DNA from: Methanothrix sp.
Lineage (GTDB): Archaea; Halobacteriota; Methanosarcinia; Methanotrichales; Methanotrichaceae
Reading direction: 5' to 3'
NCBI GenBank assembly: GCA_029907715.1
Contig: JARYLI010000005.1
Location: forward strand, 62,001 to 126,000
Length of the DNA: 64,000 bases
The notes beneath the pieces were generated by a model, which was not told the DNA's origin, searched no databases, and saw only the letters and a program-made list of their open reading frames with translations. Positions 1 to 64,000 of this stretch are shown here, in pieces; within the stretch, counting starts at the first letter, position 1; each line of letters starts with the position of its first letter. A program made the translations under genes and the position numbers.

Positions 1-2
1 GG

Positions 3-854
3 AGAGGGCTCGCTGTGGGGCTCACGGTTCTTGGTTTCGGCTTCTCTGCAGCCGTCACCGGACCGATAGCGGATTATCTAACCGCAAACTTCGGCGTGCT
101 GAACATGTTCCGCTTCCTTGGAATAGCCTTCCTGATAATAACCGTGGTCCTTTCGACTGTGCTTGTGTTCCCACCCGCCGGCTGGACACCAGCGGGCTGG
201 AAACCGCCTGAGCCAAAGGCTGGAGCCGCTCCAAAAGCAGAGTTCATGAGGAGCGAGATGACCAAGACCACGACGTTCTATGGACTCTGGATATGCTACA
301 CTATAGGCACACTTGCAGGGCTGATGGCCATAGGCGTCTCCAAGCCAGTTGGCCTTGAGGTTGCGAGCAACGCTGGCATGGATCAGGCGCGCGCCTCGGC
401 GCTCATGACCAGCCTGATAATACCGTTCGCATTCTGTAACGGTGGTGGAAGGCCGATATTCGGATGGCTCACAGATAAGCTCACTCCCCCAAGGGCTGCG
501 ATGCTGTCGTTCATACTGATACTGCTGGCGTCTCTGCTGATATACACGAGCCCGGCGTCGATCTCAGCTTACACAATAAGCTTCGCCATCCTGTGGATGT
601 GTCTGGGTGGCTGGCTGGCGATCGCCCCGACAGCAACTGCGAGCTTCTTCGGCACGAAGGATTACGCGCGCAACTATGGGCTGGTCTTCACAGCTTACGG
701 CGCAGGCGCGGTCATCGGCAACATCATGGCAGGCCAGGCCAAGGATATATTCGGCGCGTACATCCAGGTCTTCCCGTATGTGGCTGTGCTGGCCGTCATA
801 GGCTTCATTGTGGCCATGACGATGCTCAAGCCGCCAAAGCCGAAAACAGCATGA
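3..854 (+). CDS. MFS transporter, C-terminal part (cut by window edge)
   Basis: The reading frame is open from the first bases of the window, so the N-terminal part of the gene lies outside. The visible 280 or so residues form about seven hydrophobic segments with short polar loops; the loop GGGRPIFGWLTDKLTPPRAAM carries the G-x-L-x-D-+ pattern of the major facilitator loop between helices 8 and 9. The overall look fits the oxalate/formate antiporter (OFA) branch, which exchanges small carboxylates across the cytoplasmic membrane. The substrate cannot be told from this fragment. The GTG at 15 is probably internal, not the start. The next gene is on the opposite strand and ends about 100 bp downstream. 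Confidence 0.8.
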   Translation, partial: RGLAVGLTVLGFGFSAAVTGPIADYLTANFGVLNMFRFLGIAFLIITVVLSTVLVFPPAGWTPAGWKPPEPKAGAAPKAEFMRSEMTKTTTFYGLWICYTIGTLAGLMAIGVSKPVGLEVASNAGMDQARASALMTSLIIPFAFCNGGGRPIFGWLTDKLTPPRAAMLSFILILLASLLIYTSPASISAYTISFAILWMCLGGWLAIAPTATASFFGTKDYARNYGLVFTAYGAGAVIGNIMAGQAKDIFGAYIQVFPYVAVLAVIGFIVAMTMLKPPKPKTA

Positions 855-951
855 CCTGTATCAACAAAAAGTGCATCACGCCCTGGAGATGTTCTGATGG
901 CATCCCCGGGCGTGTCATATTTATGACCAACTGCTTTTCAGGGCGTTTGCT

Positions 952-1956
952 TCAGATGTAGAGGGCATATCCGGGCTCGACCCAGAGCGTGGTGGTCACG
1001 CCCCTCGGATAGTACTTGGGCTTTCCGTAGAAGAACTGGCCATCCCAGACCTTTATGAAGTGCTCCATGTTGCCCACGACCCTCAGGGTGAACGAGCCAT
1101 CGAGAGGATCTCCGCCCCTTCCATCGGTTCCAACATACACATCATCCAGGTAGACATCATAGCCTCTCATTCCCGTGGATCTTATGATCACAACAGTATC
1201 GCCAGCCTGTGATGACGCCAGCGGCGCAGCCGGAGGGGCGTACACCTGAACAGCGCTCACTGCAGAGATGGCGGGAGCTGTCTGTTGGGGTATTTGCGGC
1301 GGGGCGGTTTGAACAGCAGGAACGACGTCTATGATGACGATGTTGCTCGGGATGCTGTTCGCTATGAAGAAAACCATGTTCCTTCCAACAGAATCTGCCC
1401 TGAAGTTCATCTCGTTGGGCCCTGGGAATATGGGGTACTGTCTGCGGTTGATCGTGTTGTTCGGGTATATCTCGTAGATGTCAGCCACACCATCAGCTGT
1501 GGAGTCTGCGATGAGCTTGAGCAGTGTGTTCACCGGGCATACAACGTACTGCGTCCATTTGTCAGGTCCGGCGATCCAGAGCTGGTTTGTTCCCAGCAGG
1601 GAGACGCGCGATACAAACTCCCTGTAGGGTATCGGCTCAGCTCCGAAGAGGTAGACGAGCTGCGGCTCATGCCCCCGTATCTCAATTCTCCGCGGCTGGC
1701 TCAGGCCTGATGTCATGGATACGGAGGAAGTGACAGAAGAGCTGCTGAAGTAGAACTGGCTGAAGAATGACATGCTTGCATTGTCGAAGTGATCCATCAT
1801 CGAGAACGTCGTGTTCGAGCCGAATCCGGGAACGGTCATATCCAGATAGCTGTAATTCGCATCGCCGAAGAGTTCCTCCGGCGTTATCGAGGCTGCTGTG
1901 CCTGCGATCACGCCCGCAATCAGCAATACCATGATGAGAGATCTCAAATTTAACAC
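952..1956 (-). CDS. Secreted or surface protein of unknown function
   Basis: A 334-residue protein with a clear signal peptide: basic MLNLR start, hydrophobic stretch to about residue 20, and a small-residue cleavage region (AGTAAS). The mature part is rich in Ser, Thr, aromatic residues and Pro. A Pro/Ala/Gln-rich linker near residues 215-250 separates an N-terminal domain of about 190 residues from a C-terminal beta-rich domain of about 85 residues (GDTVVIIRSTG to the end). I do not recognise the family. It could be a cell-envelope or sheath-associated protein. The gene stands alone, and its 3' end faces that of the MFS gene. Confidence 0.75.
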   Translation of the reverse strand: MLNLRSLIMVLLIAGVIAGTAASITPEELFGDANYSYLDMTVPGFGSNTTFSMMDHFDNASMSFFSQFYFSSSSVTSSVSMTSGLSQPRRIEIRGHEPQLVYLFGAEPIPYREFVSRVSLLGTNQLWIAGPDKWTQYVVCPVNTLLKLIADSTADGVADIYEIYPNNTINRRQYPIFPGPNEMNFRADSVGRNMVFFIANSIPSNIVIIDVVPAVQTAPPQIPQQTAPAISAVSAVQVYAPPAAPLASSQAGDTVVIIRSTGMRGYDVYLDDVYVGTDGRGGDPLDGSFTLRVVGNMEHFIKVWDGQFFYGKPKYYPRGVTTTLWVEPGYALYI

Positions 1957-2358
1957 CTCAGGAGACCGTTGATCAACGCATTATAAATCACTGAGCATCC
2001 TGTGGGACTCACATGAGCCCAACAGGATGCTGATATGGCAAGATGGAGATGCACTACAGCATGGGTGCGCCATTGATACCACATGCTTCCATCGCACACC
2101 TCATGGTCTCGAATGCCTGAACAGGCTGTCGGGATTCAGCATGCATTGGCACAATGCCACATGAATACCACAATGTCGCATGCATCTGAGCTCAGTGATA
2201 TGACTATACGACCAGCCAGATATCCCTGAGAGCTCAACGGGAGATGTCTCTAATGCGTAGCGTATGCCCCGCATCACAAGATTCTTCTTCAGGATCTGCA
2301 ACATTCTCAGGAGCTCGTCTCAAACAGCAAGCCTATGGGCGTCTCATGAGGGATCAGG
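1957..2358. other. Non-coding region with degenerate repeat E5, copy 1
   Basis: About 400 bp between divergently read genes, with no convincing coding sequence. It holds the E5 repeat (listed separately) and several runs built on CATGC/GCATG words (TGCATTGGCA, GCATGCATC). The stretch just before 1957 would carry the promoter of the leftward secreted protein (TTATAAATC, about 1980-1988). Confidence 0.5.
2129..2220 (+). repeat. Repeat E5, copy 1
   Basis: This stretch resembles 27075-27167. Both contain GCATTGGCAyAATGCCA, then ATGAATACCACAA, then after a variable gap CTCArTGATATGA and ACGACCAG. A weaker third partial match lies at 50257-50290. Identity is too decayed to define ends or target duplications. 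All copies are intergenic. Confidence 0.55.
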
Positions 2359-3156
2359 TTGAGTGAGTACATACCTTTTCAGGCAGAGATCGTGGATATC
2401 GATCGCGTGACACGTGACTCGTATCTCATATCTCTCCAGATACTTGACAGGGATGTGAGCTTCACCTACCGCCCGGGACAGTTTGTCATGGTATCGCTTT
2501 TTGGAATGGGCGAGTGCCCCATATCGATAGCATCGAGCCCGACGAGAAATGTGCTCCAGCTCTGCATCCGGAGGGCGGGGAGGATAACAAACGGAATAAT
2601 GGATTCCATGATAGGTGATGTTCTGGGCATCCGCGGGCCGCTGGGGAATGGATTTCCTGTCGATAAAATGAATAAAAGGATTGTCATAGCAGGGGGCGGT
2701 TCCGGCTTCGCGACCCTGAGGTCTCTGATTAACTACATCGTGGACAGGAGAGATGAGTTCGAGGAGGTCTTTGTGGCATACGGAGCCAGAACCCGTCACG
2801 ATCTGTACTTCATGCAGGAGTACAAGTCCTGGAAGATGGAGGGCATTGAGATCGAGCTGACAGTGGACGTCGGCGATGAATCCTGGAGGGGTAATGTCGG
2901 GATGGTTCCAGCGCTGCTAGATAAAATGGAGATATCACCACCTGCATCAGCTGCGATCTGCGGGCCGCTGCCGATGATCCAGGCGGTCACGAACAGGCTT
3001 CTGGAGAAGGGCTTCATGAAATCAGACGTATTTGTATCTATGGAGAGGCACATGAAATGCGGGATCGGAAAGTGCGAGCACTGCACCATCGGCCCATACC
3101 GTGTGTGCAGGGAGGGGCCGGTCTTCCCGTACAATATGATCAGCGAACTGCTCTGA
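2359..3156 (+). CDS. FAD/NAD(P)-binding reductase subunit with 2Fe-2S cluster (sulfhydrogenase gamma / PyrK-like)
   Basis: A 265-residue flavoprotein of the ferredoxin-NADP reductase fold. The FAD part shows RPGQFVMVS at 38-46 and GECPIS at 51-56; the NAD(P) part shows AGGGSGFATL at 111-120. The C-terminus has Cys 234, 239, 242 and 250 (C-x4-C-x2-C-x7-C), the 2Fe-2S pattern of PyrK, sulfhydrogenase gamma and anaerobic sulfite reductase B. Such subunits pass electrons between NAD(P)H and an iron-sulfur partner. No partner gene is adjacent: the gene is alone and converges on trkH with a 2-bp gap. Start is TTG at 2359 with GGGATCAGG upstream; no in-frame ATG is near. Confidence 0.8.
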   Translation: MSEYIPFQAEIVDIDRVTRDSYLISLQILDRDVSFTYRPGQFVMVSLFGMGECPISIASSPTRNVLQLCIRRAGRITNGIMDSMIGDVLGIRGPLGNGFPVDKMNKRIVIAGGGSGFATLRSLINYIVDRRDEFEEVFVAYGARTRHDLYFMQEYKSWKMEGIEIELTVDVGDESWRGNVGMVPALLDKMEISPPASAAICGPLPMIQAVTNRLLEKGFMKSDVFVSMERHMKCGIGKCEHCTIGPYRVCREGPVFPYNMISELL

Positions 3157-3158
3157 TC

Positions 3159-4787
3159 TCACCTTTTCCAGAAATCCGGAAGCAGGAGCACAAGTACCGT
3201 CATGATCTCGAGCCTGCCCATCCACATGCACAGAATGAGTATCGTCTTGCCCAGCGGATGTATGGCGGAGTAGTTCATGTAGGGACCCACAGGACCGAAA
3301 CCAGGCCCAACGTTTCCGAGACATGATGCAACTGCTGAGAAGATCGCCTCCAGATTCATCGCTGGATCCGAATACGAGACCGCGGCGAGCGTGACGGATG
3401 CCAGGGCGAAGGTCAGCATGTATATCCCGAAGAAGCTGATCGTGGAGCGAACGATCTCCTCCTTGATAGCGGTATCATGAAGCTTTACCTGGATGACTGC
3501 CTTTGGATGTATTGCAAGCATGAGCTCTCTCTGAACGTATTTAAGAGTCAGCAGGACTCTTACGACCTTTATCGCGCCACCGGTTGATCCGGCGCATGCG
3601 CCCACAAACATCAGCAGCAGCAGCACGATCTTCGCAGCCGGAGACCATGTGTCGAAATTTGTTGTCGAGAAGCCTGTCGTGGTCATGATGGAGACGACCT
3701 GAAACAGCGCGTATCTTATGCGATCTGGAACAGGGCTCACCATGCCGGCAGTGGCAGCGATGAAGAGCGTGGAGATTATCACGATTAAAGAGTAGAGCCT
3801 GAACTCCGGATCTCTGATCAGGCTCATCCTGTCTTGGTATACGGTCTTGTAATGTAGCGCGAAGTTTGCTCCTGCCAGGAACATGAAAAGCACCAGTATG
3901 TATTCGATCACCGGGCTTCCGTAAGCCTCGATGCTCAGGGACTGGGGAGAGAATCCGCCTGTTGCCATCGTGGCGAATGTGTTGCATACAGCGTCGTAAA
4001 GCGGCATTCCAGCCACTTTGAGAAGGACAACCTCTATTATGGAGAGTGAGAGGTAGATCCCCCAGAGCAGCTCTGCGGTCTGCCTTATTCTGGGCGTCAG
4101 CGACTCCTTATCAGGCCCCGGGACCTCTGCCCTGTAAAGCTGTCTGCCTGCAACCCCGAGCCTGGGGAGTATCGCGATGAACAGGAGGATTATGCCCATT
4201 CCGCCCAGCCACTGGGAGAAGGACCTCCAGAAGAGGAGGCCATAGTACGTGGGCTGTTCGGAAAGCACCGGAGATACAGTTGTATTCGTTGTCGCCCAGA
4301 GAAGGTACTCGACGGACCCGGCAACGATAAATGCAACGCTCCGGTTTGCCAGCTCACCATCTATGATCCAGTACCCCTCGCTGTTGCTCTCAGTGAGCAC
4401 AGATGCGCCGGTTGTGGTAAATCCGGACATCGATTCGAATAGTGAGTCTGTGAGCCCCATTCCAAGCAGCATGTAGGGTATCGCGCCTATCATCGCAGCT
4501 GTCAGCCAGCCGAATGCCACCAGCGCAAACCCGTTCTTTATGCTGAGCTCACCCATCTCGCCGTGCCTTCTGAGAAGAGAGCTGATCCCCATCGCGATTA
4601 TTGATGTGAATGCGAAGGCCACCACTCCCTCGGGCTCTCTGTAGTATGCTGCGACCATGCCGGGAAAGAGCATCAGTATGCTGATTATCCTGAGCAGATC
4701 CCCGAACGAGTACAGGAGGATTTTTACGTTCATGCCGATGCCACTTGTATCCAGAGCTTGCTGGAGACCTCCCTGAGGCTCCAACAC
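3159..4787 (-). CDS. trkH: TrkH-type potassium channel / transporter subunit
   Basis: A 542-residue polytopic membrane protein, close to the family's usual length. It has the repeated pore loops of the Trk/Ktr/HKT superfamily: SGFTTTGAS, ATMATGGFS, MTTTGFST and CLGNVGPGF, each supplying a glycine to the K+ filter, plus the TrkH block GACAGSTGGAIKVVR. It should carry K+ inward across the cytoplasmic membrane. TrkH normally works with a cytoplasmic TrkA subunit, which is not in the window. The first 18 residues (MLEPQGGLQQALDTSGIG) are polar and atypical; MNVKILL at residue 19 is the likelier start. Confidence 0.92.
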   Translation of the reverse strand: MLEPQGGLQQALDTSGIGMNVKILLYSFGDLLRIISILMLFPGMVAAYYREPEGVVAFAFTSIIAMGISSLLRRHGEMGELSIKNGFALVAFGWLTAAMIGAIPYMLLGMGLTDSLFESMSGFTTTGASVLTESNSEGYWIIDGELANRSVAFIVAGSVEYLLWATTNTTVSPVLSEQPTYYGLLFWRSFSQWLGGMGIILLFIAILPRLGVAGRQLYRAEVPGPDKESLTPRIRQTAELLWGIYLSLSIIEVVLLKVAGMPLYDAVCNTFATMATGGFSPQSLSIEAYGSPVIEYILVLFMFLAGANFALHYKTVYQDRMSLIRDPEFRLYSLIVIISTLFIAATAGMVSPVPDRIRYALFQVVSIMTTTGFSTTNFDTWSPAAKIVLLLLMFVGACAGSTGGAIKVVRVLLTLKYVQRELMLAIHPKAVIQVKLHDTAIKEEIVRSTISFFGIYMLTFALASVTLAAVSYSDPAMNLEAIFSAVASCLGNVGPGFGPVGPYMNYSAIHPLGKTILILCMWMGRLEIMTVLVLLLPDFWKR

Positions 4788-5057
4788 ATCAGGTCCTGGG
4801 ACATATCATACTCTTGATCATAAAGCTTAGCATTGCCGGTACCGGGTGGAAGCCAGGGAGAGCCGGGCTCACGGAGGTCCTCCTGCCGGGTTGGTCATGA
4901 CATTGAGAAGGATACCGGTGGTCAGAGGGATATTCGGGCTCAAACACATGTCCGCCTGCAGGAGCTTGCAGCCTGATTCAGTGCGGATATCAGCGGCGTC
5001 CTGAAGCAGCGATCCGGCCAAAAAGGTTAAATGATTGAAGGACTATCATTGCTCCGC
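4788..5057. other. Intergenic region with nothing recognised
   Basis: This 270-bp stretch between trkH and tRNA-Glu has ordinary GC content, no coding sequence and no repeat seen elsewhere in the window. The last 40 bp (AAAAAGGTTAAATG and following) should hold the tRNA promoter. Confidence 0.4.
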
Positions 5058-5132
5058 GCTCCGGTAGTGTAGCTCGGCCAATCATGAAGGACTCTCACTC
5101 CTTCGACTAGGGTTCAAATCCCTACCGGAGCA
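5058..5132 (+). tRNA. tRNA-Glu (anticodon CTC)
   Basis: The cloverleaf is complete: acceptor GCTCCGG pairs with CCGGAGC, discriminator A at 5132; the anticodon stem GAAGGA/TCCTTC encloses the loop CTCTCAC, giving anticodon CTC; the T loop is TTCAAAT. No intron and no encoded CCA. It decodes GAG. An E1 mobile element lies 58 bp downstream. Confidence 0.95.
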
Positions 5133-5189
5133 CCATTCTTCCGGCAAAGCTGCAGTCATGCGGGTTTATTCGGATTGCAATTATCGCTT

Positions 5190-5312
5190 CGCTCTTATCC
5201 ATCTGATAACTTGCCCGGAGAGGCAGCAGTCATGCTATGCGCTCCTGGTGAGCGGATGAGTGCATTCAGCAACCTACCGCATGACCTCCAAGTTGCTGAA
5301 TACATAAGAGCG
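5190..5312 (+). mobile_element. MITE-like element E1, copy A
   Basis: A 123-bp non-coding element starting CGCTCTTATCC and ending ATAAGAGCG. It is flanked by a perfect 9-bp direct repeat, TTATCGCTT, at 5181-5189 and 5313-5321, as expected for a transposition target duplication. The ends form an imperfect inverted repeat of about 25 bp: nine matching bases, nine variable, then AACTTG. Near its middle GCTCctggtGAGC can form a hairpin, and CAGCAAC/GTTGCTG pair in the right half. It is too short to code for anything. Confidence 0.88.
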
Positions 5313-5426
5313 TTATCGCTTTCGTGCTCAGGAGTGCATGCTGCAGATCCAGCGATGGTTTGCGTGCTGAGCCGAACTCCGTTTATAAGTCTGGGTCCAC
5401 ATCGCGGTGTGGTCTCAAATGTCTGA

Positions 5427-5614
5427 CATGCGTCATCGGTTAAGATCGACATGTGTATAATTGGACTTATAGTCCTATCTCGCCTCCGTACTGCTATCAC
5501 GACTCAAGTCCACAGTCGGTCGATTTGAATCAATCTCTCCAATCTGGCGCGATCTCAATTTGTCAAATTTTATGGCAAATATATTTACAGAAAAACCTTA
5601 ACCGATGATCAATG
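5427..5614 (+). mobile_element. MITE-like element E2, copy 1 (uninterrupted)
   Basis: A 188-bp non-coding element. The left end CATGCGTCATCGGTTAAG is matched by the inverted right end (read back as CATTGATCATCGGTTAAG), so the terminal repeats agree at 15 of 18 positions. Flanks AAATGTCTGA (5417-5426) and GAATGTCTTA (5615-5624) agree at 8 of 10 bases, a decayed target duplication. The short palindrome GGACTTATAGTCC is intact here; the other two E2 copies carry an E1 element inside that site, so this copy is the empty-site reference. Confidence 0.85.
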
Positions 5615-5754
5615 GAATGTCTTAACAGGCACTCGGAAATGATGGCTGTTTGTACTCCACGAATTCAATGGATGACGTCCAGCTCACCGAATCAATCCCA
5701 AGGCAATAGGTGCTCCTGAAGCAAGCGGGAATGCGGGCCAATAATATTAATAGT

Positions 5755-5789
5755 GATCTATATTTTAGATCGAGCAGAATTTATAAATA
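5755..5789 (+). promoter_or_regulatory. Promoter with operator-like palindrome upstream of the citrate synthase-like gene
   Basis: GATCTA at 5755-5760 and TAGATC at 5766-5771 form a perfect 6-bp inverted repeat with a 5-bp spacer. It lies 8-9 bp before a strong TATA box, TTTATAAATA, at about 5780-5789. Transcription should start near 5812, leaving a leader of roughly 110 nt before the gene. The position of the palindrome, covering the usual TFB site, is suited to a repressor or activator; this is inference. Confidence 0.55.
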
Positions 5790-5921
5790 TTATCGTCAAC
5801 CTCACAATCTAGCCCAGGGCCTGCATCTTCGTGCCTGTGCGGAACTCAGCTTTGATGCCTGCTTTTAGAGTTTGTCCTTTCAGCCGCAGCACGTCGAGCA
5901 TGGGTCCCTGGATGGAGGTTG

Positions 5922-7208
5922 ATGCGTGTGCGGTTCATGTCCTATGAGGATCTCCCGAAGATAAGATTGCCGAACGGAAATGATGTCTTCATAAGCGACT
6001 CCACGCTTCGCGATGGGGCCCAGATGCCCGGAATTGTCATAACTCTGAGGGACCGGCTGAGGATATACGAATACCTTCACAGGATAGGCATAGAGAAGCT
6101 GGAGGTGTTCCTGTTCAGCAGCACCGATAAGAGGGCTGCAAGGGAGATGCTGGACAGGGGCTGCAACCCCGAGGTCACCGGCTGGAGCAGGGCGAACACG
6201 AATGACATAGATCTTGTTCTGGAGATGGACGGGATCAGAGAGACCGGCATACTGATGTCGATATCAGATCCTCACATACTGATAAAGATGGGGCTTCCAG
6301 GCAGGGAGGCTGCGCGGGAGATGTATCTGAGCGCGCTTCAGTATGCTGTCGACCATGGTCTCAGGACCAGAGCGCATCTGGAGGACATCACTCGCTCGGA
6401 TCTGGAGGGATTTGTCTACCCTCTTGTGAGGGATATAATCGATATAGACAGGGATTGCACCATCCGCATCTGTGATACCCTCGGGTACGGGCTGCCGTTT
6501 GAGGGTCTGAGCGATCCGTACTCGATACCCAGCATGGTCCTGAGGCTGCGCGAGCTGGGAGTTAAAAATATAGAGACGCACATCCATGACGACTTCGGCT
6601 TTGGCACAGTGAACTCCATAGTTGGCTACTGGTACGGAGCAAACTGGTCGAACCTCACATTTCTGGGAATAGGGGAGAGAGCCGGCAACGCGGAGCTTGA
6701 GAAGGTTCTGCTGTTTCTTAAAACCAGGGTCGAGGGCTTCGAGAAGTACGACCTTTCATGCCTCACAGAGTTCGCCCAGTTCATGGAGGAGCATGTGGGC
6801 ATAAGGGTGCCGAGGAACAAGGCAGTGGTTGGCAGGAACATATTCTCACACGAGAGCGGCATACACACAGCCGGCGTGATCCGGAACCCCTTCACCTACG
6901 AGCCGTATCCGCCGGAGATCGTGGGAGCGACCAGAAGCCTCATGATAGGTCCGACATCTGGCAGAGAGGTTCTGAAGATCAAGGTCGAGGAGGCGCTGAG
7001 AGAGCTCATGGATATGGATGTAAGTGTAGACAAGGATGACTGGCGGCTCAATCTAATACACTCCGAGATAAAGAGGCTGTACGATGAGGAGAAGAGAAGG
7101 TCATGCATATCTGACGAGGAGCTGAAGGCATATGTTGAGAAGTACTTCCTCTTCGAGTCGATATTCGAGAACGAGAGCCATAAAAGTGGGGATCCCATGC
7201 CGGACTGA
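5922..7208 (+). CDS. Homocitrate/isopropylmalate synthase family enzyme, possibly Re-citrate synthase
   Basis: A TIM-barrel acyl-CoA condensing enzyme of the HMGL-like family. It has the hallmark SDSTLRDGAQMPG near residue 27, the metal-site HIHDDFGFG near 225 and GERAGNAELE. These enzymes join acetyl-CoA to a 2-oxo acid. The opening LPNGNDVFISDSTLRDGAQ and YWYGANWSNLTFLGIGERAGN look more like the Re-citrate synthase branch known from Clostridium kluyveri than like LeuA or methanogen homocitrate synthase, so citrate formation from oxaloacetate is a plausible role; the match is from memory. The C-terminal regulatory LeuA domain is absent. The start is uncertain: GGAGG at 5914-5918 suits GTG 5928 as well as TTG 5919 or ATG 5922. 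It is monocistronic. Confidence 0.75.
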   Translation: MRVRFMSYEDLPKIRLPNGNDVFISDSTLRDGAQMPGIVITLRDRLRIYEYLHRIGIEKLEVFLFSSTDKRAAREMLDRGCNPEVTGWSRANTNDIDLVLEMDGIRETGILMSISDPHILIKMGLPGREAAREMYLSALQYAVDHGLRTRAHLEDITRSDLEGFVYPLVRDIIDIDRDCTIRICDTLGYGLPFEGLSDPYSIPSMVLRLRELGVKNIETHIHDDFGFGTVNSIVGYWYGANWSNLTFLGIGERAGNAELEKVLLFLKTRVEGFEKYDLSCLTEFAQFMEEHVGIRVPRNKAVVGRNIFSHESGIHTAGVIRNPFTYEPYPPEIVGATRSLMIGPTSGREVLKIKVEEALRELMDMDVSVDKDDWRLNLIHSEIKRLYDEEKRRSCISDEELKAYVEKYFLFESIFENESHKSGDPMPD

Positions 7209-7228
7209 GGGGTAGAGCCTGTGGAGAA

Positions 7229-7256
7229 GCAGCATCTACTAACGTAGATGCGCTGC
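7229..7256 (+). terminator. Hairpin after the citrate synthase-like gene
   Basis: CATCTAC-taac-GTAGATG, extended outward by GCAG/CTGC with a two-base bulge, gives an 11-bp stem starting 20 bp after the stop codon. No T-run follows, so termination is a guess; it could instead stabilise the mRNA end. Confidence 0.4.
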
Positions 7257-7443
7257 CTCTACGCCAGCAGAAGCACACTGGATAACCAGATCCATGAAAC
7301 CTTCGACTTGCTTCGATGACAGATCGAAGCGCAGGGAGCTCTTACCCTTCAGGGAAATGAGGAACGCTCTTATCCATCTGATAACTTGGCCCGAAGAGGC
7401 ACCAGTCACACTATGCGTCCCTTCCGAGGGTATGAGTGCATTC

Positions 7444-7764
7444 CATGCGTCAGCGGTTAAGATCGACATGTGTAGAATTGGACTTCGCTCTTATGTGCGT
7501 AGCAACTTGCAGAGCATGCAATGTGGTCGCTGAAAGCATTCATTCGTCGAAACGAACGCATAGCATGACCTCTGCTTCTTCGGGCAAGTCATCAAATGGA
7601 TAAGAGCGTTGGACTTAATAGTCTTATCCCGCATCAGTACTGCTATCACGACTCAAGTCCACAGGCGGTCGGTTTGAATCAGACTCTCCAATCTGGCGTG
7701 ATCACAATTTGTCGAATTTCATGGTCAATCTATTTACAGAAAATCCTTAAACGATGACCAATGG
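7444..7764 (+). mobile_element. E2 copy 2, inserted in E1 and itself carrying an E1
   Basis: The left end is CATGCGTCAGCGGTTAAG; the right end read back is CATTGGTCATCGTTTAAG. Without the inner E1 (123 bp) and its 8-bp duplication it is 190 bp, against 188 bp for the uninterrupted copy at 5427. Its own 10-bp duplication is perfect, so this insertion looks more recent than that of copy 1. Confidence 0.88.
7486..7608 (-). mobile_element. E1 copy C, inside E2 copy 2
   Basis: A 123-bp E1 element in reverse orientation (starts CGCTCTTATGTGCG, ends GGATAAGAGCG). It is flanked by a perfect 8-bp repeat, TTGGACTT, at 7478-7485 and 7609-7616; the uninterrupted E2 copy has this octamer once. It belongs to a second subtype shared with the copies at 11750, 34505 and 60419, whose central hairpin is TTCGtttcgaCGAA. 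Confidence 0.9.
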
Positions 7765-7832
7765 AGTGCATTCAGCGACCAGCCCGCATGTCCTTCAAGT
7801 TGCTGAATACATAAGAGCGAGGAGGAATTCAC

Positions 7833-7962
7833 CATTGGATGCTGTGTTGAATAATGTTTGAGAATACGATATCATAGGGCCAATTCATACAAATTGTGAT
7901 TATAGTAAAAACCGATGGCGTTCAACCATATAGGCCTTAATTATCCAACACAGCACCACTGG
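7833..7962. repeat. 130-bp inverted-repeat unit E6
   Basis: CCATTGGATGCTGTGTTG at 7833-7850 is answered by an inverted match ending at 7962 (read back: CCAGTGGTGCTGTGTTGG). The arms agree at about 20 of 24 positions over roughly 80 bp of spacer. It looks like another MITE or a large hairpin, but there is one copy here and no target duplication is visible. Confidence 0.5.
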
Positions 7963-7965
7963 ACG

Positions 7966-7978
7966 AACATATTTATAG
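7966..7978 (+). promoter_or_regulatory. TATA box candidate for xseB
   Basis: ACATATTTATAGT lies about 160 bp before the xseB start, just right of the E6 inverted repeat, and is the best archaeal TATA match in the interval. It would give a leader of about 135 nt. Confidence 0.35.
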
Positions 7979-8134
7979 TAATTCTCGATAACATCCAGCG
8001 CTGTCCAGCGCACTCGCACGGTGAGATCGTCTCAAAAACAGCGTCATCGCAACATGTGTCTCTGCCAGGCGCTGCGGGGGAGGATTGCTGTTCTGAGAGA
8101 TGTAATGCGGCATGGAATGTGAAGATGTCGGAGG

Positions 8135-8350
8135 GTGGTTGAGATATCGGAGCAATCTCTTGAGAGCGCTCTGGATGAGCTGGAGGAGATCGTCAGGGAG
8201 CTTGAGTCCGGAAGGCTCTCGCTCGACGAGAGCCTGGAGCTCTTCGAGCGGGGCATCCGGCTTGTGAGGATCTGCAGCTCCAAAATAGAGAGCGCAGAGC
8301 GCAGAATAGAATCGCTCACAGGCGTGATACCCGAGGATCTGCTCGAGTAA
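8135..8350 (+). CDS. xseB: Exodeoxyribonuclease VII small subunit
   Basis: A 71-residue acidic helical protein with the XseB signature: SLESALDELEEIVRELESGRLSLDESLELFERGIRL, then a second helix ending at SLTGVIPEDLLE. The length is typical. XseB binds the large subunit XseA to form a nuclease that degrades single-stranded DNA into oligonucleotides. XseA is not adjacent and not elsewhere in the window. The start is GTG at 8135, preceded by GGAGG overlapping it; a start at GTT/GAG downstream is not possible, so GTG is chosen. Upstream DNA is packed with mobile repeats. Confidence 0.88.
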   Translation: MVEISEQSLESALDELEEIVRELESGRLSLDESLELFERGIRLVRICSSKIESAERRIESLTGVIPEDLLE

Positions 8351-8673
8351 CTCCCGCCAAGGTTCATGTGGTTGAATCGTCTGAGATGCAGGCTCTTGGC
8401 ACTCGAACCAGGCGTAACCGGCATCTTTCTGCGAGATTACCGGTCCGGCGAACCACCGGCATGAGCCCCCCAACAAAAATACTGCCAGGCAGCTGATGCA
8501 CGCACACCGCCTGAAGATCGGACACAGGAGAGGATTCCCATTAACCTCCTTGTTCGAGGATCTGCGAATGTGGCTGCATGTGTATGAGAGAAGCTTTATG
8601 CCAAAGAGCTGGGTTTCAGGAATCCTCAGGAGATCGATAGGCTGCGGAAACGCCAGTCCTCCGCTCCCATCGA
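8351..8673. other. Intergenic region with repeat E3
   Basis: About 320 bp with no supported gene. It contains E3 (8530-8606) and a C-rich run (GCCCCCCAAC) near 8466. A possible 65-residue frame at 8496 has no family features. Confidence 0.4.
8530..8606 (+). repeat. Repeat E3, copy 1
   Basis: GAGGATTCCCATTAACCTCC followed by GAGGATCTGCGAATG and TGCATG matches the reverse complement of 20912-20991 (GAGGATTCCTGTTAACCTCC, GGGGATCTGTGAATG, TGCATG). Similarity runs for about 75 bp in both, at intergenic sites. It could be a decayed mobile element or the remains of a duplicated gene. Confidence 0.5.
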
Positions 8674-9126
8674 TCACTTTTTCTGGCCGATGACTCCCAT
8701 GGCCATCAGCGATGCCCTCGCCTGGATCCTCACGATCATGTTCTCATCGTTCATCGCGTTCTGAAGCGGCTCTATCGCCCTGGGGTCCTTCAGCTCCCCG
8801 AGCACCCATGCAGCCCCGGCCCGTATGTTCTCGTCCGGGTCATCCAGTGCCTGAAGAATTCTGTCCAGGATCGCCGTGCCCCTCTCAGAGAGCTTGACCA
8901 TTGCGTTGCTTCTCACAACATAGTCCTCATCTCTCATTGCCTCTATGAGGGCCTCGACTACCTCCGGCCCATCTCTGGCGGCCAGAACGCTCACAGCGTT
9001 CGATCTGACGAGCATGTTTCTGTCTCTGGTTGCCTCTATGAGACGATCTGTGGGCCACGATTCATCGGGCAGGACCTCGGGGACCTCGGGCTCATCGCCC
9101 TGATTTTTATCGGGGTTCATCTCCAT
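8674..9126 (-). CDS. HEAT-repeat protein
   Basis: A 150-residue protein. After an acidic N-terminal tail of about 30 residues (DEPEVPEVLPDES) come three to four HEAT repeats of the PBS-lyase kind, each about 31 residues: NMLVRSNAVSVLAARDGPEV, DYVVRSNAMVKLSERG, ENIRAGAAWVLGELKDPRA, NMIVRIQARASLMAMG. Such short repeat solenoids bind other proteins; the partner is not evident. It lies 14 bp downstream of iorB on the same strand and may be cotranscribed with iorAB. Confidence 0.8.
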   Translation of the reverse strand: MEMNPDKNQGDEPEVPEVLPDESWPTDRLIEATRDRNMLVRSNAVSVLAARDGPEVVEALIEAMRDEDYVVRSNAMVKLSERGTAILDRILQALDDPDENIRAGAAWVLGELKDPRAIEPLQNAMNDENMIVRIQARASLMAMGVIGQKK

Positions 9127-9140
9127 GCTAAGATATGCAG

Positions 9141-9728
9141 CTATCCGGATACTTCAGCCTTTCCCAGCTCGAAAGCCCTCACGTTGGCATCGATGTACTT
9201 CCCCGGAACAGAGTCCCTGAGCGCATCCAGGAGCAGAGCCTCCTCGATCGGCATGAATCTGGACATGGCTCCAAGCATCACGATGTTCGCTGTCTGTGGA
9301 TTTCCAGCCCTCTCTGCGATCTCTGTTGCATTTATGGCTATCACCCGTGCGACGCTTCTCAGAGGAGCGAGTATCTCCTCGATATCCGGGTACCTGAACT
9401 GTCCTGTGGTGACGGTGGTGGGAAGCACGGGCTTTGTGTTCACCAGAGCGACACCGCCTCTGGAAAGGTACCTGCCGTATCTGAGGGCTTCAGCCGGCTC
9501 CAGAGCCAGGAGGATATCTGCGCCGCCCTCGGGGACCATCGGGCCGTAGACACATCCTAGACGTGTGTGGTTTATGACGCTCCCGCCGCGCTGTGCCATT
9601 CCGTGTGTCTCTGCAGCCCTCACAGGAATGCCCGCCCTGAGCGCCGCCCTGCCTATGATCTCCGAGATGAGGATCACGCCCTGTCCACCAACACCAACTA
9701 TCACCATATCGCACTTCGATGTCCTCAT
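9141..9728 (-). CDS. iorB: Indolepyruvate:ferredoxin oxidoreductase, beta subunit
   Basis: A 195-residue gamma-domain-type subunit. It opens with CDMVIVGVGGQGVILISEI, the pattern of 2-oxoacid oxidoreductase gamma domains, and carries THGMAQRGGSV. Together with IorA it oxidatively decarboxylates aryl pyruvates (indolepyruvate, phenylpyruvate) to aryl acetyl-CoA, reducing ferredoxin. Start ATG at 9728 overlaps the iorA stop (ATGA), a sign of translational coupling; longer upstream starts would run into iorA. In methanogens the pair can also run in the synthetic direction to make aromatic amino acids from aryl acetates. Confidence 0.93.
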   Translation of the reverse strand: MRTSKCDMVIVGVGGQGVILISEIIGRAALRAGIPVRAAETHGMAQRGGSVINHTRLGCVYGPMVPEGGADILLALEPAEALRYGRYLSRGGVALVNTKPVLPTTVTTGQFRYPDIEEILAPLRSVARVIAINATEIAERAGNPQTANIVMLGAMSRFMPIEEALLLDALRDSVPGKYIDANVRAFELGKAEVSG

Positions 9729-11509
9729 TTCACCACCTCTATCGCGCCCTTCGGGCAGATCTGCGCACAGACCCCACATCCGGTGCAGAGCTGATTGATG
9801 AACGCTTTCTCATCGAACTCTATAGCTGGACAGTTAAACTCGACACACTGTCTGCATCCCACACACTTATCTGTGACCCGGTAGCGTCTGAATCTCTCAC
9901 CCTTTCTTCTGAGCAGTATTCTGCATGGTGCTTTCGATATGACCACGGAGAGCCCTGAAAAATCTCTTGCACGCGTGAAGGCATCAACGCTCTCCTCCAG
10001 GTTGTATGGATCGACGCATTCAACATGGCCAGCTCCGAGAGCCCTCGCGATCCCCTCCAGGGATATGCGCACCGTATCCTCGCCTGTCGCGGTCACCCCT
10101 GTGCCGGGATGTGGCTGATGACCGGTCATCGCTGTCGTCGAGTTGTCGAGTATCGCCACCGTCATCCTGGATTTGTTGTAGGCCGCGTTCAGCAGCCCTG
10201 TCATTCCCGCATGCAGGAATGTCGAGTCGCCTATGCAGCAGCATATCGGTCGCTCGTCGCCGCCGAACCGGATGCCTGAGCCGATTGTGATGCTTGCGCC
10301 CATGCACAGGCACGTGTCCACAGTGCCCATCGAGATCCCGATGGTGTAGCATCCGATGTCGTTGGTGTATATCGCGTCCTTTCCGAACGCCTTTCGCATG
10401 GCGTAATACGCAGCTCTGTGCCCACATCCCGGGCAGAGCGATGGCGGCCTAGGCGGGACGATCCCGGTGCCGGGGAGATCCTTCGGCACGATAGCGCTCA
10501 TGCCAAGCATCCTCGCGATCGCATTTCTCACTGTGAGGAGATCCAGCTCGCCAGCTCTGGGGATATCACCGCTACTCTTCCCCAGGATCTCCAGCTCCGG
10601 ATTGCAGCGCCTCGCGACGATCTCGACCATCTCCTCGACCACGGGCTCGAGCTCCTCGACCACCATGACTTTAGATGTGTTTTTCACGATCTCCTCGATC
10701 ATGCGCGATGGGGCTGGATATGTACCTATCCGGAGAAGAGAGAGATCTGCGCCAAGGTTTGCCAGAGCCTCCTCTGCGTAGAGCCCTGCTATGCCTGAGG
10801 CTATCACACCCACATCTCCTTTCAGGACGAGCCTGTTCCATGGCGCGGATTCGAGCTCTCTCTCGATATCTCTCTGCTTATCGATCAGCGCCCTGTGGAG
10901 CGGCCTCGCATTTACAGGCAGGGAGACACGCCGCGCAGGATCCTTTCTGAATCCGCGACCCCTTCTCCTCCCCTCAGGTATCTCGCCCGTCTCAACATCA
11001 GATCTCGCGTGCGAGACGCGTGTCGTGGGGCGGAGCAGCACAGGCACGCTGAAACGCTCTGAGAGGTCGAAGGCGTAGATCGTCATATCCTTCGCCTCCT
11101 GCGGGTCCGCGGGATCGAGGCAGGGGACAGATGCGAACTGGGCGTACCGCCTTGTATCCTGCTCGTTCTGAGACGAGTGGCAGTACGGATCGTCCGCAGA
11201 GACTATGACAAGACCCGCATCGACCCCGAGATACGCCAGCGTCATGAATGGGTCAGCTGCAACATTCAGGCCGACGTGCTTCATCGTTGCGACGGATCTC
11301 GTTCCAGCCCAGGACCCGCCTATTGCGACCTCAAGAGCAGCCTTCTCATTGACTGACCACTCGACATGAATGTCGTACCTGGATGCGATACCTGAAAGGG
11401 TATCTATGATCTCAGAAGATGGGGTTCCCGGATAGCCGGCTGCAAGGCCTGCGCCTGCCTCCAGGACCCCTCTTGCGATTGCCACGTTGCCCAGAAGATA
11501 TTCTCGCAT
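9725..11509 (-). CDS. iorA: Indolepyruvate:ferredoxin oxidoreductase, alpha subunit
   Basis: A 594-residue enzyme, normal for IorA. The N-terminal pyrimidine-binding domain shows GYPGTPSSEI near residue 25. The TPP domain has PPRPPSLCPGCGHR near 345 and GDSTFLHAGMTGL with ILDNSTTAMTGHQPHPGTG near 430-470. Two 4Fe-4S motifs close the protein: CVGCRQCVEFNCP and CTGCGVCAQICPKG. It binds TPP and passes electrons through the clusters to ferredoxin. First gene of iorA-iorB, possibly with the HEAT gene behind. It lies downstream of an E2/E1 cluster that occupies its upstream region. Confidence 0.96.
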   Translation of the reverse strand: MREYLLGNVAIARGVLEAGAGLAAGYPGTPSSEIIDTLSGIASRYDIHVEWSVNEKAALEVAIGGSWAGTRSVATMKHVGLNVAADPFMTLAYLGVDAGLVIVSADDPYCHSSQNEQDTRRYAQFASVPCLDPADPQEAKDMTIYAFDLSERFSVPVLLRPTTRVSHARSDVETGEIPEGRRRGRGFRKDPARRVSLPVNARPLHRALIDKQRDIERELESAPWNRLVLKGDVGVIASGIAGLYAEEALANLGADLSLLRIGTYPAPSRMIEEIVKNTSKVMVVEELEPVVEEMVEIVARRCNPELEILGKSSGDIPRAGELDLLTVRNAIARMLGMSAIVPKDLPGTGIVPPRPPSLCPGCGHRAAYYAMRKAFGKDAIYTNDIGCYTIGISMGTVDTCLCMGASITIGSGIRFGGDERPICCCIGDSTFLHAGMTGLLNAAYNKSRMTVAILDNSTTAMTGHQPHPGTGVTATGEDTVRISLEGIARALGAGHVECVDPYNLEESVDAFTRARDFSGLSVVISKAPCRILLRRKGERFRRYRVTDKCVGCRQCVEFNCPAIEFDEKAFINQLCTGCGVCAQICPKGAIEVVK

Positions 11510-11594
11510 GGAAAGACCTTCCTAGGGTGGTAGCCTGTGCTTATGATTTATAGATCCAGTGGCTGAAGCGGGCGATCTGCAGGTTATGGAATCC

Positions 11595-11914
11595 TCCAAT
11601 CGGTAGGTTAAGGATTTTATGTAAATATATTGACCACGAAATTTGACAAATTGAGACCGCGCCAGATTGGAGAGTTTGGTTCAAATCGACCGCCTGTGGA
11701 CTTGTGTCCTGATAGCAGTACTGAGGCGAGATAAGACTATTAAGTCCAACGCTCTTATCCATTTGATGACTTGCCCGAAGGAGCAGGGGTCATGCTATGC
11801 GTTCGTTTCGACGAATGAATGCTTTCACCGACCACATTGCATGCTCTGCAAGTTGCTACGCACATAAGAGCGAAGTCCAATTCTACACATGTCGATCTTA
11901 ACCGATGACGTATG
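11595..11914 (-). mobile_element. E2 copy 3, carrying an E1
   Basis: In reverse orientation: the well-preserved end CATACGTCATCGGTTAAG reads inward from 11914, while the opposite end is degraded (only GGTTAAG at 11606-11612 intact). The internal sequence matches the other two copies throughout. Like copy 2 it contains E1 in the same octamer and relative orientation. Flanks GGAATCCTCC and GGATTCTCCG are only loosely alike, so the target duplication has decayed. Confidence 0.82.
11750..11872 (+). mobile_element. E1 copy D, inside E2 copy 3
   Basis: A 123-bp E1 flanked by a perfect 8-bp repeat, AAGTCCAA, at 11742-11749 and 11873-11880. This octamer is the reverse complement of the TTGGACTT flanking copy C, so copies C and D descend from one insertion event carried along when E2 moved. 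Confidence 0.9.
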
Positions 11915-12048
11915 GGATTCTCCGGGCAGATGGAACATCTCCTGTTTAGGGGGATCTGCAGCGCGCTCAATGGCAGGATCGATTGTGCGAATGGGCTTTG
12001 ATCGGCCTCCTGCAGAACCCGTTTCACAGCTGGATCAGATGACTGCAG

Positions 12049-13332
12049 CTATCTGCTCAGGTTGATGCTGCTTTTTATTATTTTAAGAGCGCAGTAATCG
12101 CCGCACATAGTGCAAACCCTGCTATCAGCAGGCTCTCTCTCAGCCCGTATCTGCCTGGCTCGCTGTGAGTCCAGTGCGAGATCAAACTGCCTCTCCCAGA
12201 GCAGATCTCTTCTTGCTCTGCCCATCTCCAGATCCCGGTCCCTCATGCCGAGCTTGATCATGTCCCCGATGTGAGCAGCGATCCTCGCTGCGATGACCCC
12301 CTCCCTCACATCCTCAGGGGTGGGAAGTGCAAGGTGCTCTGCAGGCGTGACATAGCAGATGAAGTCTGCGCCGTATGCACTTGAGAGGCTTGCCCCAACA
12401 GCGGCCACGATATGATCGTAGCCCGGAGCTATATCTGTCACCAGGGGACCCAGCATGTAGAACGGCCGCTCGTTTGTCATGCGCTTCATGATCCTTATGT
12501 TAGCCTCTATCTCATCAACAGGTATGTGTCCCGGCCCCTCGACGATCGTCTGGACGCCAGCAGCCTGCGCTCTGTCCGCGAGCTCCGCATTGATCACAAG
12601 CTCCTGTATCTGAGCCCTGTCGGTCGAGTCGTGGATCGCGCCTGCACGCATGCCGTTTCCGAGGCTCAGGGTCACCTCATGCTCCTTGAGTATCTCAAGA
12701 AGATAGTCGAATTCGCTGTACAGCGGGTTCTCCTTTTCGTTATGAAGCATCCAGGCTATCATGAAGGCGCCGCCGCGGCTGCAGAGCCCTCCGAACCTGC
12801 CGCCCTGTGCCCTCAGGCGCTCCAGACAGATTCTGTTTATGCCTGTGTGTATCGCCATGAAGTTCGTGCCCATCCGCGCCTGCTCATCAACAGCCCGGAA
12901 GAGCTCGTCCTCTGTCATGTCAACTCCGGCCCCGTGCTTTCTTATCGCCTCGATGAAGGCCTGATAAAGAGGAACACTGCCGACACTGAGGCTCGTCGCC
13001 TCTATCACCCTCCTCCGGATCTCGTGCAGGTCACCGCCTGTCGAGAGCTCCATCAGAGTGTCAGCCCCTGCGCTCTCTGCAACACGCGCCTTTTCGACCT
13101 CCATCTCCACATCCACGATGTCTGAGCTTGTACCTATGGATGCGTTCACCTTCGTGCGCAGACCTTTTCCTATGCCCACCGGCCTGGTCTCTCTGTAAGG
13201 GGAGACAGGTATCACTATTCTTCCGGTTGCGATACCTCTGCATATGAACTCAGGAGTCTTTCCCTCCACCTGCGCCACATATCTCATCTCATCGTTCAGC
13301 CTTCCTGCTGCTGCATCCTCAAGCATACCCAT
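12049..13332 (-). CDS. thiC: Phosphomethylpyrimidine synthase (thiamine biosynthesis)
   Basis: A 427-residue radical-SAM enzyme that turns aminoimidazole ribotide into the thiamine pyrimidine HMP-phosphate. Core motifs: VNASIGTSSD near residue 63, LMELSTGGDLHEIR near 93, VEGPGHIPVDEI near 265, GPLVTDIAPGYDHI near 297, and the C-terminal cluster motif CTMCGDYC (C-x2-C-x4-C), which binds the catalytic 4Fe-4S. The length is that of the short archaeal and Gram-positive type without the plant-like N-terminal extension. Two ATG starts (13332 and 13326) are possible. No TPP riboswitch fold was seen upstream. Confidence 0.97.
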   Translation of the reverse strand: MGMLEDAAAGRLNDEMRYVAQVEGKTPEFICRGIATGRIVIPVSPYRETRPVGIGKGLRTKVNASIGTSSDIVDVEMEVEKARVAESAGADTLMELSTGGDLHEIRRRVIEATSLSVGSVPLYQAFIEAIRKHGAGVDMTEDELFRAVDEQARMGTNFMAIHTGINRICLERLRAQGGRFGGLCSRGGAFMIAWMLHNEKENPLYSEFDYLLEILKEHEVTLSLGNGMRAGAIHDSTDRAQIQELVINAELADRAQAAGVQTIVEGPGHIPVDEIEANIRIMKRMTNERPFYMLGPLVTDIAPGYDHIVAAVGASLSSAYGADFICYVTPAEHLALPTPEDVREGVIAARIAAHIGDMIKLGMRDRDLEMGRARRDLLWERQFDLALDSQRARQIRAEREPADSRVCTMCGDYCALKIIKSSINLSR

Positions 13333-13362
13333 GCAATCACCGATATCCGGGAGAGTAAATTT

Positions 13363-13372
13363 TTATTTAAAG
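13363..13372 (-). promoter_or_regulatory. TATA box of thiC
   Basis: Read leftward, CCTTTAAATAAAAATTT is a strong TATA element whose core TTTAAATA lies 32-39 bp before the thiC ATG. The transcript would be leaderless or have a leader of about ten bases. Confidence 0.55.
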
Positions 13373-13382
13373 GTTTTTAAAC

Positions 13383-13675
13383 AAAAAAGTTTACTTCTGA
13401 GCAATAAATTTTGTCTTATGCAGGTTGTGGGTAACAGAAAAGCAGGCAGAAGACCCCCTCTCCTTTAGGGGAAGTCATATCCCCTATCATTGAGATCGAG
13501 TGCATTTGACATTGGTATTCATGAGTTGCTGCCACTGGAAATTCCTGAAAGTCAATTCGTTGAACTGAGATGCGACCGGTTGATGTGGGTCTGTATAAAC
13601 GGTTGTTTTTCGTATGGATGATGGAGTTCGGTAGTGCATCATGTTTTCCCAGACAGGCCAATTGGCTGCTAAGTA
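13383..13675. other. AT-rich intergenic region between divergent promoters
   Basis: About 290 bp between the thiC promoter and the regulator gene. It contains AGGGGAagtcataTCCCCT (about 13468-13486), a perfect 6-bp inverted repeat that could be a regulator site. No gene is supported. Confidence 0.35.
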
Positions 13676-13703
13676 AAAAATATATATCCAGAAGATCTGC
13701 TAC

Positions 13704-14045
13704 ATGCTCCGAATCGGAGGGTATCGATTGAGTGGTGCAGGGTTGAGGCACTGCAGCCATCTCGAGGAGGAAGTTCTGGCCCTGATCGGCAGCAATGGGA
13801 TCGTGCAGTCTGAGCTCGCGAGGCTTCTTGGCATAAGCAGCAGCAAGTGCTCGCGTATCGTGTGCAGGATGGAGAGAAGGGGGCTTGTGAAAAGGAGCAG
13901 GACCACCTTCAGGGGGAGGAGGACCTATCTTGTTATGATGAGTTCTTCACAGTGCAGACCAATCGACAGCTACTTAGCGGAGCTGTATGTCTTTTTCCTT
14001 GTGAGATCTTCTCGCGGGACTGGAAATCGGAGGCGCTCTTCTTGA
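13704..14045 (+). CDS. Winged-helix transcriptional regulator (MarR/ArsR-like)
   Basis: A small basic protein of 113 residues. The central stretch EEEVLALIGSNGIVQSELARLLGISSSKCSRIVCRMERRGLVKRSRTTFRGRRTYLVM is a complete winged helix: helix 2, recognition helix SKCSRIVCRMERRG, and a wing ending in the Arg-rich turn. It should bind DNA. A strong TATA (AAAAAATATATAT, 13676-13688) is 16-28 bp upstream, so the message is probably leaderless. Its stop codon overlaps the start of the DGGGP synthase gene (TTGA), so it may regulate lipid synthesis or simply share the transcript. Confidence 0.75.
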   Translation: MLRIGGYRLSGAGLRHCSHLEEEVLALIGSNGIVQSELARLLGISSSKCSRIVCRMERRGLVKRSRTTFRGRRTYLVMMSSSQCRPIDSYLAELYVFFLVRSSRGTGNRRRSS

Positions 14046-14845
14046 TCCTCCTGGAGATCATGCGCCCTGCGAACTGCGCGATGGCAGGGGCTGCTTCGCT
14101 CACAGGCATGATTGCATCAGGCGCAATCCCGCAGTCTTTGCGTATTCCTGCTCTGGTCTTCTTCGCGGTGTTTCTCATCACAGGCGGAGGCAATGCGATA
14201 AACGACTACTTCGACAGGGAGATCGATGCGGTAAACCGGCCCGAGCGGCCAATACCGAGCGGCAGGATCTCCCCGAGTGCTGCTCTGATGTGGTCGGTGA
14301 CGCTCTTCGTCGCGGGATGTATTATCTCGGGGATGATAAATCAGAGCTGCCTGGCGCTAGCGGTGTTGAACTCATCTGTGCTCATCATCTATGCTGCGAG
14401 ACTCAAGGGGCTGCCCGCAGCGGGCAACATCGCGGTCTCGTATCTCACAGGCACCACCTTCCTGTTCGGCGGGCTTGCTGCGATGCCTTCGAGCATAACA
14501 GCCTATCTCTCCATCCTCTCAGCCCTCGCAACCCTGAGCAGGGAGATCGTCAAGGATATTGAGGATCTTCCGGGAGATCTTGCGCATGGGGCGAAAACTC
14601 TTCCCGCGTTCATCGGAGAGAGAAAATCATTCATCACGGCATCTCTGGCTCTGATCGTGGCAGTAATGCTGAGCTATCTCGTGCCGCTGGGTATCGAGTA
14701 TCTGGTGGCTGTCAGCACAGCCAATATTGCGTTTCTCGTCTCCATGAACAGAATGCTCCGGGGCGACGCCTCCGGATCTCAGAGGTGGATAAAGATGGGA
14801 ATGGCGCTGGCACTGACGGCTTTCCTGCTGGGCTCTCTGCTGTAA
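14042..14845 (+). CDS. Digeranylgeranylglyceryl phosphate synthase (UbiA family)
   Basis: A 267-residue membrane prenyltransferase. It adds the second geranylgeranyl chain to geranylgeranylglyceryl phosphate, making the core archaeal lipid. The opening LEIMRPANCAMAG is typical of archaeal DGGGP synthase. The two Asp-rich motifs are NDYFDREIDAVNRPERPIPSG near residue 60 and KDIEDLPGDLAHGAKTLP near 175. About seven to eight hydrophobic helices are visible. The start is taken as TTG at 14042, with GGAGG 8 bp before and overlap with the regulator stop; ATG 14060 is the alternative. It works upstream of the geranylgeranyl reductase at 52587. Confidence 0.92.
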   Translation: MILLEIMRPANCAMAGAASLTGMIASGAIPQSLRIPALVFFAVFLITGGGNAINDYFDREIDAVNRPERPIPSGRISPSAALMWSVTLFVAGCIISGMINQSCLALAVLNSSVLIIYAARLKGLPAAGNIAVSYLTGTTFLFGGLAAMPSSITAYLSILSALATLSREIVKDIEDLPGDLAHGAKTLPAFIGERKSFITASLALIVAVMLSYLVPLGIEYLVAVSTANIAFLVSMNRMLRGDASGSQRWIKMGMALALTAFLLGSLL

Positions 14846-14940
14846 CATCAGAGCCAGAAATGCACTGGGTGTGAGCAGGCCGAAAATCGCAACGTGTATG
14901 GCGTTCATTGAGGCGTGCGCGATTTTGTGCTATCTCATGC

Positions 14941-14958
14941 AATTGGTCGTCGGTTAAG
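14941..14958 (+). repeat. Solo E2 terminal repeat
   Basis: AATTGGTCGTCGGTTAAG matches the E2 end CATTGGTCATCGGTTAAG at 16 of 18 bases, but the adjoining sequence is not E2. It is a remnant or a chance match. Confidence 0.4.
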
Positions 14959-15139
14959 CCCAGCATTCGTCAGTGAACCGAGATATGTTTGCATGCTGGT
15001 CGAGTGCGTCACACAAGCTAATTTCGATTAAAGTCATTGAGGAGACCTGAGTCCGAGGTAGCCAAGGATGTTAGAGAGCAGGTAGCTTGAATTCTCGGCA
15101 AATGAGTTAGCCCATCTGAGCTGCGTGAACTTTGCGATT

Positions 15140-15264
15140 CGCTCTTATCCATCTGATAACTTGGCCCAAAGAGGCACCAGTCACGCTATGCGTTCCTTCC
15201 GAGGGTATGAGTGCATTCAGCAACCGGCCTGCATGTCCTTCAAGTTGCTGAATACATAAGAGCG
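15140..15264 (+). mobile_element. E1 copy E
   Basis: A 125-bp E1 of the first subtype, with the ATTCAGCAAC/GTTGCTGAAT stem in its right half. Flanks TTTGCGATT and AGGACTATA do not match, so no target duplication remains; an old insertion or a rearranged border. It sits about 90 bp before the mcm TATA box. Confidence 0.85.
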
Positions 15265-15351
15265 AGGACTATAATCTTTCCGGATGGAATCTCCTGCCCA
15301 TGCCTGAATACCGGAATCCGCATGCCCCTCTCCCACCCACGGATGGAGAAG

Positions 15352-15359
15352 GGTTTATA
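15352..15359 (+). promoter_or_regulatory. TATA box of mcm
   Basis: GGGTTTATACC lies about 35 bp before the mcm GTG start, placing transcription start just ahead of the ribosome-binding GGGGG. Confidence 0.5.
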
Positions 15360-15391
15360 CCATCCTGTGCATCTCTCATCGGGGGCAGTCT

Positions 15392-17464
15392 GTGTCGTAC
15401 GATCCTGTTTCAAAATGGGAGGAGTTCATCCGATCCAGGTACTGGGACGCTCTCCTGAAGCTGGCGGAGTCGTATCCATCAACAAGAAGCCTGATTGTGA
15501 ATTTTACGGATCTCGACAGATACGACACAGAGTTCGCGGACGACCTTCTTGAGAATCCTGATGTGATGTTTGACGCAGCGCACACTGCCCTTCAGGAGAT
15601 CGTGCTTCCTGTGGATGTGGATCTGAGCGGGGCGCATGTGAGGGTCGTGAACCTGCCGCAGCACCTCAAGACAAGGGATCTCAGAAGCGATCACATCGGG
15701 AAGCTCATAGCCATCGAGGGCCAGGTCAGGACAGCGACAGAGGTAAGGCCGAAGATACTAAGGGCTGCATATGAGTGCCAGCGGTGCGGGCATGTCTTTT
15801 ACGTCGATCAGTCAGGGACGAAGTTCGTAGAGCCGTATGAGTGCCCAAACGAGGCATGCGACAGAAGAGGGCCGTTCAGGTTGCTCCCGAAGAGATCGCA
15901 CTTCGTCGACGCGCAGAAGGTTCGCGTTCAGGAATCGCCGGAGGATCTCAGGGGAGGAGAGCAGCCCCAGACACTGGACGTGGAGCTTGGCGACGATCTC
16001 GTTGGCAGGATCTTCCCCGGGGACAGGGTGATAATCAACGGCATCCTGAGGTCTTATCAGAGGACGACACAGAGCGGAAAGAGCACGTACTTCGATCTGT
16101 TTCTTGATGGAATCAGCATCGAGATGATGGAGCAGGAGTTCGAGGAGATCGAGATATCGCCGGAGGATGAGAAACGAATTCTGGAGCTGAGCAGAGATCC
16201 AGACGTCTACGGAAAGATAGTGAGATCGATCGCTCCATCCATCTATGGCTACGAGGATGTGAAGGAGGCCCTGGCCCTCCAGCTCGTCTCCGGCTTCTCC
16301 AAGCGGCTTCCTGACGGGGCAAGGATCAGAGGAGACATTCACATACTCCTGGTGGGAGATCCGGGGGTTGCAAAATCGCAGCTTCTGAGGTACATGGCGA
16401 AGCTCTCCCCAAGGGGCATATACACATCCGGGAAGAGCTCGACATCTGCCGGCCTCACAGCAACTGCGATAAAGGACGAGCTCGGAGACGGGAGGTGGAC
16501 CATAGAGGCCGGAGCTCTGGTGCTCGCTGATAAGGGCATCGCGGCAGTGGATGAGATGGACAAGATGAGCCCGGATGACCGCTCAGCTCTGCACGAGGCC
16601 ATGGAGCAGCAGACGATCAGCGTTGCAAAGGCAGGCGTCATGGCAACCCTGAAGTCAAGGTGCGCGCTGCTCGCAGCTGCAAACCCGAAGATGGGGAGGT
16701 TCGACAAGTACGAGCCGATAGCGCCGCAGATAAACCTCACTCCAGCCCTGATGTCAAGGTTCGATCTGATATTCGTTCTGACCGATGAGCCGAATGCTGA
16801 AAGGGATGCGCACATAGCCACCCACATCCTGAGGAGCAACTACGCCGGGGAACTCTCGAGCCAGAGGAGCATCAATCCATCAATAAACGATGAGGATATC
16901 GAGAGCGCCACGGAGATCATAAAGCCGGAGATAGAGCCGGAGCTGCTCAGGAAGTATGTGGCCTATGCCAGGAAGAACATATTCCCAACGCTCACGGAGG
17001 TGGCGATGGAGAGGTTCAAGGAGTACTACATCAGCCTCAGGAGCCAGGGGCAGGATGGAAACAAGCCGGTGCCTGTCACGGCAAGACAGCTCGAGGCGCT
17101 CATACGTCTCGGAGAGGCCAGCGCCAGGCTGAGGCTCAGCAACCGGATCACAGAGGATGATGTCGATCGGGTTATACGAATCGTTGAGTCGTGCCTGAAG
17201 AAGGTGGGTGTCGATCCGGAGACGGGGATGCTGGATGCGGATGTGATCAGCATAGGGATAAGCAAGAGCACCAGGGACAAGACAAAGATGATGCTCAACA
17301 TAGTCAGGGAGCTCGGAGGTAAGGAGGGCGCCCAGATCGATGACGTACTCGACAGGGCTGAGGCCGAGGGCATTGGCAGGGACAGGGCTGAGGAGATTAT
17401 CTCGCGCCTTAGGCAGGAGGGATCCCTGATACAGACGACCAGGGGCACTCTGAGGGCCGTGTGA
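15392..17464 (+). CDS. mcm: Replicative DNA helicase MCM
   Basis: A 690-residue MCM, normal length for the single archaeal homohexameric helicase that unwinds DNA at the fork. The N-terminal DNA-binding domain has a zinc motif with Cys near 129, 132, 150 and 155. The AAA+ domain has Walker A GDPGVAKSQ near 321, Walker B AAVDEMDKM near 385, sensor 1 AAANPKMGRF and the arginine finger in MSRFDLIF. A C-terminal winged helix (EGAQIDDVLDRAEAEGIGRDRAEEIISRLRQEGSL) ends the protein. Start GTG at 15392 follows GGGGGCAG. Monocistronic. Confidence 0.98.
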   Translation: MSYDPVSKWEEFIRSRYWDALLKLAESYPSTRSLIVNFTDLDRYDTEFADDLLENPDVMFDAAHTALQEIVLPVDVDLSGAHVRVVNLPQHLKTRDLRSDHIGKLIAIEGQVRTATEVRPKILRAAYECQRCGHVFYVDQSGTKFVEPYECPNEACDRRGPFRLLPKRSHFVDAQKVRVQESPEDLRGGEQPQTLDVELGDDLVGRIFPGDRVIINGILRSYQRTTQSGKSTYFDLFLDGISIEMMEQEFEEIEISPEDEKRILELSRDPDVYGKIVRSIAPSIYGYEDVKEALALQLVSGFSKRLPDGARIRGDIHILLVGDPGVAKSQLLRYMAKLSPRGIYTSGKSSTSAGLTATAIKDELGDGRWTIEAGALVLADKGIAAVDEMDKMSPDDRSALHEAMEQQTISVAKAGVMATLKSRCALLAAANPKMGRFDKYEPIAPQINLTPALMSRFDLIFVLTDEPNAERDAHIATHILRSNYAGELSSQRSINPSINDEDIESATEIIKPEIEPELLRKYVAYARKNIFPTLTEVAMERFKEYYISLRSQGQDGNKPVPVTARQLEALIRLGEASARLRLSNRITEDDVDRVIRIVESCLKKVGVDPETGMLDADVISIGISKSTRDKTKMMLNIVRELGGKEGAQIDDVLDRAEAEGIGRDRAEEIISRLRQEGSLIQTTRGTLRAV

Positions 17465-17548
17465 CTGGTGTTGAGATCTCTCCTGTCAACTGATACCGCC
17501 AAGAGATCGTGGAACTTTCCTTCCGAAGTGGGCATCTGAGCGATAGTC

Positions 17549-17558
17549 TTAATATTTA
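17549..17558 (+). promoter_or_regulatory. TATA box, leaderless promoter of the sugar nucleotidyltransferase
   Basis: CTTAATATTTA is centred about 25 bp before ATG 17578 with no Shine-Dalgarno between them, which points to a leaderless transcript and supports that start over the longer frame from 17509. Confidence 0.5.
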
Positions 17559-17577
17559 CGAATTTCCACCCGATTTC

Positions 17578-18855
17578 ATGCCACCGCCGGTCATAGCAAC
17601 AGTCGGCGGAGGGGGCACGCGGTTATACCCTCTCACGCTCTGCCAGCCGAAGCCCCTGGTGGAGGTATGCGACACTGCGATAATAGCAGTTCTCTTCAGG
17701 ATCCTCGCCATCCAGGGGTGCAGGAGGTTCATACTTGGCAGCAAGGGATTCGAGAACACGCTTGCTTTATCGAACTACTTCAAGGCAGGAGAGGGTTTCT
17801 TCAAGCGTCTTGGCATAGATGACCACGAGGAGTTCAGCTACCAGCCGCAGTACGAGGATCACGGCAGCGCAGATTCCCTCAGGTACTGCATGCGATACTT
17901 CTCCATCGACGAGGATGTTCTGGTCGTCTCCGGCGATAACCTCATAGATATCGACCTGGAGGACTTCATAGCGTATCACAGGCGCAGGAATCCGATTCTC
18001 ACCGTGGCGCTGAAGGAGCTGCCCCGCGAGGAGAGCATCTCCCAGTACGGGGTAGCAGAGCTGGAGAGCGATATGCGCATACGCCGGTTCGTCGAGAAGC
18101 CTAAGGCAGGCACAGAGCCGAGCAGGATGATAAACACCGCCTTCTACATATTCTCCCCTGAGATAAGAGATGTCCTCGCAGAGATGGGCGACAAGTCCCG
18201 TGATATCGGGGGCGATCTGATACCGTATCTCACCGAGAACGGCTACGATGTCTATGGCTATCCTCTCAGGGGCTACTGGATAGACATCGGTACCCCGGAG
18301 AGGCTTCTTCAGGCCACCATGAACGTCCTCTCCGGAAATGTGCGGCATTTCACCTTCCGGCACCCATACAGGGAGAACCAGTGGATTCATCCATCGACCC
18401 TGAAGCGCATAGGCCGGATGCTGGAGCGTGGCGATATCGAGCTCAGGGGCAGCGTCTTCCTGGGAAGAGACTGTCGCATCGAGCCCGGGGTCGTCATAGA
18501 GAACTCGCATGTTGGGCACACCTGCATGATCGAGAGGGATGTTGAGATAAGAAACAGCGCGGTAATGAGCTTCTCAAACATAATGCACGGAGTTCGGCTG
18601 AACCGCGCTGTTGTGGGCAGATACTCCACAATCGAGGCACACAGCGTGCTGGACTCGGATCAGTCCAACGGGAGGAAGGGCATACCTGTGGTCGGCGATA
18701 ACGTGCGGCTGCAGAAAGAGTCTGTTGTGGGTCCGGGCACCAGGGTTGCACCTCTGAGGTACAGCCACATGATCCTCGCCACCGGCAAGTTCCTCGAGCT
18801 CGGCTCGGACGAGAGAAACATCTACTTCACGCAGAGATCGCAAACTCCGGCATGA
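17578..18855 (+). CDS. Sugar-1-phosphate nucleotidyltransferase with beta-helix domain (GlmU/GCD1-like)
   Basis: A 425-residue two-domain enzyme. The N-terminal Rossmann domain has the activated-sugar signature GGGGTRLYPLTLCQPKPLVEV near residue 10, VSGDNLIDID near 115 and FVEKPKAG; it should make an NDP-sugar from NTP and a sugar 1-phosphate. The C-terminal third is a left-handed beta-helix with hexapeptide rungs (IEPGVVIENSHVGHTCMIERDVEIRNSAV), used for oligomerisation or acyl transfer. The exact sugar is unclear (glucose, mannose or GlcNAc). GGGGTRL is a slight variation on the usual GGxGTRL. Monocistronic; probable role in glycan or cell-envelope synthesis. Confidence 0.88.
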   Translation: MPPPVIATVGGGGTRLYPLTLCQPKPLVEVCDTAIIAVLFRILAIQGCRRFILGSKGFENTLALSNYFKAGEGFFKRLGIDDHEEFSYQPQYEDHGSADSLRYCMRYFSIDEDVLVVSGDNLIDIDLEDFIAYHRRRNPILTVALKELPREESISQYGVAELESDMRIRRFVEKPKAGTEPSRMINTAFYIFSPEIRDVLAEMGDKSRDIGGDLIPYLTENGYDVYGYPLRGYWIDIGTPERLLQATMNVLSGNVRHFTFRHPYRENQWIHPSTLKRIGRMLERGDIELRGSVFLGRDCRIEPGVVIENSHVGHTCMIERDVEIRNSAVMSFSNIMHGVRLNRAVVGRYSTIEAHSVLDSDQSNGRKGIPVVGDNVRLQKESVVGPGTRVAPLRYSHMILATGKFLELGSDERNIYFTQRSQTPA

Positions 18856-18887
18856 ACACAGAGGCAATCCTGCACCCGCGTCTGCAG

Positions 18888-19322
18888 TCAGATCCTCACG
18901 ACCTCAATCCCAGCCTGCTCCAGGAACCTCAGAGCCTCCTCGTCGGGGTACTGATTCCTGTAAACAACCCTGCGTATTCTCGCGTTTATCATCATCTTGG
19001 CGCAGAGTATGCATGGCTGGTGGGTGCAGTAGAGCGTCGCCCCCTCGATGCTCACTCCATGTAGAGCAGCCTGGATTATGGCGTTCTGCTCCGCATGGAC
19101 TGCACGGCATAGCTCATGCCTCGTCCCGCTCTCCACCCTCTCCCTCAGACATCCCACGACATCACAGTGCTCCAGCCCTGTAGGAGCTCCGTTGTAGCCT
19201 GTCGACAGGATGCGCTTGTCCCGCACAATCACCGCGCCCACTCTGTTTCTCAGACAGGTGGATCGCTTTGACACAACCGCTGCGATCTCCATGAAGTACT
19301 CGTCCAGGCCGGGTCGGTCCAT
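18888..19322 (-). CDS. dCMP deaminase-like cytidine/deoxycytidylate deaminase
   Basis: A 144-residue zinc deaminase. Zinc and catalytic residues are in [11 protein letters not shown] near residue 75 (His and the catalytic Glu) and HQPCILCAK near 105 (the two Cys). The N-terminal WxEYF-like start ([28 protein letters not shown]) and insertion [12 protein letters not shown] are those of dCMP deaminases, which convert dCMP to dUMP for dTMP synthesis. The length fits. It ends 30 bp from the converging nucleotidyltransferase gene. Confidence 0.9.
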
Positions 19323-19506
19323 CGATCCGGTCTTAAACAGAGGAATTGATATTGCTTCCGGTCGCCGGTATATCCTGGACTAACCCCGCAGCCTCCATGA
19401 AAAAGATGTTTGTGGGGTGGGGGTAACAGCTGCAGATGTGGAAGACAGAACGTGGCTCTCAGGGCGTATGGGGGAAGGCCTCTGATGCTCCCCCTGAATC
19501 GCACTG

Positions 19507-20352
19507 CTACGCAGCGTTCAGCATGTACAGCACCACAGATGCCATCATCCACTCCCCCTCAACGAGCAGATCGAGAACCGCAGGGTTCCGCCTTCTCCTC
19601 AGGTATGCGATGTATGCGTATCCGTAGAGGGTGAGGGCCAGGGCAATCTCTCTGCCATCTCCTGGAAGGAGCAGCGAGACCGGCAGGATCGCTGTGTTCA
19701 GAAGAAGCAGCAGAAGAACCGTCAGCTTCTCTCCAAGGATCACGGGCATCGTGCGCACGCCGCTGATTCTATCGCCCGCGACATCGCGTATGTCGTAGAG
19801 AACTGTGTCGATGAACGTCTTGATGAATATGAAATACAGCACAGGGATCCATGAATCGCTGTGACCGCTATAAAGCACCGGAATGAGAACCGTCACCACT
19901 GCCCATGCAGACCCAACGACAATGTTCTTCATCACCGGTATATCCTTCAGCCTCGGCAGCCACGGAAGCAGACGCATCCCGTAAAAGGCGTTTGCGATCA
20001 CCGGCACGAATACCAGAGGCAGAGCTGCAGGTCTCACATAAGCCATGATGAGAGCGGCTGCGATGTAAGCGGAGAGCGCCAGAGCCAGAAAGATCCTCCT
20101 CCGCGAATAGAGGAACTTCTTCCTCGACGGCATGTTCGAGACGTCCCGGTCGAGATCCACAAGCTTGTCCAGCGTGTAAACACTGAAAGACACGAGAAAT
20201 ACCGAGAGGCAGATCGTCATGCTCGGCTCGATTCCAAGCAGAATGCTCGCCATGTATGTTTTGAAGAAGCCTGTTCCTCCGATGAACAGAGAGGTCACAG
20301 CAAGGAATGCAAGCAGCCTCTCCGCAGCATCTACCGCATCTCTGCACACCAT
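19507..20352 (-). CDS. UbiA-family prenyltransferase, second paralogue
   Basis: A membrane protein with eight to nine hydrophobic helices and both UbiA Asp motifs: YTLDKLVDLDRDVSNMPSRK near residue 70 and DTVLYDIRDVAGDRISGVRTMP near 190. It should move a polyprenyl group onto an aromatic or other acceptor. It differs clearly from the DGGGP synthase at 14042 (no MRPxN opening, different spacing), so it is likely to act in quinone/phenazine-type or another lipid pathway; the acceptor is unknown. The longer frame to 20403 begins MTWCNQFHEV; ATG at 20352 (MVCRDAVDAAERLLAF) looks more natural. Confidence 0.82.
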   Translation of the reverse strand: MVCRDAVDAAERLLAFLAVTSLFIGGTGFFKTYMASILLGIEPSMTICLSVFLVSFSVYTLDKLVDLDRDVSNMPSRKKFLYSRRRIFLALALSAYIAAALIMAYVRPAALPLVFVPVIANAFYGMRLLPWLPRLKDIPVMKNIVVGSAWAVVTVLIPVLYSGHSDSWIPVLYFIFIKTFIDTVLYDIRDVAGDRISGVRTMPVILGEKLTVLLLLLLNTAILPVSLLLPGDGREIALALTLYGYAYIAYLRRRRNPAVLDLLVEGEWMMASVVLYMLNAA

Positions 20353-20403
20353 ATAAAAAAACTTAAATGGAATTACCTCATGAAACTGGTTGCACCATGT
20401 CAT

Positions 20404-21078
20404 AAATCGATGTGAAATTGAGCCGGATTTGAAAATTGTCTCTTTTAATCGGAAAATTTTGCTTGAAAATAGCTAAATTGCGTTATTTGAGCAAAAATCG
20501 ATGAGAAGCGTTGTATAATCATGATTAGGCTCAAATTTATGTTTATCTGTGTGTTGCACCTACTGTTTATACTTACGAAAACTGAAAAGGCTAATCCAGT
20601 TGAATTGTTGGTTGGCATAGACTGGTGGAAAAAGAAACTCCACCGATTCCAAGAGCCCTGTTCAACCCGGATCTTCATAATTCGCGGAGATGAGCCACTG
20701 AGAAATCCTGTTATAACAGAAGTCTGTGAGCCATTGCTGTCCTCCCGTTGGCTTCTCCGGGCCCTGAAAGGTTCGCGATGCAGGTTGCCTGAGGGCGCAG
20801 GGTCATCGTATCCCTATCGAGGGCGTAATGAACCCGTCTCAGAACAGCTGCCCGCGACGGTTGCAGGAGGGCCTGGAGGCGAGAGGCACTGCATCGAGGA
20901 TCCCTGAAACCTGCCTTTTGTCAAAACTTCTTTGATGAACGCATGCATCGGCATTCACAGATCCCCGAAGAGGAGGTTAACAGGAATCCTCAGAAGTTGC
21001 TGATGCAGCTTCGATACGACCTCTAAATGACGGGAGCTCAGGAAGGATGCAGGAGCGGTGAAGCGGCATCACCTGCAC
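20404..21078. other. 675-bp intergenic region: AT-rich island plus repeat E3
   Basis: The first 200 bp (20420-20620) are strikingly AT-rich for this genome. A frame from 20521 to 20907 could encode 128 residues beginning with a hydrophobic stretch, but its second half is low-quality and overlaps no known family. GGTGGAaaaagaaacTCCACC at about 20624-20644 is a 6-bp stem. E3 copy 2 follows at 20912-20991. Confidence 0.4.
20912..20991 (-). repeat. Repeat E3, copy 2
   Basis: The reverse-strand counterpart of 8530-8606; shared words are GAGGATTCC, TTAACCTCCT, GGATCTG, GAATG and TGCATG over about 75 bp. A faint similarity (TTCrwTGATGAAC beside TGCC) also occurs near 50160-50195. Confidence 0.5.
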
Positions 21079-21774
21079 CTACCTCAGCCCTCTTCGCATG
21101 GCCTCAAACCTTCTGATGCTGGAGTAGTATCCTGCAGCCAGGAAAATCCCTGCAGCCAGCAGAAGCACAAAGAAGTAGCCGAGGATCTGTGGGGCGTCTT
21201 TCCTGTAAAATCCGACCTCGACGATTGAGTCCCTATCGAGCCTCCAGATAACAACCGTGCGGTTTCCCTCGATGATCTCATATGGCTCAGGTCTCGGAAT
21301 GCCAAGAGCCCTGGCGCCCGTTGTGTGACCCTCCGGGATCATGACGGCGACGGTTCCGTTCAGAACGACGGGAGATACGAACTGCTGTCCCCGTATGGGC
21401 GCCTCGTACCTCAAAACACCGGACACCGGCTCTCCAGCGGTGATCCTGTACCTGTAAACGCCCCTCCAGAAGCTCTCGTCAATGCTGCATCTCACAGCAT
21501 GTGAGCCGCTCATCAAGGATATGTTCTCGATTCTTGCTATCGCCGTGATGTTGAAGATCTTTCCGGATACAGGCTGCTCTATCACAGCTCTGCCTCCGGC
21601 CAGATCCACAACCGTGGCATTGCTCAGATCGAGGGACCGCGAGCCGGAGGTGAGGATGAGAAGAGATACAGCAAGCGCAAAAAGCACCGTGCGATCGGAG
21701 CAAGCGGATGGACATCGTGCCAGGCGGCTCTCACCCTGAGCCGGTGCTGTGTATCCTGAAGACCTCTCCCTCAT
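21079..21774 (-). CDS. Membrane-anchored extracytoplasmic protein, unknown
   Basis: A 231-residue protein. A hydrophobic signal/anchor ([16 protein letters not shown]) follows a polar head of about 28 residues; the middle 140 residues are beta-rich with several N-x-S/T sites, and a second hydrophobic helix ([19 protein letters not shown]) near the C-terminus is followed by a basic tail. The topology is an outside domain tethered at both ends. I do not recognise the family; similar layouts occur in DUF5803-type archaeal proteins. The upstream end overlaps rtcA by 44 bp if ATG 21774 is used; a later start is possible. Last gene of the csl4-rpoL-rtcA operon. Confidence 0.65.
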
Positions 21775-22744
21775 CGATATCTATCCTGCACCCCAGGATC
21801 CTCTGCGCCGTCCAGATGTTCGTTCTGGTGTGGCTTGATATCTCCCGTGCTGTGTACTCACCGCCAGCGAGCGCGATATAAGGTATGAGCTGATCCGCGA
21901 GATGAACGTCCACCGATGCCCCTGCTCTCATCTCCTCTATGAGGGTGTTCGCGGCCTCTCTACCGACGTCCTCTGCGCGAACACCTCTCTCGCCGAGCGC
22001 GCTTGATCCCCTGAACCCGGACCAGAGCGTTATCCCGCTTCCAGGGGATGAAGAGTTCACGGTCTGGATATCTATTCCTGCCTCATATCCGTTCTCCCTC
22101 AGCAGCTCGAGCGCCGCATCAGCCTGACGCCTAGCCACATGCTCTGGAAGGGATCCGCAGTGTGATATCCCGCGGATGCCCTCATCGATGCGCTCCACCC
22201 TGGCATGCCTGAGCCTGGACGGCCTGGTGCTCAGCACCACAACCCCTCCACCCCTCGGATAGTATCCGCGCCGCTCGCACCTGAAGCTGGCAGCAACACC
22301 AAAAAGACGCATAGCCGGAAGTGCCACATGCTCCAGATAGTCCACAGTCGGGCTCCAGCGGACGTCTGTGCCACCCCTGACTGTCACTGTGACAGGCCCC
22401 TCTGCGGCTGTGAGCGCAGGAAGCAGGCACTGGATGAGGAGCGTGACGCTCCCCGCGGTGCCTATATCCACGTCATAGCTTCCTGCAGATATCCTGCCCG
22501 GGATGAACTCGATCTCCTCAGATTCGAGATGCACCCCTCTCATCTCTGCTCTCGATATCCTTGCCAGTGCCTCGATAGCTCTAACATGCTGCGCTGCAAG
22601 CCCGGGCCTCGGCCTGTTGCGGCGGATGTTCTTTATTCTGACAGGTATGCCGGTGAGGGCGGAGAGCGCCACAGAGGTCCTAACGATCTGGCCGCCGCCC
22701 TCACCATACGACCCGTCGATCTCGATCATCTGCGGCTTCTTCAT
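21731..22744 (-). CDS. rtcA: RNA 3'-terminal phosphate cyclase
   Basis: A 337-residue enzyme that uses ATP to convert RNA 3'-phosphate into a 2',3'-cyclic phosphate. The opening [27 protein letters not shown] is the RtcA signature; RPGLAAQH, GxGGGVVVL-like [10 protein letters not shown] and the catalytic His region [20 protein letters not shown] near 280 follow. Normal length. Its ATG overlaps the rpoL stop by 4 bp, so the two are translationally coupled. Confidence 0.96.
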
Positions 22745-23016
22745 CTCACTGCTTCATCATACTCTCTGAGAAACTCGTCGCAGAGATCTGCTATCCGGGC
22801 GGATGCATCTCTGATCACATCCAGCGGATCCGCCCCTCTCGTCTTGAGCCTGAAGATGGGGTTGTCCATTATAGGGAACTTCGCGTCGTAGGTGGCTAGC
22901 ACAACCCTCTCATCCTTCAGCAGCTCGCTTCTCAGGAGGTTGAGCAGCGTGTGCCGCTCCCCCTCGAACTCTATTCTGAGCTCATCCTCAGTCTTCTTAA
23001 GAACCTTCAGGTTCAA
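22741..23016 (-). CDS. rpoL: RNA polymerase subunit L (Rpo11)
   Basis: A 91-residue homologue of eukaryotic RPB11. Subunit L pairs with subunit D to start assembly of the archaeal polymerase. Conserved [17 protein letters not shown] and the [24 protein letters not shown] region are present. TTG at 23016 ([13 protein letters not shown]) is chosen as start because GGGGG lies 6 bp before it and homologues begin there; ATG 23034 would add six unusual residues and overlap csl4. Confidence 0.93.
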
Positions 23017-23026
23017 TCCATGCCCC

Positions 23027-23620
23027 CTAAACAAGCCCTGTGCCGTAGTAGGTGCTCAGCTTTCTCATCTCCGTGCGCTTGCATTCAGGACACTCCAGGC
23101 GGCCGTCTTTTTTCACAAGCGGTGTCGTGCAGCTGCTGCAGTACGCCTTTATCACACCCATGTCCTCCGGCTCCGTCGAGAGCCGCATCTGTCTCGCATC
23201 TATGACCTTTGCCCTGACGATATCTCTGAGGCTGAACATCTGCTTCAGGTCCTTGACATATGAGCTTTTCACATTTGATATGTGTATGGTTGCGTCCAGC
23301 TCCGGAAGCGGCCTGGACTCGTAGCCCTTCTTGAACGCGAGCGCCAGTATCACAAGGTTCTCCTTTATATCGACAACCTCACCGACGACGATATCCCCGT
23401 TCTCCACCCTTGGCAGGGCGTTGCTTCTTGGTATCACACTCGCAAGGCGGCTCTCAGGATCGATATCGACCACGCCGGTGGTTGATGCATATATGTTGCC
23501 CCCGGAGACGTATGTATCGTGCCCTGGGACGAACTCCTCAGCCGAGCCTATCCTGTCGCCCGGCAGGACCAGGGCTCTCCCCATCTGCTTATCCTTGACT
23601 TCATCGGTTGTGCCTGACAT
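23027..23620 (-). CDS. csl4: Exosome RNA-binding subunit Csl4
   Basis: A 197-residue cap subunit of the archaeal RNA exosome. The N-terminal domain opens ALVLPGDRIGSAEEFVPG; a central S1 domain (GDIVVGEVVDIKENLVILAL to LRDIVRAKVIDARQM) follows; a C-terminal zinc ribbon has CSSC and CPEC. It brings RNA to the Rrp41/Rrp42 core. The longer frame to 23656 overlaps the methyltransferase; ATG 23620 sits 7 bp after that gene's stop. The operon methyltransferase-csl4-rpoL-rtcA is an RNA-metabolism group seen in many Euryarchaeota. Confidence 0.95.
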   Translation of the reverse strand: MSGTTDEVKDKQMGRALVLPGDRIGSAEEFVPGHDTYVSGGNIYASTTGVVDIDPESRLASVIPRSNALPRVENGDIVVGEVVDIKENLVILALAFKKGYESRPLPELDATIHISNVKSSYVKDLKQMFSLRDIVRAKVIDARQMRLSTEPEDMGVIKAYCSSCTTPLVKKDGRLECPECKRTEMRKLSTYYGTGLV

Positions 23621-23627
23621 CTTATCA

Positions 23628-24224
23628 CTACTTGCACACAATCCTATATAACTCAACCCCTATCCATTCCACATCTTTCCTGTGGAACTCGAATGTCCTT
23701 TTAATTGGAATTCTTGCTTTATAGACTTCCTCAACCCTGCAGGGATAAACGAAGCTCCGAACAAAGTTCAGGCTTCCTGCATTGTGGATGGTGTATATGA
23801 CATCTGCGATCTCCACAGCCCTCCTGAGAAACGCCCGATCGCCCCGGCTGGCGTGCTGTGCGCCAAAAGGGGGGTTCATGATGATGGTTTTTACCCTGCG
23901 GAACGCGATGCGCTCGATATCCCCCAGGATGAAGTCCACATGCACGCCGAGCAGCTCGGCATTCTCACGCGCGATCCTCAGCGCCTGGGAATCGATATCC
24001 ACTCCGCATGCCCTCGCCCCCATAAGCGCGGCACCGATCGCCAGGATGCCTGTGCCACAGCCGAGATCCAGGACCTGGGATAGCTCGCCTCGCATGTATG
24101 CGATGTGGAGCAGATCTGATGCGAGCGATGGCGGGGTCATGTACTGCTCCATCGTTGCAGATGGGCTTGTGAAGCCCCTCACACGCTGAAGCAGGATCTC
24201 AAGCTGCCTCTTCCTCATCGCCAT
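23628..24224 (-). CDS. SAM-dependent methyltransferase, METTL5-like
   Basis: A 198-residue class I methyltransferase. SAM-binding motif I is VLDLGCGTGILAIGA near residue 52, motif II GVDIDSQAL, and the catalytic NPPFG near 115 marks an N6-adenine or related base methylase. The N-terminal QxxTPPSLASDLL (MEQYMTPPSLASDL) is the METTL5/archaeal pattern; METTL5 modifies an adenosine of small-subunit rRNA, so the likely target here is 16S rRNA. Two ATGs (24224, 24218) compete. First gene of the RNA-metabolism operon. Confidence 0.88.
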   Translation of the reverse strand: MAMRKRQLEILLQRVRGFTSPSATMEQYMTPPSLASDLLHIAYMRGELSQVLDLGCGTGILAIGAALMGARACGVDIDSQALRIARENAELLGVHVDFILGDIERIAFRRVKTIIMNPPFGAQHASRGDRAFLRRAVEIADVIYTIHNAGSLNFVRSFVYPCRVEEVYKARIPIKRTFEFHRKDVEWIGVELYRIVCK

Positions 24225-24281
24225 AGATGTTGTGTGAGGCCATATTTATCTGAGCGCTCTCGGATGCGCACATTTGGCCAT

Positions 24282-24478
24282 CGCTCTTATCCCATATAAT
24301 ATGCCCATAGAAGCACTCAAGATCGACGGCGCGCGGGCGGTGTGCTCACAGTTAAATCGCTCTTATCCATATAATATGCCCACAGAAGCACTGGTCCTGC
24401 CATGCATTCTTGGTGAACGAATAAGTGCGTCCAGCAACCACATTGCACAACCCACAAGTTGCCAAACATATAAGAGCG
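24282..24478 (+). mobile_element. E1 copy F, with internal partial duplication
   Basis: The flanks are a perfect 8-bp repeat TTGGCCAT at 24274-24281 and 24479-24486. Inside, the left 36 bp (CGCTCTTATCC...AGAAGCACT) occur twice, at 24282 and again at 24358, separated by about 40 bp of GC-rich unrelated sequence. From 24358 to 24478 the element is a normal 121-bp E1 of a third subtype (ATATAATATGCCC inside). Because the duplication flanks the whole 197 bp, the partial copy is part of the unit that inserted. Confidence 0.85.
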
Positions 24479-24548
24479 TTGGCCATATGGACATCCCATC
24501 ACGGCTCATGGAGATCTTCACCTAGCGAGCAACCTGTGGGTTAACAGA

Positions 24549-26303
24549 TCAGCTCAGCGCGTAGTAGTACTCTCCGGCCTCTCTCTGTGCTCTGTCCAGC
24601 TTTGATCCAGGCTTGTTCACCCTCGGCCTCTTTGTATCCTCATCACGCCTGAAGGTTATACCGATCGCTGAGAGGAATCGATTCATCCCCTCACGCATAT
24701 CGCATGGCGGGTTTGCGATACCTCTCACACCCGGCTCGCCATCGAAGACTATCAGCCGCTCTGAGAGCATATCTATCAGGTAGATATCATGATCCACGAC
24801 CACGACAGACCGCTCAGTGGACTCCGCAAACCGTCTCATGACCTTGGCAGCCATCATCCTCTGCTCGACGTCGAGATGCGCGGACGGCTCATCCAGGAGA
24901 TACAGATCCGCTTCCATGCTCAGGCATGCTATTATGGCGACCCTCTGGAGCTCGCCGCCGCTCAGCTCCGTCAGGCTCTGATCCAGAAGCCGCTCAAGCG
25001 CCATCGGCTTTACGAACTCAGACTGATAGTAGCTGCTGTCGAAGTCGGGAGTTATGCTTCTGAGCAGAGCCTCCACTGTGACATCGGATTCGGCCTTCAG
25101 GTACTGAGGCTTGTAGGAGATCTTGAGCTTTGCATCTATCCTGCCATTCGTGGGCTTCTCTATGCCACCCAGGATCTTTATGTATGTCGATTTCCCTATG
25201 CCGTTCGGACCCAGGATCCCCACGACCTCGCTTCTCCTTATAACACCAGGCATCGCTGATAGCTCAAATCCATTGTAGCTCTTGGAGAACTCCCCGTACT
25301 CCACAAGAACCGGCACGTCCTTCTCATCTCTTGGGGCATGGACCTCGAACTCTATGCTCTCGGAGCGTATCCGGACGTTCTCCTCTGGCAGGAAGCCTCT
25401 AAGATACTGGTTTATCCCGACCCTGATGCCCTTCGGCCTGGTTATGACGCCGTAGGCTCCGGGGGTACCATAGGCGAGATGAACGCTTTCCGCGAGCAGA
25501 TCCAGAAGCGCGAGGTCGTGCTCGACGACCATCACAGCTTTGTTGGAGGCGAGATCCTGGAGCATTCTCGCTGCCAGGATCCTCTGGTTGATATCAAGAT
25601 AGGGGCTTATCTCATCGAAGAAGTAGAACTCCGCGTCGCGAGCGGCTGTTGCTGCGATGGCCACACGTTGCAGCTCGCCGCCGCTGAGGCTGTCTATCTC
25701 ACGGTCCAGCAGAGGTCTCAGGCCGAGACGATCCACGAGAGCGTCGAGCTCGCCTCTTTCATCTGTTCTCTTCAAAAGCTCCCTGACAGATCCCCTGTAG
25801 CTCTTTGGTATCCTGTCGACGTACTGCGGCTTGTAGGCTGTCCTGACGCCCTTCTCAGCGACTCTCTTGAGATAGTCTCCGATCGCCGAGCCTGCGAACC
25901 TCTCGAGAACATCATCCCAGCTGGCATCTCTCCCCAGATTCGGTCTCAGAAGCCCGGAGAGTATAGCAACAGCCGTTGATTTTCCTATGCCGTTTGGCCC
26001 GAGAAGGCCGGTGACCTTTCCCTCGACAGGTATGGGCAGGCCGTACAGCGCGAAGCCGTTGCTGCCGTAGCGGTGCACCGGCGCGCCGATCTCCTCAGGC
26101 AGGTTTGTTATCGTTATCGCTCCGAACGGGCACTTCCTGACACATATCCCGCAGCCCACGCAGAGGTTCTCAGTTATCACAGGCTTGTCATCAACGAAGA
26201 CTATCGTCTCATCTCCTGTGCGCACGGGCGGGCAGAAGTACTCACACTCCCTGGCGCACTTCCTCGGCTGGCACCGATCTCTGTTGACAACCGCTATCCT
26301 CAT
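24549..26303 (-). CDS. ABCE1 / RNase L inhibitor homologue, ribosome-recycling ATPase
   Basis: A 584-residue soluble twin ABC ATPase that splits ribosomes after termination. The N-terminal iron-sulfur domain has CQPRKCARECEYFCP and CVGCGICVRKCPFGAI, holding two 4Fe-4S clusters. Both nucleotide domains have GPNGIGKST Walker A and LSGGELQRVAIA signature motifs; the Walker B ends are FFDEISPYLD and LLDEPSAHLD. ATG 26303 is preceded by GAGGTG at 6 bp and is preferred over GTG 26312. The EMC6-like gene immediately upstream may share the promoter. Confidence 0.98.
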   Translation of the reverse strand: MRIAVVNRDRCQPRKCARECEYFCPPVRTGDETIVFVDDKPVITENLCVGCGICVRKCPFGAITITNLPEEIGAPVHRYGSNGFALYGLPIPVEGKVTGLLGPNGIGKSTAVAILSGLLRPNLGRDASWDDVLERFAGSAIGDYLKRVAEKGVRTAYKPQYVDRIPKSYRGSVRELLKRTDERGELDALVDRLGLRPLLDREIDSLSGGELQRVAIAATAARDAEFYFFDEISPYLDINQRILAARMLQDLASNKAVMVVEHDLALLDLLAESVHLAYGTPGAYGVITRPKGIRVGINQYLRGFLPEENVRIRSESIEFEVHAPRDEKDVPVLVEYGEFSKSYNGFELSAMPGVIRRSEVVGILGPNGIGKSTYIKILGGIEKPTNGRIDAKLKISYKPQYLKAESDVTVEALLRSITPDFDSSYYQSEFVKPMALERLLDQSLTELSGGELQRVAIIACLSMEADLYLLDEPSAHLDVEQRMMAAKVMRRFAESTERSVVVVDHDIYLIDMLSERLIVFDGEPGVRGIANPPCDMREGMNRFLSAIGITFRRDEDTKRPRVNKPGSKLDRAQREAGEYYYALS

Positions 26304-26313
26304 GGGTGGCACC

Positions 26314-26733
26314 TCAGTTCAGGAGTATGGTCCAGGTCACAGCCCAAAGATCCACCACAATAAACTCGACGTAGAACCAGTCCTTTCCCTTAAAAGAGAG
26401 GACGTCTATCCCTATGAGCGGGTATATGAATCTCTGCACTATCGTTGTGAGGAGTATCAGGTTCAGAAGGATGAAGTGCCACTCAACTCTGACTCCACCA
26501 AGCATCATATCGGTTCCGTTGCCGAGAAGATGGTAGCACATAACACCGGAGATTATACCGAGGATCGAGGATACAAGCGTCTTCTTTATCCCCTCTATCT
26601 GCGCCCTCCTGCGCTCCTCTGGCGTCTTCTTTTTCAGAACCTTCCTGGCTTCAGCTTGCGGTTCCGGTGCTTTTTGGGGGGTCTCCTTCCGTTCGGTCTC
26701 CCCGCTCTTCGCCTTTTTCTTTTGCTTGGCCAT
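26314..26733 (-). CDS. EMC6-like small membrane protein
   Basis: Starting at ATG 26733 (MAKQKKKAKSG) this is a 139-residue protein. The first 50 residues are Lys/Glu/Pro-rich and basic (KKKTPEERRRAQIEGIKK); three hydrophobic segments follow (TLVSSILGIISGVMCYHLLG, FILLNLILLTTIVQRFIYPLIG, FYVEFIVVDLWAVTWTIL), the third with charged residues as in EMC6/Rab5-interacting family proteins. EMC6 is part of membrane-protein insertases in eukaryotes; archaeal versions may pair with a Get1/EMC3-like insertase. Stop and ABCE1 start are 10 bp apart. Confidence 0.7.
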   Translation of the reverse strand: MAKQKKKAKSGETERKETPQKAPEPQAEARKVLKKKTPEERRRAQIEGIKKTLVSSILGIISGVMCYHLLGNGTDMMLGGVRVEWHFILLNLILLTTIVQRFIYPLIGIDVLSFKGKDWFYVEFIVVDLWAVTWTILLN

Positions 26734-26889
26734 CGGAGACTCAGAGCTGCCCTCATATGATAATAGCGTTTTGGTCAGCCTGTGGGAAGTCACGCTGTCG
26801 GATGCCTGAGAGTGGGAGGGCGCAGGCTCCGGTCTTCAGGCTGGATAGCATGTTTGCGTATGGACTGAGATTGATGAACTGAGGTCGTG

Positions 26890-27005
26890 AGCCGTGTACT
26901 CGTATCATCGAGATCAACAGCATGTGGCACCGCAGGATCTATGAGGTATCGTGCCTGTGATCGGCGATTCCTGAGAGAAGTTCAACGAATCGAGTTAAAT
27001 GACCG
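26890..27005 (+). mobile_element. MITE-like element E4, copy 1
   Basis: Shares GTGTACTC, GAGATCAACAGCATGTG, CAGGATCTATGAGGTATC and GATCGGCGATTCCTGAGA with the copy at 49670. The left end AGCCGTGTACTC resembles the family end; the right end is worn. Candidate target duplication AGGTCGTG (26882-26889) and GGGTCGTG (27006-27013), 7 of 8 bases. Confidence 0.65.
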
Positions 27006-27074
27006 GGGTCGTGTTGGATCCCGAATGACCTCCAGGAAGCAGTGAGTCTTTTGCTCGAATAACTGGACAGACGT

Positions 27075-27167
27075 TCCGGGATCAGGGGGGGCATTGGCAT
27101 AATGCCAGATGAATACCACAAGGGCACAGTTTACGAACTCAATGATATGAATAGACGACCAGACAGG
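27075..27167 (+). repeat. Repeat E5, copy 2
   Basis: The counterpart of 2129-2220, with GCATTGGCATAATGCCA, ATGAATACCACAA, CTCAATGATATGA and ACGACCAG in the same order. It ends about 160 bp before rps13. Confidence 0.55.
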
Positions 27168-27325
27168 AAATACACCAAACAGATAATCTTATGTATCAGG
27201 AGCGTATCTTCGCATTGGATTTGCATCAATCGCCCCACCGCACAGCCGGTGAGTGGGCGGCGCCGGATCTGATCCGGGGCTGCTCCAGATCGGGCTCGCT
27301 GAGCCCAGGCGTTCTGGAGGAGTAA

Positions 27326-27814
27326 TTGGAGATGGAGACGAAGGATACTGATAGCTCTGTTGAGCTGAGGCATATAGTCCGCATTTACAACACCGATCTT
27401 GATGGGAAGAAGCAGGTTCAGATGGCTCTTACCGGTATAAAGGGTGTTGGCAGAAGGCTGGCCAGGGTGTTCGCAGTAAAGGCAGGGGTGGATCCCTATG
27501 CGATTCTGGGAAAGCTCCCAGAGGAGCAGATAGAGGCACTGAAGAACGTGATAGAGAATGCCACAGAGAGCATTCCGGCCTGGATGATGAACCGGAGGAA
27601 GGACATAATTACAGGCGTTGACAGGCAAGTCATGGGCGCAGATGTCCTCACAGCACTCCGCGAGGATCTCGACCTCATGAAGAAGGCCAGAAGCTACAAG
27701 GGCATAAGGCACGAGCTCGGGCTGAGAGTGAGGGGACAGAGGACCAGATCCACAGGCAGGAGCGGCGCGACCGTTGGCGTCACCAAGAAGAAGGCGCAGG
27801 CAACGAAGAGCTGA
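27326..27814 (+). CDS. rps13: Small ribosomal subunit protein S13 (uS13)
   Basis: A 162-residue archaeal S13. The conserved ELRHIVRIYNTDLDGKKQVQMALTGIKGVGRRLA opening and the C-terminal RSYKGIRHELGLRVRGQRTRSTGR are intact. It sits in the head of the 30S subunit and contacts P-site tRNA. Start TTG at 27326 lies 5 bp after CTGGAGG; ATG 27332 is the alternative. First gene of rps13-rps4-rps11-rpoD, the usual archaeal alpha-operon-like group. Confidence 0.97.
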   Translation: MEMETKDTDSSVELRHIVRIYNTDLDGKKQVQMALTGIKGVGRRLARVFAVKAGVDPYAILGKLPEEQIEALKNVIENATESIPAWMMNRRKDIITGVDRQVMGADVLTALREDLDLMKKARSYKGIRHELGLRVRGQRTRSTGRSGATVGVTKKKAQATKS

Positions 27815-27831
27815 TCTGAGCAGGTGATTTT

Positions 27832-28383
27832 ATGGGATATCCTGGCAAGAGCCACAAGACGTATGAGCGGCCCCGAAAGCCATGGGAAGCTGGCAGGATG
27901 GCCGAGGAGGTCGAGCTCATAAAGACCTACGGGCTGAGAAACAAGCGCGAACTCTGGAAGGCTGAGAGCATTCTCAGGAAGTACAGGCGCGTTGGAAGGA
28001 TGCTTCTTGCATCAAAGGCACGAGGCGAGGCCAGAGCCGATGTCGAGGCGGCTGCGGTTATAGAGAGACTGTCGCGATTCGGCATCCTTAAGGACGGAGC
28101 AGACCTCGATGCCATACTCTCGCTGAAGATCACAGATATCCTGGAGAGGCGGCTGCAGACCCAGGTTTACAGGCAGGGTCTCGCAAATACAATAAGACAG
28201 GCGAGGCAGTTCATAACCCATGGGCACATCCAGGTAGCGGGTCAGAGGGTGACCGTCCCGAGCTACCTGGTTAAGCGAGGGGATGAGATGACAATTGACT
28301 ACTATGCCGGATCCCCACTCGCCAGAGAGGGACATCCGGAGAGATCAGCTAAGATCATCGCCAGGGCTGGAGGGTCGGCATGA
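27832..28383 (+). CDS. rps4: Small ribosomal subunit protein S4 (uS4)
   Basis: A 183-residue archaeal S4 beginning [23 protein letters not shown]. It has an S4 RNA-binding domain near residues 105-150 ([39 protein letters not shown]). Primary 16S rRNA binder in 30S assembly. It is 17 bp behind rps13 and overlaps rps11 by 4 bp (ATGA). Confidence 0.97.
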
Positions 28384-28769
28384 CAGAGGGCAAATGGGCC
28401 ATAGCACACATATATTCGTCGTTCAACAACACACTGATAACGATAACAGATCTAACTGGCGCTGAGACGATAGCCAAGATCTCGGGTGGCATGGTTGTGA
28501 AGGCCGCCAGGGACGAGAGTTCCCCGTACACTGCGATGCAGATGGCGATGCAGGTCGCTGAGCAGGCCAAGGCCAAGGGAATAGTCGGGGTGCATGTAAA
28601 GGTGAGGGCACCTGGCGGGAACAAACAGAGATCCCCTGGCCCCGGCGCACAGGCTGCGATAAGGGCGCTGGCGCGCGCAGGTCTGAGAATCGGAAGGATA
28701 GAGGACGTCACCCCGATCCCGCATGATGGCACAAAGCCGAAGGGCGGGAAGAGGGGCAGAAGGGTCTGA
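28380..28769 (+). CDS. rps11: Small ribosomal subunit protein S11 (uS11)
   Basis: A 129-residue S11 with [20 protein letters not shown] at the start and the C-terminal [23 protein letters not shown]. It lies on the 30S platform near the E site. The ATG overlaps the rps4 stop. Confidence 0.98.
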
Positions 28770-28782
28770 CGGTGCATAAGCC

Positions 28783-29577
28783 TTGAATGTGGAGCTTATT
28801 GAGCTTAGGGACGACCGGGTGAGGTTCCTCCTCTCCGGCGTGACTCCTGCATTTGCAAACGCCATCAGACGGTCGTGCATAGCGGAAGTCCCGAAGCTTG
28901 CGATAGATGAGATCTCGATATACGAGAACACATCCGTGCTATTCGACGAGCAGATCGCACTCAGGCTTGGTCTTGTTCCGATAAGGGCTGATGATCTGAG
29001 TGTCTACTCGACCCCGGAGGAGTGCCAGTGTGGAGGTGTTGGTTGCCCTGGCTGCAGGATCGATTTCATGGTAACTGCGGAAGGTCCGGGGACCGTGTAC
29101 TCACGGGATATAAAATTCAGCGACCCTGCTGTGAGAGCTGCATTCGATAACATACCTATTGTGGTGCTGGGGGAGGGCGAGAAGCTCGTGATTGAGGGCT
29201 TCGCGACACTCCGCACAGGCAAGGAGCATGCCAAGTGGCAGGCAGGCACGCTCTGCGGCTACAAGAACCTTCCGTCCATAGAGATCAGCGGATGCAACGG
29301 CTGCGGGAGATGCGTGAAGGTATGCCCGCGTGGTGTGCTCGTGCTCGATGAGAGCGATACTCTAAAGGTGAGGGACATCACAGAGTGCTCGCTCTGCAGG
29401 CTCTGCGTCGAGGAGTGCGACCAGCGAGCAATCTCGCTTGTACCACTGGAGGACGCTTTCATCATGAGCATAGAGAGCGATGGGTCTATAAATGCGAGGG
29501 ATCTGGTGAGGATGGCTGCAGAGGAGCTTAAGAAGAAGGCTCTGGTCCTGCAGGAGACGCTCGCCTCGGTCTCCTGA
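28783..29577 (+). CDS. rpoD: RNA polymerase subunit D (Rpo3) with two 4Fe-4S motifs
   Basis: A 264-residue subunit homologous to RPB3 and bacterial alpha, which nucleates polymerase assembly with subunit L. The alpha-like parts (LLSGVTPAFANAIRRSCIAEVPKLAIDEI; VYSRDIKF) surround an inserted ferredoxin-like domain near residues 165-215. This has CNGCGRCVKVCP and CSLCRLCVEECD, eight cysteines arranged for two 4Fe-4S clusters, as known from Methanosarcina D subunits. A Zn-like pair CQCGGVGCPGC near 83 is also present. Start is TTG at 28783. Its partner rpoL is at 22741 on the other strand. Confidence 0.97.
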   Translation: MNVELIELRDDRVRFLLSGVTPAFANAIRRSCIAEVPKLAIDEISIYENTSVLFDEQIALRLGLVPIRADDLSVYSTPEECQCGGVGCPGCRIDFMVTAEGPGTVYSRDIKFSDPAVRAAFDNIPIVVLGEGEKLVIEGFATLRTGKEHAKWQAGTLCGYKNLPSIEISGCNGCGRCVKVCPRGVLVLDESDTLKVRDITECSLCRLCVEECDQRAISLVPLEDAFIMSIESDGSINARDLVRMAAEELKKKALVLQETLASVS

Positions 29578-29585
29578 GGCGAGAG

Positions 29586-29593
29586 GTTTAAAT
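29586..29593 (+). promoter_or_regulatory. TATA box of tRNA-Leu
   Basis: GGTTTAAATCC is centred about 32 bp before the tRNA 5' end, in the short gap after rpoD. Confidence 0.5.
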
Positions 29594-29621
29594 CCAATGC
29601 GGTATTCTCTGCCAGAAGCAT

Positions 29622-29706
29622 GCGGGGGTTGCCAAGCATGGTCAAAGGCGCAGGATTGAGGGTCCTGTCACGTAGGTGTTCGCGGGTTCGAATCCCGTCC
29701 CCCGCA
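29622..29706 (+). tRNA. tRNA-Leu (anticodon GAG)
   Basis: Acceptor GCGGGGG/CCCCCGC with discriminator A; anticodon stem CAGGA/TCCTG enclosing TTGAGGG, giving anticodon GAG; a long variable arm typical of class II tRNA; T loop TTCGAAT. No intron, no encoded CCA. It stands directly before a broken tyrosine recombinase gene, so it may have served as an integration site. Confidence 0.95.
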
Positions 29707-29821
29707 TTCAAGCATATCGATTTTTGATTCATAACTCCCAGAGAATTTATATCTGGGATGCAGGGTTCTCTTTCGCGCTCGCTGCTTCAGGGATGATGTG
29801 GCATGTCCAGGAAGCGTATGT

Positions 29822-30170
29822 ATGAATGTGAACTGGAAGAGGAAGCGTTATGCTGAAGATCTCATGCCCGCTCTGAAGCGTTACAGGAGGTACCTGGAGG
29901 ATAATGGGCTTCGACCGTTCACCATACCCATGTATGTGCTGCATGTGACGAAGTACCTGGAATTCGCGGGAACTGATTCGCCGAGTGCAGATGATTTTGC
30001 CCGCTTCAGGGATCATCTCCATGACATGAGGCTATCACGGAGCACGGTCAACAACTACTCGTTCTCGATACGGAAATACCACGAGATGCTCGGGCAGCAT
30101 GTCAGCTTCAAGTTCATCAAGCCGAACAACACCCTCCCGTACTATTTTGATGAGCTGGATATCACAAGGA
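29822..30170 (+). pseudogene. Tyrosine recombinase/integrase, N-terminal remnant
   Basis: About 115 residues from ATG 29822 look like the SAM-like core-binding domain of XerC/D-type integrases: EDLMPALKRYRRYLEDNGLRPFTI, DDFARFRDHLHDMRLSRSTVNNYSFSIRKYHEMLG, ending IKPNNTLPYYFDELDI. The catalytic domain with its R-H-R-Y residues is missing. After about 30170 the frame stays open but only as antisense of a leftward nucleotidyltransferase gene. Both genes are cut at the same point. It starts 115 bp after tRNA-Leu. Confidence 0.7.
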
Positions 30171-30582
30171 TACCTGCCGAGACCAGGAAGGCGCAGTCCT
30201 CTATATCTCCCTCTCGTCCCGCTATAAGCTTCATTATGAATATGTCCTCCGGGGAGGCATACCTGACATCCGCCTTACCGAATACCTTTCTCAGCGTAGC
30301 GCGCCTCCACATCCCATCGCTCAGGCCAAACCCGCTGGAGATGCTGCCAGCGAAGACATCAAGAACATGCCCGCCCCTCATAGCGATCCTGTTCAGACCG
30401 AGCCTGGCATGCCTCTTCTCCGGCGAGGCAAGCTCGAACCCCAGCTCTCTGGCAGCGCGGAGAAGCTCATCGCGATCCCTCTCAGTCCTGCAAACAATAT
30501 CGATGCCCTTGGTGGAGTCCTTCATGCCGTACTCAAGCAGCGCAGCTCCGCCTATGACCATAGCCTGGATGCCTATTTTCAA
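30142..30582 (-). pseudogene. Nucleotidyltransferase (MNT/AbiEii-like), damaged
   Basis: The core KIGIQAMVIGGAALLEYGMKDSTKGIDIVC resembles small nucleotidyltransferases of toxin-antitoxin type, with G-G then the D-x-D strand. The first Asp of the usual T+DID is Gly here (TKGID), so activity is doubtful. The C-terminus (VISSSSK) is encoded by antisense of the integrase remnant and is probably not original. The start is also odd: only an internal TTG (30582) is in frame; the upstream ATG that overlaps the neighbour's stop (TGATG near 30645) is in another frame, and DLEELFD is readable in a third, suggesting frameshifts. Confidence 0.55.
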
Positions 30583-30642
30583 ATGTTTGCCGAGCTGGTC
30601 GAGTCGAACAGCTCCTCGAGATCGCTCCTCCTCGATATCGCA

Positions 30643-31530
30643 TCACGACTCGATCTCATACATAACCGCCCTGGTCTTTACCTCGTCCAGAGATGGATAG
30701 CCTCTGACATGAACCCCACGCAGGGCCGCTCTTATCCGTCTCATCGCAGGGTGCCTGATATCGCTCAAATCGTCCCTGTATTTTAAGTAGAACAGGATGC
30801 AGTAAAGCCTGTGCGATATGCTTTCTGCAGAGTCCAGTGAGTGTATGAAAACATCTCTTATCGAGAGCTCTCTCTTCGGAAGTGTGTAGTAGTCTCTGAC
30901 CCCCAGATCGATGCCATGCTGCTCGTACACGCTGAATGAAGTGGGCGTGGCATCGAGCTGCATCTGGCTTCTGAACAGGATACTGTTACTGTAGATCTTT
31001 ATCAGCACTGCATCCTCGGGCAGCAGCTGCCTCGCTTCATGCTCCAGCAGAGCAGTCACGAAGCTCTTCAGATCCGCCCAGAGGGTGTAGTTGAACGAGT
31101 ACAGGAAACCCTTCATGCCCTTGTTCTTGATCTTCCTGGCTATACCCAGCCTGATCAGGTCTTTCAGGTGGAAGTACAGAGTCTTAGCAGGTATGCCTGT
31201 TTCTCCTGACAGCTCACTGACGCCTTTTGGATCGCGATCAAGAGAATGTATAAGCGCTATCCTCCGGCCTCTAAGAATATCGGTGAGCGGCGAGGCTCTA
31301 TGAGTGTAGTAGAGCCTCTTGAAGCTCTCTGCAGGCTCTGACTTCGGCAGAGCGATACGTCTTCCATCTCGCTTTCGCTTCACCAGGCCCGCATCCTCGA
31401 GATGGCTCAGCATCCTTGATACTGTTTCTGGCCTCAGGCCGAATTTCCTGGCGATATCTCGTGGATGGGTAACACCACCTGAATTCAACACGTATATCAG
31501 GGCGCAAATCTCGCTCCGCTTCAGGCGCAT
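30643..31530 (-). CDS. Winged-helix regulator paired with a nucleotidyltransferase
   Basis: A 295-residue protein with two winged-helix domains. The first (residues 5-65) has GGVTHPRDIARKFGLRPETVSRMLSHLEDAGLVKRKRDGRR; the second (90-150) has DPKGVSELSGETGIPAKTLYFHLKDLIRLGIARKI. The remaining 140 residues form a mixed domain ending ALRGVHVRGYPSLDEVKTRAV. Archaeal genes of this shape are often followed by an MNT-type nucleotidyltransferase, and so here, with overlapping stop/start. That recalls AbiE-type toxin-antitoxin pairs, where the winged-helix partner represses and neutralises. Function is inferred from layout only. Confidence 0.65.
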   Translation of the reverse strand: MRLKRSEICALIYVLNSGGVTHPRDIARKFGLRPETVSRMLSHLEDAGLVKRKRDGRRIALPKSEPAESFKRLYYTHRASPLTDILRGRRIALIHSLDRDPKGVSELSGETGIPAKTLYFHLKDLIRLGIARKIKNKGMKGFLYSFNYTLWADLKSFVTALLEHEARQLLPEDAVLIKIYSNSILFRSQMQLDATPTSFSVYEQHGIDLGVRDYYTLPKRELSIRDVFIHSLDSAESISHRLYCILFYLKYRDDLSDIRHPAMRRIRAALRGVHVRGYPSLDEVKTRAVMYEIES

Positions 31531-31590
31531 TATTCTAAATTCAGGTCAAAGACATATATGTACTTGATCTATTATTAGAATCAATCACCA

Positions 31591-31698
31591 TATGCGGACG
31601 AGGCGGCCGTTCAAAAGCTGATCGACGAGGCGGAGGCGGCCGTGAGCACCCTGCTGGATGACACCGGGCGAGCAGCCAGTGAGCAGATCGAACCATGA
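31591..31698 (+). pseudogene. Short gene remnant
   Basis: The frame YADEAAVQKLIDEAEAAVST onward to a TGA at 31696 reads as a normal acidic helical C-terminus with good codon usage, but there is no start: a stop lies five codons before. It looks like the last 35 codons of a gene whose body has been lost. The parent family is unknown. Just downstream, TTCAGGTTGCTGAATACATGA (near 31711) resembles an E1 right end. Confidence 0.35.
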
Positions 31699-31758
31699 AG
31701 AAGAAGGCTCTTCAGGTTGCTGAATACATGAAACACAAGCACCAGAACAAAACCCCTT

Positions 31759-31819
31759 CGCTCTTATGTGTCCAGCAACTTGGAGTGCATGCAGGCCGGT
31801 TGCTGAATACATAAGAGCG
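31759..31819 (-). mobile_element. E1 copy G, miniature hairpin form
   Basis: Only 61 bp: CGCTCTTATGTG ... ACATAAGAGCG, built from one half of an E1 element joined to the opposite terminus. Arms CAGCAAC and GTTGCTG plus the ends make almost the whole unit one hairpin. No target duplication (flanks AACCCCTT and AATAAAAT). Confidence 0.75.
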
Positions 31820-32070
31820 AATAAAATTGTTAATTGTGCAATTTTCTAAATTATAAAGTTATAAATAAAAAATTTTGTATTGTTTGTAAGATTTTTAACA
31901 AAGCTTGCCGATTTGCATTTATGTTCTCCTATTACTATTATCAACTGCGACTGAAAGTTATTCCGTTAATGCGGAATGTGGGTTAAATCAACAAATTATT
32001 ATTAATGAAATCCAAACACGACCGTACCATATGAACAACCAAAAACCCAGACACACTATTTAAACCAATC
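31820..32070. other. AT-rich stretch without genes
   Basis: About 250 bp with long A/T runs (for example AATAAAAAATTTTG), far more AT-rich than the surroundings. No gene, no clear repeat. It is the most AT-rich segment of the window and may be foreign DNA or relics of an element. Confidence 0.45.
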
Positions 32071-32089
32071 CTTAACCGATGACGTTATG
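32071..32089 (+). repeat. Solo E2 terminal repeat
   Basis: CTTAACCGATGACGTTATG matches the right end of E2 copy 3 (CTTAACCGATGACGTATG) with a single inserted T. No E2 interior accompanies it. It touches the 3' end of the dehydrogenase gene. Confidence 0.45.
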
Positions 32090-32097
32090 TATCGGCA

Positions 32098-33090
32098 TCA
32101 GATCTTCAAGACAGCAGCCCCTCGCAGCCGGCCTGCCCTCAGCAGGCCCAGAGCATCATTCGCCTCATCGAGCCTGAACTCCTGGACCTCTGTTCTGATG
32201 TGGAGATCCCTGGCTAGTGACATGAACTCCTCCCCATCCCTTCGTGTGAGGTTTGCGACAGACCTGATGCTCCTCTCCCCCCAGAGCATGCTGTACGAGA
32301 AGGAGGGTATGTCGGACATGTGTATACCGCCGCACACAACAGCCCCTCCCTTGGATGTGGCTCTGAGGGCAGTTGGAACGAGGGAGCCGACAGGAGCGAA
32401 TATTATCGCCGCGTCAAGCTTCTCTGGCGGCATCTCGTCAGATCCTCCGGCCCATGGAGCGCCGAGTGAGAGGGCGAACTCCTGCGCCTCCAGATCTCCC
32501 GGCCGTGTGAACGCATAAACATCGATGCCCTCGAAGAGAGCGACCTGCGCGATTATGTGAGCAGCAGCGCCAAATCCGTATATGCCCAGCCGCTTCACTC
32601 CGGGCTTCGAGAGCGCGAGCCTGTATGATCTGTATCCTATCAACCCGGCGCAGAGCAGAGGCGCTGCTCTGAGATCATCGTACCTCTCAGGGACCGGGAG
32701 ACAGTATCGCTCGTCTGCAACAGCATACTCGGCATATCCTCCATCTAATGTGTATCCGGTGAACCGCGCGTTATCGCAAAGGTTCTCATCCCCGCGCATG
32801 CAGTACCTGCATGATCCATCTGTGTATCCCAGCCACGGGACTCCAATCCTGTCGCTGGTGCGGAAGCGCTCTGCGCACTCCCCAATCGCCACGACCCTCC
32901 CCACGATCTCATGGCCCGGTATGAGTGGGAGCTTCGCTCCGGCGAGCTCACCATCGAGTATATGGAGATCGGTGCGGCAGACGCCGCATGCGCTCACCCT
33001 GATCAGCACCTCCCGCTCGCCAGGAGCGGGCACCTCAACCTCCTTCAATATCAAAGGCCCTCCGGGTCTCTCGAGCATCATGGCCTTCAT
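32098..33090 (-). CDS. Zinc-dependent alcohol dehydrogenase family (MDR)
   Basis: About 330 residues. The catalytic-zinc region is SACGVCRTDLHILDGEL (Cys) with PLIPGHEIVGRV (His-Glu). The structural zinc lobe reads TDGSCRYCMRGDENLC: the first of the usual four Cys is Asp. The NAD(P) fold shows GIYGFGAAAHII, lacking one of the usual glycines. It oxidises or reduces an alcohol/aldehyde pair; the substrate is unknown. The likely start is ATG 33090 (MKAMMLERPGGPL); ATG 33117 adds nine residues. Close to bacterial-type AdhP-like enzymes, so lateral transfer is possible. It stands alone. Confidence 0.85.
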   Translation of the reverse strand: MKAMMLERPGGPLILKEVEVPAPGEREVLIRVSACGVCRTDLHILDGELAGAKLPLIPGHEIVGRVVAIGECAERFRTSDRIGVPWLGYTDGSCRYCMRGDENLCDNARFTGYTLDGGYAEYAVADERYCLPVPERYDDLRAAPLLCAGLIGYRSYRLALSKPGVKRLGIYGFGAAAHIIAQVALFEGIDVYAFTRPGDLEAQEFALSLGAPWAGGSDEMPPEKLDAAIIFAPVGSLVPTALRATSKGGAVVCGGIHMSDIPSFSYSMLWGERSIRSVANLTRRDGEEFMSLARDLHIRTEVQEFRLDEANDALGLLRAGRLRGAAVLKI

Positions 33091-33259
33091 CGATCTCATG
33101 TCAGATCTCAACCTCAATCATAAAGATCACCGTCGGCGATCTCGTGTTTTCGTGTCCGGCGCTGGCAAGGAGGTATCTGCTGGCGCTCAGAGAGTCCCTC
33201 TCAGTGCTGCGTGGCGGATCTCTTCTCTCGTATGTCTCAACAGCGCCATTCCTCTGTGA

Positions 33260-33372
33260 GGTCTATTCCAGATACTGTGCCAGGAGATTCTCGTAGAGTG
33301 GCAGTGCATATAACCGACGACCTGGACTACACCGGTCTATTCCAGATACTGAGCCAGGAGGTTCTCGTAGAG
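33260..33372. repeat. 39-bp direct repeat spanning the glycosyltransferase 3' end
   Basis: GGTCTATTCCAGATACTGtG... at 33260-33298 recurs at 33334-33372 with two mismatches, 74 bp apart. The second copy contains the last twelve codons and stop of the glycosyltransferase, so the gene's end has been duplicated just beyond itself. Confidence 0.85.
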
Positions 33373-34425
33373 GTTCCTCACATTCTCCTCTGTCTTCGGC
33401 ATCTCCGGGAACCCGGTGTATCCCATGGCCCTCTCCACGTCTCTCGTCAGATCAAGCCTGTACTGGCTCCTGGAGAGGAACCATCCCATCTTTCTGTAGA
33501 ACCTCGACAGGTACTCCTGCTCGGTCTGTCCGGGTGTCGGTATGAAAAGCCCGTGCTTCTTACCGAGCTCCGCGATCTCCATCATTGTCGTGTAGCCAGA
33601 CCTGCTTATCACGAACCTCGCCCGGTTCATAAACTCTACCTTCAGATCCGTGGGAACATATGAGTAGACGCGCGTGCTCTCATCCAGCTGTCTGAAGCTG
33701 TTTTTTCTAGGGCTTCCGAGGAGCACGACCTTCTCCCCCGGAAGCTCGGTTATGCGGGAGAGCATGATCTCCTCGAGCTTCGTCCGCTGCGGCTCGGGGC
33801 CAGAGATTATAACAAGAAAGTCCAGATCCTCTTGCACATCCATCTTTTTTGTGCTGCAGAGGATGCCCGAGTAGAAAGTTCTGATGTTTGTGACCCTGAA
33901 GCTGGAGCGTGAGAGCTTTCCGCTGATGGCGTTCGGTCCCGGGGGATTATCCGGGACTATGATGCCTGTGAACTTCTTGTGAAAGTATCCGTTAACATAG
34001 AGCGTTGCAAGCTCCACGGGCCACAGGAAGAAGGGAACACTGAACCTGAGCTGGTGGGTTATGAAGAATGATGGTATATCCTTCGAGTAAACACCCATGC
34101 GGTTGTCGCTTATGATCAGGTCGTATCTGTCCCTCGATAGTATCCGCGCCAGGTTTCTGCGCTCGTCTGCCAGAGCCTTCATCATTATCGGGAGGTAGGC
34201 GGTGAACTTGGGAAGGAAGAATCTTGTCGAGCTGTATGGCACAGGGTAGTCCTCGAATACCACAAACCTGCACTCAGGAAACTCCTTTCGCAGAAGCTCC
34301 AGCGCATTTCCGCTCGATGCCACAGTCACATCATGTCCACGCGCAAGAAGTTCCCTGATTATCGGAATATCGCGAGATGCATGTCCAAGGCCCCAGTTCA
34401 GCGGGCTGAAGAGCACGTGTCCCAT
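33337..34425 (-). CDS. Glycosyltransferase, MurG/UDP-GlcNAc-transferase-like
   Basis: A GT-B fold enzyme of about 362 residues. The N-terminal acceptor domain opens HVLFSPLNWGLGHASRDIPIIRELLARGHDV, the Gly-rich loop of GT28-type transferases. The C-terminal donor domain has LVIISGPEPQRTKLE near 205, YVPTDLKVEFMNRARFVISRSGYTTMMEIAELGKK near 265 and PTPGQTEQEYLSRF near 315. It probably transfers a nucleotide-activated sugar to a lipid or glycan acceptor. ATG 34425 is chosen as it starts the conserved block; GTG 34434 is possible. Confidence 0.85.
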   Translation of the reverse strand: MGHVLFSPLNWGLGHASRDIPIIRELLARGHDVTVASSGNALELLRKEFPECRFVVFEDYPVPYSSTRFFLPKFTAYLPIMMKALADERRNLARILSRDRYDLIISDNRMGVYSKDIPSFFITHQLRFSVPFFLWPVELATLYVNGYFHKKFTGIIVPDNPPGPNAISGKLSRSSFRVTNIRTFYSGILCSTKKMDVQEDLDFLVIISGPEPQRTKLEEIMLSRITELPGEKVVLLGSPRKNSFRQLDESTRVYSYVPTDLKVEFMNRARFVISRSGYTTMMEIAELGKKHGLFIPTPGQTEQEYLSRFYRKMGWFLSRSQYRLDLTRDVERAMGYTGFPEMPKTEENVRNLYENLLAQYLE

Positions 34426-34504
34426 GGGGTGCACAATCTCCCCTGAAGGTATTAAATAGCTTTTTGGAAATGACCACGAGCTCGTCCTGTCCGAATAACA
34501 TTAC

Positions 34505-34627
34505 CGCTCTTATGTGCGTAGCAACTTGCAGAGCATGCAATGTGGTCGATGAAAGCATTCATTCGTCGAAACGAACGCATAGCATGACCCCTGCTCCTTT
34601 GGGCAAGTCATCAAATGGATAAGAGCG
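34505..34627 (-). mobile_element. E1 copy H
   Basis: A 123-bp element nearly identical to copies C and I. Flanks AACATTAC (34497-34504) and AACTTACA (34628-34635) agree except for one base shift, an eroded duplication. It lies between the glycosyltransferase and the ruined IS. Confidence 0.85.
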
Positions 34628-34639
34628 AACTTACATTGT

Positions 34640-35366
34640 CAATCAAGAATAAATAAGTTGTTATGAGGTGATGAGCGTCCATTTTTTCCTTACTGGTGTG
34701 GAACTGGCTAACGTGGTCGGTTATGATCTGTTCCACCATGCGCACGTTTCCGTATTCAGCGATTAAACTCCGTACAAGCCCGATACTGTGATCTGCAGTC
34801 TCCTGATTCGTCTATTCCAGCAAGGATAAACCTCGAACTGTCGTCCAGAAGAGCGCAGCTTCTTCCCAGGGATTGCATCACTGTCATGCCAATCGATATG
34901 CACCACAGTCAAACTGTCTTTTCGCTCGTACCTGATCCATGGCTTCCTCCGACGCTTCTTGTTCGGTGTAGGATGCGCCAGGTTGTGCTTCAGAAGGACT
35001 CGGTGGATCGTGTTGTGTGGAATATGGATACCATGAACTCGATTATCTGCTCAAGACGTCTTGCACCCAAAATTTGCTCTTTGTGGACTTCGAATATCAG
35101 ATCCTCTAACTCAGGATCGATCTCCTACCTCGGCCGGCCGAACTTCTTTATCGATATCAGCTCCCCCGTTCTCAGATAATGCCTCAAGACACGCTTAACC
35201 GTGGAGACGCTCACCTTCATCTCAGCTGCGATCCTTTTGTTGCTCCTGTTCTTGATCTTCTCTCGAAGTATATACCGAATCTTGCGTTCGTTCGGCTTTA
35301 CTACCCTGTTACGATTTCTCACCCAGCAGGATTGGGTATATAAAGTCAAGACTTTCGGGACTAAAC
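34640..35366 (-). pseudogene. Ruined insertion sequence, IS481-like transposase
   Basis: Read leftward from 35366, the terminal GTTTAGTCCCGAAAGTC is followed by a helix-turn-helix domain (RNRSNKRIAAEMKVSVSTVKRVLRHY, about 35170-35340). Then, in broken frames, come linker LIFEVHKEQILGARRLEQII, PNKKRRRKPWIRYERKDSLTVVHIDWHD (first Asp of the DDE core) and IITDHVSQF (second Asp). Several frameshifts and stops interrupt it, and the far end has been lost. It shares the helix-turn-helix part with the element at 61703. Confidence 0.8.
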
Positions 35367-35427
35367 AACGCCACCCAGCCTCCATCAGTTTAATATACTG
35401 CTTTGTTATTGGTAGATAGTCCACCTG

Positions 35428-35928
35428 TTGGAGATGGGTATTTTGGCACGAGCCTGGAAGTTCGGAAACGATATCGACACGGATGTTATCATCCCTGGGC
35501 GGTATCTTGTGATAAATGATCCGGATGAGCTGGCCAAGCACCTCTTTGAGGGGATCAGGCCTGAGTTCGCGGAGAGCGTTCGACCTGGAGACATCATAGT
35601 CGCCGGAACCAACTTCGGGTGCGGTTCATCCAGAGAGCATGCTCCGCTTGCAATCAAGGCGGCCGGAGTGGAGGCGGTCGTTGCAAGGTCCTTTGCGAGG
35701 ATCTTCTTCAGGAACTCAATAAACATAGGGTTGCCTCTGCTCATCTGCGCGGATGCGGAGAAAATAGATGATGGCGACTCTGTGATGGTGGATATCTCGA
35801 AGGGCATCGTACAGAACATCTCCAAGAAGGAGTCTTACCCAACAACACCGCTGCCCCCGTTTCTGCAGGAGATAGTGAGATCGGGAGGCCTTTTGAACTA
35901 CACGAAGAGACAGGTGGTGAGAGCATGA
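35428..35928 (+). CDS. leuD: 3-isopropylmalate dehydratase small subunit (LeuD/HacB-type)
   Basis: A 166-residue swivel-domain protein with [18 protein letters not shown] and the conserved [44 protein letters not shown]. With a large 4Fe-4S subunit it isomerises isopropylmalate. The specificity loop reads YLVI; methanogen isopropylmalate enzymes have YLVY-like loops while homoaconitases have YLRT, so leucine synthesis is favoured. Start TTG 35428 or ATG 35434. It overlaps leuB by 4 bp. The large subunit is not in the window. Confidence 0.9.
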
Positions 35929-37049
35929 ATTACAAGGTACCTGTCATACCGGGCGATGGCATAGGGCCGGAGATCATAGCAGAGGGCAAGAAGGTGCTGG
36001 AGGCTGCTGCAGACAGGCACGGCTTCGGCATCGAGTGGATCGAGTATCCACTTGGCGCGGATCACTACCTAAGGACAGGGGAGCTCGTTAGCGAGGAGAC
36101 GCTGAAAGAGCTGGGGCGTTATAGAGCGATATACCTCGGGGCCATAGGAGATCCCAGAGTGAAGCCAGGGGTTCTTGAGAAGGGTATCCTCCTGGCGATG
36201 AGGTTCTACTTTGACCAGTACATAAACCTCAGGCCCGTCAAGCTCCTGGAGGGGGTATGGACACCGCTCAAGGAGAAGGGCCCAAGGGACATAGATTTTG
36301 TGGTGGTCAGGGAGAACACAGAGGACTTCTACATAGGTCAGGGCGGAAGGGCCAGATCCGGGAGGAGCCACGCAGATCTCGAGGTGAAAAGAGCCCTTTA
36401 CAAAGTGAAGTTCGGCCTCGATATAGATTCTGACAGCGATGAGATCGCGTACCAGATAGGAATGGTATCCAGGGAGGGATGCACCAGGGTTATCAGATAC
36501 GCATTTGAACTTGCGATGCAGAGAAGAAAGCACGTCTCAAGCGTCGACAAGGCGAACGTTCTGAGCGATATCTATGGCTTCTGGCGCGAGATCTTCGAGG
36601 ATGTGAGAAAGGGATACCCTGAGGTCACCACAGACTTCAACTTCGTTGATGCAATAACGATGTGGTTCGTCAAGAACCCGGAATGGTTTGATGTCGTTGT
36701 CGCGCCCAACATGTTTGGGGATATCATCACAGACCTCGGAGCGATGATACAGGGCGGCCTGGGGCTTGCGCCGGGTGCAAACCTGAATCCGGAGGGGACG
36801 AGCATGTTCGAGCCGATCCACGGCAGCGCTCCGAAGTACAGGGGCATGAACAAGATCAACCCGATCGCAACGATATGGGCAGGCGCGATGCTCCTTGAGC
36901 ACCTGGGCGAGAGGGAGGCGGCCAGAGATATAGTGAAAGCAATAGAGCTCAACCTGCGTGAGGGGAGGGTCAGAACCTACGACCTCGGCGGCAGCTCCAC
37001 CACATCCGAGGTGGGGGATGAGATAGCCAGGCTTGTCAGGAGCTTATAA
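35925..37049 (+). CDS. leuB: 3-isopropylmalate dehydrogenase family enzyme
   Basis: A 374-residue beta-decarboxylating dehydrogenase. It has [15 protein letters not shown] at the start, [16 protein letters not shown] near 127, the Mg site around [26 protein letters not shown] near 262, and [33 protein letters not shown]. It oxidises isopropylmalate (or a relative) with NAD. Being coupled to leuD by an ATGA overlap supports the leucine pathway; homoisocitrate dehydrogenase is the alternative. Its length is typical. Confidence 0.92.
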
Positions 37050-37134
37050 AAGGGAAAAAGCTTTATGCATGTTTCTTTAAACATGGGGGCAGTGCAGCTC
37101 AACATTCGCGGTTCGTGGGCTCGTATGCTCATGG

Positions 37135-37222
37135 GGGCTCGTAGCTCAGTTAGGCAGAGCGCCTGGCTTTTAAATTTTATGGAGATACCAGGTGGCCGAG
37201 GGTTCAAATCCCCCCGAGCCCG
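37135..37222 (+). tRNA. tRNA-Lys (anticodon TTT) with a 14-nt intron
   Basis: Acceptor GGGCTCG/CGAGCCC, discriminator G at 37222; anticodon stem CCTGG/CCAGG. Between the stem halves are 21 nt beginning CTTTTAA instead of 7, so an intron of 14 nt follows the anticodon TTT at the canonical 37/38 position. T loop TTCAAAT; the T stem GAGGG/CCCCC has one A-C mismatch. No encoded CCA. It lies between leuB and the polymerase operon. Confidence 0.92.
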
Positions 37223-37249
37223 TATGTAGCTTTTCTGGGAGGAGATCAG

Positions 37250-37486
37250 ATGAAGCGGTTTGCCGTACAGGATCATGAGCTGGTACCGGAACACATCCTC
37301 CTCACTCCAGAGGAGGCTCAGCAGGTCCTGATGCAGTACGGTGTAGAGGCGCGCCACCTGCCGAAGATCCATGTCACGGATCCGGTGGCCAGGGAGATAG
37401 GCGCCCGGGTAGGGGATATAATAAAGATAAAGCGGAAGAGCCCCACGGCAAAGGAGTCGATATTTTACAGGCTCGTTATCGATTGA
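37250..37486 (+). CDS. rpoH: RNA polymerase subunit H (Rpo5)
   Basis: A 78-residue homologue of the RPB5 C-terminal domain. It has DHELVPEHILLTPEEAQQVLMQYGVEARHLPKIHVTDPVARE and the terminal GDIIKIKRKSPTAKESIFYRLVID. Subunit H lies at the polymerase lower jaw. First gene of the rpo operon, preceded by GGGAGGAGATC. Confidence 0.97.
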   Translation: MKRFAVQDHELVPEHILLTPEEAQQVLMQYGVEARHLPKIHVTDPVAREIGARVGDIIKIKRKSPTAKESIFYRLVID

Positions 37487-37503
37487 AGAGGGTGATTTAA
37501 GAT

Positions 37504-38994
37504 TTGCTGGACAGAAGCGTTCTTTACAGGGCCTATTTTACCAAGGACAAGCTGGTGCATCACCACATAAACTCGTTCAACGAATTCATAGACAGAGGTC
37601 TGCAGAAGGTGATAGACGAGGTCAGGATAATCGAGACGAACATCGAGAACACATACGTCAAGCTCGGCAAGATCCGGGTGGAGCGGCCTGTGGTCATGGA
37701 GGCGGATGGATCTGTCGAGAGGCTCTACCCGAACGATGCGCGTCTGAGGAACCTGACATACGCATCGCCCATAAAGCTCGAGATGTCCATAGTCGACAAG
37801 GGCGAGGAGAAGGAGCCGGTCGAGGCGATGATCGGCATGCTACCGATCATGGTGATGTCCAAGGTCTGCAACCTCTGCGGAATGAGCGAGGAGGAGATGA
37901 TCTCCTACGGAGAGGACCCCCTCGATCCCGGAGGATACTTCATAGTTAACGGATCCGAGCGCGTTATAATGACGCTTGAGGATCTGGCGCCCAACAAGAT
38001 ACTCGTCGAGTACAACCAGAGGTACGACGAGTTCATAGAGGTCGCGAAGGTCTTCAGCCAGAGGCAGGGCTACAGGTCTCTTGTCATAGTGGAGCGCGGC
38101 AAGCGATCGATACTGGAGGTCTCATTCCCATCTGTCGCTGGAAGAATAAACTTCGTGACCCTTGTCAGAGCCCTGGGACTTGAGACTGATATGGATATAG
38201 TGAAGGCAGTATCCGATAACCCGGAGATCATGAAGTTCATGCTCGAGAACCTCGAGGAGGCTGAGGTCTCTACGACAGAAGAGGCTCTGGAGAAGATAGG
38301 CAACAGAGTCGCGGCCGGCCAGGCGAAGGAGTACCAGAAGAAGCGCGCAGCGTATGTCCTGGACAGGTACCTGCTTCCGCACATAGGCGTCGAGGAGAGG
38401 GACAGGTACGCCAAGGCACTCTTCCTCTCGAGGATGGCCGAGGCGTGTTTCGAGCTCGCGCTCGGAAAGAGAGGGGAGGACGACAAGGATCATTATGCAA
38501 ATAAGAGACTGAAGCTCTCAGGGGATCTGATGGAGGATCTCTTCAGGGTCGCCTTCAACAGGCTCACCAGAGATATCAAGTACCAGCTCGAGCGCGCCAG
38601 CATGAGGAACAGGGAGCTGAATGTCATCACCACAGTGAGAGCGGATGTTCTGACGGAGAGAATGATTCATCCTCTTGCAACAGGCAACTGGGTTGGTGGC
38701 AGAACGGGCGTCTCACAGCTTTTGGATAGAACGGATTACATGGCGAGCCTGAGCCATCTCAGGAGGGTCATATCGCCGCTCTCGAGATCGCAGCCGCACT
38801 TCGAGGCCAGGGATCTACATGCGACACAGTGGGGCAGAATATGTCCGAGCGAGACCCCGGAGGGCCCGAACTGCGGTCTGGTCAAGAACTTCGCACAGGG
38901 TGTGGAACTGTCAAAGGGCGTTGAGGACTATGAGGGGGTCAAGACCATGCTGATCAATCTCGGTGTGAGACCGGTAGGTGGTTATGGTGGCTGA
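37504..38994 (+). CDS. rpoB2: RNA polymerase subunit B'' (N-terminal half of beta)
   Basis: A 496-residue subunit covering the protrusion, lobe and fork N-terminal parts of the second-largest subunit. It includes [45 protein letters not shown] and [32 protein letters not shown], ending in [28 protein letters not shown]. The beta gene is split here, as in methanogens. Start TTG at 37504. It overlaps rpoB1 by 17 bp. Confidence 0.97.
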
Positions 38995-40801
38995 GGCCAG
39001 GGTCTTCATAAATGGGGAGATTGTCGGGCATCATCCTGAGCCGGAGAAGCTCGTGGCCGAGATAAGGCGTCTGAGAAGATCTGGAGTGATAAGCAACCAG
39101 ATCAATGTCGCATACTACGACAGGACAAACGAGATTGTGATCAACACCGACTCTGGAAGGGCGAGAAGGCCTCTGATCATCGTGGAGAACGGACGGCCAC
39201 TTGTCACTGAAGAGGATATCCGGAGACTGGAGAGGGGAGAGGCGACCTTCGATGATCTGGTTCTTGAGGGGAAGATTGAGTATCTCGATGCCGAGGAGGA
39301 GGAGAATGCCTACATAGCGATCTGGGAGAAGGATCTCACAGAGGAGCACACGCATCTCGAGGTCGATCCATCCCTGATCCTGGGGATATGCACAGCACTG
39401 GTCCCGTACCCGGAGCACAACGCAAGCCCGAGGAACACCATGGGCGCTGGCATGATCAAGCAGTGTCTCGGTCTCCCGATGGCGAACTTCCGCCTGAGGC
39501 CTGACACAAGGGGCCACTACCTCCATTACCCGCAGCAGCCCATTGTGAGCACCAGAACCGCCAGTGCTATCGGCTTCGATAAAAGGCCCGCAGGCCAGAA
39601 CTTCGTCGTGGCGGTTCTCGCATACGAGGGCTACAACATCGAGGACGCTCTGGTGATGAACAAAAGCGCTGTCGAGCGCGGGCTTGCCAGGTCTCACTTT
39701 TTCAGGGTCTCAGAGGCTGAGGAGAGGAAATACCCCGGCGGTCAGGAGGACAAGTTCGAGATCCCCGATCTTGAGGTCAGGGGCGCACGTGGCTCTGAGA
39801 CATACGGCCAGCTCGATGCCGATGGTCTGGTGAATCCCAACGCGGATGTCGGCCCCAATGATGTGCTCATAGGCAAGACCAGCCCTCCGAGGTTCCTGGA
39901 GGAGCCGACGGAGTTCGGTATCAGCCCGCAGCAGAGGCGCGAGACCTCTGTAACGATGAGGTCCAACGAGAAGGGCGTTGTCGATCTGGTGATTCTCACA
40001 GAGTCTCAGAACGGCAACAGGCTCGCCAAGGTCAAGACCCGCGACCAGAGGGTCCCTGAGCTCGGAGATAAGTTCGCATCACGCCACGGCCAGAAGGGGG
40101 TTGTAGGTCTCCTTCTTCCTCAGGAGGACATGCCCTTCAGCGAGAGCGGCATGGTCCCAGATCTTCTTCTCAACCCGCACGCTATCCCCTCGAGGATGAC
40201 AGTTGGGCACGTCCTCGAGATGATTGGCGGAAAGGTCGGTTCTCTTGAGGGGCGGTTCATAGATGCGACAGCATTCCTGGGCGAGAAAGAGGATGATCTC
40301 AGGAGCGCCCTGACAAGGCTCGGATTCGCCCACACAGGCAAGGAGGTCCTTTACGATGGAGCGACTGGCGAGAGGATACAGGCCGACATATTTGTCGGGG
40401 TGATCCTGTACCAGAAGCTATACCACATGGTCACCGGAAAGATGCATGCAAGATCGCGCGGCCCTGTGCAGGTGCTCACCAGGCAGCCAACAGAGGGCAG
40501 GGCGAGAGAGGGCGGACTCAGGTTCGGAGAGATGGAGCGCGATGTGCTCATAGCCCATGGCGCTGCTCTTGCGCTGAAGGAGAGGCTCGTTGAGGAGTCA
40601 GATAAAGTAACGGAGCTCGTGTGCAGCAAGTGTGGAGTCATAGCGGTTCATGACCGGAGAAGAAACGTGGACCTCTGCCCGGTATGCGGCACGGACTCTG
40701 ACATATACCCTGTGGAGATGAGCTATGCGTTCAAGCTTCTGCTTGACGAGATAAAATCGCTGGGCGTGGCACCGCGCCTCATGCTTGAGGATGCAGTTTA
40801 G
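38978..40801 (+). CDS. rpoB1: RNA polymerase subunit B' (C-terminal half of beta)
   Basis: A 607-residue subunit with the catalytic and clamp parts of beta: [63 protein letters not shown], and a C-terminal zinc site [24 protein letters not shown]. Starts GTG 38978 or ATG 38984, both inside rpoB2. The overlap suggests coupled translation of the two halves. Confidence 0.97.
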
Positions 40802-40809
40802 GTGATGGA

Positions 40810-44891
<4,082 letters not shown>

Positions 44892-44899
<8 letters not shown>

Positions 44900-45323
44900 G
44901 TTCAAGCTCACCACAGAGGGGATCAGATACATAGCGCTCTTTGAGAGCCTCACTGGCGGTATGGCAAGGGACTGCATCGTTGACGAGGAGAACGACAGAA
45001 TAATCTTCGTCATACAGAAGGGCGATATGGGAGCCGCGATCGGCAGAAAGGGGAGCAACATAAACCGCGTCAAGAAGTCCATTGGAAAACAGATAGAGAT
45101 AGTCGAGTACAGCGATGATGTAAAGGAGTTCCTGCAGAACCTCTTCCAGCCGGCGGATGTCAAGAACATCATGGTGGTCAACAAGAACAACAAGCGATTG
45201 GCTTATGTAGAGGTAGCCAACAAGGACAAGGGTATTGCCATAGGGCGGGACGGCCGAAACATACTTAAAGCCAAGATGCTGGCACAGAGGCATCATGGCG
45301 TTGATGATATAATCATACAGTGA
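44892..45323 (+). CDS. nusA: Transcription factor NusA, archaeal short form
   Basis: A 143-residue protein made only of two KH domains: GDMGAAIGRKGSNINRVKKSIGKQIEIVEY and DKGIAIGRDGRNILKAKMLAQRHHGVDDIIIQ each hold a GxxG loop. It lacks the N-terminal polymerase-binding domain of bacterial NusA. Role in archaeal transcription or ribosome biogenesis is not well settled. ATG 44892 (MSEFKLTTEGIRYI) is chosen; it overlaps rpl30e by 8 bp. Confidence 0.95.
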
Positions 45324-45378
45324 GCGGCACAACGCCCTGAAAGAGCGCTATCATAAATTCACGATCAACGGTGATTAA

Positions 45379-45807
45379 ATGGGAATGGGAATCAATGCGG
45401 CCAGGAAGATGGAAGATGACTGGAAGAAGCTGAGGTGGAGCGATCCACATTACTGCAGGCGGGCTCTCGGCCTCAAGGTCAAGGCAGATCCTCTGGGCGG
45501 GGCCCCCAGGGCAAGGGGCATCGTTCTGGAGAAGGTGGGCGTCGAGGCGAAGCAGCCGAACTCAGCCATACGCAAGTGCGTCAGGATACAGCTGATAAAG
45601 AACGGCAGGCAGGTCACGGCATTCTGCCCCGGCGATGGTGCCATAGGGTTCATAGACGAGCACGACGAGGTCATCGTCGAGAGGATCGGCGGAAGAATGG
45701 GGAGGTCGATGGGCGACATACCTGGCGTGAGGTTCAAGGTCGTCGCTGTGAACAATGTCTCTCTCGAGGAGATGGTCTCGGGCCGCAAGGAGAAGCCGGT
45801 AAGGTGA
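45379..45807 (+). CDS. rps12: Small ribosomal subunit protein S12 (uS12)
   Basis: A 142-residue archaeal S12 with [39 protein letters not shown], the decoding-centre loop, and [28 protein letters not shown]. It sits at the A-site decoding centre. It follows nusA by 55 bp, the largest gap in the operon. Confidence 0.98.
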
Positions 45808-45811
45808 TCTT

Positions 45812-46369
45812 GTGAAGGTATTTGGCAAATGGGATGCATCTGAGGTGGAGATCCCGGATCTGAGCGTGAAGGGCTACATCAACCTGAAGCCGAGGGCTGT
45901 GATGCACACCGGCGGCAGGCATGCGAAGCAGCAGTTCAAGAAGTCCGAGCTTCATGTGGTCGAGCGTCTGATCAACAAGATGATGAGGAAGGAGAAGAAC
46001 ACGGGCCAGAAGCAGACCGCATACAGGATAGTCGAGGAGGCCTTCGATATAATCCATTCGCGGACGAAGGAGAACCCGCTCTCCGTCCTGGTCAGGGCGA
46101 TCTCAAACGCTGGACCGCGTGAGGAGGTCGTCAGGCTCAAGTACGGCGGAATCACTGTTCCAAAGGCAGTGGATACCGCACCTCAGAGACGTGTCGATAC
46201 CGCGCTGATGCTCATAGCAAAGGGCGCATGGCAGGCATCATTCAAGAGCAAGCGCTCCATTCAGAGCTGCCTGGCAGACGAGATAATAGCTGCTGCAAAC
46301 TACGACGTGAAGAGCTTCGCTGTCAGCAGGAAGGACAGCATAGAGCGTGTGGCAAAGGCCGCCAGGTAG
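45812..46369 (+). CDS. rps7: Small ribosomal subunit protein S7 (uS7)
   Basis: A 185-residue S7 with [43 protein letters not shown] and [40 protein letters not shown] primary head-domain rRNA binder. GTG start at 45812, 4 bp after rps12. In many archaea elongation factor genes follow; here the operon ends and fdhD comes on the other strand. Confidence 0.97.
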
Positions 46370-46481
46370 ATCTGGCTGCCGCTCTCACGCCACCAGCAGC
46401 GCAAAATCAATCGCCTTGTTGAATTTCAGCGTCGCACCCTTGGAACATCCGCGGGGCATTCGAAGTTTAGGGGCCATATTA

Positions 46482-47204
46482 TCACTTTGCGGTGAGCGTC
46501 AGATCCGCCATCCTTTCCGGATGGGTGTAGATGTTCATCCTCTCCCCGCGGACAAATCCTATGAGTGTGATCCCCGCAGCATTTGCCATCTCAATGGCAA
46601 GACTGGTCGGCGCGCCCCTGGATGCGAGGATCGGGATCCCTGCGCGCGAGCACTTCAGAGCCAGTCCTGAGGAGATGCGGCTTGTCAGCAGGACGAACAC
46701 TCTCGAGAGATCGATGCGCTCGAGCAGGCAGTGGCCTATGGCCTTGTCCATCGCGTTATGCCTTCCTATATCCTCGGCCATCCATGCCGTGCCATCCTCC
46801 GCGAAGACCCCAGCGCGGTGGAAGCCACCGGTGATCCTGTGAGCATCTGAGTCGAGAAGCATGCGCATCGCGCGGAATATGGCATCTCTGCCCACCGAAA
46901 ACCATTCAGTCTTTTCTGCATGCTCTTTGCACTTCTGCTCCATCGCTCTGCGAAGGGTCACATTTGCCCTGCGACCCTCAATGTGCATATCAGCGATCTC
47001 CTCCAGCACCCCAACGTGGCCCTCCGATAGAAGGTGGCCGGCGATGAACTCTCTGATTTGGCATGGGCTCAGCGATACTATCCCAAGCATATCTCCATTT
47101 ACACACAGCTCGATCTGGATCTCCTCAGCGACCGCATCCCGCACCACTGAGTGGCTCAGGCTGTCAACTCTTATGCATGTGCATTCCTTTATCATATTCC
47201 CCAT
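46482..47204 (-). CDS. fdhD: FdhD-like sulfurtransferase for formate dehydrogenase maturation
   Basis: About 240 residues. Family blocks: EEIQIELCVNGDMLGIVSLSPCQIREFIAGHLLSEGHV, DIGRHNAMDKAIGHCLLERIDLSRVFVLLTSRISSGLALKCSRAGIPILASRGAPTSLAIEMA. FdhD passes sulfur from a cysteine desulfurase to the bis-MGD cofactor of formate dehydrogenases. The mobile loop that carries C-x-x-C in E. coli has only one Cys here (MEQKCKEHAEK), so the chemistry may differ. ATG 47204 (MGNMIKECTC) is chosen; frames to 47345 add 47 unlikely residues. No fdh genes are in the window. Confidence 0.88.
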   Translation of the reverse strand: MGNMIKECTCIRVDSLSHSVVRDAVAEEIQIELCVNGDMLGIVSLSPCQIREFIAGHLLSEGHVGVLEEIADMHIEGRRANVTLRRAMEQKCKEHAEKTEWFSVGRDAIFRAMRMLLDSDAHRITGGFHRAGVFAEDGTAWMAEDIGRHNAMDKAIGHCLLERIDLSRVFVLLTSRISSGLALKCSRAGIPILASRGAPTSLAIEMANAAGITLIGFVRGERMNIYTHPERMADLTLTAK

Positions 47205-47322
47205 CTCTTCAGGAGATTTGCAGATATAGAGGTGTCCTCCAAGCAGCTCATCGGGGCCCGCCGGCCGATAGGTGATGCGCGATGACTGGCGCGTTGCACC
47301 GGTGGTCGCTACGGCTGAGGCA

Positions 47323-47339
47323 CATCTTCTTAAAAGATG
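47323..47339. promoter_or_regulatory. Palindrome between divergent fdhD and ABC transporter
   Basis: CATCTTcttaaAAGATG is a perfect 6-bp inverted repeat with a 5-bp AT spacer, about 60-75 bp before the ABC gene and about 120 bp before fdhD. It has the look of an operator; no other copy was noticed. Confidence 0.35.
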
Positions 47340-47399
47340 CGGCATACTGGTTGATGGAGGTGATGATGGCGCAGCCCATCATTAGACTGCGCCGGTTCC

Positions 47400-48380
47400 A
47401 TGGAGCATGCCATAGAGACCAGAGGACTTGTGAAGAGGTTTGATGGCCTTGTAGCTGTCGATGACGTGAACCTCTCCGTGAGACGGGGAGAGATCTTCGG
47501 CCTGCTGGGCCCGAACGGCGCGGGAAAGAGCACGATAATCAAGATGCTGACCACCATGCTCAGGCCAACTGAGGGAGAGGCGTATGTCTGGGGCCACCAC
47601 ATCGTGCGCGAGAGGGATGCGGTGAGAAGCTGCATCGGCGTGGTCTTCCAGGATCCGAGCGTCGATGGGAAGCTCACAGCGAGGGAGAACCTGGATTTCC
47701 ACGGCAGGATGTATGGAATGCCGGGAGCGATGAGGAAGAGAAGGATCGCGGAGGTTCTGGAGCTTGTGGAGCTCTCCGACAAGGCGGATGTGCTCCTCGA
47801 GGAGTTCTCGGGCGGCATGCGCAGAAGGCTGGAGATAGCCAGAGGGCTGATGCACAGGCCGCATGTTCTCTTTCTGGATGAGCCGACGCTTGGCCTGGAC
47901 ACCCAGACCAGGCGGTACATCTGGGATTACATCAGGAAGATGAACGGGGAGGAGGATGTCACTGTTGTGATCACAACACACTACATGGAGGAGGCAGACA
48001 ACCTCTGCAATCGGGTTGCAATAATCGACCATGGCGGGATTGTGGCTCTCGACACCCCAATGTCCCTGAAGAGCATGATCGGCACCGATACCCTGACCCT
48101 GGAGGTGAGGGATGGTCTGGAGCGGCTCCGCGATGTCCTGATGGGGCTCGAGTGGGTTCGCTCATTCGACGCGAGCAACGGATACGTCAGGCTGAGTGTG
48201 GATTCGGCCCAGTCGAGGATCCCGGAGGTCGTGCTGGCCGCGTGCCGCGCTGGCGTGCGGATAAAATCCGTTAGCGTCCACGAGCCGACCCTGGAGGATG
48301 TCTTCCTCAGGTACACAGGCAGGAGCATGAGGGACGAGACCGGAAAGGGCGATCTTGTAAGAGCTTTGATGAGGAGGTAG
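47400..48380 (+). CDS. ABC-2 type exporter, ATP-binding subunit (DrrA-like)
   Basis: A 326-residue ATPase. Walker A GPNGAGKST near residue 40, signature FSGGMRRRLEIARGL near 140, Walker B VLFLDEPTLGLD near 160, then the H-loop TTHYMEEAD. The C-terminal 90 residues (LEVRDGLERLRDVLMGLEWVRSFDAS to SVHEPTLEDVFLRYTGRSMRDE) are the DrrA-type regulatory domain. It powers export by the following permease. The start follows a GC hairpin (GGCGCAG...CTGCGCC) at 47369-47392 with no clear Shine-Dalgarno. Confidence 0.93.
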   Translation: MEHAIETRGLVKRFDGLVAVDDVNLSVRRGEIFGLLGPNGAGKSTIIKMLTTMLRPTEGEAYVWGHHIVRERDAVRSCIGVVFQDPSVDGKLTARENLDFHGRMYGMPGAMRKRRIAEVLELVELSDKADVLLEEFSGGMRRRLEIARGLMHRPHVLFLDEPTLGLDTQTRRYIWDYIRKMNGEEDVTVVITTHYMEEADNLCNRVAIIDHGGIVALDTPMSLKSMIGTDTLTLEVRDGLERLRDVLMGLEWVRSFDASNGYVRLSVDSAQSRIPEVVLAACRAGVRIKSVSVHEPTLEDVFLRYTGRSMRDETGKGDLVRALMRR

Positions 48381-48381
48381 C

Positions 48382-49149
48382 ATGAGAGCGTTCGATCCGT
48401 ACGCGATATACAGCCTCTGGCTGAGGGAGATGATACGGTTCTTCAGGCTCAAATCCAGGGTTGTGGGATCAATAGCCCCGCCGTTCTTCTTCCTGGCGTT
48501 TCTGGGAACAGGCTTCAGCGGCATGGCATCCCGGGTTCCCGCAGGTGTGGACTACATCAACTATCTCGCACCAGGGATAATAGGCATGACACTGCTCTTC
48601 AGCTCAACGTTCGCGGGGATGTCGGTTCTCTGGGACAGGGAGTTCGGCTTTCTCAGGGAGATAATGGTCGCGCCGGTGACGAGGCTGTCGATAGTGCTGG
48701 GAAGAACTGCAGGGGGCGTGACCCAGGCCGTGCTCCAGGGCATCATAATACTGATACCCGGTATAGCGATGGGCGTGAAAATAAAGGGGCCAACAGGACT
48801 GATTCTCTCAGTTGCGCTCATGGTCCTCATATCCGCGACGTTCATAGGAGTAGGTCTAGCATTCGCATCCAGGATGAAGGACATGTCCGGATTCGGCCTG
48901 ATAATGAACTTCATGATCTTCCCGGTATTCCTGCTATCAGGGGCGCTCTTCCCTGTGCAGAACCTGCCAGAGCCGGTCAGGGTCCTCTCCTACATCGATC
49001 CACTGACGTATGGGGTTGATGCGCTGAGAGGCTGCCTCGTTGGCGCGAACTCGCTTCCCATCGTTATTGATACGCTCCTCCTCGCAGGGTGCTGCGCAGC
49101 GACCATGGCAATAGGGGCGTACCTGTTTGAGACGAGCGATGTCGATTAG
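48382..49149 (+). CDS. ABC-2 type exporter, permease subunit
   Basis: A 255-residue membrane protein with six hydrophobic segments and the ABC-2 fold: GFLREIMVAPVTRLSIVLGRTAGGVTQAVLQG in the first cytoplasmic loop and MIFPVFLLSGALFPVQNLPEPVRVLSYIDPLTYGVDALRG. It starts one base after the ATPase stop. Substrate unknown (drug, lipid or polysaccharide). Its stop overlaps the converging crystallin-like gene by 4 bp. Confidence 0.92.
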   Translation: MRAFDPYAIYSLWLREMIRFFRLKSRVVGSIAPPFFFLAFLGTGFSGMASRVPAGVDYINYLAPGIIGMTLLFSSTFAGMSVLWDREFGFLREIMVAPVTRLSIVLGRTAGGVTQAVLQGIIILIPGIAMGVKIKGPTGLILSVALMVLISATFIGVGLAFASRMKDMSGFGLIMNFMIFPVFLLSGALFPVQNLPEPVRVLSYIDPLTYGVDALRGCLVGANSLPIVIDTLLLAGCCAATMAIGAYLFETSDVD

Positions 49150-49562
49150 CGCAGCCTCTTCATGGATCCGATCGCGTTTATGCCGTATTCCAGGATCGAG
49201 GGGTAGATGCCGGGCCCGAACTCCATGTCATACGGGCTCTGGAAGTTCGGCTCTCTGTAAAGACGCCAGACGCCACTCAGCACGACCATCGATCTGGGCG
49301 TCGCGTTGAATGCGCTGTCCGCTCCGACATCGGAATCAAGCTCGAATATGTGCTTGTGGGCGCCCCTCTGGTTCGCCTCCGCGAAGAGCACAGCCTCCGA
49401 CGGCCCGCCTGTGCCGGCTGCGCCAGATCCTCCCACCATGCTCTGCAGGTCGGATACACCAGGACCAAAGCTGCCCGGCATCATTATGTTCCGCTGCGCG
49501 CTGACGCATAAAAGGCCGATCAGGACTGCCACGCAGAAAGTAAGCAATATTTTGTTTTTCAT
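49146..49562 (-). CDS. Small secreted protein with beta/gamma-crystallin-like domain
   Basis: A 138-residue protein with a signal peptide (MKNKILLTFCVAVLIGLLCVSA). After a Gly/Ser-rich linker, residues 55-138 show two Greek-key-like units: VLFAEANQRGAHKHIFEL ... FNATPRSMVV and WRLYREPNFQSPYDMEFGPGIYPSILEYGINAIGSMKRL. The aromatic-then-NF-x-S/G pattern and the D/N-x-x-S-M strands resemble beta/gamma-crystallins such as M-crystallin of Methanosarcina, which bind calcium. The assignment rests on pattern only. The 3' end overlaps the ABC permease gene by 4 bp on the other strand. Confidence 0.6.
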   Translation of the reverse strand: MKNKILLTFCVAVLIGLLCVSAQRNIMMPGSFGPGVSDLQSMVGGSGAAGTGGPSEAVLFAEANQRGAHKHIFELDSDVGADSAFNATPRSMVVLSGVWRLYREPNFQSPYDMEFGPGIYPSILEYGINAIGSMKRLR

Positions 49563-49669
49563 ATTATTATCACCACCCTCTCGAAGAATTTCTTTTTTTA
49601 TTCAGTCATACATTTTCTGGAGAGATATTGCGATAGAGGATATATTAATATCGTTTGAGTGTTTTGCGG

Positions 49670-49778
49670 GTTCGTGTGCTCTCATCAGATCAACAGCATG
49701 TGAGCCACAGGGTTTATGAGGTATCCTGCCGTTGATCGGCGATTCCTGAGATGCGTTGAATGGATCGAGCACACGAAC
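49670..49778 (+). mobile_element. MITE-like element E4, copy 2 (best preserved)
   Basis: A 109-bp element whose ends GTTCGTGTGCTC and GAGCACACGAAC are perfect 12-bp inverted repeats. A perfect 8-bp duplication TTTTGCGG flanks it at 49662-49669 and 49779-49786. No coding capacity. Confidence 0.85.
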
Positions 49779-50256
49779 TTTTGCGGAGGATTCCGGGAAG
49801 GGAGATCCCTGGATGGATGTGAACGAACTCTCCAAAACCCGCATGCGACCGTAGAGGCGTACCGGGATGATGGGGTCTTTGGTTGTGTTCCAGCCAGAGA
49901 CGAATCTGCACAGTGAGTTCAGGTCATGATCCACTGAAACAGCTCCCGGACGGTCTTCTGGAAGGGAGGGGGACTGCGTCTCTGCACTCCTGCTGTAGTT
50001 TTGAGGCGACTTCAGATTCGCGGAGGATCTCGCCAGGAATGCCGGCTCCACGCACTTCTTCAGCTCCTGCGACCCTCAAGAACGAGGATTTCTGCCTTCG
50101 ATACGATTCGCTCGCTGAAGCCACAGGGTGCAGTCGGGAGCTTTTGACGTCCTCAGACAATGCCAAAAGCGTTTGAGGTCTTCGATGAACAATTTGCGTG
50201 ATCTTCTGCCTCAAATATCATACGGATGCAGGTCGTGGGCCTTGATCGAACGGGGT

Positions 50257-50290
50257 TTCGGGAACCAGCATGCACTGGCAATGCACCATA
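50257..50290 (+). repeat. Partial E5-like repeat
   Basis: TTCGGGAACCAGCATGCACTGGCA resembles GTCGGGATTCAGCATGCATTGGCA at 2129; only about 34 bp can be aligned. Confidence 0.35.
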
Positions 50291-50462
50291 GATCACACGA
50301 GGCAGCATTCAGCTCATCTCAATGGTATGCGTGGATGCGTCATATACCACTCTTAAGATCTATTCTCACTTATTCTTGGCAGGCCAAAAATACGTGCGAT
50401 ATATGCAGATTCAGTTTCTACTTATAGAATATCAGTTTCTTGACTACTACAATTACCATTAT

Positions 50463-50475
50463 CTATATATATTTT
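50463..50475 (+). promoter_or_regulatory. TATA box, leaderless promoter of the DUF1699 gene
   Basis: CTATATATATTTT is centred 27 bp before ATG 50495, the spacing of leaderless archaeal messages, and no Shine-Dalgarno is present. Confidence 0.6.
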
Positions 50476-50494
50476 AACATCATTGTTTCTAATC

Positions 50495-50902
50495 ATGAGA
50501 TTAAGGGTTGTGAGCTCTAAGAAGGAGATACCAGACCTGAACCGGAACGAGCAGGTCGTCCATCTCGCATTCAGGGCCTCCAACATGGACGTCATGAACC
50601 TGGTCAGGACGTGCCCGCGGCTCAAGGCAGTTCAGATTCCTCCATCTTACTATCAGACGATGTCGAAGGCAGCGCAGCAGTTCCTGGAGCTTCAGGGGAT
50701 AGAGATCCTCAAGGGCGACGTCTGGGGCCATCGCAAGGACATAGACGAGTACTACTCCGTGAGCGAGAAGGTCATAGATCGAATAGCCTCGCTCATGGCT
50801 GAGGGCTACAGCATCGATGAGACTGTGAAAAAGGTGCATCGCGAGACGAAACTCTCCGAGGACCTAATACGCTATCTCCTGAAGGAGCAGGTGATGGCCT
50901 GA
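50495..50902 (+). CDS. DUF1699 family protein
   Basis: A 135-residue soluble protein beginning MRLRVVSSKKEIPDLNRNEQVVHLAFRASNMDVMNLVRTCPRLKAVQIPPSYYQTMSKA. It matches my recollection of DUF1699, a family found mainly in methanogens. The middle block ILKGDVWGHRKDIDEYYSV is characteristic; the C-terminal helices (GYSIDETVKKVHRETKLSEDLIRYLL) look like a helical bundle. Function unknown. The longer frame from 50483 is not needed. Confidence 0.75.
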   Translation: MRLRVVSSKKEIPDLNRNEQVVHLAFRASNMDVMNLVRTCPRLKAVQIPPSYYQTMSKAAQQFLELQGIEILKGDVWGHRKDIDEYYSVSEKVIDRIASLMAEGYSIDETVKKVHRETKLSEDLIRYLLKEQVMA

Positions 50903-50948
50903 GCGGGCCACCACCATAGTTTTATTTCTTGAAGTGAAATTCCCGCTC

Positions 50949-51440
50949 ATGGAGCTGGAGCGCCTGATCAGGGACTTTCTGGTGCGATCCCGGCGCGACC
51001 TCAGAGCGCAGCTCGAGGCCAAGTATGGTCTGGATCCCGATGAGATCGATGAGATTCTTGATCGCATGATTCAGAGGGTTTACGGGCCCGCGCTCAGCCT
51101 CGCAGAGAGCCTGAAGCACGGCCGCGTCGCGCTCTTCGTGGAGCGGGAAGGCTGCCCGGTATGCAGGGATGCCGCGCCAGAGCTGGAGCGTTTCCTAAAT
51201 GACCACCCGGATTTCCGCTGCATCAGGCTTGAGTACTCAAAACCAGAGGGTCTCATCTACCACATCCTGCACCAGGAGGAGAGCGGCAGGCTTCCGCTTG
51301 TCGCTTTGGTATCAGACGGCACCGTGATGATGCTCGAGACAGGCAGCGCCAGATCGTTCGCGGAGTATGAGCACGCAGCGAAATGCGAGGGCCTGTGCGA
51401 GGTCAGAACGCCTGGCAGGTCAGTCGGTCACAGAGTTTAG
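50949..51440 (+). CDS. Thioredoxin-like protein with CxxC, methanogen type
   Basis: A 163-residue protein. The first 60 residues are helical and charged (ERLIRDFLVRSRRDLRAQLEAKYGLDPDEIDEILDRM). A thioredoxin-like fold follows: VALFVEREGCPVCRDAAPELERFLNDHPDFRCIRLEY with C-P-V-C near residue 72, and the cis-Pro region GRLPLVALVSDG. It could be a disulfide reductase or a redox sensor; partner unknown. TATA-like TAGTTTTATTTC (50917-50928) places ATG 50949 at leaderless distance. It ends just before tpiA and is probably cotranscribed with it. Confidence 0.7.
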   Translation: MELERLIRDFLVRSRRDLRAQLEAKYGLDPDEIDEILDRMIQRVYGPALSLAESLKHGRVALFVEREGCPVCRDAAPELERFLNDHPDFRCIRLEYSKPEGLIYHILHQEESGRLPLVALVSDGTVMMLETGSARSFAEYEHAAKCEGLCEVRTPGRSVGHRV

Positions 51441-51452
51441 GTGGGAGGGGCT

Positions 51453-52115
51453 TTGACGCTGATAGTTCTCAACTTCAAGACCTACAGGGAGGCGACAGGA
51501 GATTCGGCTGTCGCCCTCTCAAAGATATGTGAGAGCGTAGCATCTGAGTATGGTGTTGATATCGCGGTTGCGCCGCAGGTCGCTGATATAAGAGCGGTTG
51601 CAGCCGCTGTGAGCATACCGGTTTATGCGCAGCACGTCGATGGCGTCGGCTTCGGCAGCTTCACAGGGCATATCACGGCTGCCTCCGTGAAGGCGGCAGG
51701 AGCATCAGGCTCTCTCATAAACCATTCGGAGCGCCGGCTCAGGCTTGCTGACATCGAGGCATCTCTCAGGGCATGCCGAGCAGAGGGTCTCAGGTCGATA
51801 ATATGCACGAACAACGTCGCAACAACAAGGGCAGCTGCAGCCCTGCAGCCGGATTATGTCGCTGTGGAGCCGCCAGAGCTCATAGGCTCCGGGATACCCG
51901 TCTCCAAGGCAGATCCTGAGGTCGTCAGGGGCTCGGTCGAGGCTGTCAGGGCCATAGAGAAAGATGTCGGGGTGCTCTGCGGCGCAGGAATCACCCACGG
52001 CGATGATCTCAGAGCAGCTCTTGAGCTCGGTGCTGTGGGCGTGCTTCTGGCCTCGGGGATCGTGAAGGCGAAGGACCAGCGTAAGGCGCTCGAGGATCTG
52101 GTAACCGGGGTTTGA
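51453..52115 (+). CDS. tpiA: Triosephosphate isomerase, archaeal type
   Basis: A 220-residue enzyme, the shorter tetrameric archaeal form. Catalytic residues: Lys in VLNFKTY, His in LINHSERRL and Glu in VAVEPPELIG. It interconverts dihydroxyacetone phosphate and glyceraldehyde 3-phosphate. TTG 51453 is chosen as start because GGGAGGGG lies 4-10 bp before it; GTG 51441 would overlap that site. Confidence 0.96.
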   Translation: MTLIVLNFKTYREATGDSAVALSKICESVASEYGVDIAVAPQVADIRAVAAAVSIPVYAQHVDGVGFGSFTGHITAASVKAAGASGSLINHSERRLRLADIEASLRACRAEGLRSIICTNNVATTRAAAALQPDYVAVEPPELIGSGIPVSKADPEVVRGSVEAVRAIEKDVGVLCGAGITHGDDLRAALELGAVGVLLASGIVKAKDQRKALEDLVTGV

Positions 52116-52119
52116 GATC

Positions 52120-52392
52120 ATGACCATATGCGTTCGCGTCAGGGTCTCAGGAAGGGTTCAGGGCGTCGGCTATAGGTACTACACCACAACCCACGCCAAA
52201 GCGCTTGGAGTTAAGGGCTGGATAAGAAACCTCCCCGGCGGTGGCGTTGAGGCTGTGCTTGAGGGGGAGCGGAAGAGCGTCGGCGAGCTTCTCGGCCTGA
52301 TGAAATCAGGGCCATCTGGCGCGATGGTCTCTGGAATGGAGATCGCGGAGCTCGAGTGCAAGGGGTATGATGATTTCAGGATAATCTACTGA
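52120..52392 (+). CDS. acyP: Acylphosphatase
   Basis: A 90-residue protein with the acylphosphatase signature GRVQGVGYRYYTTTHAKALGVKGWIRNLPGGGVEAV; the catalytic Arg (in GYR) and Asn (in IRN) are present. It hydrolyses acyl phosphates such as carbamoyl or acetyl phosphate. It is 4 bp behind tpiA. Confidence 0.95.
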   Translation: MTICVRVRVSGRVQGVGYRYYTTTHAKALGVKGWIRNLPGGGVEAVLEGERKSVGELLGLMKSGPSGAMVSGMEIAELECKGYDDFRIIY

Positions 52393-52410
52393 ATGCAGGG
52401 GTGGAGTCGA

Positions 52411-52590
52411 TTGATCACTGTCAACAGATATGTTTGCGGATACTGCGGCGCATGTGTCGGCGTCTGCCCTGTCTGCGCCCTGGAGCTCGTGGAGGCATGG
52501 CTTGAGGTCTCTGATGGATGCATAGAGTGCGGCAGGTGCGTCAAGCTCTGCCCAACCGGAGCGCTCAGTCTCGAGGAGGCTCAGGGATGA
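52411..52590 (+). CDS. 2[4Fe-4S] ferredoxin, partner of geranylgeranyl reductase
   Basis: A 59-residue ferredoxin with [17 protein letters not shown] and [17 protein letters not shown]. Start TTG 52411 follows GGGGTGGAG; ATG 52393 immediately after acyP is possible. Its stop overlaps the start of the reductase gene (ATGA), so the two proteins are made together; it is the natural electron donor to that enzyme. Confidence 0.92.
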
Positions 52591-53762
52591 GGTGTGATGT
52601 TGTTGTCGTTGGCGCTGGCCCTGGCGGATCGATGGCTGCGAAGACAGCTGCAGAGAGGGGCCTGAAGGTCGTTCTCATGGAGAAGCGGCAGGAGATCGGG
52701 GATCCGGTGAGGTGCGCTGAGGGGGTCAGCAAGTCGCGCCTTAGCAGTATGATCAAACCTGATCCGAGATGGATAGCAGCAGAGGTGAAGGGGGCGCGCC
52801 TCTACGCCCCGGATGGCTCCAGCATTGTCATGTCCGAGGATAAATCCGGGGATGAAGTTGGGTACGTGCTGGAGCGCAAGATCTTCGACCGCGCGCTGGC
52901 GATGGACGCAGCCCGTGCAGGCGCGAAGGTGATGGTCAAGACCAGGGCCCTTGACCTGATAAGAACGGATGGAGCTGTGAAAGGCGTCAGGGCCATGCGG
53001 TATGGAGAGGTCATCGATATAGAGGCCGATGTCGTCATAGGCGCGGATGGGGTCGAGTCGAAGGTGGGGAGATGGGCCGGCATAGACACATCACTCAAAC
53101 CCGGCGACATCGAGGTTTGCGCGCAGTTTCTGCTCTACGACAAGAACATCGACAACGAGTACTGCGAGTTCTTCCTGGGAAATGAGCTGGCGCCCGGGGG
53201 ATACGTCTGGTCGTTCCCGAAGGGGGAGCACCTGGCGAACGTCGGTCTTGGCGTGATCGGATCGAGATCAGAGCCCGGAGCGCCCGTGAAGCTCCTCAGG
53301 AGGTTTGTTGAGAAGAGGATGCCTGAGGCGAGGATCGTGGAGATGGTCGTCGGCGGCGTACCGGTCTCGGGTCCGATCGAGAGGACCATCGCCGATGGTG
53401 TAATGCTGGTCGGAGATGCCGCGCGCCAGTCTGACCCGATAACAGGAGGAGGCATACTCAACGCGATGGAGGCAGGGATAATTGCAGGCGAGGTTGTCTC
53501 TGAGGCAGTCTCCAGCGGTGACACCGGAGTCGAGGGGCTCATGGCCTATGAGAAGCGCTGGCGGGAGAGCATAGGAAAGCAGATAGCCAGACACCTCGAT
53601 CTCAAGGAGTTCTTCATCAGGCTGAGCGATGAGGACCTGAACAATCTCATGCACTCGATCCAGTCTGAGGATGTCTCCAAGATGGATCTCAGGGGCATGC
53701 TCAGGGTGCTGATCCGCCTGAACCCGAAGATGCTTTGGGAGCTGAGGCATCTCGTGATGTAG
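52587..53762 (+). CDS. Geranylgeranyl reductase family protein (archaeal lipid saturation)
   Basis: A 391-residue flavoprotein. FAD-binding [20 protein letters not shown] at the start, [10 protein letters not shown] with the conserved Cys near 45, [16 protein letters not shown] near 150, [20 protein letters not shown] near 205 (the GGR YxWxFP motif) and [16 protein letters not shown] near 270. It saturates the double bonds of the geranylgeranyl chains of membrane lipids. The ferredoxin gene directly upstream fits the ferredoxin-dependent methanogen enzymes. Confidence 0.94.
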
Positions 53763-53869
53763 ATTGGCTGACTGCATCATGGAGTAGGTCGCAGACGTCT
53801 GGAATGTGAACCTCGGATCTCCAGCTGCAGATGCTGCTCCTCTGCGCGTGATCTATCACTGCGAGGAGA

Positions 53870-54334
53870 TCAGCTCAGCACCCTTGCGGATATTATCACC
53901 ACGTCCTCAACGGGTCTGTCATCGGCGTCGGTCCTGACGCTTCCTATTTTATCAACCACATCCATTCCCTCGACGACCTTCCCGAAGACGGGGTGCATTC
54001 TGTCCAGGTAGTTGTTGTTCACCAGGTTTATGAAGAACTGGCTGCCACCTGTGTTCGGTCCTGCGTTCGCCATGGCCACTGTCCCGCGGTCGTTCCTGTT
54101 GTGCCTGGAGAACTCATCAGGGATTGTATAACCAGGACCGCCATAGCCAGTGCCTGTCGGGTCTCCTGTCTGCACCATGAACCCTGCAATCACCCTGTGG
54201 AATATCACGCCATCGTAGAAGCCACGCTCAACGAGCTTCAGAAAGTTCCCCGCTGTTATGGGCATGTCATCGTAAAGCTCGATCACCACATCCCCCATGG
54301 ATGTCTTTAAAAGCACCCTGCGATTAACGGCCAT
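53870..54334 (-). CDS. Peptidyl-prolyl cis-trans isomerase, cyclophilin type
   Basis: A 154-residue cytoplasmic cyclophilin. Active-site motifs FHRVIAGFMVQTGDPTGTGYGGPGY and GTVAMANAGPNTGGSQFFINLVNN are complete (Arg, Phe, Gln and the SQFFI block). It speeds proline isomerisation in folding. The length is that of short prokaryotic forms. Monocistronic. Confidence 0.96.
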   Translation of the reverse strand: MAVNRRVLLKTSMGDVVIELYDDMPITAGNFLKLVERGFYDGVIFHRVIAGFMVQTGDPTGTGYGGPGYTIPDEFSRHNRNDRGTVAMANAGPNTGGSQFFINLVNNNYLDRMHPVFGKVVEGMDVVDKIGSVRTDADDRPVEDVVIISARVLS

Positions 54335-54387
54335 GGGTTTTGGTATGAGGATATGAAATATAAAAGTGATGCGTGCAGTAAAGCCAG

Positions 54388-54459
54388 TGCGGCTGCCGGG
54401 ATTCGAACCCGGGTTACGAGCTTGGGAAGCTCATGTCATAACCACTGGACCACAGCCGC
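54388..54459 (-). tRNA. tRNA-Gly (anticodon CCC)
   Basis: On the reverse strand: acceptor GCGGCTG/CAGCCGC, discriminator A; anticodon stem TGAGC/GCTCG around TTCCCAA, giving CCC; T loop TTCGAAT. No intron. It shares the cyclophilin's strand, about 54 bp upstream of that gene. Confidence 0.95.
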
Positions 54460-54945
54460 ACAGTGGAGTAAAATGCACGAGAGCTATTAAATCTTGTGCC
54501 TTGCATCTGCGGTACGTGGGAGTGAGGAATTAAGATCCCAACGGACCCACCATTGTATGGCGTGCTCAAAATTGAGGACATGCCGGTGCTCCGGCGGATC
54601 GATAATCTCGCAGAGGATGCAGAGCTGGTTGACTTTGGTCTGCCAGAGCTCGCCTCTCCGACGATTCAACCACATGGATCCATAAGTGAGATGTGTGGTA
54701 TGTGAGCGGTCTGGCGGCACTGCATGCCTCCTTAAAGGTGTGATCTGGCAAGGAGGTGGCGGGCCTGTTGGGTGGAGGACTGCCCCGGCCCGCCGCTGTT
54801 AAAACCTGTCGCCTCCACGGATACGTTTTTGTAATATTATTTAAAGCTTTCGTAACAAGACATCTCATCCTGACGGAGGATATGTAGACAAGCCCCGGCG
54901 AAACTATATCACCCTGCAGGTTGATATGCATATGGAGGAGTTCCT
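54460..54945. other. Intergenic region with a GC-rich hairpin
   Basis: About 485 bp. A leftward frame of 77 codons (54487-54720, FEHAIQWWVRWDL) is possible but matches nothing I know and may be a relic. The hairpin at 54752-54816 is listed apart. Confidence 0.35.
54752..54816 (+). other. Nested GC-rich inverted repeats (possible structured RNA)
   Basis: GGCGGGCC (54758-54765) pairs with GGCCCGCC (54787-54794) over a 21-nt loop, and the outer GGAGG (54752-54756) pairs with CCTCC (54812-54816). It lies 130 bp before the beta-helix gene. It could be a terminator, an RNA leader element or a small RNA. Confidence 0.35.
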
Positions 54946-57006
54946 GTGAGCCTGTGGCGGGCTGTACTGATTGCGTCTCTGATGGTCTTAATAGTATCAG
55001 CATCCAGTGCCAGGACTCTTGTCGTGGACCAGCAGAAGACCGGAGCGATCAGAAGCGTGAACGCGGCGATCGCAAATGCGCAGAACGGTGACGAGATACT
55101 TGTCATGGAGGGATACTACAGGGAGAGCGTTGAGATCAACAAGCTGGTATCCATAAAAGGATACGGCGCCACCATCGACGGCATGGGCCGTACGGTCTTC
55201 CGGATGATCTCCCACGGGAGCAGCATATCCAACCTGACGATCCTCGGAAGCGGCAGGGATCCAGCAGTTGTGATTGAGGGATACGCATCCGTGAGCGGCT
55301 GCAACATCAAAAACTCCTCCACAGGAATCGCAGCATACAGAGGATTGATATCGAACAACACCATCACAGCCACAGCATACGGGATAAGGCTGAACGGCTC
55401 CGCGATCGTCGAGAAGAACAGGATATCAGGACCGCTGGGAGCCGGCATAGAGGTGAGATGCAACGATTCCATGATCGCCGGCAACACTGTGACCTCTGCG
55501 GGAAATGCGATGGATGTAACAGGACACAACAACACCATTGTTCTCAACAACCTCTCCTCATCGAACATAGGCATACGCCTGAAGTCGGCGAAGAGCAACA
55601 TGATAAAAAACAACACCTGCGAGAGCAACAGGATCGCTGGGGTCTATCTGGAGGACTCTGAGAAGAACAGCATATCCTCGAACAGGCTTCTCCTCAACGG
55701 CAATGGTCTCCTCATGAAATCCTCATCCGGGAACATGATAACCGGTAATATCGTGGAGAAGAACGAGTACGGGATATCTATGAAGGGCTCGGGCGGCAAC
55801 CTGTTCAGGGAAAACCTGCTGAGCTCCAACAAATACAACTTGAGAATAGAGGCCGGCAACCTGGGCGATCTCAGGCTCATATCGGACCCGAGGGCCAGGA
55901 TGGATGACAACTCCTTCAACCAGAGCATTGACGAATCGAACAGGATAGACGGCAGGCCGGTTCTCTATCTGGTCGGTGCCCGCAACGTTTCCATAAATAA
56001 GAGCTGCGGGTTCATAGGTCTCATAGACTGCGAGAATATCACTGTGAGAAACCAGAGCATATCGAACAGCAGCGCAGCCATCATGCTCGTTGGTGTCATC
56101 GACTCCAGAATCTTGGACTGCGTGCTCTCCAGAAGCGAGATGGGATTGTCGATACTGGACTCGAGAGACTGTCTGGTGGAGAACACAACCGCGGAGGCCT
56201 GCGGGATAGGCTTCTGGTTCGGTCGCTCGCAGGATATCCTTGTGAGAAGGAGCGCGGCGCTGGACTGCATGGAGAGCGGATTCAGGCTGGAGGGCGACAG
56301 GAGGTCGAGGATAACAGATTCGCGGGCAGAGAACTGCACTGCCGGTATGCATCTGCTTGATGCCCTCTCCTCTGAGATCGGTCGCTCGAGGATCCTCTCG
56401 AACAGAGATGATGGAATAAGGCTTGTGAGGTCGCACAGATCAACATTGAATGAGAATGAGGTGACAGGAAACAGCAACGGCATAGCAATCGCAGGCTCAA
56501 ATCAGTGCGTTCTCGCGATGAACAACGCGAGCGCCAACGAGATAGGAATGAGGATCGAGCAGCTCTCTGGAGGATCTGCGGTTGACAATACCGCTCTCCG
56601 GAACAGGGAGGGGATCTTCGTGAACGGGGTGCGTGGATTCCAGTTCATCGGCAACAACATAAGCATGAACGAGAGGTTCGGCATGCGAATGGGAAGCAGC
56701 TCAGGATGCAACATAAGCGATAACAGGTTTATGGGCAACGGCATGGTCGGTCTGAGCCTGACCGACTGCAGCGATAACAGAATCTACCATAACAGCTTCA
56801 TCGATAACGGTTCAATCTTCGGACAGAACGCCGTGGACAACGGAAGCAACCTCTGGGACATGGGTCCGGTCATCGGCGGAAACTACTGGTCGGATCACCA
56901 GGTGAGTGGAAATCCTGGAGACTCCCCGAAGAGCGTGCCATCGAGGGGCGTGGACCGCTATCCATTCGAGAGGGATAAAGGATGGAGATCAGCTGCTCTG
57001 TCCTGA
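54946..57006 (+). CDS. Secreted right-handed beta-helix protein (NosD/CASH-like)
   Basis: A 686-residue exported protein. The signal peptide covers residues 1-22 (LWRAVLIASLMVLIVSASSA). The rest is a long series of PbH1 rungs of 22-24 residues with repeated N-x-I / G-I-x-L patterns, e.g. GHNNTIVLNNLSSSNIGIRL and SEKNSISSNRLLLNGNGLLM. It ends with the NosD-like block NGSNLWDMGPVIGGNYWSDHQ and the PF-x-R tail common in archaeal surface proteins. Many N-x-S/T sites suggest glycosylation. Carbohydrate binding, surface layer or sheath roles are possible. GTG start with GGAGG 8 bp upstream. Confidence 0.85.
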   Translation: MSLWRAVLIASLMVLIVSASSARTLVVDQQKTGAIRSVNAAIANAQNGDEILVMEGYYRESVEINKLVSIKGYGATIDGMGRTVFRMISHGSSISNLTILGSGRDPAVVIEGYASVSGCNIKNSSTGIAAYRGLISNNTITATAYGIRLNGSAIVEKNRISGPLGAGIEVRCNDSMIAGNTVTSAGNAMDVTGHNNTIVLNNLSSSNIGIRLKSAKSNMIKNNTCESNRIAGVYLEDSEKNSISSNRLLLNGNGLLMKSSSGNMITGNIVEKNEYGISMKGSGGNLFRENLLSSNKYNLRIEAGNLGDLRLISDPRARMDDNSFNQSIDESNRIDGRPVLYLVGARNVSINKSCGFIGLIDCENITVRNQSISNSSAAIMLVGVIDSRILDCVLSRSEMGLSILDSRDCLVENTTAEACGIGFWFGRSQDILVRRSAALDCMESGFRLEGDRRSRITDSRAENCTAGMHLLDALSSEIGRSRILSNRDDGIRLVRSHRSTLNENEVTGNSNGIAIAGSNQCVLAMNNASANEIGMRIEQLSGGSAVDNTALRNREGIFVNGVRGFQFIGNNISMNERFGMRMGSSSGCNISDNRFMGNGMVGLSLTDCSDNRIYHNSFIDNGSIFGQNAVDNGSNLWDMGPVIGGNYWSDHQVSGNPGDSPKSVPSRGVDRYPFERDKGWRSAALS

Positions 57007-57032
57007 GAGGTTCACCTCAGGCAGGAGGGAGC

Positions 57033-57500
57033 ATGTGCCAGGATATGGATCCGATGGATATCGCGCTGCTCAGGGCCTTGCAGGATGGGATACCACTTGT
57101 CCCCCATCCATTCAGAGAGCTCGGGGAGAGGCTCGGGCTTGATGAGGAGACTGTGATATCAAGACTCAGATCTCTCCGCGAATCCGGGGTGGTGAGGAGG
57201 TTCGCGGCCACCATAGGCCACAGGGCGCTCGGGATAGTCGCGAACGCGATGATAGTCTGGAGGGTCGAGGGTGACATCGAAAGGATTGGGGGCATAATGG
57301 CTTCGTTCGAGGAGGTCACCCACTGCTACCAGAGGGCAACATGCGATGAGTGGCCATACAACCTCTACACCGTCGTCCACTCGAGAAGCAGGGAGGAGTG
57401 CGAGGAGATCGCATCCAGAATATCTGAGGCCACCGGCGTGAAGGACTACAGAATACTCTTCAGCGAGAGGGAGTACAAGAAGACGAGCGCGAGGATATGA
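57033..57500 (+). CDS. Siroheme decarboxylase subunit (AhbA/AhbB-type, Lrp/AsnC-like)
   Basis: A 156-residue protein built like an AsnC/Lrp regulator: a winged helix (FRELGERLGLDEETVISRLRSLRESGVVRRFAATIGHRALG) then a RAM-like domain with VTHCYQRATCDEWPYNLYTVVHSRSREECEEI. The HCYQR...WPYNLYT pattern is that of AhbA/AhbB, which remove two carboxyls from siroheme to give didecarboxysiroheme in the alternative heme pathway. Gene context (precorrin-2 dehydrogenase, hemA, hemB) agrees. Only one of the two usual subunits is here. Start ATG 57033 follows GGAGGGAG. It overlaps the next gene by 4 bp. Confidence 0.88.
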   Translation: MCQDMDPMDIALLRALQDGIPLVPHPFRELGERLGLDEETVISRLRSLRESGVVRRFAATIGHRALGIVANAMIVWRVEGDIERIGGIMASFEEVTHCYQRATCDEWPYNLYTVVHSRSREECEEIASRISEATGVKDYRILFSEREYKKTSARI

Positions 57501-58201
57501 GCAGAAGCCACGTTCCTCTTTTAATAGATCTGAAGGGAAGGCGCGTTGTCATATTCGGCGGTGGGGAAGTGGCAGAGCGCAAGGCCAGGCTTTTCTTGCA
57601 GGGCGATCTTGTGGTTGTGAGCAGGGACTTCACCGCGAGCATACTCAGAATGGCATCTGATGGACTGCTGGAGATCGTGGAGGCAGATCTCATGGGAGAG
57701 GATGGTCTGATCATCGCAGAGAGGGCGCTGGAGGGTGCGTTCATCGCCATACCTGCAACAAGCGACCATGCGCTGAATGCAGCTCTGGAGGATATTGCGC
57801 GCAGGAAGGGGGCGCTCGTGAACAGCGTCGACAGGGTGGGGGAGGTCGTGGTGCCGTCGATCATAAAAAAGAGGTCTGTGGTCCTCGCGATATCAACAGG
57901 GATACCGGCGCTCTCGAGGTACATCCGCATGAATCTGGAGCGTGAGGTGGAGGTGTACGCTCTTATGGCAGAGCTCCTCAGCAGGATACGGAAAGACCTG
58001 AAGGAGATCGTGGAGCCGCAGAGCAGGAGACGTGATCTGCTCTGGTCAGTGCTCTCCGACAGCTCTGTGTGGTCATGCCTGGAGAAGGGGGAGATCTCGA
58101 GCGCCCATGAAAAGGCCTATATGAGAGTCCGGGAGAATCTCACGCCAGATGAGCAGGATAACCTCGATGCTGGTGACCCACAAGAAGGCCTCGATCAGTG
58201 A
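57497..58201 (+). CDS. Precorrin-2 dehydrogenase / siroheme synthase (Met8/SirC-like)
   Basis: A 234-residue protein. The N-terminal NAD-binding fold starts PLLIDLKGRRVVIFGGGEVAERKARLFL; DHALNAALEDIARRKGALVNSVDRVGEVVVPSIIKKRSVVLAISTGIPALSRYIR is the Met8 core. It oxidises precorrin-2 to sirohydrochlorin, and some versions also insert iron. It lacks the methyltransferase half of CysG. Its end overlaps hemA by about 50 bp. Confidence 0.93.
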   Translation: MSRSHVPLLIDLKGRRVVIFGGGEVAERKARLFLQGDLVVVSRDFTASILRMASDGLLEIVEADLMGEDGLIIAERALEGAFIAIPATSDHALNAALEDIARRKGALVNSVDRVGEVVVPSIIKKRSVVLAISTGIPALSRYIRMNLEREVEVYALMAELLSRIRKDLKEIVEPQSRRRDLLWSVLSDSSVWSCLEKGEISSAHEKAYMRVRENLTPDEQDNLDAGDPQEGLDQ

Positions 58202-59402
58202 GATCGAGAACGCATGGCATGGCGATGTCGAGGCTCTACTGAAGTGGGTCTCCTCGCATGATACCGTCGAGGAGTGCGCGGTCCTCAAGACGTGCAACCG
58301 TGTCGAGATATACGTGGTCTCTCCCCGCGGTGAGAAGGTCCTCTTCGAGATAGCAAAGAAGGCCCGGGTCTCCTCCCGGATAATAGACATCCACGACCAC
58401 GACGAGTCGCTTCTCCATCTTCTCAGGCTCGCCTCAGGCCTCGAGTCCATGATAATAGGGGAGGATCAGATCCTAGGCCAGATGAAGGAGCTCTACAGGA
58501 TCGCGAAGAGCCTTGGATACACAGGCTGGGTCCTGGACACAGCCTTCAAGAAGGCGATCCAGGTGGGGAAGCGCGTCCGGAAGGAGACCGCCATAAACGA
58601 GCGCTCTGTCTCCGTTGGATCTGCAGCTGTTGATCTCGCCGAGCAGATACTCGGGAGTCTGGAGGGAAAATCTGTGCTGGTAATAGGCGCAGGCGAGACA
58701 GGAGAGCTGATATCAAAAGCGCTCGTCTCAAAGAACATAGGCTCTCTCTATGTGACAAACCGCACATTCGGCACTGCGCTCTCCCTTGCCGCATCTCTGG
58801 GGGGCACAGCTGTGCCCTATGAGGAGATGAAGAGGAAGATAAGGGAGGCGGATGTTGTGATAAGCGCGACCTCAGCGCCCCATTACATACTTCTCAAGGA
58901 GGACATAGAGCGCGCGATGGAGGGCAGGAAGAGCAAGCTTCTGATCATAGACATAGCAAACCCCAGGGATGTGGATGAGGCCGTGCGTGAGATAGAGGGT
59001 GTGGAGCTTCACAACATAGACAGCCTGAAGCAGATAAGCGATGAGAACATGCGGATGAGGATGAAGGAGATCGAGAAGGTCGAGGCCATAATAGAGGAGG
59101 AGCTCGATCTTCTCAGGGCCAAGTACAAGAGGAAGGAGGCTGAGGAGCTTCTTGCGAGGATATACTCAGAGGCTGAGAAGATAAAGGAGCAGGAGGTCAG
59201 GAGGGCGATGAACAAGCTCAGCGCCTATCACACTCTGGGGGAGATTGAGCAGAAGGTCCTCATGGACATGAGCCACTCGATCGTAAACAAGATATTCGCA
59301 GAGCCGACAAAGGCTCTGAAAGCCGCGGCTGAGAGGGGCGACACCGAGATGCTCAGGTATGCTGCAGATCTCTTCAGGCTGAACCAGGAGGAATCCGATT
59401 GA
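58149..59402 (+). CDS. hemA: Glutamyl-tRNA reductase
   Basis: A 417-residue enzyme making glutamate-1-semialdehyde from Glu-tRNA with NADPH, the first step of tetrapyrrole synthesis. The catalytic Cys is in [15 protein letters not shown] near residue 46; [13 protein letters not shown] near 100, the NADPH site [16 protein letters not shown] near 177 and NRTFGTAL follow, with a C-terminal dimerisation helix. ATG 58149 is taken as the start; ATG 58167 is possible. Overlaps both neighbours. Its substrate could come from the tRNA-Glu at 5058. Confidence 0.96.
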
Positions 59403-60352
59403 GACGCATGAGGCGTTTGAGGAAGCCTGGCATCAGGGATATGGTCGCAGAGACAAGGCTCTCTGTGAGGGACCTGATAATGCCGGTGTTCGTGGACGAG
59501 CGCATTGATGAGCCCGTCCCGATAAACTCAATGCCCGGACAGATGCGGCAGAGCCTAAACACGGTGGCTGAGGAGGCCGGACGCATCGCGGATCTCGGAA
59601 TCCCGGCGGTGATACTCTTCGGGATACCCTCCAGAAAGGATGAGATCGGATCCGGCGCTTACGATCGTGATGGAGTCATACAGAGGGCCGTGAGGTGCAT
59701 CAAGGAGTCCACAGATCTCGTTGTCATAACAGATCTCTGCCTGTGCGAGTACACCAGCCACGGCCACTGCGGCGTGGTTCGTGGGCAGGAGATAATTAAC
59801 GATGAGACGCTCCCCATCCTGGGCAGAACGGCCGTGAGCCAGGCAGAGGCGGGCGCAGACATCGTCGCTCCGAGCGGGATGATGGACCACATGGTGAGAG
59901 CGATAAGGTCGGCTCTTGATGATAATGGTTACAGCGATGTCGCGATCCTCTCATATGCTGCCAAGTACGCCTCATACTTCTATGGCCCGTTCAGAGAGGC
60001 AGCCGAATCCGGATTCGCCTTCGGAGATCGCAGGAGCTACCAGATGGATCCCGCGAACGCGAACGAGGCTCTCTGGGAGGTCCAGTTCGATATCGAGGAG
60101 GGCGCTGATATGGTCATGGTCAAGCCCGCGATGCCCTATCTGGACATACTCCGGATGGTTAAGGATATGTTCGGGATGCCGACTGCTGCTTACCAGGTCA
60201 GCGGGGAGTACAGCATGATCATGGCAGCCGCGGAGAGGAACTGGATCGATCGAGATGGAGCTATGCTGGAGGCGCTGACATCCATAAAAAGAGCGGGCGC
60301 TGATATGATAATCACATACTACGCCAAGGAGTTTGCAGCCAGATTTGGGTAG
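59399..60352 (+). CDS. hemB: Porphobilinogen synthase (5-aminolevulinate dehydratase)
   Basis: A 317-residue enzyme joining two aminolevulinates into porphobilinogen. Zinc ligands in [16 protein letters not shown] mark the zinc-dependent type. The two active-site lysines are in [17 protein letters not shown] and [15 protein letters not shown] start overlaps the hemA stop (TTGA). It is the last gene visible in the operon; glutamate semialdehyde aminotransferase and later genes are not here. Confidence 0.97.
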
Positions 60353-60418
60353 TTCATTGATCTAAAAATTCCGGGCCATCCCGGTGATTCGGCGACAGCG
60401 ATCTTGCCTAAAGATGTC

Positions 60419-60541
60419 CGCTCTTATGTGCGTAGCAACTTGCAGAGCATGCAATTTGGTCGGTGAAAGCATTCATTTGTCGAAACGAACGCATAGCATG
60501 ACCCCTGCTCCTTCGGGCAAGTCATCAAATGGATAAGAGCG
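60419..60541 (-). mobile_element. E1 copy I
   Basis: A 123-bp element nearly identical to copies C and H. The flanks AAGATGTC (60411-60418) and AAGATGTT (60542-60549) agree at 7 of 8 bases, a nearly intact target duplication. Confidence 0.88.
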
Positions 60542-60608
60542 AAGATGTTGTGCCGGTCGACATTGGTTCGAGTGACAGAGCTTGCCACTCCGAGGGTTCA
60601 CCGGATGA

Positions 60609-60721
60609 GGTCGTGTGTTCAGATAACTGATGGAAATTCTGGTATCTGCATACAATGGCACCAGAGATCGCAATCCTGCGATGCCACCGGCTGCTGGGTC
60701 CAATGATCTGAATACACGACC
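60609..60721 (-). mobile_element. E4 copy 3
   Basis: A 113-bp element in reverse orientation. Ends GGTCGTGTGTTCAGAT and ATCTGAATACACGACC are 16-bp inverted repeats with one mismatch. The interior read back shares GGTGGCATCGCAGGAT with copy 1 (TGTGGCACCGCAGGAT). Flanks CCGGATGA and CCACATGA match at 6 of 8 bases. Confidence 0.72.
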
Positions 60722-60748
60722 CCACATGAGTCATTTGATTATGAATAC

Positions 60749-61642
60749 TCAGATGGCGAGCATCCTCTCAATCGCACGCCTCGCCCTGACCGCTGTGCTC
60801 TGTGGAACCTCCACCCTGGGAGTGAGCGTCTCAAGCGCCCGCAGTACCTTCTTCAGCGATGTCTTCTTCATATCCTCGCATACAGCGCCGGTGCTGAGCG
60901 GATAGAACCTCTTCTCGGGGTTCTCGGCGCAGAGCCTGTGGAGGATCCCGACCTCTGTCCCTATTATGAACTCTTCCGCGCCGCTGGCTCTCGCGTGTTT
61001 CAGCATACCCGAGGTGCTGTAGACGCCATCTGCCAGATCTATGACCTCAGGCCTGCACTCAGGATGAACTAGAAGCTCCGCGTTCGGGTGCTTTCTCCTT
61101 GCCTCCAGGACGTCAGATGCGGTGTATCTGTCGTGGACGTAGCAGTATCCGTTCCAGGGGATTATCCTCTTGTCGGTGTGTCTGGCGACATAAGCCGCCA
61201 GGTTCCTGTCCGGTATGAACAGAATCTCTTCGGCGTCGAGGGCGTTAACGACCTGCACGCCGTTGGCGGATGTGCAGCATATATCGCTCTCAGCCTTGAC
61301 ATCAGCTGAGGAATTGACGTAGCAGACCACTGCAGCATCAGGATGTCTTTCTCTCAGCGATCTCACATCCTGAGGCGAGATCATCTGTGCCATGGGGCAG
61401 CAGGCGCTCCTGTCCGGATGTATGACGATCTTCTCCGGAGAGAGTATGGCTGCTGTCTGCGCCATGAAGTCCACGCCGCAGAAGACGAGTACCTTGCAGT
61501 CGATTGTGGCTGCGGCCCTGCTGAGCTCCAGGGAGTCACCGGTGAGATCGGCGATGTCCTGCACATCTCCGGGCTGGTAGTTGTGCGCGAGTATGATGGC
61601 ATTTCTATCAGACTTCAGCCTCAGTATCTCCTTCTCAAACAT
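60749..61642 (-). CDS. nadA: Quinolinate synthase
   Basis: A 297-residue 4Fe-4S enzyme that condenses iminoaspartate with dihydroxyacetone phosphate in NAD synthesis. The triplicated fold shows ILAHNYQPGDVQDIADLTGDSLELSR at the start; cluster Cys lie in VFCGVDFMAQTA, DICCTSANGVQVV and LSTGAVCEDMKKTS; VHPECRPEV is conserved. Normal length for the archaeal short type. ATG 61642 (MFEKEILRLKSDRNAIILAHNYQ) is chosen; the frame to 61669 adds nine residues. nadB or aspartate dehydrogenase and nadC are not adjacent. Confidence 0.95.
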   Translation of the reverse strand: MFEKEILRLKSDRNAIILAHNYQPGDVQDIADLTGDSLELSRAAATIDCKVLVFCGVDFMAQTAAILSPEKIVIHPDRSACCPMAQMISPQDVRSLRERHPDAAVVCYVNSSADVKAESDICCTSANGVQVVNALDAEEILFIPDRNLAAYVARHTDKRIIPWNGYCYVHDRYTASDVLEARRKHPNAELLVHPECRPEVIDLADGVYSTSGMLKHARASGAEEFIIGTEVGILHRLCAENPEKRFYPLSTGAVCEDMKKTSLKKVLRALETLTPRVEVPQSTAVRARRAIERMLAI

Positions 61643-61741
61643 AATAGTCCGGATCTGATGATGAGTCATTGTTTAAAAAGGCTGCTGTCAATAAAATGGT
61701 GCGTTTAGTCCCGAAAGTCTTGACTTTATAGTATTCAGTAT

Positions 61742-61864
61742 CGCTCTTATCCATCTGATAACTTGCCCGAAGAGGCACCAGTCACGCTGTGCGCTCGTGG
61801 CGAGCGAATGAGTGCATTAAGAAACCGGCCTGCATATCCTTCAAGTTGCTGAATACATAAGAGC
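61742..61864 (+). mobile_element. E1 copy J, inserted in the IS left end
   Basis: An E1 of the first subtype with the hairpin GCTCGtggCGAGC. Flanks ATTCAGTAT (61733-61741) and ATTCCGTAT (61865-61873) agree at 8 of 9 bases. The last G of the usual ATAAGAGCG end is missing or part of the duplication. It interrupts the IS about 40 bp from its end, so it landed after the IS. Confidence 0.85.
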
Positions 61865-61940
61865 ATTCCGTATAAGTTGATATAATATTGCACGTCACAT
61901 AAAATCATCTATAAAGTATGACACATCCATTAGATTTTAA

Positions 61941-62533
61941 ATGGATTTACATGAAGTGACGCAAAGGACTATATATACCCAATCCTGCTGGGTGAGAAAT
62001 CGTAACAGAGTGGTAAAGCTGAACGAGCGCAAGATTCGGTATAAAGTTCGGGAGAAGATCAAGAACAGGAGCAACAAAAGGATCGCAGCTGAGATGAAGG
62101 TGAGCGTCTCCACGGTTAAGCGTGTCTTGAGGCATTATCTGAGAACGGGGGAGCTGATATCGATAAAGAAGTTTGGCCGGCCGAGGAAGGAGATCGAGCC
62201 TGAGTTAGAGGATCTGATGTATTTGCTCAATATGGTGAGCGTGCTTGAGTTACTGATCAAGTGAAGCTGCTATGGCAGAGTCGTTCATCCAGAGATCCGT
62301 CGAGATGGCAATTTAGCTCAACGTGTTATGCATGTTCGAAATGGAACGATACGTACGAAAAGAATCGAAATAGGTTCGAAAATTTTGACAATTTCGTGAA
62401 CAGGTACAACACGGTCCGGTACCATGAGGCACTCGACTCAAAACACTATCTGCAAACACCATCAGATGCATTCTGGGCCAGACTGCCACCAGCATGCATC
62501 CTCAGAGTATTCCTCGATCGAATGGATCGTTAA
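61941..62533 (+). pseudogene. Transposase remnant (IS481-like): HTH part plus C-terminal tail
   Basis: From 61941 a frame gives [72 protein letters not shown], the helix-turn-helix domain shared with 35170-35340. The DDE core present in that copy is deleted. After a frame change, 62390-62480 encodes NFVNRYNTVRYHEALDSKHYLQTPSDAF, the usual end of such transposases. It cannot be functional. Confidence 0.8.
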
Positions 62534-62648
62534 CCATGTTGAAACACCCTTCAAACGCCGACGGTATAAAGATCAGAGGTTTCGGGACTAAACACTTCCA
62601 CCCGTAACCCAAAAAAATGATATCGTTTACATGCCCAACTGAGGGCTG

Positions 62649-64000
62649 ATGTCCTACCTGGTCCATCCGCTTCTCAAACCGGAGACCGTGGAGAAGCGGC
62701 TCTTTCAGATAGATCTGGCCGCCAGAGCGCTGCGCGGATCGACGCTGGTTGTGATGCCAACCGGTCTGGGAAAGACCATCGTGGCGCTGATGGTCCTGCT
62801 TGCTCGCCTCGAGAGGGGCAGGGTTCTCTTCCTGGCGCCGACGCGCCCACTGGTGGAGCAGCATGCAGCATTCCTCCGCAGAGTTCTCACAGCTCCGGAG
62901 TATGTCGCATCTGTGACGGGGGAGACGGACCCTGACAGCAGGGCTGAGATATGGAAGAGCAGCAGGATAGCAGTCTCGACCCCTCAGGTCGTGGAGAACG
63001 ATCTCCTCTCAGGCAGGATGGATCTCAGGGATGTATCGCTTGTGATATTCGATGAGGCGCACAGGGCGACGGGAAACTACGCCTACGTATACATAGCAGA
63101 CCGCTACAGGAGAGAGGCCAGGGACCCCCTTGTTCTGGGCATGACAGCAAGCCCGGGAAGTGAAGCAGAGAGGGTGGCTGAAATCTGCACCAACCTCGGG
63201 ATAGAGAGCATCGAGATGAAGAGCGAGAACGATCCCGACGTCGCCCCCTTCGTCCATCACAGGGAGATAGAGTGGATAAAGGTGGAGGTGCCGGAGCAGC
63301 TCCAGAAGATACGTGGCGAGATCGAGAGGCTCGTGAGCGAGAGGATGGAGGAGATCAACAGCCTGGGGATGTGCAGGATAGATCCCAGGACATCAAAGGG
63401 AGAGCTTCTCGACCTGCAGAGGCGGTTCAGCAGCGCGCTCGCACGTGGGCCGAATCAGAACGTCTTCAGGGGGATCTCTCTGCTCGCGGAGATCCTGAAG
63501 CTCAAGCACGCAGTCGAGCTCGCGGAGACGCAGGGGGTGAGCGCTCTGAGACAGTACCTGGAGCGTCTGGCCCAGGAGGCGAGATCGAGAGGCGGATCGA
63601 AGGCATCCCGCAGGCTCATGGAGGATCCAAGGATACAGCACATTCTCTCCCTCCTGGAGGACATGGATCTGGAACACCCCAAGCTCAGCAGGGCGCTGGA
63701 GATCATCGAGGATCAGCTCGAAGAAGCTCCGGAATCCAGGATAATCGTGTTCACAAACTATCGCGACACAGCGACAGCGCTTCTCAGGTTTCTCCAGTCA
63801 AACGCCTCTGATGTGGTGAAACCCGTTCGTTTTGTCGGCCAGGCGAGCAGGGAGAATGATGAGGGGTTGAGCCAGAGGAAGCAGTCGGAGATACTGGAGA
63901 AGTTCAGAGCTGGAGAGTACAATGTTCTCATAGCGACCTCTGTTGGAGAGGAGGGCATAGACATACCGTCCACGGATATGGTTCTGTTCTATGAGCCCGT
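62649..64000 (+). CDS. hef: Hef-type helicase/nuclease, N-terminal part (cut by window edge)
   Basis: The frame runs from ATG 62649 (MSYLVHPLLKPETVEKRLFQ) to the window end, about 450 residues. It is a superfamily 2 helicase: LVVMPTGLGKT (motif I) near residue 33, LFLAPTRPLVEQH (Ia), VIFDEAHRATG (DEAH, motif II) near 137, GMTASPGS (III), IIVFTNYRDTA (IV) and LIATSVGEEGIDIPSTDMVLFYEPV (V), with the long insert between III and IV typical of Hef/FANCM. Hef processes stalled replication forks; the C-terminal ERCC4 nuclease would lie beyond the window. Confidence 0.93.
   Translation, partial: MSYLVHPLLKPETVEKRLFQIDLAARALRGSTLVVMPTGLGKTIVALMVLLARLERGRVLFLAPTRPLVEQHAAFLRRVLTAPEYVASVTGETDPDSRAEIWKSSRIAVSTPQVVENDLLSGRMDLRDVSLVIFDEAHRATGNYAYVYIADRYRREARDPLVLGMTASPGSEAERVAEICTNLGIESIEMKSENDPDVAPFVHHREIEWIKVEVPEQLQKIRGEIERLVSERMEEINSLGMCRIDPRTSKGELLDLQRRFSSALARGPNQNVFRGISLLAEILKLKHAVELAETQGVSALRQYLERLAQEARSRGGSKASRRLMEDPRIQHILSLLEDMDLEHPKLSRALEIIEDQLEEAPESRIIVFTNYRDTATALLRFLQSNASDVVKPVRFVGQASRENDEGLSQRKQSEILEKFRAGEYNVLIATSVGEEGIDIPSTDMVLFYEP

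Follow-up and report, generated by a model that had tools for sequence, protein, structure and literature searches.

Nested MITEs and transposons are familiar from plants, where layered insertions can be read from their duplications, and IS231A favors the ends of transposon Tn4430. IS elements recurrently target REP palindromes (PMC1525189), and the ISH8 subgroup of the IS4 family is characterized by ends of the form CAT...T15 (CAT-----------T) and by 10-bp direct repeats (PMC2266710, Table 1).

The nest described here, in which an E1 element holds an E2 element that in turn holds another E1, differs from the plant cases in being archaeal, in the very small size of its elements and in the alternation of two families. 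As with IS elements on REP palindromes, insertions return to one site within a dispersed non-coding repeat, but here both partners are mobile and the targeting is reciprocal. E2 shares with MITEs derived from IS4/ISH8 elements the CAT ends, the T at position 15, the 10-bp duplications and the many short copies, and full-length IS4 elements with identical 18-bp tips occur in the same archaeal family; it differs in that no autonomous partner was found in this genome and no likeness of the interior was seen beyond the tips. Like the IS231/MIC231 cassettes of the Bacillus cereus group, E2 would be a non-autonomous member of the IS4 family with CAT ends, but it lacks the AA that IS231 ends have at positions 11-12, and it has no passenger gene.

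No report of E1 or E2 elements in Methanothrix/Methanosaeta was found in the open-access literature, and as far as that literature goes the two families are new, as are the link of E2 to IS4, a corrected order of insertion and the recurrent reciprocal sites. We consider the reciprocal hotspot the most interesting result. Within one methanogen genome, insertion order, target choice and age become readable for two families of short elements together. Nests that recur at the same site open target preference to testing, and the absence of partner transposases leaves one asking how so many copies could have spread.

Layers of the nest

The window (the whole 64-kb stretch of DNA analyzed) contains the nest at 7357-7827. 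Taking this segment apart computationally, layer by layer, gave three levels, E1 > E2 > E1. Excision of a 123-bp segment from between the paired TTGGACTT recovered an E2 of 189 bp, and excision of this E2 from between the paired GAGTGCATTC recovered an E1 of 125 bp with the flanks ATGAGGAA / AGGAGGAA. The parts are, from left to right:

7357-7364, + strand: left target duplication of the outer E1, ATGAGGAA; agrees with 7820-7827 at 7/8, and the region is single-copy in the sister genome G003
7365-7819, + strand: outer E1, 125 bp when restored by layer stripping
7365-7443, + strand: left piece of the outer E1, subfamily E1b, E1 positions 1-79
7434-7443, + strand: left target duplication of E2, GAGTGCATTC, part of E1b; 10/10 match
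7444-7763, + strand: whole E2, 189 bp when restored
7444-7485, + strand: left part of E2 with the left terminal repeat CATGCGTCAGCGGTTAAG, as in the intact E2 at 5427-5614
7478-7485, + strand: left target duplication of the inner E1, TTGGACTT, part of E2; 8/8 match, single at 5461-5468 in the uninserted E2
7486-7608, + strand: inner E1 of 123 bp, a member of the young subfamily E1a; two differences against the E1a consensus (22 copies)
7609-7763, + strand: right part of E2 with the right terminal repeat ...CTTAAACGATGACCAATG
7609-7616, + strand: second target duplication of the inner E1, TTGGACTT; 8/8 match
7764-7773, + strand: right target duplication of E2, GAGTGCATTC; 10/10 match
7774-7819, + strand: right piece of the outer E1b, ending in ATAAGAGCG
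7820-7827, + strand: right target duplication of the outer E1, AGGAGGAA; 7/8 match to the left copy

The nest at 7357-7827 is thus confirmed as real, with three well-preserved layers of MITE-type elements. Inner and outer E1 belong to separate subfamilies with about 78% identity, and the restored outer E1b is 95% identical to the intact E1 at 15140-15264. The layer stripping reproduced the three levels, coordinates and repeats of the preliminary description. Its restored lengths of 123 bp for E1 and 190 bp for E2 were one or two bases off, and of the duplications that it called intact those of E2 and the inner E1 are perfect, whereas the outer pair agrees at only seven of eight positions. Nests of this kind are already known, and the present one is a case of a recurring genome-wide pattern, not a one-off.

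Empty sites and age of the insertions

The paired repeats belong to the target and not to the elements, because uninserted paralogues carry each of them once and because flanks differ between copies. Two such paralogous empty sites are found in the window:

5427-5614, + strand: uninserted E2, empty site for the inner E1, with TTGGACTT present once
15140-15264, + strand: intact E1b without E2, empty site for E2, with GAGTGCATTC present once

Matches to TTGGACTT number five in the window against 1.1 expected, and all lie inside E2. The 8-bp flanks agree at 7/8 positions or better in 51 of the 77 located complete E1, and 10-bp flanks agree at 9/10 or better in 30 E2 copies; in both families the flank sequence varies by copy. 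The reading of the 10-bp and 8-bp repeats as parts of the element consensus, against which the preliminary description had warned, fails on these observations.

Six genomes of the genus were compared, and in G003 the spacer of the nest is preserved, with a 429-aa gene followed by a small gene (near 8130-8350, xseB-like by eye) and with flanks that are 96% and 88% identical between the window and G003. This orthologous spacer is empty of the whole nest and of the adjacent E3 element, and the sister-strain comparison suggested earlier has thereby yielded an empty site with no layer of the nest. Because the G003 spacer has neither nest nor E3, all three insertions probably took place after the split from G003. 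The features of the window outside the nest that are missing from G003 are E3 and a second nest:

7840-7955, no strand assigned: E3, of a third family that is MITE-like, 116 bp with 16-bp inverted ends and the 8-bp flanks CCATTGGA/CCACTGGA
11595-11914, - strand: another E2, carrying an E1a (11750-11872) at the same TTGGACTT site but with different flanks; empty site in G003

The E1 and E2 families

E1 elements are 121-125 bp long, with the ends CGCTCTTAT / ATAAGAGCG, exact inverted repeats of about 9 bp (CGCTCTTAT) with an imperfect extension, and 8-bp duplications. At least 77 complete copies and 204 exact tip matches were counted in this 2.0-Mb Methanothrix-type genome (G000); copy numbers of E1 and E2 are lower bounds, the best 40 candidates being scored per search. 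The subfamilies are E1a (young; 22 copies, each with 1-6 differences from the consensus), E1b (the outer E1 of the nest) and E1c. With its short length, terminal inverted repeats, many dispersed copies and target duplications of constant length but copy-specific sequence (the 51/77 at ≥7/8), E1 is classed as MITE-like by anatomy only. Among 50 genomes from 11 genera of the family its tips are restricted to this genus, and no autonomous E1 parent was found in these genomes; next to the unpaired E1 tips of G000, G002 and G003 no transposase ORF was recognized by eye. E1 tips around an IS5-type transposase at C12:3590-4866 were considered as a parent and rejected, relatives showing the IS's own ends GAGGATTCCTATAAACC. 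This locus (L153, in G000) is an IS5-type element with the ends GAGGATTCC and a degraded transposase inside an E1, and relatives of the transposase are in Methanosaeta/Methanothrix records, which puts the window in the Methanotrichaceae. At 31759-31819 the window also holds a 61-bp E1-like palindrome that has both E1 tips and lacks the middle.

E2 elements are about 188 bp long, with 18-bp inverted ends CAT..GTCATCGGTTAAG (left and right CATGCGTCATCGGTTAAG and CATTGGTCATCGGTTAAG) and 10-bp duplications. The 2.0-Mb genome has at least about 47 copies, and at least 52 places are obtained when partial ones and a few in sister genomes are counted in; other members of the genus almost lack E2, with five matches in G003 and one in G005. 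The folding of E2 is stronger than that of shuffled sequences (z -4.2), to which the inverted ends contribute much. The ends fit the pattern CAT-----------T of ISH8, and the 10-bp direct repeats of that subgroup are found in the 30 copies at ≥9/10 (PMC2266710). The ends CAT-------AA--TAA of the IS231 subgroup do not fit, E2 positions 11-12 being CG. In related genera of the family, full-length elements (L218, L217) were found that end in the 18-bp tips of E2 and measure 1450 and 1466 bp; they encode IS4 transposases (NF033592, E 2e-73 and 8e-52) with the YREK motif. The L218 transposase, which comes from another genus and not from G000, has 457 aa and the motif YRGRWEIELVFKELK.

From its ends and duplications E2 is assigned to the MITEs of the IS4 family, ISH8 subgroup, and an ISH8-like transposase of this family would mobilize it in trans, now or formerly. 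In G000 neither an intact IS4 with E2 tips nor an IS4_1 transposase was found, and a PF01609 search of G000 returned only IS1634 and IS5-type fragments. The earlier remark that no transposase is in sight is true of this assembly, but the E2 ends do match IS4-family elements of related genera. A degraded IS701 transposase beside an E2 tip at C16:18602 was rejected as E2 parent because IS701 produces 4-bp repeats (PMC2266710); adjacency or insertion is likelier. Transposase fragments at contig ends (IS1634 on C21, IS5 on C6) had no E1 or E2 tips where the ends were read.

The same IS4 tips occur on MITEs in several genera of the family (L197, L202, L213, L221, L299-L318). Of the 19 exact tip pairs listed as lying no more than 500 bp apart, 14 give a length of 187-188 bp, and the interiors fall into several groups whose mutual similarity is undetectable; the near-constant length possibly reflects a length constraint or an old common origin. 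E2 copies or remnants of G000 at C2:73391, at C16:18602 and in the right flank of C24 adjoin the same sequence, GATAGGCATC, which lies in a further repeated stretch.

Reciprocal insertion sites

Eight E1 copies, of three subfamilies and in both orientations, lie in unrelated E2 copies at two abutting 8-bp sites. Site 1 (TTGGACTT or its variant TTGAACTT) is occupied at C5:69486, C5:73750, C1:52456, C1:131882, C2:74555 and C24:10198; the guests there are E1a, which occurs both ways round, E1b and E1c, and the hosts have flanks of their own. The abutting site 2 (AATAGTCT) is occupied by two oppositely oriented E1s, at C12:170 and C23:100. E2, for its part, lies in different E1s at GAGTGCATTC or the equivalent (C5:69444, C6:78894, C2:147925 and C10:41529), two per orientation. 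Left out of the counts were a right-truncated E1 at site 1 of E2 (C26:1783) and an E2 half-copy in an E1 (C15:12875). With at least eight E1-in-E2 and at least four E2-in-E1 nests, the rarity once claimed for such structures is overstated for this genome.

Target preferences were seen in both families: E1 favors 8-mers with A+T-rich flanks, and E2 favors 10-mers in which position 2 is a purine, mostly A, and position 9 is T. Both E1 sites in E2 overlap the short palindrome GACTTAATAGTC. Inversion between terminal repeats can yield opposite orientations (PMC3004938), although the exact bases common to the E1 ends are few.

We consider it unlikely that there is no true hotspot and that, in small, A+T-rich spacers made up partly of MITEs, insertions into MITEs are simply the survivors. 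The A+T-rich targets of E1, the rank of the E2 sites among the best 0.5-1.2% of intergenic positions when scored with the E1 matrix (built without the same-site nest cases) and the E1s nested in E3 in several places would agree with survival, but 8/8 E1-in-E2 insertions occupy two of about 188 sites and four E2 occupy one E1 site. A model combining target matrix and intergenic limit, moreover, expects 0.36 E1-in-E2 cases against 8/51 observed and 0.04-0.09 E2-in-E1 cases against 4/30 observed. The nominal P values of 3e-9 (E1-in-E2) and about 1e-6 (E2-in-E1) are too optimistic because the sites were picked post hoc, independence is imperfect and the intergenic background is one 64-kb window.

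A target preference of the transposases would account for the hotspots. Tentatively, and with rather less than even confidence, we suggest that two unrelated transposon families may serve as mutual preferred landing sites, sharing safe non-coding targets and nesting by rule; the E1 transposase might respond to the structure or sequence of E2 where two abutting 8-bp sites lie around a short A+T-rich palindrome, and its E2 counterpart to a single 10-bp site in E1.

At C24:9800-10363 of G000 (L145) one E2 has three guests, an E1b at TTGAACTT, an element of about 110 bp and one of about 120 bp flanked by CTGGTGCG.

Order of insertion

That the outer E1 is older than E2, as stated in the preliminary description, follows directly from the nest. 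E2 was also said to have arrived already carrying the inner E1; the nest alone cannot order these two, and the genome-wide pattern points the opposite way. Most likely the inner E1a inserted last, after E2 had moved, because the same site in unrelated E2 copies was reached by E1s that differ in subfamily (three in all) and in orientation, and because, in trees, the two window composites (W1, W2) are not sisters in either part. Terminal branches agree weakly with this order, with 2/123 changes in the inner E1a and about 3.5% in the host E2, some of which source copies may have carried.

The earlier order, by which E2 had picked up its E1a elsewhere before jumping into the outer E1 as a 320-bp composite, has a low probability. 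Both duplications are perfect and a second E2::E1a, oriented alike, is found at a distance of 4 kb, as such a jump would allow, but the E2 parts of the two composites are not mutual nearest neighbors (W1 pairs with C2:147925 at 3.7%, W2 with C8:46024 at 7.4%), their E1a parts have no derived base in common, and other E1 subfamilies, or the other orientation, arrived at the same E2 site independently. Copying of one E2::E1 composite to give both window composites was tested by trees and rejected, and no sister E2::E1 composites were found.

Our main reading, to which we assign a probability of about 0.82, is that E1 and E2 are non-autonomous MITE-type elements, that E1b, E2 and E1a inserted in turn and that the two families recurrently target each other. 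Transposases binding their ends would move both in trans. E1b would have entered the spacer once the lineage had separated from that of G003, E2 would have entered E1b at GAGTGCATTC, and the young E1a, most likely last, would have entered E2 at TTGGACTT. The nest would then be a product of recurrent mutual targeting, E1 going to two abutting E2 sites and E2 to one E1 site; apart from the reciprocal hotspot, the mechanism would be ordinary.

That same-site nests spread through gene conversion among copies of E2 (or E1), and not through repeated insertion, is somewhat less probable still than the earlier order. Many copies are similar and conversion would be expected to keep the site, but the guests vary in subfamily and orientation, the hosts retain their own flanks, duplications and variants, and site 2 holds E1 in both orientations. 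An assembly chimera of repeats, conceivable in a repeat-rich assembly of 55 contigs, can practically be dismissed given the precise duplications at every layer and because the separately assembled G003 holds an orthologue of the E1-in-E2 nest C2:74400-74721 at the identical position with identical flanks.

Other elements

E3 at 7840-7955 is a neighbor of the nest and lies outside it; the family has about 30 genome matches. An Rfam scan of the window returned tRNAs only. E1 copies lie inside E3 at C1:47583, C3:114066 and C1:161793, and at C7:46295 an E1 adjoins an E3 piece.
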